Shown here: positions 1 to 32,532 of the stretch, piece by piece | Layout of the letters: the number at the start of each line of letters is the position of its first letter | How positions within the stretch are numbered: position 1 is the first letter of the stretch | IMG/VR virus record: IMGVR_UViG_3300028571_002496 | Location: 1-32,532 of that record | DNA length: 32,532 nucleotides | Source of the DNA: a virus | Direction: 5' to 3' (one strand) | Notes under the pieces: model-generated | Seen by the model: the letters and a program-made list of their open reading frames with translations, nothing else | Database searches by the model: none | What the model was told of the DNA's origin: nothing | Program-made: the position numbers and the translations under genes

Positions 1-6
1 ATAGTT

Positions 7-261
7 TTAATTAAAATCGTTAGAAAATGAATTGGAAAACGAACCCGATTGAGGAACGTTTGTGGCTAATTGAATACTTTCCGCTTGAAAAAAAGCAACT
101 ATTTTAGTATTCAATGGCTGTGGAACTTCAATCGCCTGAGGCAAAACCGATAATGATTTTAGCCCATTCAGGTGCAGTAAAGCAAATAAGCCTTCAATAC
201 TTCCAGTGTGTTGAATTGTCAAATCAATTATAGATTGGCCGTTGTTAACTTTAGCTTGCAT
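7..261 (-). CDS. LysM-like small tail/baseplate protein
   Basis: An 84-residue protein at the distal end of the baseplate cluster. The first half reads like a short LysM-type or tail protein X-type repeat: an N-terminal VNNGQSIIDLTIQHTGS stretch, then FALLHLNGL, then a prediction-poor PQAIEVPQP linker. Small LysM-like proteins sit beside baseplate genes in many contractile-tailed phages and are thought to help baseplate assembly or peptidoglycan contact. The ATG at 259-261 lies one base from the stop of the upstream gene, so it is translationally linked to it. The assignment rests on pattern and position only; the tail operon continues past the left edge. Confidence 0.55.
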   Translation of the reverse strand: MQAKVNNGQSIIDLTIQHTGSIEGLFALLHLNGLKSLSVLPQAIEVPQPLNTKIVAFFQAESIQLATNVPQSGSFSNSFSNDFN

Positions 262-262
262 T

Positions 263-772
263 TTAATAAGTTTGAATTGAATACTTCATTCCTGGTAATC
301 GAAAGGTGTCAACATCTCGCCTTAACGCATCTTCATTGAAAACAAGAGCCACAGGAACTTCTACAATAAAGTCCTCAATGTCATCTATTTCAGATTCATT
401 GAATAAATAAACGTCCTCGCCATCAGGTAATAAGTCCGCATCGTCGCCGTCGGGGTCGTCAACATTCCAGATGTATAGGTTTTCGTTGTCTTCATTAGCG
501 TTAAAAATATACGTGTTTTGTTCCTGTTCCACGTCCGCTATTCGAATCATCCTATCGGTTGGGTCGTGCTGATCATTGAGGTAGTGCTCTATGTAAATTT
601 TGAGTTCATTGAATTTCAAACGATAATTTGTGGCATTATAAAGCGCGGTTGATTCCGTTTGAACTGTATCGATAGAAGCGGTCGCGACGGTCAGCCAAGC
701 ACTAATTAAAGTGCGTCGCAAAACCATTGGCAACAACAAAGTCGTGAGTAATATGAAATCAATATAAATCAT
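263..772 (-). CDS. Bacteroidota-type baseplate wedge protein (Mu gp48-position)
   Basis: A 169-residue protein directly after the baseplate J-like gene, the slot held in Mu by gp48. The N-terminus has a hydrophobic LLLPMVLRR start and an aromatic stretch NYRLKFNELKIYIEHYLN followed by DRMIRI. That pattern, in which a tail protein reads its nearest neighbour through a short helix and a conserved LND-DxxxRxI block, recurs in Bacteroidota contractile tail loci. The middle is very acidic (about residues 94-140, many Asp and Glu). Its start overlaps the preceding stop as ATGA (769-772). No enzymatic motif is visible. Structural baseplate role is inferred from order, not from a named family. Confidence 0.55.
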   Translation of the reverse strand: MIYIDFILLTTLLLPMVLRRTLISAWLTVATASIDTVQTESTALYNATNYRLKFNELKIYIEHYLNDQHDPTDRMIRIADVEQEQNTYIFNANEDNENLYIWNVDDPDGDDADLLPDGEDVYLFNESEIDDIEDFIVEVPVALVFNEDALRRDVDTFRLPGMKYSIQTY

Positions 773-1626
773 GGTACCAGATATGTGATTGTTGCAGAAA
801 GTGGGAAATCTTCATCTATTTGGAAATACCCAGCATTCGGTGTAAAATAGTCATTGATTGCAGCGTAAGGAGTTAAGCCATACTTCGAAGCAGCGCTTTC
901 AAATACAGGGTTTGAAACACCAGTCGCTTGTTGGATTTTATCCGTTAGCTCAGTTACTGAAAACACACCATTAAAGTTCAACCCTTTACAATAAGCGTTG
1001 ATTGCATCTTCAACAGGTTTAACGGATGTGTCTGAAAGCAACTCGCCTGAGTCATTCATCACCAAAGGGTTGATATAAACGCGGTAATAGATTTTTAATA
1101 AATCTGCAGGTCGACTTACAATTGATAATTTTACTCCTGGTGGCTTCAAGAGTTTAATATATGTTACAAATGGTGTTAGTTCGCTTGGGTCACTCAACTG
1201 CTCAGGCTCACCAGAACCGTTTAGCTTAGCAACTTTTAAAACAACAATATTTCCAACTTCCGAAGCTGAGGCTAATTTCACAATTTGAAGTTCCTCATCA
1301 ATTGTAGCGTATTTGTAGGCATCGTCTTGATAAACTAAATCATCTCCCAATTGAAACTTTTTAGCATTTGCAACCAATGAGGGCAAGTTCCAAGGCTTCA
1401 ACTCAAATTCTTTAACGGCCATCCATGTTTTGTGATCGTCGAATATTTTTTCAAGCGTCCAAATTGAAACAGCAATAATATAAAACAAAATCGCCTCAAA
1501 ACTTACGATTGAAAATTCATCTTCAAACACCGCTCCCGGTGCAAGGTCATAATGCGCTTGAATGGTTGCGTTTGCCATAAAGTTGGTGCGCAATTCTTGG
1601 TTGATTATAGTGAGTTCTCTAGCCAT
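769..1626 (-). CDS. Baseplate J-like protein (Mu gp47-like)
   Basis: A 285-residue baseplate wedge protein. The N-terminal third (MARELTIINQELRTNF, then the hydrophobic FSIVSFEAILFYIIAVSIW, residues about 38-60) and the C-terminal half (VYINPLVMNDSGELL, then PVEDAINAYCKGLNFNGVF and LTDKIQQATGV) match the organisation of baseplate J/gp47 proteins in Bacteroidota prophages. These line the baseplate ring and connect wedge to tube hub. It follows the gp46-like gene by one base and overlaps the next gene by four bases. Database records sometimes label such proteins oddly, but the wedge position between gp46-like and gp48-like genes supports the call. Confidence 0.75.
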   Translation of the reverse strand: MARELTIINQELRTNFMANATIQAHYDLAPGAVFEDEFSIVSFEAILFYIIAVSIWTLEKIFDDHKTWMAVKEFELKPWNLPSLVANAKKFQLGDDLVYQDDAYKYATIDEELQIVKLASASEVGNIVVLKVAKLNGSGEPEQLSDPSELTPFVTYIKLLKPPGVKLSIVSRPADLLKIYYRVYINPLVMNDSGELLSDTSVKPVEDAINAYCKGLNFNGVFSVTELTDKIQQATGVSNPVFESAASKYGLTPYAAINDYFTPNAGYFQIDEDFPLSATITYLVP

Positions 1627-1627
1627 T

Positions 1628-1963
1628 TTAATAATTTGCTTTAATGGATATTTTATTCGTTTGGTAAAGCTTCAGTTCTGTAATGGTCAAACCATCCGCA
1701 GCGAAGTTCTTTCTAATCTTGTGGCGCATCGCTAATAAGTCAGCACCCAGTAACATATCATTTATTCCAACTCCGATTGTTGGGCGTTCTTTCAACTCTC
1801 CTGGTTGCAAGATGAGAAGTAAAGCCTTATTCTGTTCCAACGTTGAACCAATCGACAAACCGCTTACAATTTTACCTTCAGAATCGCGCTTGATATCAAC
1901 TTTTAAGTCGCACAATTCTGAACCGTCATTCGTGTCGTTTAATTGGATGGCGTAACCTTTCAT
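1628..1963 (-). CDS. Baseplate wedge protein, gp46/gp25-like
   Basis: A 111-residue protein in the slot of Mu gp46 or P2 W. The central part ILQPGELKERPTIGVGI is the recognisable signature of the gp25-like fold: a loop that reads as leucine-glutamine, a short gap, then a conserved pattern around PTIGVG, followed by LLGADLLAMRHKIRKNFAADGL. It is thought to be the first wedge component, tethering the sheath to the baseplate. The ATG (1961-1963) overlaps the stop of the spike gene, and the next gene begins immediately afterwards, so the whole baseplate set is translationally coupled. Confidence 0.75.
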   Translation of the reverse strand: MKGYAIQLNDTNDGSELCDLKVDIKRDSEGKIVSGLSIGSTLEQNKALLLILQPGELKERPTIGVGINDMLLGADLLAMRHKIRKNFAADGLTITELKLYQTNKISIKANY

Positions 1964-2475
1964 TTTAAAAGAGATTTAAACTTGGTTTCAAATAGATTTA
2001 AATTTGGAAGCATCGCAGGATTTGCAGTCGTTGGTGTTGGTGCTCCAGCAGGGTTTACATAAAGCACACTAAAATTCTGCATTAATGTTTTCAACTCGCC
2101 AAACACATCCACCAAACTCACTTGATTGTTTTTAATCATAACCTTTTTATCAGTTGAGTCAATCAACACCTCTAAGCCGTTTTGCGAATAAGAAATAGTT
2201 TCAATTTCATCAATCTGAATAATTGCTAAATCGTCTAAATCTCCAGTCAATGAAATCATTCTTACTAGCGTTCCCTTCTTTGGCGTTAGCAATAAACAGT
2301 TACTAGAGCCGTCGATACTTGCCTTTAAACGTACATCGGGAACTTCTAATGAGTCACCTACTTTAACCGTGCAAGAATCACCTTCAACCGAAATAACCTC
2401 GCCCATAATTGGCAAGTTGGAAGCAGTTCCCACTATTTCCTTCAGTAATCGTTTTATTTCGGCGTACTTGCTCAT
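1960..2475 (-). CDS. Baseplate spike/puncturing protein (Mu gp45-like)
   Basis: A 171-residue protein whose N-terminal half looks like an OB-fold of the gp45/gpV kind: IMGEVISVEGDSCTVKVGD followed by VPDVRLKAS and a loop with GTLVRMISLTGDLDDLAII. After this comes a short repetitive beta stretch (LEVLIDSTDKKVMIKNN, residues about 107-123), as in the beta-helical spike that pierces the outer membrane. The C-terminus is a Pro/Thr-rich segment and helix. Gene order hub, spike, gp46, gp47 is the Mu order. It overlaps both neighbours by four bases. No metal-binding tip motif is seen. Confidence 0.75.
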   Translation of the reverse strand: MSKYAEIKRLLKEIVGTASNLPIMGEVISVEGDSCTVKVGDSLEVPDVRLKASIDGSSNCLLLTPKKGTLVRMISLTGDLDDLAIIQIDEIETISYSQNGLEVLIDSTDKKVMIKNNQVSLVDVFGELKTLMQNFSVLYVNPAGAPTPTTANPAMLPNLNLFETKFKSLLK

Positions 2476-3455
2476 AATCTAATTCCTAATTGAATGGTTC
2501 TACTTCCTCCAGCGTCTGAAAAGTTCGTTTCAACACTTGTGCAATAGTAATTTCCTGCCTTTGGATTCTCACCCTTTTCATTCTTGTAATCATCGTCGGA
2601 GAAGTGAACCGTGTAAGTGGGCTCGCAGTAAGGAATCAACCATCCTGTAAATGAGCCTTCGTAACGATTACCACTTCTGAGTAACATTTCAGCATCAACC
2701 AAACTCTCCAAACCTTTTTGAGAGGTTGCAGAAACGGTTCGGGTTATTTTGTCACCTCCTTCAATGCCAGCTTTTGCGGTCAATTTCTTGCCGTCTTTAC
2801 CTGTGCATTCGATGTTAATTTCAATCTTTTTATCTTCTGGTTTCTTATACTCAAGCGAAGCACTTTCCACATTTTGTTGCATGCGGTATTTCACTTGACC
2901 TGTTTTCAAAAGATAAGGCGCATGAATGTGTAATTCCTTCAGCTCGGTATTGAAAAAGATATTCACCTTCAATTCCTCCACCAATTTTAACAGCACATCG
3001 TAAGCCGTTGCTTGGTAAATAGTGAATTTTTCATACGTGAAATCAAAATCGCACACAACGGCGTAACTCTTATCCACCTGGTCTACTAAATACTGCGCTA
3101 TTGTTTTCACAGTCGGCAACTTGAATATCTTATCCGGAACAGATTTACGGAAAACAAAAAGCGCATCCTCGCAGTTGATCACAAGCGCATTTGAATTATT
3201 TGTTATTTCAGTAATGAAACCTACAAACTCCGTTTTTAAATTAGAGTCGTAACCTAGTTTAATCGTAACTGCAGTTCCACGATTGATTTTATCTTCAATC
3301 TTCAAAACGGTATTTAACACCGATTCGGGAAGTACAATTGTAGCCGTGTCCGCAAGGTTCTCAACTGATTTTTTGATATTTACAGACGCGAGCAACTGCA
3401 ACTTGAATTTCTTCCCGTTGTTATTAAATTGTATGTCGTAGTTCAAACTGTACAT
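2472..3455 (-). CDS. Baseplate hub protein (Mu gp44 / gpD-like)
   Basis: A 327-residue hub protein. Features consistent with the late-control-D/gp44 family: an N-terminal beta-rich domain that opens with repeated NNNGKKFKLQLLASVNIKKS, followed by VTIKLGYD and FVGFITEI (first barrel), then a middle domain LVEELKVNIFFNTELKELHI and a second barrel ending GNRYEGSFTGWLIPYCEPTY. The C-terminus PKAGNYYCTSVETNF plus a terminal beta strand closes the trimeric hub on which the spike sits. It lies between DUF6046 and the spike, with overlapping start and stop on both sides. Confidence 0.8.
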   Translation of the reverse strand: MYSLNYDIQFNNNGKKFKLQLLASVNIKKSVENLADTATIVLPESVLNTVLKIEDKINRGTAVTIKLGYDSNLKTEFVGFITEITNNSNALVINCEDALFVFRKSVPDKIFKLPTVKTIAQYLVDQVDKSYAVVCDFDFTYEKFTIYQATAYDVLLKLVEELKVNIFFNTELKELHIHAPYLLKTGQVKYRMQQNVESASLEYKKPEDKKIEINIECTGKDGKKLTAKAGIEGGDKITRTVSATSQKGLESLVDAEMLLRSGNRYEGSFTGWLIPYCEPTYTVHFSDDDYKNEKGENPKAGNYYCTSVETNFSDAGGSRTIQLGIRL

Positions 3456-4126
3456 TAGTCAATTTCTAATAAAAGTTCGCTCGTAAAATCACTTAAACAT
3501 TGAATTTCGTAGGCCTGTACATTCTCACCTTTTGTGAACGGGAATGAGAATGATTTTACAACTACTCGGTTAATTCCAAGCAATTGTAAGGGCTCGCAAT
3601 AAAGTTCAATTCCTGCAGGGTGCGTGCAAAATTCCTTTAAGCGCTCAAATTGTTCAATAGGATAGCAGTCCTCAACGCTTCCAGTTTCAACTGCTCCAAT
3701 CATTACTCCAGTAATAGTAATTTCATAGTCATCTTGTGACCAGTGCTCTTTGACAGTTCCAACAAAGTTTTTTGCCTTTGCCACTTTTCTTGTAATAATT
3801 GAATTGCCACCCGAAATGGAAATCATTGGCTCGTAAGGAAATTGGTAGGCCTGATTTGTTCCTGGTCGCGAAAAAGTAAGTGGAAAGAAATGAGAGGGCA
3901 ATGAATTTTTATCTGCCTGCCAATTATTCAAATCTTTATAATCATTGTAGGCAATATCAATCATTTCGTCTCTAGTACTCGTTCCAAAAAATGGAATCGG
4001 AATCACAGGCAATACACGTTTCGACAATTCATTTTGAACTGTAGCAAAACGCGGTAAGCTTTCAGCTACTTTAGAGCCAACCAATGAAGCAAATATGATT
4101 TGATTTTTATCCATTTTATCCCACAT
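3455..4126 (-). CDS. DUF6046 domain tail protein
   Basis: A 223-residue protein of the DUF6046 type, which is found between tape measure and hub in Bacteroidota prophages, the slot of Mu gp43. The conserved central part includes PLTFSRPGTNQAYQFPYEPM and ITRKVAKAKNFVGTVKEHW followed by YEITITGVMIG. A second half with FTHPAGIEL-like and VVKSFSFPFTKG strands follows. Role is probably the distal tail ring or a hub adaptor. Two in-frame ATGs compete: 4124-4126, overlapping the tape-measure stop, and 4112-4114, lying just after it. Neither has a clear ribosome binding site. Confidence 0.75.
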   Translation of the reverse strand: MWDKMDKNQIIFASLVGSKVAESLPRFATVQNELSKRVLPVIPIPFFGTSTRDEMIDIAYNDYKDLNNWQADKNSLPSHFFPLTFSRPGTNQAYQFPYEPMISISGGNSIITRKVAKAKNFVGTVKEHWSQDDYEITITGVMIGAVETGSVEDCYPIEQFERLKEFCTHPAGIELYCEPLQLLGINRVVVKSFSFPFTKGENVQAYEIQCLSDFTSELLLEID

Positions 4127-6377
4127 TTGTTACGGCCATTCCCAAAGTACGCAATAGAGCATCGCCCACTTGCTGTTCAATTTGGTCTGCGCTATTTTGT
4201 AAATCAGTTGCTCTAACAACCAAACTTTCCACCACATTCTTAAAGTTTAGGTTGATGGTTGTTTGTTTTGTGCCTCCCGTTGCGATTGCTTCGTTGGTTG
4301 CCGTTGCCTTTCCAGTTCCACCGCCTTTAGGGTCTCCTCCAAGTCCTAAACCATCTGGAGTAAAAGTGGTTGGGTTTAATTTCTTTTGTAAATCAGTTAT
4401 TTTTTTCTGCAGGTATTTATAACCTTCAGAACCGATTGCTTTTTTTGCTTTAAATCCCTCTAGCCTTTGAATTTCTGCTTGAATTGACGACTCCGTATTT
4501 AGAGGATTAACCTTGGCCATTGGTGCGTTTATCTTGGCGCTTGCAATTCCACTTGCTTTTGCAGGATCATCCACAAGGTTTAATTTCTTGCGCATATCGG
4601 CAATTTTCTCAACTCCTTTTCCTGCTAAATGTGCCATTCCTGGAATCTTCGATAAAAGCTTCAGTAATTGTTGAACCGGGTAAAGAACAGCATCTAAAAG
4701 AACAATTCCAATTCGTTTTAATCCTCCTAAAATTCCACCTGCAGTAAATGCTTGCTTCACACTTTCCCAATTGCGTTTGAGCGCCATAATGCCATTTATT
4801 ACCCAGCCGATTGGTCCCATGATTAACAAAATAGCCGCTCCCCATTCTTCGTACTTTTTAATACAAGCAACGATTAAGGCAATCAATGCTACGATGGCAA
4901 TGATTATTAATCCAATTGGATTTGCTAGCATGGCAGCGTTTAGTGCTGTTTGTGCTCCAGTGAGTAATTTTGTGACACCTGTAACTGCACCTGTCCAAAA
5001 TGCTTGTGCCTTTTGTGCAATTGTTTGAGCGGTAATTGCTCCTGTAAAAAGGCCTGTAACAAAAGCAATAGCAACTTTACTTTTATTCATGATTGCTTCT
5101 TTTGCAATCAAAACATCAAGCCAAAAGTTCTGAAGCTTTTCTTTTGAGGTCAAAAAGGAAACGGCACTTCCAAGAAACGAAACACTACTTGAAAGCATCA
5201 TATAAATTGGCTGGAGTGAGGCAATGTCTCTAGCTACATTTCCAATAACTCCTAAGTAGCCAATCATTCCACCCGATGCATTAAAAATCGATATTTTGAA
5301 ATTGTCAACTTGTGCTTGAAGTTTTTTCATTTGAGCCTCTGGTGTTTTCATCGCTATTGCCGCCTGATCAAATGCCGTGTTTGTGCCAGTAATTTTTTGA
5401 CGCAATTTATCTTGAGCATCAACTGAATCCAATAATATATTTGCAGATGCAGCATTTTCAACTCCAAATACTTGAGCCATTATTGTTGCATCTCCTTGTG
5501 CCTTTTTTAATTCTCGTAAGCGCGTTGTAAAAGGAAGCGAAGTGTCTGAGACAATATTCATGTTAACACCCAATGCCTTTAACTTTTCAGCCGCTTCTTT
5601 CGGTATAATGTCAGCACCAGCCATTTTACCCAAGATATTTCTCAACCCTGTTCCGGCTTGTTCGCCCTCTTTACCTCCAGCTGCCATTGCTTGCAGTGCA
5701 GCGTTTAATTCTTCAAAGGTTAACTTAGATTGTTTTGCCTGAACTCCTGAAACTTTCAATGCTTGTGTGATACCTGGAACCTCCGCCGCTCCTTCTTTAG
5801 CACCTGCCGCCATGATATTCATCATACGTGTCATTTCTTTTTGTGCTGTAATTGGGTTAGATAAATCCACGCCATATTGAAGCATAGAAGTTGTGAGTGC
5901 GTCAGTTGCTGCCATTGCATCGCCTCCCATTGTTTTGGATAGAATTCTTACATTCTTTTCCATTCCGGAAAGTGCTTGAGGAACTTTAGCAATATCAGGG
6001 CCTAAACGTGATAATATTACTTTGTAAGATTCTAATGATTCGGAGGCAGTACCGCCAAATTCTTGTGCTGAGGCGCGTGCCTTTGCGCCCAATTCATCTA
6101 ACTTTTTTCCAGTTACACCAGTAATTGCTGATAAATCGGCAAGAGAACTTGAGTATTGAAGCCCAGGCTGTGCAATAGATGAAAGCGCATTACTCACGTT
6201 TTCTATTGCTCCTACCATTGCGTTAAAATTTAGGGCTCTAAATTTGTTCATTGAACCAGTCGCCTTATTAATGGCTTCATCAACTTTTACAAATCCAGCA
6301 TTCACACCATTTATCGTGGCCTGAAGTTTATTACCATCAATGTTAAATTTTATATTGAAATCAACGCTAGTTGCCAT
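4116..6377 (-). CDS. Tail tape measure protein
   Basis: A 753-residue protein, the longest gene of the tail operon. The N-terminal part (about residues 60-340) has the TP901-type tape measure core: SLADLSAITGVTGKKLDELG, the recurring Ala/Gly-rich helices around TASESLESYKVILSRLGPDI and NAALQAMAAGGKEGEQAGTG. The middle (about 440-535) holds hydrophobic segments, notably IGLIIIAIVALIALIVA and ILLIMGPIGWVINGIMAL, thought to insert into the host membrane on ejection. The C-terminus is a Gly/Thr-rich linker and a helix. Length suggests a short tail. It is preceded by the chaperone pair and a plus-strand insertion. Confidence 0.9.
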   Translation of the reverse strand: MATSVDFNIKFNIDGNKLQATINGVNAGFVKVDEAINKATGSMNKFRALNFNAMVGAIENVSNALSSIAQPGLQYSSSLADLSAITGVTGKKLDELGAKARASAQEFGGTASESLESYKVILSRLGPDIAKVPQALSGMEKNVRILSKTMGGDAMAATDALTTSMLQYGVDLSNPITAQKEMTRMMNIMAAGAKEGAAEVPGITQALKVSGVQAKQSKLTFEELNAALQAMAAGGKEGEQAGTGLRNILGKMAGADIIPKEAAEKLKALGVNMNIVSDTSLPFTTRLRELKKAQGDATIMAQVFGVENAASANILLDSVDAQDKLRQKITGTNTAFDQAAIAMKTPEAQMKKLQAQVDNFKISIFNASGGMIGYLGVIGNVARDIASLQPIYMMLSSSVSFLGSAVSFLTSKEKLQNFWLDVLIAKEAIMNKSKVAIAFVTGLFTGAITAQTIAQKAQAFWTGAVTGVTKLLTGAQTALNAAMLANPIGLIIIAIVALIALIVACIKKYEEWGAAILLIMGPIGWVINGIMALKRNWESVKQAFTAGGILGGLKRIGIVLLDAVLYPVQQLLKLLSKIPGMAHLAGKGVEKIADMRKKLNLVDDPAKASGIASAKINAPMAKVNPLNTESSIQAEIQRLEGFKAKKAIGSEGYKYLQKKITDLQKKLNPTTFTPDGLGLGGDPKGGGTGKATATNEAIATGGTKQTTINLNFKNVVESLVVRATDLQNSADQIEQQVGDALLRTLGMAVTNVG

Positions 6378-6410
6378 TTTTGTTTAATTTTAACCCATAA
6401 ATAATTCGAT

Positions 6411-6512
6411 ATGATGATTTTAGGTGTTATTGTAGGAATAATGATTTTCGGTCCATTGGTATTCACTTTGTACACAAAAGGAATTGATGAGGCAGATGAT
6501 TATTTCAAATAA
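6411..6512 (+). CDS. 33-residue membrane protein, antisense moron-like insert
   Basis: A tiny plus-strand gene lying in the 141-base gap between the tail-chaperone extension and the tape measure, both of which are on the minus strand. The product begins MMILGVIVGIMIFGPLVF (one hydrophobic helix, residues about 2-20) and ends with an acidic GIDEADDYFK tail. Its stop codon sits exactly at the foot of a strong hairpin with a U-tract, which supports expression as an independent unit, the layout of a phage moron. A TTTG at 6379-6382 and a TAATTCG at 6402-6408 could be a weak Bacteroidota promoter, too close to the ATG to be convincing. Function unknown. Confidence 0.5.
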   Translation: MMILGVIVGIMIFGPLVFTLYTKGIDEADDYFK

Positions 6513-6543
6513 AAGAGGCTAAGTTCGCTCAGCCTCTTTTTTT
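6511..6543 (+). terminator. Rho-independent terminator after the small plus-strand gene
   Basis: A 13-pair stem with one A-C mismatch: the left arm starts AAAAGAGGCT and the right arm ends AGCCTCTTTT, closed by a TTCG loop at 6524-6527, then a run of seven T on the plus strand. It lies directly after the stop of the 33-residue gene. On the minus strand it overlaps the end of the chaperone extension and has only a short T-run, so it is best read as a plus-strand terminator, though it could slow minus-strand transcription into the tape measure. Confidence 0.75.
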
Positions 6544-6716
6544 CTAATATATTTCAACTCATTTAATCGCATTGCCCATTCTTCATCAGACAACTCGTCA
6601 GGCTCTGAAATATGCATGTAGTATCGAAGATTAGCATTTGCAATTCTTATCGAATCTACCTTTTCGTCTGTGATTTCAGTAGCCTTTAGTACTTTTCCAT
6701 CGAGGACTCTTTTACC
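6519..6716 (-). CDS. Tail chaperone extension (GT-like second frame)
   Basis: An open frame of 65 codons in the -1 frame relative to the upstream chaperone, overlapping its last ten codons. No ATG, GTG or TTG start lies near its beginning; the first ATG would leave only 32 residues. The product contains ITDEKVDSIRIANANLRYY and ends LSDEEWAMRLNELKYIRKKE, the helical, charged type of sequence usual for the second half of tail assembly chaperones just before the tape measure. This fits the widely conserved G/GT arrangement, in which a minority of ribosomes shift -1 near the end of the first gene. Possible slip points are GGAAAAG (6692-6698) and GTAAAAG; neither is a classical heptamer. Confidence 0.6.
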   Translation of the reverse strand, partial: GKRVLDGKVLKATEITDEKVDSIRIANANLRYYMHISEPDELSDEEWAMRLNELKYIRKKEAERT

Positions 6717-6979
6717 TCAATGATGTTTGCAATTTGCTGGCTCGTGCCCAAGAAGTAATCATCGTCGTTAATCAATTCCTTATCTCCTTCTACGAAGCAA
6801 GCATTCATAATCGACTCGTTGAATTTCATTGGGTCTTTTGCTCCTGCCAAACTCGCATAAGATAATTCTTTACGATTTGGTGCTCTGAAAACTGCGGCTT
6901 TACCTTCCACTTTAATAAAGTAGAATTTGCCATACTTAGCCTTTAATTCTGCTATTTTTTCGGGTGTTAATTCGTACAT
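6686..6979 (-). CDS. Tail assembly chaperone (G-like)
   Basis: A 97-residue protein between the tube gene and the tape measure. It begins MYELTPEKIAELKAKYGKFY, continues with VEGKAAVFRAPNRKELSYAS and a helical segment PMKFNESIMNACFVEG, and resembles the small chaperones that wrap the tape measure during tail assembly, such as Mu gp41. It starts one base after the tube gene ends. A second frame continues past its stop (6519-6716), as expected for a frameshifted G/GT pair. Confidence 0.65.
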   Translation of the reverse strand: MYELTPEKIAELKAKYGKFYFIKVEGKAAVFRAPNRKELSYASLAGAKDPMKFNESIMNACFVEGDKELINDDDYFLGTSQQIANIIEVKESSMEKY

Positions 6980-6980
6980 C

Positions 6981-7388
6981 TTAAATATTATTTTGCACTC
7001 TTAGTGCGATGAATGGTAAAGTGATTTCCATGAATTTGTCGCCTTGCTTCAATTCTTTTGCCGCTTCTGTGAAACGTAAACCAACGATTCGGTCGGTTCT
7101 GGACACATCAGGTGGGTTGCCATAGTTCACTTCAGCATCTAAGCTCAAGCCCATGATTGAACCATTACCAGCATTTTCCAAAGCCAACAGCTCTGATTGT
7201 AACAAAGTAACTTCTCCTTCAATAGCCACGTTACCCGATTGGATGCTGTGTGGATTGCGACCTTTTGCGTAGATGGGCTCGCGCTCTATTTTCTCTGAGT
7301 ATTTAACACCACGAAAACCTGTGATGTCGTTACCTCCTAAAATGAGCGTTAAGTCTGCCCACTCGTATTGTCTTGTATCAAATGACAT
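6981..7388 (-). CDS. Tail tube protein
   Basis: A 135-residue protein directly after the sheath gene, the position of the Mu tube protein gpM. The sequence is beta-rich: YEWADLTLILGGNDITGFRG, then a central IQSGNVAIEGEVTLLQSELL and a C-terminal beta strand FMEITLPFIALRVQ. The same small-tube layout is seen in Bacteroidota contractile prophages. Assigned from order and composition more than from a specific motif. The gene is separated from the sheath by 18 bases. Confidence 0.7.
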   Translation of the reverse strand: MSFDTRQYEWADLTLILGGNDITGFRGVKYSEKIEREPIYAKGRNPHSIQSGNVAIEGEVTLLQSELLALENAGNGSIMGLSLDAEVNYGNPPDVSRTDRIVGLRFTEAAKELKQGDKFMEITLPFIALRVQNNI

Positions 7389-7406
7389 TTTAAATGTATT
7401 TAAAGA

Positions 7407-8639
7407 TTAGTTAAAAGCCACGAAACCAAGTGGCACATCAATGTATCGAGCAATTCCTTTCGGGCGCACTCGCAAGTATTCCAACACAATTCTGGACGTG
7501 CTTACCAAGTTCTGTGTAGAACTGATTTTACAAATCGCTCCAAAATCATTAGGGTTTGCTTCATCAGCTGACAACTCACCGTTGTTGGTCATATTCGCTT
7601 TTATTGCTCCCAAAACACGCCCTTCCAACGTTTTGATGTAAGATGGCGCGATTGTTCCAGTATTGGTAACAGGAATGTCAGCTAAAACGGTGTCCAACAA
7701 AGTATCGTAAGCGATTCTATACGCTTTGTCAATTACTCTGCGGTTCGTGATGTGAGCATAGTCTTCTGTTCCATCAGTCGCCATTGGATCATCCGTGAAG
7801 AAATAACCAGAACGGCCATTGTGCTTGCGGAAAGAGATATAACCTTTGTCGTGTAACGCCTCCACATCAAACAATTCAGGCGCAGTATCTTTGATGAAAA
7901 CGTCACCTGAAGTAATTGCACCGTCTAATACTTTACCAATGTTTACATGAACTGAGTTCTTTGCAATGCGTCCAGCTAATAAACCAACAGCTGCACCATT
8001 TGAAGTGTAGGTTCCAGTTCTTGAATCCGTGTCCCCGATCAAAACGGCTACTCGGTTAAAAGCTGAATCATTCAAATCAGGCAATGCGCTTGGAGTTCCA
8101 TTGAATGCAAAACCCTCTACAATCGTGAAGATTGGAACATTTTTGCGGTTCATGTAATCAACGCAGTAAATTTGTGCAGCTTCAACTAATTCTAAAACCT
8201 CATCAGATAAACCATTTTCAACAACAACAGCTGCAGAGGAATTACGTAATGCCACAATTCCGTTGATGCTTCCGTTTGAGGTGTTTAACAACGTTTCAAC
8301 CGCTCCAGTTGTTACGAACTCATCTTCCAATTTTGCCGTATAAACTGGGTCTAGTGTTGCCGCCTTTGGAATACAAGTTAACCAAATCTCTGCGCCTGTT
8401 CCAGCAACGTTAAAGAACTCTTTGAAGAATTTATGAAGCACGTGGTTTTCCACATCGTCGATAATTCCCAAGGCTTCAACCGCCGCCAAACTTTTAAGTT
8501 GGTAAGGAGTTCTGTAATCAAAAGTTGGCGTTCCTTCAGGAGCGGTTGCGTGAGCAATTACACCTAAGACACCATCGGCACTTGGTACAACCGTACCTAA
8601 GTTTCCGTTTTCAAATTCAATGTTTATTCCTGGTAACAT
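7407..8639 (-). CDS. Contractile tail sheath protein (DUF2586-like)
   Basis: A 410-residue sheath protein of the DUF2586 type, the sheath family used by Bacteroidota Mu-like prophages. It starts MLPGINIEFENGNLGTVVP, has the sheath-like domain around ADGVLGVIAHATAPEGTP and the body DSRTGTYTSNGAAVGLLAGR (residues about 205-225), where a conserved glycine-rich helix ends. The C-terminus, with EYLRVRPKGIARYIDVPLGF, forms the strand that joins neighbouring subunits. Its presence makes the phage a myovirus. It overlaps the upstream HeH gene at the stop/start junction. Confidence 0.85.
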   Translation of the reverse strand: MLPGINIEFENGNLGTVVPSADGVLGVIAHATAPEGTPTFDYRTPYQLKSLAAVEALGIIDDVENHVLHKFFKEFFNVAGTGAEIWLTCIPKAATLDPVYTAKLEDEFVTTGAVETLLNTSNGSINGIVALRNSSAAVVVENGLSDEVLELVEAAQIYCVDYMNRKNVPIFTIVEGFAFNGTPSALPDLNDSAFNRVAVLIGDTDSRTGTYTSNGAAVGLLAGRIAKNSVHVNIGKVLDGAITSGDVFIKDTAPELFDVEALHDKGYISFRKHNGRSGYFFTDDPMATDGTEDYAHITNRRVIDKAYRIAYDTLLDTVLADIPVTNTGTIAPSYIKTLEGRVLGAIKANMTNNGELSADEANPNDFGAICKISSTQNLVSTSRIVLEYLRVRPKGIARYIDVPLGFVAFN

Positions 8640-9004
8640 TATGCTGGAGTATTATCCTCTTCAGAGGGAGTTTGTGATTCGTTTTGTGCAGGTTCTGCCT
8701 GAGCCGTTTCAATAAGCACTACCAATTCAGCGTTGGTTTCGTCCGTCACTTCAATGCCTAATTCAGCGGCCAAAGCTTTCAACTCGGCTTTTGTCATTTT
8801 AGACAATTTCTTTTCCGGTGAATGAGCCACAACTACTTTTTCCTCTAGCTCCTCAGGTCTTTCAACATGATTAACTGTTCTGTCTTTCAAAGCTTTCACT
8901 TTGGCGTGGTTTTGTGCTGCGTTTTCAGTATAGAATTTCTTTCCATCTGAAGTTTCAAAATACTCGTTTAACGAGGGATTTGCTTTAAAAATTTCTTTGT
9001 TCAT
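8639..9004 (-). CDS. Small protein with C-terminal HeH/SAP-like helix pair
   Basis: 121 residues from the ATG at 9002-9004; a longer in-frame upstream stretch overlaps the spanin gene and looks non-coding. The first half, MNKEIFKANPSLNEYFETSD plus GKKFYTENAAQNHAKVK, is a common phage pattern for a short recognition tail. The second half, LSKMTKAELKALAAELGI then VTDETNAELVVLIETA, is a HeH/LEM/SAP-like helix-extended-loop-helix. Such proteins lie between capsid and tail genes in many phages and may be head-completion or cement-type proteins. Acidic C-terminal tail. The start overlaps the spanin stop as ATGA. Confidence 0.55.
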   Translation of the reverse strand: MNKEIFKANPSLNEYFETSDGKKFYTENAAQNHAKVKALKDRTVNHVERPEELEEKVVVAHSPEKKLSKMTKAELKALAAELGIEVTDETNAELVVLIETAQAEPAQNESQTPSEEDNTPA

Positions 9005-9510
9005 CGTATTGTTTTTTGAACGCGCCAACGGACAACTAATGCCACCGCGGCAATGGTTAATAAAAGTGTGAAAATGACTCCTAGCCATATAAAAGTACGT
9101 TGAAACCACGTAAGTTCTTTTTCCACAGAAACAGGATAAGGAACAGGTTCGCGAACGGTTTCAGATTTGTGTGTTGATTCGTATTTTTCCTTCCACTGAA
9201 AGAAAAGTTCCTCTGCTTCAGCACGGCAGTCAACCGTTAATTTGTTGTTTTTGATGCCTACAACTGGAGCGTTTAATTTGTCTCCATTGATTGCAGTGGT
9301 GTTGGTGATTGTGATGTTTCCGCTACTATCAACGACCAAATCAGCAGTAAAGCGAGACGAATCAGGCTTTGTGATGAAAACGGTATCGTGAATTGTTTCC
9401 GTAACTTTTACCTCCACATTTCGGTCGATGTAAACAACCTCTTTTGTGGGCTTACAACTCGTCACCAGGGCGAGCAATAATAGGAGTGAAAATAAAATTC
9501 TTGGTTTCAT
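9001..9510 (-). CDS. Candidate unimolecular spanin (lipoprotein with C-terminal TM helix)
   Basis: 169 residues from the ATG at 9508-9510 (the open frame extends upstream, but only over the endolysin). The N-terminus is a lipoprotein signal: basic start, LLLLLALVTSC with the lipobox Cys at about residue 19. The C-terminus carries a membrane helix, TFIWLGVIFTLLLTIAAVAL (about 139-158), followed by basic residues. An outer-membrane lipid anchor plus an inner-membrane helix in one protein is the u-spanin architecture, which fuses inner and outer membranes at the last step of lysis. Placement directly after the endolysin supports this. Central 100 residues would span the periplasm. Confidence 0.65.
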   Translation of the reverse strand: MKPRILFSLLLLLALVTSCKPTKEVVYIDRNVEVKVTETIHDTVFITKPDSSRFTADLVVDSSGNITITNTTAINGDKLNAPVVGIKNNKLTVDCRAEAEELFFQWKEKYESTHKSETVREPVPYPVSVEKELTWFQRTFIWLGVIFTLLLTIAAVALVVRWRVQKTIR

Positions 9511-9518
9511 GATTTTAA

Positions 9519-9986
9519 TTAAAGTATAACATAGCCATTGGCATCTTTTTTCATTAGGCTGAGTTTTTTCCAATCTCCAAAACCTCTTTTCTCGAAGTGT
9601 GGCATATCTTTGAAACTCGTCCAATCTCCGCCCCAGTTCCAACCTTTGGATTTGAAAATAGCTACCACTTCCATCCAGTCAGCTTGTTTATCATCGTCCC
9701 AATCTTTGTTGGTATCCCAGCTTGCCGTTTTTCCATCAATGATAAAAACAATGTCAACGGCAAATCCATAGTTATGAATCGACTGACCTCCTTTTGCGTT
9801 GGTGACTTTTGGTCGTTGGTTGAAAAGTGCTTCCTGCTCCGCATTGGTGCGAAAACCTTGTGCAATTCTAACCTGTGCACGACCAGTTAATGCTTTGTTA
9901 CATTGGTCTATGATTTCTGAAACCTCTACACGCACTGAGGGGTGTAATTTGGCTATACGTTCTTGTGTAACTTTATCAGCTTTCAT
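9519..9986 (-). CDS. Endolysin, peptidase M15 (L-alanyl-D-glutamate type)
   Basis: A 155-residue M15-type peptidase. Zinc-binding motif QSIHNYGFAVDIV gives His71 and Asp78, and DMPHFEK gives His130; the GFRTNAEQEALF block before them is typical of the same family. These enzymes cut the peptide stems of peptidoglycan, so this is the phage endolysin. There is no signal peptide, so export would depend on a holin. It sits between the candidate holin and spanin genes in a compact lysis cassette, and the gap to the upstream gene is one base. Confidence 0.88.
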   Translation of the reverse strand: MKADKVTQERIAKLHPSVRVEVSEIIDQCNKALTGRAQVRIAQGFRTNAEQEALFNQRPKVTNAKGGQSIHNYGFAVDIVFIIDGKTASWDTNKDWDDDKQADWMEVVAIFKSKGWNWGGDWTSFKDMPHFEKRGFGDWKKLSLMKKDANGYVIL

Positions 9987-9987
9987 G

Positions 9988-10293
9988 TCAGGACTTGCCT
10001 TTTAATTGTTTGTATTTTTTGAGCTCATCTGTAAGATGGTTGATTGAATCCATCAGCTCATTTATTTGAAAATCTTTTGCCTTGATTATCTCACTTGCTC
10101 TATCGAGTTCGGCAACTATCTTTTGGTAGCGCTCCACCCAATCATCAACGAGCTTTTGATAATAATCAGCGTTTTTAACTGCGTTATCAATCTCTTGCGA
10201 TTTAGCCTCTGCAAGAGATTTACGTCTTGCAAAGAACCATGTAACAAGGCTCGCAAAAAAACCTGTTAAAATGGTTATCAATGCTTCTATCAT
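9988..10293 (-). CDS. Small membrane/coiled-coil protein, candidate holin
   Basis: A 101-residue protein with one N-terminal helix, IEALITILTGFFASLVTWFF (residues 2-21), followed by a basic ARRKS and a long charged coiled coil to the end. The basic residues just after the helix favour a cytoplasmic C-terminus, which suits a holin or lysis regulator better than an Rz-type inner spanin. It lies immediately upstream of the endolysin. No family match is claimed; a periplasmic coiled coil cannot be ruled out. Confidence 0.45.
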   Translation of the reverse strand: MIEALITILTGFFASLVTWFFARRKSLAEAKSQEIDNAVKNADYYQKLVDDWVERYQKIVAELDRASEIIKAKDFQINELMDSINHLTDELKKYKQLKGKS

Positions 10294-10296
10294 CGC

Positions 10297-11223
10297 TTAG
10301 ACGATTGCTCCGCAGTACTTTTGTTTCATCGGCAACGCGATAAAATAGTGACGGTAGTTTAAGCGGTTGGTTTGTGTTGCTGGATCAGTATCCGCTTTCG
10401 CAAAATATTGTTTTGTCATCCCTGTTTTCTTAGCAACGTTTTTAGTTAGAAAGAATACTGAAGCTTTTCTATCCGTACCAGAAACAACTGCTCCAAATGG
10501 ATTTTTCTCCCACTCATCGTCCTCGTTTTGCGAGAAATAAGGGTTTCCTAAATAACTGTAGATTTCAAAGCCCGCAATCATTGGTGCAACTTTACCTTTG
10601 TTGATGTCCGCTAACAATGTAGCCATTGAGTTTTTATCGACTCCAATCAATAAGTCGTTGTAGTGATCAGTTGATAGTACCAATCTACGACCTTCCTCAG
10701 GGCATTCCATTTGATCTAGTTTGTTTTTAGCCGCAACCATGTCAGCATACGTAAATAGTCTGCGACCACCAGCCGTTACTTCGTCGCCTGTTGCAACCAA
10801 AATTGGTGTGTCAGTTGTGTCAGCTGCAGGAGCTAAAGCGTGAATTGCTTTTCTGTACTTGTTTTTCAACATCGCTCGTGTGTGTGAGCCTGTAACAGAA
10901 TCAATTTTAGAGTAAGAAGCACCAATTATTTGGTCATCGGAAAGCGTTGTTACTTTCGTTTGATACTTATCTAATTGGACAATTACCTCTCCATCTTCAA
11001 ACGCCTGAGAAGCGATTGGATAAGTGGTGTTATTGATTAAAACATCTGCTTCAAATGTTTCAACTGGGATGTGAATGGCGTTTAACTCACTCGCTGAGCC
11101 TGAACCCATTTCAACGACGGCTACGTCTAATTCAGGAATACCGTCTAACCACGGTGCGGATACTAATGAGGTGATGATGAAAATTACTCTTTTCAACCAT
11201 ACTTCTGGAAATGTACTTGGCAT
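10297..11223 (-). CDS. Major capsid protein
   Basis: A 308-residue protein next to the protease/scaffold gene, the position of the Mu major head protein gpT. Features fit an HK97-fold capsid of the type found in Bacteroidota Mu-like prophages: an N-terminal IPELDVAVVEMGSGSASELN, a long helix LFTYADMVAAKNKLDQM in the P-domain, then MIAGFEIYSYLGNPYFSQ and a final beta-rich A-domain segment. The first 30 residues are hydrophobic, which may be part of the N-arm. Start at the ATG 11221-11223. No cleavage site is evident. Confidence 0.75.
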   Translation of the reverse strand: MPSTFPEVWLKRVIFIITSLVSAPWLDGIPELDVAVVEMGSGSASELNAIHIPVETFEADVLINNTTYPIASQAFEDGEVIVQLDKYQTKVTTLSDDQIIGASYSKIDSVTGSHTRAMLKNKYRKAIHALAPAADTTDTPILVATGDEVTAGGRRLFTYADMVAAKNKLDQMECPEEGRRLVLSTDHYNDLLIGVDKNSMATLLADINKGKVAPMIAGFEIYSYLGNPYFSQNEDDEWEKNPFGAVVSGTDRKASVFFLTKNVAKKTGMTKQYFAKADTDPATQTNRLNYRHYFIALPMKQKYCGAIV

Positions 11224-11271
11224 AATTTTTTAATTGAAAAATGATTAATTTGAAAATTTGAAAATGGAGGC

Positions 11272-12219
11272 TTAAGCGAATAACTTTGCGTAAGCTTCCG
11301 GGCAATCGTTTCTGAAAGCCAATTGTTGCTCATCCGTCAACTTTTGGAAATCTTCGTCTGTTTTCACGTTTGCGAAGTTACCAGTTGCAGGAATTACAGT
11401 TGCGCCAGTTAATGAAACTTTTGCCGGAATTGCTTCCAAGATTCCTTTTGCAGTTGCCAAATCACTTTTAGCAAGGCTCAAGAAATGTTCTTTTTTGTCG
11501 GCAGTGATTCTACCTTCCTGAATGGATAGGTCAACCAAAGCAGTTGCTTCTTTGTCTGCAATAGCTTGTAACTTTGCCTCAACTGCTTGACGCGCTACTT
11601 TTTCAGCATCAAGCTGTGTTCCTAAGGTCTTGTGCTCAGAAACTAATTTTTCGATTGCTGAACTTAAAGCCACGCCATCATCTGCATTTTGCAGACCTAA
11701 CGCTACTAAAGTCATCAATGATAGATTTAACTTTAACATATTTGGGTTTTTGAAATTACTTGGTAAGTTTTCAAGAGAAAGTTTGATTTCTTTTTCGTCA
11801 ATCAATTCTCCTGTTTCAGCATAAAGTTTAATCGCGTTGGCATTTGATGGAATGGAAACGATAGAAGCCTCTATCAACTCTGATTTTTCCAATTCAAACG
11901 TTCCGTCTGGAAGGACAACCATGAATGATCTGTCAAATGACAAGCCCATTGAAACGCCCTTTAAAAAGCCTCGGTCAACTTTTCCTGCAATTTTTTTAGC
12001 AGATTCATCTTCTAGGTCAAATTCTGGATCGGCTTGTAATAAAGCTCCTTCGATGCGAATGTTTGTCCATTTGCCAATGACTGAGCTTGTTCCTCCACCA
12101 TAATGCGAATCCAACATAACAGGATTGGCTTTGAATCGCTCCAAATCAATTCCTGCATTTTTTACTCTGAACCCGTAAGAGTTCAATTTGGATTCGTCAT
12201 TAAGGATGAAGGTCGGCAT
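11272..12219 (-). CDS. Prohead protease fused to scaffold (Mu gpI-like)
   Basis: 315 residues from the ATG at 12217-12219; an in-frame TTG lies two codons upstream. The N-terminal half resembles an S78-type prohead protease: a catalytic-type His39 in PVMLDSHYGG and candidate Ser119/Ser122 in LIEASIVSIPSNANAI. The C-terminal half is a charged helical scaffold (LVSEHKTLGTQLDAEKVARQ, VEAKLQAIADKEATALVD). In Mu, gpI is a protease whose 3' part is re-expressed as scaffold Z; here an internal ATG at 11737-11739 starts MLKLNLSLMTLVALG, just where the scaffold begins, and could do the same. First gene of the leftward late operon. Confidence 0.75.
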   Translation of the reverse strand: MPTFILNDESKLNSYGFRVKNAGIDLERFKANPVMLDSHYGGGTSSVIGKWTNIRIEGALLQADPEFDLEDESAKKIAGKVDRGFLKGVSMGLSFDRSFMVVLPDGTFELEKSELIEASIVSIPSNANAIKLYAETGELIDEKEIKLSLENLPSNFKNPNMLKLNLSLMTLVALGLQNADDGVALSSAIEKLVSEHKTLGTQLDAEKVARQAVEAKLQAIADKEATALVDLSIQEGRITADKKEHFLSLAKSDLATAKGILEAIPAKVSLTGATVIPATGNFANVKTDEDFQKLTDEQQLAFRNDCPEAYAKLFA

Positions 12220-12225
12220 CAACAA

Positions 12226-12359
12226 AAAATTTAAACAATAACACTATGAGGACACAAAAGTGAGGGGCTTTTCACGTGTAGTCAAAAAGTTATGCAAGCC
12301 TTCCAGCATTTTTTCAAAAACGGCTTAAATCGCTTCAATTTTGTGGTTAAAAGGAAGTT
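12226..12359. promoter_or_regulatory. Divergent late-operon start region
   Basis: 134 bases between the protease/scaffold gene (leftward) and the terminase small-subunit gene (rightward). Both late operons must start here or read through from far away, so divergent late promoters are expected. No clear TTTG/TAnnTTTG pair or terminator was found by eye. The DNA has an AT-rich patch at 12226-12245, and on the other side CAAAAGTGAGGGGCTTTTCA, but no operator-like palindrome. Inferred from gene orientation only. Confidence 0.35.
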
Positions 12360-12797
12360 ATGGGAATTAGTAAAACGCAGGAGAAAGAATTTGCGCGAAT
12401 GCTTTTTGTGAATGAAAAATTGTCGCAAAAGGAAATTGCTCAACGTGTCAATGTATCTGAAAGAACGCTCGGCAAATGGATGAAGGACGGCAAATGGGAA
12501 CAAATGCGCAAATCAATGTTGATTACTAAAGATCACAATCTTTTCCTTTTATATGAGCAGTTGCAAGCATTGAATGAAGAAATTCAAAAGCGCGAGCAAA
12601 AGTATGGCAACATCAAAGAGGTTCAAACCATTGCGATGCTCACCACTTCCATCCAGCGATTAGAAATTGAAACATCCATTGGTCAAACAATTGAAGTTGC
12701 GAAAGGATTTATTGAGTTCCTACGCCAAATTGATGTCGATAAGGCAAAAGAAGCCACAAAGTATTTTGATGCTTACATTTTAACCAGAATGAAATAA
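12360..12797 (+). CDS. Terminase small subunit-like HTH protein (Mu gp27 position)
   Basis: A 145-residue protein. The N-terminus has a clear helix-turn-helix, LSQKEIAQRVNVSERTLGKW (residues about 21-40), followed by two long helices with heptad character (LLYEQLQALNEEIQKREQKY). It directly precedes the large terminase, as the Mu gp27 gene does, and HTH-plus-helices is the usual form of small terminase subunits that recognise phage DNA ends or pac sequence. For a transposable phage that packages from its left end, the HTH probably binds a pac-like site. Stop and next ATG are two bases apart. Confidence 0.7.
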   Translation: MGISKTQEKEFARMLFVNEKLSQKEIAQRVNVSERTLGKWMKDGKWEQMRKSMLITKDHNLFLLYEQLQALNEEIQKREQKYGNIKEVQTIAMLTTSIQRLEIETSIGQTIEVAKGFIEFLRQIDVDKAKEATKYFDAYILTRMK

Positions 12798-12799
12798 GC

Positions 12800-14326
12800 A
12801 TGGCAAAAACAACCAACAAGCAGTATTTACAGGATTGGCAGGCATTTCAAAAAGGAATCATTGCTTCCAGTTCCATTGATCCAGGAGAAAGCGAAGCCGA
12901 AAAAATAAAACGGGTCAAGCGCTTGGAACAAAACCCTGAGGAGTGGTTCAAGTATTACTTTTCATTGTTCTATTCTGCTGAGCCCGCCCCTTTTCATTTA
13001 AAAGCATCTAAACGTATTTTAAATAACCCTGAGTGGTTTGAAGTGCGTGCTTGGTCACGTGAGCTTGCCAAATCGGCACGGACAATGATGGAAGTACTTT
13101 TTTTGGCCATAACTGGTAAAAAGAAAAATGTTATAATGGTATCCGCTACTTTGACGGATGCCGAGCGATTGTTACTCCCTTACAAGTCATTACTAGAATC
13201 CAATCTCCGAATCAAAAACGATTACGGCGACCAAGAAAGCCCTGGCAATTGGACCTCAACGGAGTTTATTACTAAACCAGGTGTTTCGTTCAGAGCCATT
13301 GGAGCAGGACAATCTCCTCGTGGAACGCGTAAAGATGAAGTGCGCCCCGATGTCATTCTTGTGGATGATATCGATACGGATGAGGAAGTTCGCAACCCTG
13401 AGCGAATTGACAAAAAGGTGGAATGGGTAGAAAAAGCATTATTTGGAACTCGATCAATCTCCAACCCTATGTTGATAATCGTTTGTGGAAACATCATTGC
13501 CAAAAAAACAACGGTTACGGAACTTGCCAAAAAAGCCGATTGCTTTGAGGTAATCAACATTCGTGACAAAGAAGGCAAATCAACGTGGCCAACCAAGAAC
13601 ACGGAGGAAATGATTGATAGAACGCTTTCCAAAATAAGTTACAACGCCGCACAAGGGGAGTATTTCAACAACCCGATGAAGCGAGGTAAAGTTTTCAAGC
13701 AGTTGAAATATGGTCGTGTCCCTGCGATTAATAAGTGTGAGAAAGTGGTGGTTTATGCCGACCCCTCAACTTCTAACAAGGACAAAAGCGGCGGTTCTGC
13801 AAGTTCAAAAGCGGTTGTAATCATTGGCTATCTACACTTTCAATTTTTTGTCTATTGGTTGCGAGTAGATCAAACAAGCAATTCAAAATTTGTGGATTGG
13901 CTCTTTGATGCCAACGAATACTTGACGAAGATGAAAGTGGACGTGAAAAGAATTTGGATTGAAAACAACTCACTTCAGGACCCATTCTATGAGCAAGTAA
14001 TTCAACCAGAAATTCGTAAGCGTTCAATCATTCGCAAGGCGAGGTTACCCATTTCAAAAGACATCAGGAACAAACCTGATAAATATTTTCGCATCGAGGG
14101 AACGCTAGAACCAATCCACCGTGATGGCGATTTAATCTTTGATGAAAAGTTGAAAGATACGCAAGACATGGAGCGAGCAGAAGACCAAATGTTAGATGTT
14201 TCTCCAAGCTCTAAAATGATGGACTTTCCTGATGCTTTAGAAGGTGGCGTGCATAAGTTACAAGAGGCAAACGTGGTGATGGAAAACACCTACATAGTTG
14301 GAAAACGAGTTTCATTTAAAAATTAA
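12800..14326 (+). CDS. Terminase large subunit (Mu gp28-like)
   Basis: A 508-residue packaging motor. ATPase part: a Walker A-like WSRELAKSART (about 85-95), Walker B VILVDDID (185-192). Nuclease part, RNase H-like: Asp321 in VVYADPSTSN, Glu388 in RIWIENN, and Asp475/Asp478 in MMDFPDAL. A separate motif in MVSATLTDAERLL (about 113-125) fits the coupling strand. This is the headful-packaging motor that cuts phage plus flanking host DNA in Mu-like phages. Tightly linked to gp27-like and DUF1320 genes (2-3 bases between). Confidence 0.9.
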   Translation: MAKTTNKQYLQDWQAFQKGIIASSSIDPGESEAEKIKRVKRLEQNPEEWFKYYFSLFYSAEPAPFHLKASKRILNNPEWFEVRAWSRELAKSARTMMEVLFLAITGKKKNVIMVSATLTDAERLLLPYKSLLESNLRIKNDYGDQESPGNWTSTEFITKPGVSFRAIGAGQSPRGTRKDEVRPDVILVDDIDTDEEVRNPERIDKKVEWVEKALFGTRSISNPMLIIVCGNIIAKKTTVTELAKKADCFEVINIRDKEGKSTWPTKNTEEMIDRTLSKISYNAAQGEYFNNPMKRGKVFKQLKYGRVPAINKCEKVVVYADPSTSNKDKSGGSASSKAVVIIGYLHFQFFVYWLRVDQTSNSKFVDWLFDANEYLTKMKVDVKRIWIENNSLQDPFYEQVIQPEIRKRSIIRKARLPISKDIRNKPDKYFRIEGTLEPIHRDGDLIFDEKLKDTQDMERAEDQMLDVSPSSKMMDFPDALEGGVHKLQEANVVMENTYIVGKRVSFKN

Positions 14327-14329
14327 GAT

Positions 14330-14785
14330 ATGTTTTTAGAAAAGGAGGAGCTACAGTCTTCTATTTATCAATTTCAGCTCGACCAAATTACGGAGGGCGA
14401 CGATACCATTATTGAAATGGCCATAGCAAGTGCAATCGAGGAGGTGCGAAGTTATTTAGATATTAATAACCAACGCAAAAACTCCGACGGTCGACTGCTC
14501 TATGATGTTGCAGCCATTTTTTCAGCTGAAGGAAGCGAGCGTAACCCTTTGATTTTAGCGCATACAAAAACCATTGCTATCTGGCACGTGATTCAATTGT
14601 GCAACGCCGATGTGATTTATGAAAGCGTGAAAGAGCGCTACGATAGAGCAGTTTCTTGGTTGCGTGATTTGGCAAGCGGAAAAGTAAACGTGAGCACTTT
14701 GCCTCAGCTCGATCCTGAAGGGGAAAATCCTGCGGCTAATTTGCCTTTTAGAATGGGTTCAAGAACAAAATTTAATTACGAGTAA
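14330..14785 (+). CDS. DUF1320 protein (Mu gp36-like head-tail connector)
   Basis: A 151-residue protein matching the DUF1320/Mu gp36 pattern: MFLEKEELQSSIYQFQLDQI, then AIASAIEEVRSYLDI, then helix LAHTKTIAIWHVIQLC and RYDRAVSWLRDLASGKV. In Mu, the relative is a head-completion or connector protein, probably joining the portal to the neck. It lies between terminase and portal with gaps of 3 and 2 bases. C-terminus PFRMGSRTKF is a frequent family ending. Confidence 0.8.
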   Translation: MFLEKEELQSSIYQFQLDQITEGDDTIIEMAIASAIEEVRSYLDINNQRKNSDGRLLYDVAAIFSAEGSERNPLILAHTKTIAIWHVIQLCNADVIYESVKERYDRAVSWLRDLASGKVNVSTLPQLDPEGENPAANLPFRMGSRTKFNYE

Positions 14786-14787
14786 TC

Positions 14788-16071
14788 ATGGGAATTTTAA
14801 AAAACATTGGCGAGGGTTTAGCCATTATCGAAAGCAAAGCAACAACACTTGTTGCAAAACCAAACGTTGTGAATCCAGCAAATGACCAAGCGATTTTAGC
14901 AGCTGCTCTAAAAGATGTGAAGCGTGTGTTACCTTATAAAATGAAAGCCGTTTCCAACAACCGCCAAGACATGAAAACATGGAAAGATGCCTTGGATTTG
15001 GTGCAATCGGACGAGCCTAAAAACTTCGCATTGCAGGATTTATACACACGAGTAATGGACGACGCTTTACTTTCCTCTCAAATCGAAAACCGAATGACGA
15101 AATTTTTTGGCTTGGAGTGGAATCTTGTGAACCCCAAAAATGGTGAGGCAGACGAGGAACAAACTACCAAACTGAAAGACTCAAGCGCATGGCGAGAAAT
15201 CACAAAGGCGATTTTGGAAACGCATTACTTGGAATACAACTTGATTGAACTTTCCATCACAAAAAACATTGATGGTGACGAAGTAATCAACATTGAGAAA
15301 CTACCACGCACACACATTGTTCCGCAGTTGGGAAGGTACTATTTCGACTATACGGAAGACAAGTTCATCGAGTACCGAAATATGCGTGAGTACGGCGTTT
15401 ACATTTTGGAGTTTGATTCCAAAAAACGAGGTTTGGTAAACAAGGCTATTCCGCACGTGTTAATGAAAAAATTCTCACAAAGCTGTTGGGCAGAATTGTG
15501 TGAGATTTACGGCATTCCGCCACGCTTTATGAAAACGAACACACAAGACCCTGCAATGCTCAAACGCTCGGAGCAAATGATGAGCGACATGGGCGCAGCC
15601 GCTTGGTTTGTAATCGATGAGAATGAGCATTTTGAATTTGCACAAGGTGTAAGTACTAATGGTGATGTGTATCGTAATTTGATTACGCTGTGTAACAATG
15701 AAATGTCAATGCTTGTTTCGGGTGCAATAATCGCACAAGACACTGTAAATGGCAACCGTTCAAAAGATGAAAGCGCAAAAGATGTACTTTGGGATTTGGT
15801 GCTTCAGGACGTGGTTACTTCACAAGACTATTGGAACAGAGTTGTTTTGCCAGCATTAAAAAAGCTTGGATTTATCAAAGGTGATGTAAAGTTCAGATAC
15901 ACCATTCCAGAAGACCAAACGGAAGATTGGAAACGAGTAGTTGAGGCATTGCCGTTTTTTGACATCGACCCAGAGTGGGTTAAAAAAACTTTTGGAATTG
16001 AAATCATTGGCAAGAAAGAAGCTCCAGCATCCACACAGAAGCTGAATCTTGGAATTGATTTTTTCGATTAA
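14788..16071 (+). CDS. Portal protein, DUF935 (Mu gp29-like)
   Basis: A 427-residue portal of the DUF935 family. Visible blocks: DLYTRVMDDALLSSQIENR (first helix region), FGLEWNLVNPKNG, KLPRTHIVPQLGRYYFDY, then LMKKFSQSCWAELCEIYGIPPRF (stem), and RNLITLCNNEMSMLVSGAIIAQDT. It would form the dodecameric DNA gate of the capsid. The last codons before the stop contain TTT TTC as part of a T-T-T-T-T-T-C slippery heptamer (16059-16065), followed after five bases by a hairpin; a -1 shift there would extend the protein into MuF (see the signal and next entries). Confidence 0.88.
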   Translation: MGILKNIGEGLAIIESKATTLVAKPNVVNPANDQAILAAALKDVKRVLPYKMKAVSNNRQDMKTWKDALDLVQSDEPKNFALQDLYTRVMDDALLSSQIENRMTKFFGLEWNLVNPKNGEADEEQTTKLKDSSAWREITKAILETHYLEYNLIELSITKNIDGDEVINIEKLPRTHIVPQLGRYYFDYTEDKFIEYRNMREYGVYILEFDSKKRGLVNKAIPHVLMKKFSQSCWAELCEIYGIPPRFMKTNTQDPAMLKRSEQMMSDMGAAAWFVIDENEHFEFAQGVSTNGDVYRNLITLCNNEMSMLVSGAIIAQDTVNGNRSKDESAKDVLWDLVLQDVVTSQDYWNRVVLPALKKLGFIKGDVKFRYTIPEDQTEDWKRVVEALPFFDIDPEWVKKTFGIEIIGKKEAPASTQKLNLGIDFFD

Positions 16072-16108
16072 GGGCTGAAAATAAACAAAAGACTTATTTC
16101 TCAGCCCT
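16059..16108 (+). promoter_or_regulatory. Programmed -1 ribosomal frameshift signal, portal to MuF
   Basis: Three parts line up. First, the heptamer T TTT TTC in the portal frame at 16059-16065, an ideal X-XXY-YYZ slip site. Second, a five-base spacer GATTA. Third, a perfect 8-pair stem AGGGCTGA (16071-16078) with TCAGCCCT (16101-16108), which can extend by AAATA/TATTT with a single bulged C and an 11-base loop. The 0-frame stop TAA is at 16069-16071 and the -1 frame has a TGA at 16056-16058, so the only overlap between the two frames is the slip site plus GAT. No T-run follows the hairpin, so it is not a terminator. Confidence 0.8.
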
Positions 16109-17459
16109 GCACCACCATTTAACGGAAAGCTATTCGCACACCTGTACTGTTTGTGGTGGAATTGAATTGAGCGCAGAAAACCCCTTGTTTAAAGCCATTT
16201 TAAAAGCTGCTTCAAATGCCCTTAAAAAGTTACACGAAAAGGGCAACTACGAACCAAAGGACTTGCTCGAAATTCCTGAGTTCAAGGCACTACACGACAA
16301 CACAAATGCGCTGTTTTCAAGCACTATTCAATTTGAAGTGAGTAATACACTCAAAGCCTATTTGGAGAAAGATGCGTTTGTTTTTTCGGGCTTACGAACA
16401 CATGCACAATTAGCAGATGCACGTTCCTATCTGAAGGATGAAAAAGGAAATGTAAGAAGTTACAATGACTTTGAGCAAAAAGTATTAAAACTGAATGCGC
16501 AGTATAATCAGAATTACCTGCAGGCAGAATACAACTTTGCAATTCAGTCAGGTTTATCAGCTGAAAAATGGGAAACATTTAGCGACGATGATAAGCGCTA
16601 CTATTTGCAATACAGAACCGCAAAGGATGGAAAGGTGAGAGATTCACACGCCGCACTGGATGAAACTACTTTACCAAAGAGCGATCCATTTTGGAGTAGT
16701 TATATGCCTCCGAATGGATGGAACTGCAGGTGTACAACCGTTGAAGTTTTAGCGAGTGATTACACAAAAGACGATAGTGCTGAAGCAATTGCTAGGGGTG
16801 AAAAAGCAACCACTCAAATTGGTAAGAATGGAAAAAACAAGGCAGAAATGTTTCGTTTTAATCCAGGTGCGGAGAAAAAGATATTTCCACCTAAAAACGC
16901 CTATACTCCAAAGCATTGTAAAGGTGGCAAAGTAGATATGAGCGGATTGATTGGCGTTGCATCAATAGTGTTGAGTCTGGAGGATGAAAAGTGTGAAACT
17001 AAGAAGATGTTAGAGAAGGAAGCGAAAATACGCCAAGTTATAATTGAACGAAATAAACTCAAGGAATGGGCAAAAAAAGAAATTCCAGCCGATAAAGGAA
17101 TCGAAATTATAACAAAAGTTCCTTTCCTTGAAAAATCATACCTTTTTAGAGCTGCTATTGGAAAAATAGCAACGGCAGGACATAAAAATCCTTCCGAAAA
17201 ATTTATTATAGTAAGAAACATTAAAAATGAATTAAAAAATGCAAAATACATTGGATGGGCTGAAGATAGAATAATCAATGGCGTAAAGAAGCATCCAGAT
17301 GTTGATTATTGGAAGTATTATTTGATTGAAAAAAATAACATTGAGCACTATGTATGTGTAAAAAAGACTTACAATTCAATCAATAAAATCTATTCAATTG
17401 AAGATAAAAATGGATTTGCGGATATAATAGGAATAAAAAAAGAGAACCCCATCAGATAA
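16065..17459 (+). CDS. MuF minor head protein with C-terminal nuclease-like toxin domain; expressed by -1 frameshift from portal
   Basis: The -1 frame open from the slip site: 464 residues, giving a portal fusion of about 890. No ATG start exists before the conserved MuF core, only TTG at 16167. Residues 1-33 include HHHLTESYSHTCTVCGG, possibly zinc-binding. The MuF core is recognisable from RTAKDGKVRDSHAALD and PPNGWNCRCTTVEV. From about residue 290 of this frame an extra domain begins: PFLEKSYLFRAAIGKI, LKNAKYIGWAEDR, WKYYLIEKNNIEHYVCVKK, YSIEDKNG. This resembles the phage Barnase-EndoU-ColicinE5/D-RelE-like nuclease tails known on MuF proteins, injected with DNA. Family assignment of the toxin is by eye. 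Confidence 0.75.
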   Translation, partial: RLRAENKQKTYFSALHHHLTESYSHTCTVCGGIELSAENPLFKAILKAASNALKKLHEKGNYEPKDLLEIPEFKALHDNTNALFSSTIQFEVSNTLKAYLEKDAFVFSGLRTHAQLADARSYLKDEKGNVRSYNDFEQKVLKLNAQYNQNYLQAEYNFAIQSGLSAEKWETFSDDDKRYYLQYRTAKDGKVRDSHAALDETTLPKSDPFWSSYMPPNGWNCRCTTVEVLASDYTKDDSAEAIARGEKATTQIGKNGKNKAEMFRFNPGAEKKIFPPKNAYTPKHCKGGKVDMSGLIGVASIVLSLEDEKCETKKMLEKEAKIRQVIIERNKLKEWAKKEIPADKGIEIITKVPFLEKSYLFRAAIGKIATAGHKNPSEKFIIVRNIKNELKNAKYIGWAEDRIINGVKKHPDVDYWKYYLIEKNNIEHYVCVKKTYNSINKIYSIEDKNGFADIIGIKKENPIR

Positions 17460-17516
17460 CGCTTGCAAGTACAACTTGGGCTCAATGATAAGATTCTCTT
17501 CAACAAATTTACAACA

Positions 17517-17538
17517 ATAATTTAAACCACCAAAAATG
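17517..17538 (+). repeat. Leader repeat, copy A (partial)
   Basis: ATAATTTAAACCACCAAA directly before ATG of the first cassette gene. The same bases precede the second cassette gene (18137-18158) and reappear at 18676-18693 before gpG. Only the plus-gene half of the repeat is present here; the left half is replaced by the end of MuF. Confidence 0.75.
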
Positions 17539-17862
17539 AAAGCAGAAATTAAAAAACAATCATGGGGAGTAATAACTATAGAATGTAGTAGTTACAAGAA
17601 TAAGAATGGTGACACTATCTTGGAGCGAACTGTAAAATACGATGATGAGTTGTTATTACAGGACACGATGCCTTATGCACAATTCACAAAGAGCAAAGAC
17701 CTTGTTTCAGAGTTTCAAAACTGGGCATCACCGAGATATAAACAAAGCAGTTGTGCTTGTGATTGCACTAATAATGCTAGTGATAACGCCAACTTTTTCG
17801 GGAAGTTGCGACTTCAAATCCTCCAATTCAAGATTAATTTTTTGAAGATTTTTGTGAAGTAA
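17536..17862 (+). CDS. Cassette protein 1, candidate immunity protein
   Basis: 108 residues, first gene after the MuF-toxin frame (76 bases away). It starts MKAEIKKQSWGVITIECSS and continues KNKNGDTILERTVKYDDEL, then LLLQD. The next plus-strand gene starts MKTKIKKGQLIIAFDILNEN and shares the pattern MKxxIKK, NGxxIL-R and L-LQD, so the two are paralogues. A small gene directly after a MuF-type toxin is where an immunity gene is expected, which is why that role is suggested; no known immunity family was recognised. The last 45 codons lie opposite the 3' end of the minus-strand gene at 17728-18111, and the true end may be shorter. Confidence 0.5.
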   Translation: MKAEIKKQSWGVITIECSSYKNKNGDTILERTVKYDDELLLQDTMPYAQFTKSKDLVSEFQNWASPRYKQSSCACDCTNNASDNANFFGKLRLQILQFKINFLKIFVK

Positions 17863-18111
17863 TTCTTCTATGGCAGTAAATCCACCATGTCTATACAAAT
17901 CAAATGCTTCCACTCTAACATCAATATTGAAGTATCTCATATTTTGTCTAACATTGATATTAACTATGTATCCTTTCCTTTCAAGAAATTCTAAAATAGC
18001 ATTGAGTTGTCGAAAGTCAAAATTGTTTGGCTCAAGAACCTCCCAACTATCTATTGTTTCAGAAGTGCATAGCCATTTTAATACAGCATCTTTTTCTTTG
18101 TAAGTAATCAT
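17728..18111 (-). CDS. Cassette protein 2, winged-helix-like with C-terminal hydrophobic tail
   Basis: 127 residues from the ATG at 18109-18111 (an upstream GTG is less likely). The leader AATTTTCGTGGAAAAATTT matches the leader of the other minus-strand cassette gene, which supports this start. Residues 1-65 (DAVLKWLCTSETIDSWEVL, FDFRQLNAILEFLERKGYI) look like a small winged helix. Then comes HGGFTAIEELLHKNLQKINL and a hydrophobic tail VITSIISAITSTTALF, probably a membrane anchor. A related C-terminus (GGF, NLQK, SIVSGISSAVGLF) is found on the plus strand at 29846-30046. It points against the head operon that surrounds it. Function unknown. Confidence 0.65.
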   Translation of the reverse strand: MITYKEKDAVLKWLCTSETIDSWEVLEPNNFDFRQLNAILEFLERKGYIVNINVRQNMRYFNIDVRVEAFDLYRHGGFTAIEELLHKNLQKINLELEDLKSQLPEKVGVITSIISAITSTTALFISR

Positions 18112-18158
18112 AAATTTTTCCACGAAAATTAATCATATAATTTAAATCACCAAAAATG
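18109..18158. repeat. Divergent leader repeat, copy B (between cassettes)
   Basis: The 50 bases between the two divergent ATG codons: leftward ATG of cassette protein 2 and rightward ATG of cassette protein 3. Its core, 18123-18154, starting CGAAAATTAATCATATAA and ending CACCAAA, is repeated at 18662-18693 with a single difference (T147 versus C). The leftward side (AATTTTCG then GGAAAAA) also repeats. It probably holds divergent promoters and serves as a site for homologous exchange of cassettes. Confidence 0.8.
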
Positions 18159-18608
18159 AAAACAAAAATTAAAAAGGGTCAATTGATAATTGCCTTTGAC
18201 ATTTTAAATGAAAATGGAAAATCTATTCTTCGAAAGGATTACATCAATGGCTCAAAAAAGTTAATAGAATTGCAAGATATTGACATTGTAGATATTGGAA
18301 CTGTTAGGAGACAAGTAGAAGAGCTTGTTCGGGAGTTGGCTGAATTTCTTTCTCCAAATGAGGATCACCCAAAATATCAGGATATAGACGCAATGGGACT
18401 TGATGAAAAAGCGTATATAGATGCGATACATGGGCGACTAATTCCTCGCGTTCAATGTCAAATAACGGAAATGGATAACATCCAAAATGGTCTACCCCCA
18501 AAACCCACGTCACTGAAAAAGTGGAGGGAAATAAGCGGTGCATGGAGCTCAAATAAAAATAAAAATCTTCATTCATCTGATCATTGTAATCCTTCGAGTC
18601 CTCTGTAA
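18156..18608 (+). CDS. Cassette protein 3, paralogue of cassette protein 1
   Basis: 150 residues, beginning MKTKIKKGQLIIAFDILNEN and related to the N-terminus of the gene at 17536. The middle has a helix RRQVEELVRELAEFLSPNED followed by LDEKAYIDAIHGRLIPRV. The last 60 codons read as low-complexity and lie opposite the minus-strand gene 18304-18651; one of the two frames over 18304-18608 may be non-coding or both may be used. Leader repeat B gives this gene the same upstream as copy A. Function unknown; second candidate immunity-type gene. Confidence 0.5.
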   Translation: MKTKIKKGQLIIAFDILNENGKSILRKDYINGSKKLIELQDIDIVDIGTVRRQVEELVRELAEFLSPNEDHPKYQDIDAMGLDEKAYIDAIHGRLIPRVQCQITEMDNIQNGLPPKPTSLKKWREISGAWSSNKNKNLHSSDHCNPSSPL

Positions 18609-18651
18609 AATACATGTGGTTGTATTCGTAATACCTGCGTGTTAGTGCCAT
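18304..18651 (-). CDS. Cassette protein 4, unknown
   Basis: 115 residues from the ATG at 18649-18651, chosen because its leader AATTTTCGAGGAAAAAAT matches that of the gene starting at 18111. The first 60 residues look convincingly coding: MALTRRYYEYNHMYFTEDSK and MNEDFYFYLSSMHRLFP, rich in Tyr, Phe and Asp. The second half overlaps the plus-strand gene 18156-18608 by 305 bases. No domain recognised. It is soluble as far as can be seen, unlike the other minus-strand cassette gene. Confidence 0.5.
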   Translation of the reverse strand: MALTRRYYEYNHMYFTEDSKDYNDQMNEDFYFYLSSMHRLFPSTFSVTWVLGVDHFGCYPFPLFDIEREELVAHVSHLYTLFHQVPLRLYPDILGDPHLEKEIQPTPEQALLLVS

Positions 18652-18693
18652 ATTTTTTCCTCGAAAATTAATCATATAATTTAAACCACCAAA
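18649..18693. repeat. Divergent leader repeat, copy C
   Basis: Second full copy of the leader repeat, with the leftward ATG of cassette protein 4 at its left end and the rightward half (ATAATTTAAACCACCAAA at 18676-18693) leading to gpG. Copies B and C bracket a 540-base unit holding one plus and one minus gene, consistent with gain or loss of cassettes by recombination between copies. Confidence 0.8.
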
Positions 18694-18740
18694 TAAAGTC
18701 TTAAAGTCATAATATCCTAAAGTCTTAAAGTCATAATATC
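18694..18740 (+). repeat. Two tandem copies of a 24-base unit
   Basis: The unit starting TAAAGTCTTAAAGTCATAAT occurs at 18694-18717 and again at 18718-18740 (last copy one base shorter). Each unit itself contains AAAGTC twice. It lies in the gpG leader just after leader repeat C; slippage or a site for a regulator are both possible. Confidence 0.75.
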
Positions 18741-18752
18741 AAAAAGAAAAAA

Positions 18753-19304
18753 ATGAACGAACTAATTAAAAACATCATTCAGGATACTAAGGTTAAATTA
18801 ACTGAGGAGTTTGATAGGAACTTCGAAACCAAGTCGTTTTTTGGCGCGCCGTGGTCAGCCTCTAAAGCACCAAACCATAAAGGAACTTTAATGATGCGAA
18901 CTGGTGCGCTGCGTAAGAGCATTCGGTCAAAGGTCAGTGGAACCACTATCACCTGGAGCAGTTCATTACCCTATGCCGGTATCCATAACGAAGGTGGAGA
19001 AATTGAAGTAACCGCTAAAATGAAACGCTTCTTTTGGGCGATGTATTACAAAAGCGCTGGAGCAGTTAGTTACAGCATCAAAAAGAAAGCGGCAAATAAC
19101 ACACAACGCAACCAACGACTATCAGCTGAAGCTAACTATTGGAAAAGTCTTGCGCTGATGAAGGTAGGCGCAAAACTCAAAATTGAAAAGCGTCAGTTTA
19201 TTGGTGATCATCCGCAAGTGGGAGTAATCATTAACCACGTTATGGCGGCACATACACCCGACATTGAAAACTATATTAAAAATCATTTAAAACCTAAAAA
19301 ATGA
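18753..19304 (+). CDS. gpG-like virion morphogenesis / tail completion protein
   Basis: A 183-residue protein of the Mu gpG type. Typical blocks are MMRTGALRKSIRSKVSGTTI and WSSSLPYAGIHNEGGEIEVT, then a C-terminal region KRQFIGDHPQVG. These proteins complete the head-tail joint. An insertion of about 60 residues (MKRFFWAMYYKSAGAVSYSI and after) between the two conserved parts is common in Bacteroidota versions. The stop overlaps the next start by four bases (19301-19304). Confidence 0.8.
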   Translation: MNELIKNIIQDTKVKLTEEFDRNFETKSFFGAPWSASKAPNHKGTLMMRTGALRKSIRSKVSGTTITWSSSLPYAGIHNEGGEIEVTAKMKRFFWAMYYKSAGAVSYSIKKKAANNTQRNQRLSAEANYWKSLALMKVGAKLKIEKRQFIGDHPQVGVIINHVMAAHTPDIENYIKNHLKPKK

Positions 19305-19753
19305 ATCAAATTTTACAGGCGGTACAAAACCAACTGAGCGAGGTACCAGGAATAAATTACATTGATGAAAACACCGGGCAGTTAGATGCCTATTCACCTA
19401 ACTATCCAGTGAAGTGGCCATGTGTTTTGTTGGATATAAATAACGCTCGCTTTTCAAACCTTGGGATGGATAAGAGTAAACAACCAATGCAACGTCAAAT
19501 TGGGGAGTTTAACCTCGAGGTTAGAGTTGCAAATTTGAAACTTACTAATTCATCTGCAAAAGCGCCGAGCCGACAAAAGGAGCAGGCCGCAAGTATTTGG
19601 GAACTGATAGAAGAAATTCATAAATCGCTCCACGGTTGGCGACCAAACACAATGAGCGGTGCTTTGATTAGAACAACATTTAACCGTGTGCTGCGCGACG
19701 ATGGAGTTCAGGAATACGCGATTGTTTACTCGAGTGATGTACAGAATGTTTAA
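19301..19753 (+). CDS. Mu gp37-like tail terminator-type protein
   Basis: A 150-residue protein after gpG in the slot of Mu gp37. It has the usual N-terminus MNQILQAVQNQLSEVPGINY, a middle beta strand VKWPCVLLDINNARFSNLG, then EFNLEVRVANLKLT and IWELIEEIHKSLHGW. The fold is that of tail terminator/completion proteins that cap the tube. Last gene of the rightward late operon; it meets the leftward early operon tail to tail with a four-base overlap at 19750-19753, and no terminator is seen there. Confidence 0.7.
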   Translation: MNQILQAVQNQLSEVPGINYIDENTGQLDAYSPNYPVKWPCVLLDINNARFSNLGMDKSKQPMQRQIGEFNLEVRVANLKLTNSSAKAPSRQKEQAASIWELIEEIHKSLHGWRPNTMSGALIRTTFNRVLRDDGVQEYAIVYSSDVQNV

Positions 19754-19959
19754 AACAAACTCATCTGATTTGTTGGATTCAATTCGCTTGGCTTCATACC
19801 TTTGATATACATCCACTTGCGGTAACAGATAAAAATATTGTGCTTAGGGAATACCTTGTGAACTATAAAAGTATCGGGTATATCTTCCTGCTTCACTTGA
19901 TTATAAACATCAAGAATGTGTTTAAACTGCCTCAATTTGTTATTTGAATTGTAAGCCAT
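19750..19959 (-). CDS. Small HTH-like protein
   Basis: A 69-residue protein at the far end of the early operon, after a terminator. It reads NNKLRQFKHILDVYNQVKQE then TFIVHKVFPKHNIFICYRKW, a pattern of a short N-terminal helix followed by a helix-turn-helix-like stretch seen in small proteins of Bacteroidota Mu-like prophages. A DNA-binding role is inferred from this. It may have its own promoter in 19960-20063, since a terminator lies upstream. Confidence 0.5.
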   Translation of the reverse strand: MAYNSNNKLRQFKHILDVYNQVKQEDIPDTFIVHKVFPKHNIFICYRKWMYIKGMKPSELNPTNQMSLF

Positions 19960-20027
19960 TATTTATAGAAGCACTGGTGGATGCTTCAAAAATATATATC
20001 ATTAACTTACAGTTGACATTTGGTCAT

Positions 20028-20054
20028 AAAAAAGCCGACTTGATTTAGTCTGCT
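20028..20054 (-). terminator. Candidate Rho-independent terminator after 20064-20267
   Basis: On the minus strand, AGCAGAC pairs with GTCGGCT (one mismatch) across an 8-base loop, followed by six T. It lies ten bases after the stop of the small membrane gene. Confidence 0.6.
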
Positions 20055-20063
20055 TGAAAGGTT

Positions 20064-20267
20064 TCAAAATATTGAATCCTCAACTTCTTTGGTGATTTCT
20101 TCAATATCAATCTTTTTTCCTTCCTCTTTATGAATTTGGATTTTAAGACTTATTGCTGTTAGAACTCGAAGCTCAACTAAATGATGCTTCATGCTTACCA
20201 TCCAAATTATGCACCAGATAAAAAAGAATAAAACTAGTGATGCGATTAAAACTGTTATTATTTCCAT
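20064..20267 (-). CDS. Small single-helix membrane protein
   Basis: A 67-residue protein: a long hydrophobic helix VLIASLVLFFFIWCIIWMV (residues about 6-24) and a charged tail that ends KKIDIEEITKEVEDSIF. It lies between two terminators, so it is transcribed separately from the antirepressor gene upstream. Function unknown; superinfection exclusion or a lysis role would be guesses. Confidence 0.55.
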   Translation of the reverse strand: MEIITVLIASLVLFFFIWCIIWMVSMKHHLVELRVLTAISLKIQIHKEEGKKIDIEEITKEVEDSIF

Positions 20268-20287
20268 GTTATTGTTTTTACAAATAT

Positions 20288-20314
20288 AAAAAAAAGCCCT
20301 AACCGTGTAGGGCT
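20288..20314 (-). terminator. Rho-independent terminator after the AntA gene
   Basis: Minus-strand AGCCCTA pairs perfectly with TAGGGCT across a six-base loop (20295-20314) and is followed by seven T (20288-20294). It lies 33 bases after the antirepressor stop and marks the end of the main early operon. Confidence 0.85.
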
Positions 20315-20346
20315 ATCTAAAATTTGGATACCCTTTTTTTATTCAG

Positions 20347-20976
20347 CTAAAACAATGCTAATTGATTCGTGACAACTTCAGGTGCAGCAATACAAAGCTT
20401 TGATTCATTTCTAACTGCAGCACGACTAAACATTAAGCGCACGTATTCTTCTGTAATGTAGGCAATGCGTTCAAAAATGTATAGTTGTGATGCAAACCTT
20501 CTACGCACGTTATTGATGCTACTTTTGGTTGAGAAACCTAACATTCTTTGAATTGCTCTATAACAATACAATTTGCGACCATTGACAGTTAAGAACGGCA
20601 CACCCTCCAGAGCACTCAACGGATTGTTCTTTTCATTTAAGAGTTGAAGCAAATACAAACGAATTGATTTTCCAATTTCTGAATTATCCAAAATACATAA
20701 TTCTTGTGCCATTGAGATACTCAATTGATATTCAAGAGTTGGACGACCTCCTTTAGAACCTTTAGAGGTTTTTCCCAAATTTGGGAAAAACTCCAAACCC
20801 TCCTCAAAGCCATATTCTTCAATTCGTCTTTCAATCCACATTGTAAATTTTGTTGAGATATTTAATTTTTGGTGCAGTTTACGAGCATCTACATAAAGAT
20901 TATTGTTTTCATCGCGCTCAACAGCGATAATTGAGGTTTTTCCCAAATTTGAGTAACTTAAATTTTCTGTTTTCAT
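20347..20976 (-). CDS. AntA/AntB-type antirepressor
   Basis: A 209-residue protein with the AntA/AntB pattern in its first half: LYVDARKLHQKLNISTKFTM, WIERRIEEYGFEEGLEF, then TLEYQLSISMAQELCIL. The second half (LTVNGRKLYCYRAIQRMLGF, VRRRFASQLYIF) looks like a distinct DNA-binding-type domain. Antirepressors of this kind inactivate CI-like repressors or host regulators. The motif NLGKTS occurs twice, at residues about 11 and 66, encoded by a 19-base direct repeat; the second copy extends into a 24-base palindrome (see repeat entry). Followed by a good terminator. Confidence 0.8.
   Translation of the reverse strand: MKTENLSYSNLGKTSIIAVERDENNNLYVDARKLHQKLNISTKFTMWIERRIEEYGFEEGLEFFPNLGKTSKGSKGGRPTLEYQLSISMAQELCILDNSEIGKSIRLYLLQLLNEKNNPLSALEGVPFLTVNGRKLYCYRAIQRMLGFSTKSSINNVRRRFASQLYIFERIAYITEEYVRLMFSRAAVRNESKLCIAAPEVVTNQLALF
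20765..20951. repeat. 19-base direct repeat and 24-base palindrome inside the AntA gene
   Basis: GAGGTTTTTCCCAAATTTG occurs at 20765-20783 and at 20933-20951, 168 bases (56 codons) apart and in the same frame, encoding the two NLGKTS motifs. At the left copy the sequence continues so that 20768-20791 is a perfect 24-base palindrome with half-site GTTTTTCCCAAA. It could be an operator or a recombination point for swapping the antirepressor N-terminus. Confidence 0.85.
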
Positions 20977-20990
20977 TTATTTTAATATTT

Positions 20991-21101
20991 TTAAATTCCT
21001 TTGAAAAGCCAAGCGCAAAAAGCAACCAAGCCTATGAATACGCACCAGAACAGTACAACTGATAAAATGAGTGCCAAAACATTTTTTTTTAATTGTTCCA
21101 T
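20991..21101 (-). CDS. 36-residue membrane protein
   Basis: A short gene between the antirepressor and the next upstream gene, overlapping the latter by 13 bases. The product begins MEQLKKNVLALILSVVLFW, continues through a second hydrophobic part FIGLVAFCAWLF, and ends KGI. One membrane helix with a short charged cap. Coding is supported by gap-filling position and clean hydrophobic pattern; nine A in a row at codons 4-7 could also make the frame unstable. Function unknown. Confidence 0.45.
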   Translation of the reverse strand: MEQLKKNVLALILSVVLFWCVFIGLVAFCAWLFKGI

Positions 21102-21511
21102 TGTGCAGTGTTTAAGTAGCGTTCGGGGTATTTCTTGTTTTGCCCTGTTTTGAAGAGCAACATATCATACTTTGGTATGTGTGCAATGGCTTTAGCTCTT
21201 TCAGTGTCGCTCATTTTGTTCCATATCTTTTCGGAATCTTTTCTCCCGGAAACCTTATAAGCATAAAGGTCATAGAAGCGGTCAAAGCTCAAATCTTCCT
21301 CAACCTTTTTGATGGTAACATTTGGAACGTTCCAAAATTTCCATTTCTCTAATAACTCAAGTGTTCTCGGAAAGCGCGAAAAAAACCACGCAAACTGCAG
21401 TTTATCAAACGTTCCTGGTGTGAGTTCGTATTTCATAAGAAAACCCTCATCGTTGTATTCAAGAAGCGCATTGGCATCTTGTTTTGTGAAAGTGATTAAA
21501 TACTTAGGCAT
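21089..21511 (-). CDS. Protein with replication-initiator-type C-terminal domain
   Basis: A 140-residue protein. The C-terminal half, FYDLYAYKVSGRKDSEKIWN then MSDTERAKAIAHIPKYDMLL and KKYPERYLNTAQW, follows the F-DLYP-K-x-KKxAxKxWxKL / YxxxxxRYLNxxxW pattern of the small C-terminal domain found on phage replication proteins and helicase-loader-like proteins. The N-terminal 60 residues are unassigned. Possible role: recruiting the host replisome to the transposition complex. Tightly packed between the genes at 20991 and 21496, with overlaps on both sides. Confidence 0.5.
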   Translation of the reverse strand: MPKYLITFTKQDANALLEYNDEGFLMKYELTPGTFDKLQFAWFFSRFPRTLELLEKWKFWNVPNVTIKKVEEDLSFDRFYDLYAYKVSGRKDSEKIWNKMSDTERAKAIAHIPKYDMLLFKTGQNKKYPERYLNTAQWNN

Positions 21512-21798
21512 GCTTGATTAATTTCTTGAATGATTCGGGTCATAACTGCAATGTCAAATTCGTTGGAAGGGTAAATTTGAGGTAGAACATGGTTGAGAAC
21601 CAAGAGCGTTTTTGTGTCCAATTTGATAGAATACTTTAGCTTCGGATGCAGCGAGTTCTTCAAGGTTTTAAGTACAAGCTCAACTAAAATCTCTTTACAA
21701 AGTTTTTTTTCAAGCGTTGTATTGAAGCTAACCTTTTGAAGCGAATTCAAAGCGTTTAGAACTACAGTTAGCTCGTCTTTTGTTAATTTTAAATTCAT
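21496..21798 (-). CDS. Small helical protein of unknown function
   Basis: A 100-residue, largely helical protein, MNLKLTKDELTVVLNALNSL and LEKKLCKEILVELVLKTLK, with a basic N-terminal half and a C-terminal NEFDIAVMTRIIQEINQ. Overlaps the following gene by 16 bases and follows GemA by 11 bases. Proteins of this length and shape are typical of the middle region in Bacteroidota Mu-like phages, but no domain was recognised. Confidence 0.5.
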   Translation of the reverse strand: MNLKLTKDELTVVLNALNSLQKVSFNTTLEKKLCKEILVELVLKTLKNSLHPKLKYSIKLDTKTLLVLNHVLPQIYPSNEFDIAVMTRIIQEINQACLSI

Positions 21799-21809
21799 TT
21801 TAAACAGTT

Positions 21810-22253
21810 TTAAAGTCCTTCTAAAAATCTTTTATACATTGCCTCGGCTTGCGTAATTACTGCAGGTAGTTCCACGCCGTCCATTTCATTAAGCCCTTTG
21901 TGGAACTTGCCGTATTTTCTGCACCAGGCATCAACAGCTTGCACGTCTGATTTACTGTTTTTTTGGTAACCCATTTTGAAGAATAGAGCTAGCAACTTGC
22001 GGCGCATTACATTCAAAGGACCATATTTTGAGTTGGCAGCGGTTGAGTGTGTCGAGCGACCATCAGAGCGAGAACCACCTTGAATGAATGTTGTATGAAG
22101 CCAAGTTGTGAAGCGCGCATATTCATCTGCGGTTAATTCCTTGAGGCTTTTTTTTTGGCCATCAGTAAACTGCTCAATGAGTTCTGAACGCTCAACGTCG
22201 AAACCAAGTTCTTTGATTGAGCGCTCGAGTGCGAAGTAGTGTGCGTAGCTCAT
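21810..22253 (-). CDS. GemA-like regulatory protein (DUF1018)
   Basis: A 147-residue protein with the GemA/DUF1018 signature: a helix KKSLKELTADEYARFTTWL, then the core MRRKLLALFFKMGYQK, then VDAWCRKYGKFHKGLNEMDG. In Mu, GemA (gp16) modulates host gene expression and DNA supercoiling-linked functions early in infection. The glycine/serine-rich segment between about residues 54 and 71 would be a linker. ATGA overlap with the gene upstream. Confidence 0.8.
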   Translation of the reverse strand: MSYAHYFALERSIKELGFDVERSELIEQFTDGQKKSLKELTADEYARFTTWLHTTFIQGGSRSDGRSTHSTAANSKYGPLNVMRRKLLALFFKMGYQKNSKSDVQAVDAWCRKYGKFHKGLNEMDGVELPAVITQAEAMYKRFLEGL

Positions 22254-22534
22254 GCGTTGATCATTGCTTTATATACACAGATGTGCATGACATGTCTAAC
22301 CACTAACAAAGTCATTTTCTCATCATGAGTTGAGATGTCAACTCCAACTGGTGTGCACCGTGGAAACTGTTGATTCAATTCTTTGACAAGCTCTTGCGTT
22401 TCATTTAGAAATGTTTCCAAGTGCTTTTTTTCAAGCAAGATGTGGTCAACTTTTTTTAGAGCTTGATAGATTGCCGCTTGCAATTTGTTTTTTGTGGCGT
22501 AGGTTTGGGTTATTTTTACAAAATGTTTATTCAT
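22250..22534 (-). CDS. Unknown small protein
   Basis: 94 residues, MNKHFVKITQTYATKNKLQA and a helical centre HILLEKKHLETFLNETQELV, then a beta-rich end KMTLLVVRHVMHICVY. Four-base overlaps with the genes on both sides show it belongs to the middle operon. No recognisable domain or membrane segment. Confidence 0.5.
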   Translation of the reverse strand: MNKHFVKITQTYATKNKLQAAIYQALKKVDHILLEKKHLETFLNETQELVKELNQQFPRCTPVGVDISTHDEKMTLLVVRHVMHICVYKAMINA

Positions 22535-22740
22535 GGCTTAGTCATTGGTGCGGTAAAAAATAGATTTGATACAGTATTGTAAAAGAGTTCGTGTCCGGTT
22601 GGAATTTCTCCTAAATCGATGATCATTTGGCACTTTTCTAAATACTCAGCATAAGTGTCAAAAAGCAGAATTACATTTAATGTGACAATATATGATTTCT
22701 TAAAATCAATTGATTGTCCTGTGTTTTCAATAGTTTTCAT
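22531..22740 (-). CDS. Unknown small protein
   Basis: 69 residues; SYIVTLNVILLFDTYAEYLE is the clearest element, a strand followed by a helix. Stop overlaps the next ATG, and the start overlaps the fibre gene stop (TAATG at 22740), so it is translationally coupled to both. No domain recognised. Confidence 0.45.
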   Translation of the reverse strand: MKTIENTGQSIDFKKSYIVTLNVILLFDTYAEYLEKCQMIIDLGEIPTGHELFYNTVSNLFFTAPMTKP

Positions 22741-23405
22741 TATGCTTTGATTAATTTAAAAAGTGAACGTTTCAGTGTTTTTAAATAGGTATTGTTAGCT
22801 GCAGAACCTGCAGAAATACTGATGTAATTATCAACGGAAGCATCAAATGGAAACAACTCGTCAGTACTAACACCACCATTAGCAATGGGGTCGGTGACCG
22901 CTTGTGTTACTGAACTTTGTAAGAGTTGCAAAGAGCCTTGCCAATATATAAATTCTCGGATAATTGCAAACTGAATATTAGAGGTTGTGCCTTGAACACT
23001 AATTGCAATTTGATTTGAATTATCTAATGCAGTGGATAGATTTTGTGTTAAATGCAATCTGGCATTTTTTGCAACAGAAGTAAGCGATTGAAATACTAAA
23101 ACATTAATCTGAATTACATCGCCATCGGATAAGGTATTAGCAGGTATTAAAACATCTCTTAGTCTTGCAAATTGATTATTATTACTCAATGAGCCACCGA
23201 TGTGAGAATCTAAAAGAATAACTCCAGCGTCGCCCTTTTCTCCTTGGATGCCTTGTTCTCCCTGTAAACCACGTTCACCTGTATCTCCCTTTTCACCTTT
23301 AATAAATGCCGGTGCAGGTGTTGGGTTCACCATCATTTCACTTTCTACTCCTATCTCAAGAAGTATGGGGTCAACGATTTCTAAATCAATTATAATTGCT
23401 TCCAT
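22740..23405 (-). CDS. Collagen-like tail fibre-type protein
   Basis: 221 residues. After an N-terminal helix/strand (about 1-35) there is a collagen-like stretch of eight Gly-X-Y triplets, GEKGDTGERGLQGEQGIQ and onward to residue 61, then a C-terminal globular domain (LLDSHIGGSLSNNNQFARLR, QLLQSSVTQAVTDPI) that resembles a trimeric fibre head. Gly-X-Y stalks are usual in phage fibres. It is odd that it sits in the early/middle operon, away from the tail genes; it may be a cell-surface binding or decoration protein expressed earlier or via a late promoter. Confidence 0.65.
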   Translation of the reverse strand: MEAIIIDLEIVDPILLEIGVESEMMVNPTPAPAFIKGEKGDTGERGLQGEQGIQGEKGDAGVILLDSHIGGSLSNNNQFARLRDVLIPANTLSDGDVIQINVLVFQSLTSVAKNARLHLTQNLSTALDNSNQIAISVQGTTSNIQFAIIREFIYWQGSLQLLQSSVTQAVTDPIANGGVSTDELFPFDASVDNYISISAGSAANNTYLKTLKRSLFKLIKA

Positions 23406-23727
23406 AAATCTTTTCTATTTTAAAAGTTCCTTTACCGATTGTGTGGGTTACGTGCTCATTGTAGATTACAAGTTCCCAATATCTATCTCCGTTAACAGTT
23501 ACAGTATCTTCTCGGTCAATTGGAATCGCTACCGTTTGCTCTCCGATTTCCATGTCATCTTGTGTTTTTTCAAATAACAAAGTGCCTTGGCTAACATTTG
23601 ACCATACTGAAAATTTGATGGAAAAATCTTCTGGGTTGATTACATCAGGAAAAACAAAAGTTACGTCTGAAGTATCGCCCTGTTGACGAGTAATCGTCTT
23701 TTCTTTTTTTATTAAAAACGTTGCCAT
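23386..23727 (-). CDS. Beta-sandwich fibre-associated protein, BppU-N-like
   Basis: 113 residues with alternating strands, LIKKEKTITRQQGDTSDVTF and FSIKFSVWSNVSQGTLLFEK, then TVNGDRYWELVIYNEH. The pattern, an N-terminal QGDT-x-T motif followed by a beta-sandwich, resembles the N-terminal domain of phage baseplate upper/receptor-binding proteins. It overlaps the collagen-like gene by 20 bases, and the two probably form one adhesin or fibre complex. Assignment is by pattern only. Confidence 0.5.
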   Translation of the reverse strand: MATFLIKKEKTITRQQGDTSDVTFVFPDVINPEDFSIKFSVWSNVSQGTLLFEKTQDDMEIGEQTVAIPIDREDTVTVNGDRYWELVIYNEHVTHTIGKGTFKIEKIYGSNYN

Positions 23728-23897
23728 TATTTCTGATTGATTAACGCGTTAACATCTAATTTGTATACCTCCTCGTGGCACTTTGGGCACACGTACATAT
23801 TGTTGATTATCACACGGAGGTCTTTGGTGTGCTTGTAGTTACAGTTGGTGCATCTGATTAACCTAACATTTTCTTTGAGTGTTGGTGTTGCTTTCAT
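23727..23897 (-). CDS. Small zinc-ribbon protein
   Basis: 56 residues, with CTNC at 16-19 and CPKC at 37-40, giving a four-Cys zinc ribbon (VRLIRCTNCNYKHTKDLRV, then MYVCPKCHEEVYKL). Stop overlaps the next gene's ATG as TAATG. A zinc ribbon could contact RNA polymerase or DNA, and this region lacks any other obvious late activator, so a regulatory role is possible but unproven. Confidence 0.65.
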   Translation of the reverse strand: MKATPTLKENVRLIRCTNCNYKHTKDLRVIINNMYVCPKCHEEVYKLDVNALINQK

Positions 23898-23898
23898 T

Positions 23899-24177
23899 TT
23901 AGTCGCCGTCTTCGTTATTGATTCGAGTTGATTTTGCGCCGTAAATAAGGCGGTGGAGCATCTTAAGCTCTGATAGTGTTCTTACTCCTTTGACTTCAAT
24001 ATCATCACCAAAGCCACCGTTAAAGATTATTGGCGCTTGTTGCATTGCGTGGTCAACTGTAACTTCAATGTCATCTTTTTTGAAGTCCTCGTAATCAACT
24101 TCTTTGTTTTTGATTGATGACTGAAACTCGAAGCCCTGAGTTCTAAGTTTAAATGGTAAATTTTTAGTGTAATTCAT
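23899..24177 (-). CDS. Unknown small protein
   Basis: 92 residues, acidic and beta-rich in the middle (IEVTVDHAMQQAPIIFNGGF) and ending with a helix ELKMLHRLIYGAKSTRI. The stop is one base from the zinc-ribbon start. No domain recognised; in line with the surrounding middle operon. Confidence 0.45.
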   Translation of the reverse strand: MNYTKNLPFKLRTQGFEFQSSIKNKEVDYEDFKKDDIEVTVDHAMQQAPIIFNGGFGDDIEVKGVRTLSELKMLHRLIYGAKSTRINNEDGD

Positions 24178-24228
24178 GTTTTAAGGATTATTGATTTTTA
24201 ATTTTTGATGCTTGATTTTCACTCGAAG

Positions 24229-24268
24229 TGAGATTTAGTTTCCTCCTTTGAAGGAGGATTAAGGAGGA
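24229..24268. repeat. Inverted and direct repeats in the 24178-24276 gap
   Basis: Two small hairpins lie in the gap: TCACT-CGA-AGTGA (about 24229-24241) and TCCTCCTT-TG-AAGGAGGA (24241-24258); AAGGAGGA is then repeated at 24261-24268. No clear T-run, so attenuator, mRNA-stability element or protein-binding site are all possible. Confidence 0.5.
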
Positions 24269-24276
24269 TGACCCAT

Positions 24277-24534
24277 TTAATCATCACTCCTTTCATCTTC
24301 TGATTTTCTGTCAAACCAAATCGTCAGCATTTCCCACCAATTAATAAGGCGGTAATACATATACACGATGAAACAAAAGAGTATGTAAGCGCTTACAGGT
24401 GCAACTATCAATTTAATTGATAATCCAATGTTATAGAGTACATTTAAAATCATCAAAATGTAGGTTAAAGTTGTAATGAGCACTAAGCCAAACAAGGCTT
24501 TTTGTCTTTGTTCAAATGGGATTAAATTTTTCAT
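24277..24534 (-). CDS. Two-helix membrane protein
   Basis: 85 residues with two membrane helices, ALFGLVLITTLTYILMILNV (about 13-32) and LIVAPVSAYILFCFIVYMYY (about 42-61), then a charged tail WFDRKSEDERSDD. It stands alone between two intergenic regions with hairpins. A small early membrane protein could affect superinfection or host physiology, but no family was recognised. Confidence 0.5.
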   Translation of the reverse strand: MKNLIPFEQRQKALFGLVLITTLTYILMILNVLYNIGLSIKLIVAPVSAYILFCFIVYMYYRLINWWEMLTIWFDRKSEDERSDD

Positions 24535-24551
24535 AGATTTTTAGTTTTAAA

Positions 24552-24592
24552 ACTCCCCACGGCATCCTTGCCGATTGAATACAATGGGGAGT
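24552..24592 (-). other. Nested hairpin, attenuator or small structured RNA candidate
   Basis: ACTCCCCA (24552-24559) pairs perfectly with TGGGGAGT (24585-24592); inside, CGGCA and TGCCG (24560-24573) form a second, five-pair hairpin with loop TCCT. On the minus strand the outer stem is followed by a short T-run (TTT then AAAA), so it could act as a weak terminator in the middle of the operon. A third small stem, GGCT/AGCC, lies at 24593-24606. Confidence 0.6.
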
Positions 24593-24609
24593 GGCTTACC
24601 AGAGCCTGA

Positions 24610-24864
24610 TTATTTATTTTTGATTTGATTAATTTTTGATGGTTTCAGTTCCACATGCTCCTTCACTAATTTCTCCGCAACCGCTGAGGAAGGAGCTTTT
24701 ATTTTAAGTGAAACTGTACTTAGTGGCGTGCCTTTGTAAACGATTTCACATTGAACCAAATATTCACGAGGTGCAGGTTGGCCAATCTTATTAATGCGTT
24801 TTGTAATTTGTTGTGGAAGAATTCTACTATTATTCTTACGCTTCCAAAAATCAAAGAATCCCAT
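24610..24864 (-). CDS. Unknown small protein
   Basis: 84 residues, strongly basic (MGFFDFWKRKNNSRILPQQI), with a beta segment REYLVQCEIVYKGTPLSTVS and a helical end AVAEKLVKEHVELK. The ATG overlaps the upstream stop (TAATG). Possibly nucleic-acid binding on charge alone; no domain recognised. Confidence 0.45.
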   Translation of the reverse strand: MGFFDFWKRKNNSRILPQQITKRINKIGQPAPREYLVQCEIVYKGTPLSTVSLKIKAPSSAVAEKLVKEHVELKPSKINQIKNK

Positions 24865-25520
24865 TAGATAGCTGTGAAGTTGATTTCAATTTTTAGCCAT
24901 TTACCTTGATCATCTTTCGCAAAGAAGTCAAAACCATAGCCACGCAATGAAATTGAATAGGATTCTTGTATCAAGTTCAATCCTTCAACCCAACGAGGGT
25001 CGTCATATTTATCCTTATGGCTTAAAAGGTGCATTACTTTAGAATACTCCAACTCACCCTTTTCATTGCGTTGAATGAAGCTTTTCAAAATCTCATAAAG
25101 TTTCAAATCCTTTTTCTTCACCATGTCCTGCATGAAATCAGATATTAGCTCCAAGGCTTTTGTTGAACGCTCATCCCACACAGGTTGGGTTGAACGTGTG
25201 CGAACTGCTTTTAACTCACCATTTGAATGTTGCAATGAAAAACCACCTTTAGAGTTCGAACGAATACCGCCATACTCCTGCAGGCGTAATTGGTGCTCGT
25301 CAAATACTACATTTAAGTCTGTTTTAAATGACTTTAAAATGCCTGAAATGTTACGCGCTTTGGCAACCATTTTTTCAACGAGTTCGTCGCGCTCTTTTTC
25401 GTAGTTTTCTTTTTCCTTCATGCGAAGCTTTTGAGCATCCGCTTTCTTTTTGTTAAGGATAGCTTCCATTTCTTGTATGGATAGTTCCTCGACTGGTACT
25501 GGTACTGTTTGTGTTTCCAT
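24864..25520 (-). CDS. DUF3164 protein
   Basis: A 218-residue DUF3164-type protein, a family confined largely to Mu-like phages. It starts with a charged coiled coil (ILNKKKADAQKLRMKEKENY), followed by DLNVVFDEHQLRLQEYGGIR and LISDFMQDMVKKKDLKLYEI, and ends with SISLRGYGFDFFAKDDQG. Biochemical role unknown; its constant position near GemA and MuB genes suggests a part in replication or transposition control. Confidence 0.75.
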   Translation of the reverse strand: METQTVPVPVEELSIQEMEAILNKKKADAQKLRMKEKENYEKERDELVEKMVAKARNISGILKSFKTDLNVVFDEHQLRLQEYGGIRSNSKGGFSLQHSNGELKAVRTRSTQPVWDERSTKALELISDFMQDMVKKKDLKLYEILKSFIQRNEKGELEYSKVMHLLSHKDKYDDPRWVEGLNLIQESYSISLRGYGFDFFAKDDQGKWLKIEINFTAI

Positions 25521-25523
25521 TTA

Positions 25524-25787
25524 TTATTGATTAAAGATTACATAGTGTTCCGGAACATATTCCGCTCTTGTGTTTCTAAAAGCGTATTGCTTTTTGAGGT
25601 TGTCAAGGTCAACAGATAGGTTGTTTATTGCTCTCACGATTTCAAACCATTCTTTGTTGTCTCTGCAGTATTGAAGCTCTTTATAAAAGCCCTCTTTTTG
25701 TTCCTCCAGTGCTTTTATCCGATTCCTAAACTGTGGAATATTGCGTGGGTTCTGCTCTGGGTTCTCCTTGTCTATATATTTTGGCAT
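25524..25787 (-). CDS. Coiled-coil protein of unknown function
   Basis: 87 residues with a long charged helix, RIKALEEQKEGFYKELQYCR and IVRAINNLSVDLDNLKKQY, flanked by polar ends. The start overlaps the upstream gene by 16 bases; only three bases separate it from DUF3164. No domain recognised. Confidence 0.45.
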   Translation of the reverse strand: MPKYIDKENPEQNPRNIPQFRNRIKALEEQKEGFYKELQYCRDNKEWFEIVRAINNLSVDLDNLKKQYAFRNTRAEYVPEHYVIFNQ

Positions 25788-26158
25788 CGGAGTTTATCTT
25801 TGTAGATTTTCAAAAATGTGAGGTAGCTTTCGAAGGTCAATTGGTCTAATAAAAGGTTAGACATTACCTCCACATAATTCTCCTTTACAGCTAATAAATC
25901 ATTTCGAGTGATGTAGTTAAGTAAATCCTTTTCCCACTGCAAATACTCATTTTTCCACCACTTCCAGAAGTAAATTGAACGCTCTACCATTTGAATAGCT
26001 AAATCATCTTGACCATAAAATTCTTTTAGGAACTTCAATCCCAATTCATAGACAAATTGCTTGTATTCCATTTCTGAAAATGAAAATGATTCTTGAATCA
26101 AAAGTGGATTTACAATCCCCTCCGTTCTTTGAGTGTCGATGTGTGTTATTGTTTTCAT
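25772..26158 (-). CDS. Unknown helical protein
   Basis: 128 residues, helical and rich in aromatic residues (MEYKQFVYELGLKFLKEFYG, RSIYFWKWWKNEYLQWEKDL). It follows the RecA-like ATPase with a four-base overlap, so it may be its partner. No known domain, signal peptide or membrane helix. Confidence 0.45.
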   Translation of the reverse strand: MKTITHIDTQRTEGIVNPLLIQESFSFSEMEYKQFVYELGLKFLKEFYGQDDLAIQMVERSIYFWKWWKNEYLQWEKDLLNYITRNDLLAVKENYVEVMSNLLLDQLTFESYLTFLKIYKDKLRCQNI

Positions 26159-26778
26159 GCTGTTTTTGTTTGACCGTGAAATAATGCTGCTTTGTTTTCG
26201 TCAACCGAGATAGATCCACCTGGGCAACGTCCTGATATAAATGCTTTCAATCCCTCTACACGAACGATAATTGAAGCGAGTTTTTTTGCCAATTTTGCGG
26301 CTGCAGTATAAGGTTCGCCACGTTCCTCATGTGCAACCAAAATGATTAATAAATTTGGATGTGCTTGTACGAATTTTCTAAACCCACCCGCTCTGAAATC
26401 ATCCTCATATATTGTGGCGTTATCTAAAATCAATACCTCAGGTGCACGGCGCTTGGAAAGTTTAATCTCCAGTTCCGGGAGCTCTGTATATTCTAAAAAG
26501 GCAAGATTGCGATTGTGTGCTCCTATTTCTGCACGTTGGCAAGCCTCCACAAATGCGGCTGATGTTCCCTCTTCAGCAGATACATACAAGACTTTGGTAA
26601 TGGTTGACAAATAGTTCGCTAATTTTAGTGTGAACCACGTTTTACCATTTTTCTCTCGTCCGTAGATAATCCAAACTCCTGAGGTTTCGGGTGCGCCCAT
26701 TGATGTAAGCCAATCACCATCAAACTCAAATTTCTTGTGAACACGAGCGTAAATGTTATGTGCGCTTAAAAATTTCAT
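26155..26778 (-). CDS. RecA-like P-loop ATPase
   Basis: A 207-residue ATPase with Walker A GREKNGKTW (40-48), a following AEEGTSAAF segment (68-76), Walker B VLILDN (115-120) and a LIILVAHEERGEPY sensor-type strand (144-157). Length and motif spacing suit a compact RecA/RadA/KaiC-core fold (AAA_25-like). It directly follows MuB, with a four-base overlap, and would be a third motor next to MuB, possibly involved in replisome loading, recombination or DNA repair during transposition. Such a gene is not part of the classic Mu set. Confidence 0.7.
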   Translation of the reverse strand: MKFLSAHNIYARVHKKFEFDGDWLTSMGAPETSGVWIIYGREKNGKTWFTLKLANYLSTITKVLYVSAEEGTSAAFVEACQRAEIGAHNRNLAFLEYTELPELEIKLSKRRAPEVLILDNATIYEDDFRAGGFRKFVQAHPNLLIILVAHEERGEPYTAAAKLAKKLASIIVRVEGLKAFISGRCPGGSISVDENKAALFHGQTKTA

Positions 26779-27611
26779 TTTTGTAATAAGAAATATTGTT
26801 CAACTGACCTTCTAACTCTTCTAATATCTCCCTGCGATTCAGCGTAAGCGCGTTCAATTACATCTTCATCATCTACTCCGTTTGCCTTACAAATCAATTG
26901 TACATCTTGAAATGAAGTAGGGTCTAATGCGATGAATTTTCTGCCTATTCGTGACCACAATTCGCAGTAACCAATTTTGTCACGCTGCACACCTTTTAAA
27001 ACTCTTTTTTTCAAGGCAGGAACTCCTGATAACACAAAACCACAGTGGTTGTATAAATCGTTGTAGAAGTCCATGAATAAGTCCATTTGTGGGTCTTTTA
27101 GCTTATCCATCTGGTCAATGATAATGATTGGTGCTTCCAATTCCATCACGTGGCCAATGAATGCTTCAATCATTTCTTCAGTCGTGCCAAACACTTCCAT
27201 TCCACAAGCCGTTAATAATGCTTTTACATAGCTTTTTTTACTCCAGTAGTTTTTACATTCGACATAAATCACATTTTGATTCATGCGCTCAAATGCTTTA
27301 TAGGCGTGGCTCTTTCCATGACCTGCATCGTAAGAAATACCAATTGACATGTGGAGTTGTTTAGATGCGCCCACCAATTCAGTAATCAATTTGAAATTAG
27401 ATGTTACGGCCGTGTTCCAAGAGTCCTCGATGCGAAGTGTTACAGAAACCTTGCGCCACATTTCATCTGCGATTAGTTCCCACTTACCATTGACCATTTG
27501 AGAAATAGTGGCGTTTGAAATGCCTGCCTTATTGGCCACCTTCTTTTGGCTTGATTTGGCAACGAGTTTCTCAAGCTCGTTTACAATTTTTTGTTTTTGA
27601 TTGGGTGTCAT
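26775..27611 (-). CDS. B: MuB-like DNA transposition AAA+ ATPase
   Basis: A 278-residue MuB relative. The N-terminus is a helix-turn-helix (KKVANKAGISNATISQMV, about 23-40), then the ATPase: Walker A GISYDAGHGKS (91-101), Walker B IIIIDQMD (162-169), sensor region FVLSGVPALKKRV (192-204) and C-terminal GDIRRVRRSVEQYFL. In Mu, B binds target DNA, recruits and activates transposase and gives target immunity. It lies 19 bases after the transposase gene and overlaps the RecA-like gene by four bases. Confidence 0.9.
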   Translation of the reverse strand: MTPNQKQKIVNELEKLVAKSSQKKVANKAGISNATISQMVNGKWELIADEMWRKVSVTLRIEDSWNTAVTSNFKLITELVGASKQLHMSIGISYDAGHGKSHAYKAFERMNQNVIYVECKNYWSKKSYVKALLTACGMEVFGTTEEMIEAFIGHVMELEAPIIIIDQMDKLKDPQMDLFMDFYNDLYNHCGFVLSGVPALKKRVLKGVQRDKIGYCELWSRIGRKFIALDPTSFQDVQLICKANGVDDEDVIERAYAESQGDIRRVRRSVEQYFLLQK

Positions 27612-27630
27612 GTGTTATTGTTGTGTTTGT

Positions 27631-29670
27631 TTATAATCTTCCGTAAGAAGTTGATTCCATTGCGCTGCGTTGGTCTTTTGGTACTCTACCACCGTGCTTG
27701 ATTAATAAGTCCTGGTCCTCAATCATTTTTTCAGTTGTCACACCTGTGCTTAGTTCCAGTTGCTTGATGTAGCGTTCGATAGCACTTATTTCGCGCTTGT
27801 CTTGGTCGATGTGTTTCATAGCAAGGGCTTTCTCTCCCTCTTGCATTAGCACAGGCACAACCTCAAATTCTTTTTTCTTCTCAGCTGTAGCAACGAATAC
27901 CAAACCGTTTTCCGTTTCCTTGTATAGTTTCACAAACTGATCTAAATATTCAGGGTCGTATTTGATGATGAATTTTGTGGTCAAGTAATTCTCACGGAAA
28001 GTAATGTCAGGAAGCCCCTCAGAATCGTACACCTCGAATTTGTAAATACGGTCGTGTAATTTCATTTGAATACCTAAACCGAAATAGGTAATTGGTTCTG
28101 TGGTATCTAACCAGAACAATGAAACTTGGTCAAGTATATCTATTTCTTCTTTCATTTTCATTGGATGCGCATATACTTGATTGCGCGATTGACCTTCGAA
28201 ATGAGGATGCTCCGCATTGTTCCACATATACACTATTGTTTCCCAAATCTTAATCACCTGGTCTTTAGTGTACAGTAAGTGCTTGTTTTTTTCGATGAAC
28301 TCCATGTTTGGGCGATTGTCTGCCTTGCGCACCAGGGCGGATTGTTTATCCGAAAACCAAAAAGGAGAAATGTTTTGTTTTTGCAAGCGTTGGAAAATAT
28401 TTTCAACTGGCGAGCTGTGGCGGTAAGCTTGGTGTGGATAATGCGTTCCACCATCAACCGCTACCATATTCGTGTACAGGTCTTGCATGATTTTAGACTT
28501 ATGACCGGATTGATTATCATAAGTGAATAAATAAGGTCTGCATTTAGCTGTATTAAATGCCATTTTAACCGCTGTAAAATGGTCGCTCATATTTTCTGAA
28601 GCTGAAAGGCTGTAGCCTAATATTTTCTCGCTGAAAACGTCCACCACAATATTGATTTTGGCAAGTGCCACTTTTTTGGTAACCTCTTTTTTCGTTTTAG
28701 GGTCAAACACTGTGTCTATGAAAACAACATCCAATTTTGAACCATCGATTCCCCAGTACACATTCGGGAACCATCTGGAGCGATCTCTTGAAAGCGTGTG
28801 GCCAAAAGTATTTTGCCAATCTTGCTTCCCGTGGCGTTTTAGCATCCATACTCGTTTTTGGCGTGGCTCGTTCAACCAGTTGTTGATACCTTGTTCCGTA
28901 AGCATTGGCCATTCTTTTTTCTCACGGATAGCATCGTATTCCTTGAGCAATGCAGGAATTGAAATTTTGTTTTCTATGCAATATTTAGCCAATAACCAGT
29001 CGCCATTTTTTCCATTTCCAAGTATGATTTTTGCCGCGTTGGAAGTTCCAAGTTTTAGCGACACTAAACATTTGTAACCTACTTGAATGTACTGAGCTAG
29101 TTTTTTTCTTAAGCCCTCTTGTGAAGGTGGCAATGTATGAGGAACTATATCTCTAAAATCATTCACTTCTTGGGTTAGCATTGGCCATAAGTTGCCAACG
29201 TGATTTGTAAGATTGACTTTCATTTCTTTTCGATTTTCGCGAATGAAAGTCAAGGTGTTGAGAACGGAAGCGTTCATTGTGTATTCATCAATCAATTCAT
29301 CTGAAAGCTTAATTTGAAACTCTCCATATCGGTGGTCACGAAAGAAGGTGTGAGCGCGTTTGTCGATGGTGTAATATTGCTCGAACAAAGTCTTGGAAGC
29401 CAACTCAGGTGCTTTGCCAAATTTCAAAATAAGGCAACTTTGCCAATGCTTTGAAATCGAATCCCATTCAATGAGAGCAGCAAAATCTTTACACGCTCTA
29501 CGAAGTTGCTTTTCGGCGCATGTATGTTTAGTCATGCGCTGATTGATTGCCTTATAACTGATTAGGTGAAGACTTTCTTCATGCGGTTCACGGTCATTCT
29601 GCAGGAACTTTATTTTCACTCCTAGCTTTCCGTTGTGGTAGTCGTAAGGTGTTATTTTTTCAGGCTTCAT
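27631..29670 (-). CDS. A: Mu-type DDE transposase A
   Basis: A 679-residue transposase. The N-terminal ~270 residues include DNA-binding helices (KQLRRACKDFAALIEW, LAKYCIENKISIPALLKEYD, then WLNEPRQKRVW before the catalytic part). The RNase H-like core shows Asp309 in WGIDGSKLD, Asp385 in FTYDNQSGHKSK and Glu423 in SSPVENIFQRLQKQ. After this come a beta-barrel-like domain (about 510-620) and a basic, helical C-terminus that in Mu interacts with B. It catalyses strand transfer for integration and replicative transposition. The leader carries an inverted repeat (29696-29757). Confidence 0.92.
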   Translation of the reverse strand: MKPEKITPYDYHNGKLGVKIKFLQNDREPHEESLHLISYKAINQRMTKHTCAEKQLRRACKDFAALIEWDSISKHWQSCLILKFGKAPELASKTLFEQYYTIDKRAHTFFRDHRYGEFQIKLSDELIDEYTMNASVLNTLTFIRENRKEMKVNLTNHVGNLWPMLTQEVNDFRDIVPHTLPPSQEGLRKKLAQYIQVGYKCLVSLKLGTSNAAKIILGNGKNGDWLLAKYCIENKISIPALLKEYDAIREKKEWPMLTEQGINNWLNEPRQKRVWMLKRHGKQDWQNTFGHTLSRDRSRWFPNVYWGIDGSKLDVVFIDTVFDPKTKKEVTKKVALAKINIVVDVFSEKILGYSLSASENMSDHFTAVKMAFNTAKCRPYLFTYDNQSGHKSKIMQDLYTNMVAVDGGTHYPHQAYRHSSPVENIFQRLQKQNISPFWFSDKQSALVRKADNRPNMEFIEKNKHLLYTKDQVIKIWETIVYMWNNAEHPHFEGQSRNQVYAHPMKMKEEIDILDQVSLFWLDTTEPITYFGLGIQMKLHDRIYKFEVYDSEGLPDITFRENYLTTKFIIKYDPEYLDQFVKLYKETENGLVFVATAEKKKEFEVVPVLMQEGEKALAMKHIDQDKREISAIERYIKQLELSTGVTTEKMIEDQDLLIKHGGRVPKDQRSAMESTSYGRL

Positions 29671-29695
29671 ATTTAAAAAATATTCAATTTTTTTT

Positions 29696-29757
29696 CGATG
29701 TTACCCAGTCTTATCGACTGGGCTTTTACGGCAGTGTTGCGCGTGGTGGTAACATCG
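29696..29757 (-). other. Inverted repeat with overlapping hairpins in the transposase leader
   Basis: CGATGTTACC (29696-29705) and GGTAACATCG (29748-29757) are perfect ten-base inverted repeats. Inside lies a seven-pair hairpin CCCAGTC-TTATC-GACTGGG (29704-29722) that shares two bases with the outer left arm, so the two stems compete. In the transposase transcript this could be a two-state switch about 25 bases before the ATG, followed by A-rich sequence. It may limit transposase, be a binding site, or be a relic of a mobile element end. Confidence 0.6.
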
Positions 29758-29763
29758 TTTGTT

Positions 29764-29791
29764 TGGCTTCCTGCTGGGGAATCGAACCCCA
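29764..29791 (-). other. tRNA 3'-end relic (T-arm, acceptor strand and CCA)
   Basis: On the minus strand the bases read TGGGG-TTCGATT-CCCCA (T-arm, 5+7+5), then GCAGGAA (acceptor 3' strand), G and CCA. All tRNA positions from 49 to 76 are present, but no complementary TTCCTGC or anticodon arm occurs upstream, so it is not a complete tRNA. Such 3' fragments mark attachment sites of tyrosine-recombinase elements; here it is stranded inside a transposable phage. Confidence 0.7.
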
Positions 29792-29845
29792 GAAAAACCG
29801 TTCAGAAAATCACTACATTTTAGGTATAACTATTTGTCAATTATA

Positions 29846-30046
29846 TTGAGTTTAAAAGCGGTTGATTTTTTGGCTCAAGGTGGCTTTTCTAGTCAGTTTG
29901 AACTCATTGAAGCCAACTTGCAAAAGCTACTTCTTGAAATTGAAAATCTTAAAAAGGAACTTACTCCAGATAGTTTGGACAGGCTTAGCAAACTTTCTAG
30001 TATTGTTTCTGGTATTAGCTCTGCGGTTGGGCTTTTTAAGGTTTAG
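29846..30046 (+). pseudogene. C-terminal fragment related to cassette protein 2
   Basis: 66 codons on the plus strand, running against the early operon, with no start codon of its own; upstream frame reads into the tRNA relic. The product ends FLAQGGFSSQFELIEANLQK then LLLEIENLKKEL and SIVSGISSAVGLF, resembling the C-terminus of the protein encoded at 17728-18111 (HGGF, NLQK, LE-LK, SIISAITSTTALF). A 5'-truncated gene joined to the tRNA relic at about 29820-29845 is the simplest reading. Confidence 0.65.
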
Positions 30047-30253
30047 TATATACCATTCAAATTCGTCTATGGCATTTCCGTCTCTGTATTTAGATTGAAA
30101 ATAAGGATCTGCTAACTTCTCACGAATCAACTCCTCTCCATTGTAAGTTATGATACGCTCAACGTGAGTGATTTCTTCAAATTTTTTTTTGTCATGAATG
30201 CTGAAATAATTAATTGTCATTTCAACATTGATGGTATTTACTAATCGTTCCAT
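29927..30253 (-). CDS. Cassette protein 5, unknown
   Basis: 108 residues from the ATG at 30251-30253, which is preceded by the shared leader TAAATAATTAGAGCG. The first 75 residues look coding: MERLVNTINVEMTINYFSIH, VERIITYNGEELIREKLADP, IDEFEWYILNLKK. The last 30 codons overlap the plus-strand truncated gene at 29846-30046 and are basic and less convincing. No domain recognised; shares only the leader with the gene at 30399. Confidence 0.5.
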   Translation of the reverse strand: MERLVNTINVEMTINYFSIHDKKKFEEITHVERIITYNGEELIREKLADPYFQSKYRDGNAIDEFEWYILNLKKPNRRANTRNNTRKFAKPVQTIWSKFLFKIFNFKK

Positions 30254-30268
30254 CGCTCTAATTATTTA
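30251..30268 (-). repeat. Early-region leader repeat, copy 1
   Basis: CATCGCTCTAATTATTTA on the plus strand (leader TAAATAATTAGAGCGATG on the minus). A second copy lies at 30873-30890 with one difference. Each ends with the start codon of a minus-strand gene. Confidence 0.8.
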
Positions 30269-30325
30269 TTTTATTTTTAGGTGTTAATTGTTAATATTGA
30301 GGTATCTAATCTTAAAATTGTAGTA

Positions 30326-30718
30326 ATGAAAAAATTGAAATGGAATAGTACGAGTGAAAAGCACTTAGAAGATTTCAAGATTCACATAACATTTGAGTTC
30401 AGTGGCTCTGAAACTGATTATGAACTCCTTGTGGCGCATTATCACAATTTGTGTCAGTGTTACAAGCTTGAACTGATTCTGAATCATAAGTATGATGTAT
30501 CAGATCAAGGTGAAGTGTATTCTTACCTGCGAATTTGGGCTCGCAAAACTCACGAGTCGCTTGTAATCCCTCCCCTTTGGTTGACAAATGTTTTTGAACT
30601 CGATGCAAAAGTGTTGCAACGATCTTTTCGAATTCACGAAGTTCTAATTTTTCATTCCCTTGACGAGATAGAGAAATACGAATCAGAATTGGCTCAGAAT
30701 CATTTGGAATGGGATTAG
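30326..30718 (+). CDS. Cassette protein 6, unknown
   Basis: 130 residues from the ATG at 30326-30328. N-terminal part: MKKLKWNSTSEKHLEDFKIH, ITFEFSGSETDYELLVAHYH and YDVSDQGEVYSYLRIWARK, a plausible alpha/beta fold. The last 105 codons lie opposite the minus-strand gene 30399-30875, and both frames look partly coding. It points against the early operon, so it would need its own promoter; the bases 30254-30325 are AT-rich but show no clear promoter. Function unknown. Confidence 0.5.
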   Translation: MKKLKWNSTSEKHLEDFKIHITFEFSGSETDYELLVAHYHNLCQCYKLELILNHKYDVSDQGEVYSYLRIWARKTHESLVIPPLWLTNVFELDAKVLQRSFRIHEVLIFHSLDEIEKYESELAQNHLEWD

Positions 30719-30875
30719 TATTTAATTTCTCATACTCCTCTTTTAGAAACTGTGCCGTCTTGGTTGTTTTCACGCCTCTGATGGATGCGCGGAGGTAGGC
30801 ATCTGAAAAACGATACTTGTTTTTGAGAGAAGTAAGAACTTCGGGATTGATTTGGGTGAGTTTTGGTGTGTTCAT
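30399..30875 (-). CDS. HTH-like paralogue of the first early gene, with extra C-terminal domain
   Basis: 158 residues. The N-terminal 50, PEVLTSLKNKYRFSDAYLRA then SIRGVKTTKTAQFLKEEYEK, is clearly related to the small protein at 31538-31759 (LVVVRLMEKYGFSRRYIQMS, VRGERQAEASELLKKEY), with shared KYxFSxxY, S-RG and LKxEY. The C-terminal 100 residues are unique and overlap the plus-strand gene 30326-30718; the final part is low-complexity and may not be real. A DNA-binding regulator is likely from the N-terminus. Preceded by leader repeat copy 2. Confidence 0.55.
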   Translation of the reverse strand: MNTPKLTQINPEVLTSLKNKYRFSDAYLRASIRGVKTTKTAQFLKEEYEKLNTNPIPNDSEPILIRISLSRQGNEKLELREFEKIVATLLHRVQKHLSTKGEGLQATREFCEPKFAGKNTLHLDLIHHTYDSESVQACNTDTNCDNAPQGVHNQFQSH

Positions 30876-30890
30876 CGCTCTATTTATTTA
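30873..30890 (-). repeat. Early-region leader repeat, copy 2
   Basis: CATCGCTCTATTTATTTA, one base different from copy 1 (30251-30268). It contains the start codon of the gene at 30399-30875 and the stop codon of the BRO gene (30884-30886). The 620-base unit between the copies holds one plus and one minus gene, the same architecture as the 17.5-18.7 kb array. Confidence 0.8.
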
Positions 30891-31513
30891 AGTGAAACTT
30901 TAGCTGCTTGTGTTGTTGCCAATTCCAGTGCTAGGCTGTTGGCTCCTTCGAGCGTGTAGAACAACTTATGGAGGCGGATGCTCGTGTTGGCACGCTCAAA
31001 CAATATTCCGAGCATGGTGGCATCTATCACAGAACCATCCAAAACGCGGTTCACTGCGTATTCGGTTGTGTGGCATTGTTTGGCAACCATTCTGCGGTCG
31101 GTGGTTGATAACACTTTGCGCAAATCGGTAAGCAAACGCTTAGTGGCTAATTTGTCGGCTTTCAGTTTTGCACGATCCATAACGTTGGCATCGATGCTGT
31201 AGGTTCCATACTTGCGAAGAGCTGGCAAAACTTCTGATGTAACCCATTTACTGAATTTGCGAGCTTCAGATTTGTTGCTGCGCATCATCAAAGTGTACAA
31301 TCCGCTCTCTGTTAAGAACATCAAATCTCTATTTTGACCTGATGAGGAAGTTTTCACTATCAGCTTGTCTTCTTCATCTACACTTCTTAATGCTGAAGCA
31401 GTTGTTTGTTTCATTTGCATCGCATCACAAATGTCAGTGGCGCAAAATATAATTTCGCCGTTGTGTTTTTCAGTTCGCACCTCGCCAAACTGTGGGTGTT
31501 GAATTAAATTCAT
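30884..31513 (-). CDS. BRO-family antirepressor-like protein
   Basis: 209 residues. The BRO-N domain covers about residues 1-100: NGEIIFCATDICDAMQMKQT, ALRSVDEEDKLIV, DLMFLTESGLYTLMMRSNKS, FSKWVTSEVLPALRKYGTY. The C-terminal half (KLKADKLATKRLLTDLRKVL) is helical and basic with a NRVLDGSVIDATMLGILFER segment. BRO-N proteins bind DNA, and in phages many act as antirepressors. Second gene of the early operon, next to the repressor, consistent with control of the lysis/lysogeny choice. Confidence 0.8.
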   Translation of the reverse strand: MNLIQHPQFGEVRTEKHNGEIIFCATDICDAMQMKQTTASALRSVDEEDKLIVKTSSSGQNRDLMFLTESGLYTLMMRSNKSEARKFSKWVTSEVLPALRKYGTYSIDANVMDRAKLKADKLATKRLLTDLRKVLSTTDRRMVAKQCHTTEYAVNRVLDGSVIDATMLGILFERANTSIRLHKLFYTLEGANSLALELATTQAAKVSLK

Positions 31514-31537
31514 AGTGTATGTGTGTTTAATTGTTAC

Positions 31538-31759
31538 TTATTTTTGGATTAGTTCTTTTTTGCTCTTAAGAAACTGATCAACCTCCTCGCAGAGTTGGTG
31601 ATATTCTTTCTTGAGTAGTTCGGATGCCTCAGCTTGGCGTTCGCCTCTCACAGACATTTGAATATATCTGCGACTAAATCCGTACTTCTCCATCAATCGC
31701 ACCACAACCAATCCATTTAAGTTTTGGTGGGTCCGCTTTTTTGTCTTAGTTTCGCTCAT
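31538..31759 (-). CDS. Small HTH-like early regulator (Ner position)
   Basis: 73 residues, basic, the first gene of the leftward early operon and divergent from the repressor: the place of Ner in Mu. It contains NGLVVVRLMEKYGFSRRYIQ then MSVRGERQAEASELLKKEYH, which could be a helix-turn-helix (RRYIQMSVRGE as recognition region). It is not a recognisable Ner homologue in sequence. A related N-terminal domain occurs in the gene at 30399-30875. A role in negative control of the early or repressor promoter is inferred from position. Confidence 0.55.
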   Translation of the reverse strand: MSETKTKKRTHQNLNGLVVVRLMEKYGFSRRYIQMSVRGERQAEASELLKKEYHQLCEEVDQFLKSKKELIQK

Positions 31760-31786
31760 TGTGTTTATTGTTCGTTAATTATGTAG

Positions 31787-31794
31787 CAAACATA
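31787..31794 (-). promoter_or_regulatory. Early promoter -7 box TATGTTTG
   Basis: On the minus strand TATGTTTG matches the Bacteroidota -7 consensus TAnnTTTG, 28 bases before the ATG of the first early gene. A fitting -33 element is weak (GTTC about 20 bases upstream) and is overlapped by the two operator-like sites. This would drive the leftward early operon including transposase. Confidence 0.6.
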
Positions 31795-31826
31795 TAGATT
31801 ATTTTCTACATATAGAACATATTCTA
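31795..31826. promoter_or_regulatory. Two 14-bp operator-like sites over the early promoter
   Basis: O1 at 31795-31808 is TAGATTATTTTCTA and O2 at 31813-31826 is TAGAACATATTCTA; both are imperfect or perfect palindromes of the form TAGAnnATnTTCTA, starting 18 bases apart and lying between the divergent early and repressor genes. They abut the -7 box and would cover the -33 region. The likely ligand is the repressor encoded at 31846, or the small regulator at 31538. Confidence 0.65.
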
Positions 31827-31845
31827 CGAAAAAAAATTACATGAG

Positions 31846-32532
31846 ATGGAAAATACTTTAACTCGTATAAAAAAATTCCTTGATTCTAAAGGGATTTCCG
31901 CACGTGCATTTGAAACAAGCGTGGGAATGTCAAACGGTAGTTTTTCTGCTCAATTGAAGAATAATAAGACAATTGGCGTTGACAAAATTGAAAATATTCT
32001 ACAAATATACCAAGAAATTAACCCAATTTGGCTTTTAACAGGTAAAGGATCAATGCTCCGAGAGGTGTCAGAACCTGACCGTATTGTGGTAGAAAAAGCA
32101 ACAAATTTTTCGCTTGAGCTAAAGCAAGAGCATCAGTTACCGGTGCTAGAACCTGAGGCGGTTGGTGGTTTTGGCAACAATGCGTTTTCGTTCTCAGAGC
32201 AAGATGTAACAGATTATTACGTCATCCCAGACTTTGATAAGCGCAAGGTAGATTTCATCATTCGGCTAACGGGCCACTCAATGGAGCCTAAATTCTTGCA
32301 CGGTGATAAGCTTGCCTGTAAGATCATCAAAGAAAACTCCTTCATCGAATGGAACAAGCCTCACATTATTGCCACTCGCGATCGTGGGTTTATTCTCAAG
32401 CGCATCCGCAAGTCAAGTAATGATCTAAATATGCTAATGGTGTCTGAGGACCCAAATTATGAGCCATTCGAAGTTCCAAAAGAAGAAATAACAGGTATTG
32501 CGCTCGTTGTGGGCGTTATCAGAGTGGAGTGA
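31846..32532 (+). CDS. CI-like repressor with S24 (LexA-like) self-cleavage domain
   Basis: 228 residues, complete with TGA at the last base of the window. The N-terminus is a helix-turn-helix (FLDSKGISARAFETSVGMSN, residues about 11-30, then NGSFSAQLKNNKTIGVDKI). A linker ends in EAVGGFGN (about 104-111), a possible cleavage site. The S24 domain has Ser145 in LTGHSMEPKF and Lys185 in FILKRIR. This architecture means prophage induction by DNA damage through RecA-stimulated self-cleavage, unlike the classic Mu repressor. Divergent from the early operon. Confidence 0.85.
   Translation: MENTLTRIKKFLDSKGISARAFETSVGMSNGSFSAQLKNNKTIGVDKIENILQIYQEINPIWLLTGKGSMLREVSEPDRIVVEKATNFSLELKQEHQLPVLEPEAVGGFGNNAFSFSEQDVTDYYVIPDFDKRKVDFIIRLTGHSMEPKFLHGDKLACKIIKENSFIEWNKPHIIATRDRGFILKRIRKSSNDLNMLMVSEDPNYEPFEVPKEEITGIALVVGVIRVE

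Follow-up and report, generated by a model that had tools for sequence, protein, structure and literature searches.

Candidate accessory genes set against the early operon of a Mu-like phage of Bacteroidota

The early region of virus record IMGVR_UViG_3300028571_002496, analyzed whole as the window (32,532 nucleotides), contains four small open reading frames (ORFs) in two convergent pairs whose 3′ ends overlap: 29846-30046 (+) against 29927-30253 (-), and 30326-30718 (+) against 30399-30875 (-). An earlier note on this DNA correctly placed all four, took both members of each pair to be genes, and read the layout, which recurs near 17.5 kb, as the result of a general mechanism for inserting small gene pairs into phage operons. 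The locus thereby raises two questions: which of the overlapping strands encode proteins, and do the pairs travel as units?

The early region and its relatives

The record belongs to a Mu-like phage of Bacteroidota, and the features discussed here are collected in Table 1. The closest relative found is L001 (IMGVR_UViG_3300046002_008655, G006), with a MuA identity of 72%. The MuA of an isolated relative, Winogradskyella phage Peternella_1, is 38.5% identical, and related prophages are present in Flavobacterium, Pedobacter, Sphingobacterium and Wenyingzhuangia. In Peternella_1 and in L010-L014 a small ner-like gene adjoins MuA and the whole accessory set is absent; the prophage relatives, too, have a small ner-like gene next to MuA. 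In the window, the interval from the ner-like gene to MuA holds ~1.9 kb of additional DNA, and it is here that the two pairs lie. The GC content at 29900-30500 is 31-32%, as against 37-41% in MuA.

Two neighboring arrangements were also seen. The BRO-N/anti-repressor-like gene, for which no match was detected in L001, is placed between two ner-like genes. Beyond the repressor, L001 has a convergent pair of its own (596-874 on the plus strand and 871-1332 on the minus strand, with a 4-bp overlap), one member of which is a small membrane-like protein.

Table 1. Features of the window, with L001 coordinates where given.
Feature	Position	Strand	Remarks
MuF-domain gene	16167-17459	+	PF04233, 4.5e-14; directly before the 17.5 kb array
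Counter-oriented small genes after the MuF gene	17536-18693
MuB	26775-27611	-
MuA-like transposase (rve core)	27631-29670	-	operon gene downstream of the accessory site
Structured leader of MuA	29691-29759; L001 3515-3583	-	three stems; 39 bases in a row invariant between window and L001
Direct repeats flanking the 469-bp segment	29819-29827 TTTAGGTAT; 30297-30305 TTGAGGTAT		imperfect, 9 bp
469-bp segment absent from L001	29828-30296	.	imperfect 9-bp direct repeats at both flanks
5′-truncated C-terminal remnant	29846-30046	+	66 aa; family of 17728-18123 (-)
Tail of ORF 29927-30253	29927-30046	-	antisense to the plus ORF; non-coding-like; codon LLR -0.060
Head of ORF 29927-30253	30047-30253	-	69 codons, non-overlapping; plausible coding; codon LLR 0.109
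Leader copy 2	30251-30268	-	ends in ATG of ORF 29927-30253
Conserved DNA directly upstream of 30326	30297-30325	+	TTGAGGTATCTAATCTTAAAATTGTAGT; candidate regulatory element; near-identical in L001
Counter-oriented accessory (moron-like) gene	30326-30718	+	130 aa; predicted ferredoxin-like fold; relative in L001
Read-through tail of the ner-like ORF	30399-30718	-	antisense to 30326-30718; codon LLR -0.019
Second ner-like gene	30719-30875	-	first 52 codons of ORF 30399-30875; codon LLR 0.083
Leader copy 1	30873-30890	-	ends in ATG of the ner-like ORF
BRO-N/anti-repressor gene	30884-31513	-	PF02498, 4.7e-21; PHROG anti-repressor
ner-like gene	31538-31759	-
Repressor with S24 peptidase domain	31846-32532	+

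The gene at 30326-30718 and its antisense partner

The plus-strand ORF 30326-30718 (30281-30718 in its longest listed form) has a relative in L001 at 3389-3006, in the same place and orientation, with 58% amino acid identity over residues 1-128. The ATG at 30326 is conserved in L001, and the conservation reaches to near the stop codon. Between the two phages the plus frame has a dS of 0.78 and a dN of 0.32. The overlap was assayed with a two-frame substitution test on two sequences, the window and L001, which compares NN, SN and NS rates by the same logic that OLGenie uses (PMC7531306). Changes per site were 0.281 for those nonsynonymous in both frames (NN), 0.537 for those synonymous in the plus and nonsynonymous in the minus frame (SN), and 0.202 for the reverse (NS). 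The NN/SN ratio of 0.52 (0.35-0.77) indicates purifying selection on the plus frame inside the overlap, whereas NN/NS is 1.39 (0.90-2.28) and protein-level constraint on the minus tail is not detectable; in the minus frame, dN (0.43) exceeds dS (0.27). From a two-sequence alignment, AF2 modeled the plus protein with a pLDDT of 71 and a pTM of 0.64; the minus tail reached 56 and 0.42 from an alignment of equal depth. We read the order of elements in the plus protein, E-H-E-E-H-E, as a ferredoxin-like fold, and Foldseek returned only weak, generic ferredoxin-like matches for the model. We conclude from the comparison of the two phages that 30326-30718 is a genuine gene; it runs against the early operon and is conserved at its place in L001.

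The codon usage of this gene is atypical, with an LLR of 0.001 compared with a range of 0.07-0.22 for true genes. Its protein has no significant match in Pfam, PHROG, PADLOC or NCBIfam; database annotation gave nothing significant for any of the four ORF proteins. Among viral contigs, phages, plasmids and 395 Bacteroidota genomes, only the L001 relative holds up. A match in L006 spans 27 residues and was considered too short, two genome matches contain internal stops, and all three were taken as noise. No site with the Bacteroidota promoter consensus TTTG-N18-22-TANNTTTG occurs in the region, and scans for sigma-70-like promoters and terminator-like sequences serving the plus genes gave results near chance, with none recognized.

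The partner on the minus strand, ORF 30399-30875, proves on the same comparison to be a composite: a short ner-like gene whose reading frame continues into the antisense of 30326-30718. Its head is 37% identical to the phage's own ner-like gene and 49% identical to L001 2385-2519, part of a separate 56-aa gene (L001:2361-2531). The L001 gene has its own stop codon, and ~470 bp lie between it and the plus gene; these bases, which include the start of an unrelated 252-aa ORF, are missing in the window. The antisense frame of the plus gene is entered by the 252-aa ORF in L001 and by the ner-like ORF in the window. Because the partner differs while the plus gene stays, the pair 30326-30718/30399-30875 is not moving as a unit. 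We hypothesize that the ner-like stop codon was lost upon deletion of the ~470 bp. Codon usage separates head from tail in each operon-sense ORF of the window's four convergent pairs: the heads are coding-like (LLR 0.08-0.21) and the overlapping tails non-coding (-0.02 to -0.08), suggesting that the "overlapping partner genes" are mostly ordinary operon genes that have lost a stop and run on into the reverse of inserted genes. The claim that each pair consists of two genes is not borne out, since only the first 52 codons of 30399-30875 are coding-like and 29846-30046 is a remnant. The earlier note had named as grounds against its reading that one strand of each overlapping pair is not translated and that the leader match is only a shared translation signal; part of this applies, given the NN/NS of the 30326-30718 minus tail and the non-coding codon usage of the four operon-sense tails.

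The 469-bp segment, the start leaders and the 17.5 kb array

Homology blocks and a global alignment were used to compare the DNA around the first pair with L001. The L001 homology ends at window position 30297 and restarts at 29827, and the two blocks overlap by 9 bp at L001-contig 34007-34015. By this alignment, L001 lacks the segment that in the window carries 29927-30253 (-) and the truncated plus-strand remnant. The L001 site has intact inverted repeats, CACTACA...TGTAGTG (3393-3399 and 3423-3429), which are split by the insert in the window. We favor insertion over deletion because these repeats are intact in L001; as a single relative has the site, the direction is judged from that repeat and from distant outgroups. 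No relatives of ORF 29927-30253 were found in viral contigs. The plus-strand ORF 29846-30046 starts with TTG (its longest listed form is 29759-30046) and is 37% identical to residues 69-128 of the 131-aa protein encoded at 17728-18123 (-), with an E value of about 1e-12; no counterpart of the N-terminal part of that protein was found in the remnant. The remnant is also related to L026, whose relative is 78% identical to the 17728-18123 protein, and to the bacterial genome L023. According to the earlier note the layout, and not the DNA, is repeated between the two arrays, but this homology shows that they share more than the layout.

Each of the two minus ORFs has the leader TAAATAAwTAGAGCGATG at its start codon. 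Even when 3 mismatches are tolerated, the window contains these two sites and no others, where 0.09 would be expected. The upstream bases of the pair agree at 14 of 15 positions, among 123 ORF starts. In 200 column-shuffled nulls the best pair had 13 matches (0/200 reached 14), so that the repeat described in the earlier note is real and beyond chance. The only other pair with 14 matches is 17536/18156, in the 17.5 kb array, and the claim of repeated start leaders in both arrays stands as well. No downstream boundary matching the shared leader was found at 29.8-30.9 kb, and a tail repeat as cassette boundary was rejected there (tail similarity P = 0.06). We read the 18-nt leader as a duplicated translation-start region, which would either have been copied with the insert or have served as a short homology for recombination.

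At 17.5 kb, the window and the near-identical L025 each have two units and L026 has three. The L001 phage has at this site a single, different counter gene of 95 aa without a long partner, between flanks that are 93-97% identical. The only co-inherited pair found lies in this array, both members being 79% identical in two phages. The boundary ATTAATCATATAATTTAAAYCACCAAA recurs in the array, and a 27-bp boundary between units, in which one position varies, is found at 18128-18154 and 18667-18693 of the window and at 1781-1807 and 2244-2270 of L026. A related boundary at 17504-17534, when read backwards, contains an exact match to the Bacteroidota promoter, TTTG-N19-TAAATTTG; judging from its sequence, it may be both the leader of the next operon gene and the promoter of the counter gene.

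The MuF gene before this array has a C-terminus that differs among relatives; that of the L001 phage carries a zinc-peptidase-like HEFGH motif. The literature describes polymorphic toxins of the MuF type together with immunity genes (PMC5576092, PMC11699363), which makes the MuF gene a candidate polymorphic toxin and the 17.5 kb counter genes candidate immunity genes. The array resembles those systems in directly following a MuF gene with a variable C-terminus, and the remnant at 29846-30046 shares a family with one of its genes. Unlike them, the counter genes oppose the MuF gene, and the 29.8 kb site adjoins no MuF gene, as an immunity locus would.

Accessory genes and alternative readings

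The leaders invite another reading, in which convergent pairs act as mobile cassettes and each pair enters as a unit through recombination at the repeats. Leader pairs beyond chance in both arrays agree with this, as do the recurrence of the 27-bp boundary between 17.5 kb units and in L026 and the one 17.5 kb pair common to two phages. However, the 29.8 kb leaders are 18 nt long without a matching far end, so the leader alone does not establish a cassette mechanism; moreover, 30326-30718 has a different partner in L001, the L001 phage carries a lone counter gene at its 17.5 kb site, and the ORFs of 29.8-31.5 kb include no recombinase. With no recombinase in this interval and a leader shared at one end only, an integron-like or recombinase-driven array does not fit either, and we consider mobile cassettes unlikely. 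Of the proposal that gene pairs were inserted, the polymorphic sites remain, because the 469-bp segment is absent from L001 and the gene sets at 17.5 kb vary. Insertion of units by a general mechanism does not, given the changed partner of 30326-30718 and the lack of a recombinase encoded in the region; of the pairs, only one, at 17.5 kb, is co-inherited, and the 30326-30718 pair does not move as a unit.

Other alternatives concern the antisense frame itself. It stays open over 105 codons in one phage and 103 in the other, a degree of openness that most nulls rarely produce (P 0.003-0.06); the excess is weak and comes from two sequences. If both strands were coding, the minus tail would be a real domain, fused to the ner-like head in the window and to another head of 150 aa in L001. 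Openness given the plus protein (P 0.005-0.06) and in forward simulations (P 0-0.03) is in line with this, and minus-peptide similarity is somewhat above expectation (P 0.00-0.17). Against it stand the NN/NS ratio, the excess of dN over dS in the minus frame, a codon usage in the tail that resembles antisense DNA, and the poorer AF2 model of the tail at equal depth; the substitution test rejects dual coding as the main reading, and we find it improbable. Selection could instead favor the read-through ORFs as translation bridges: ribosomes would stay on the early or late mRNA where it is antisense to an inserted gene, and Rho-dependent polarity on MuA and MuB would be prevented. For nine counter genes, the share covered by ORFs of the operon strand is 61-97% and exceeds the codon-shuffle mean every time, but none of the nine reaches significance against codon shuffles (P 0.13-0.51). 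Under codon-usage resampling only one of them falls below 0.05 (0.046), and the nine cases are not independent. The nine-gene ORF-cover test was not significant, and we rate the bridge as very improbable. There is a small chance that selection keeps the frame open in either manner, to supply a domain for fusion with various early proteins or to act as an anti-polarity bridge, and if so, an antisense reading frame would make the backward insertion of a gene into a phage operon harmless.

The simplest reading of our analysis is that accessory, moron-like genes of an already known kind are set against lytic operons at two plasticity sites. We think it likely that accessory genes are gained and lost between the ner-like gene (31538-31759) and MuA (27631-29670) and that the plus genes there are moron-like. 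One or two small accessory genes would have been inserted backwards into the early operon beside the transposase gene. Between conserved phage genes they occur in some relatives and not in others, their GC content and codon LLR are unlike those of their neighbors, and the low GC (31-32%) and atypical codon usage agree with moron-like accessory genes. We hypothesize that the plus genes are expressed in the prophage state, when the early operon is repressed, and that their products give the lysogen a benefit such as superinfection immunity; because no promoter was found, expression in the lysogen is something we infer. A toxin-antitoxin module does not fit genes that are convergent and have no significant domain matches, nor does a functional antisense overlapping pair fit a constrained plus frame with an unconstrained minus frame.

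Morons and plasticity regions have been described in Mu-like phages of the P. aeruginosa D3112/B3 group (PMC4378225). As there, the window has small orphan genes of deviating composition at particular loci between conserved genes, variable in close relatives, and a common recombinase target was not recognized. Unlike those morons, the window genes oppose the operon and overlap operon ORFs, the two sites have a gene family in common, and promoter and terminator are only putative. STMMW_20121 of ST64B is a moron that lies antisense to lytic genes and has a promoter of its own (PMC7067206); the window genes likewise run against lytic genes, an orientation that would suit expression in the lysogen. 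A backward accessory gene, loss of an operon gene's stop and antisense read-through can together mimic "convergent gene pairs", and gene callers will annotate such tails as proteins. Under the moron-like reading, the ner-MuA interval of these Bacteroidota phages is a place for accessory genes, and one gene family links it to a second site behind a MuF-type gene.

Downstream of the accessory site, a structured leader is predicted ~20 nt upstream of the MuA start codon, between flanks that differ in the window and L001. Its fold z-scores are -5.5 and -3.8, with two compensatory pairs; it has no Rfam match and was not found in other loci or in 296 genomes. A tmRNA match at 29774-29917 fell below the Rfam gathering score and was taken as a T-arm-like hairpin. 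In L001, a complete tRNA-like cloverleaf with an encoded CCA (3433-3510) immediately precedes the MuA leader; ARAGORN calls it tRNA-Leu, Rfam scores it at 44 bits, and its anticodon loop, AGTAGTG, is without U33. The window keeps only a T-arm/acceptor-like hairpin of this element, at about 29764-29799 (-).
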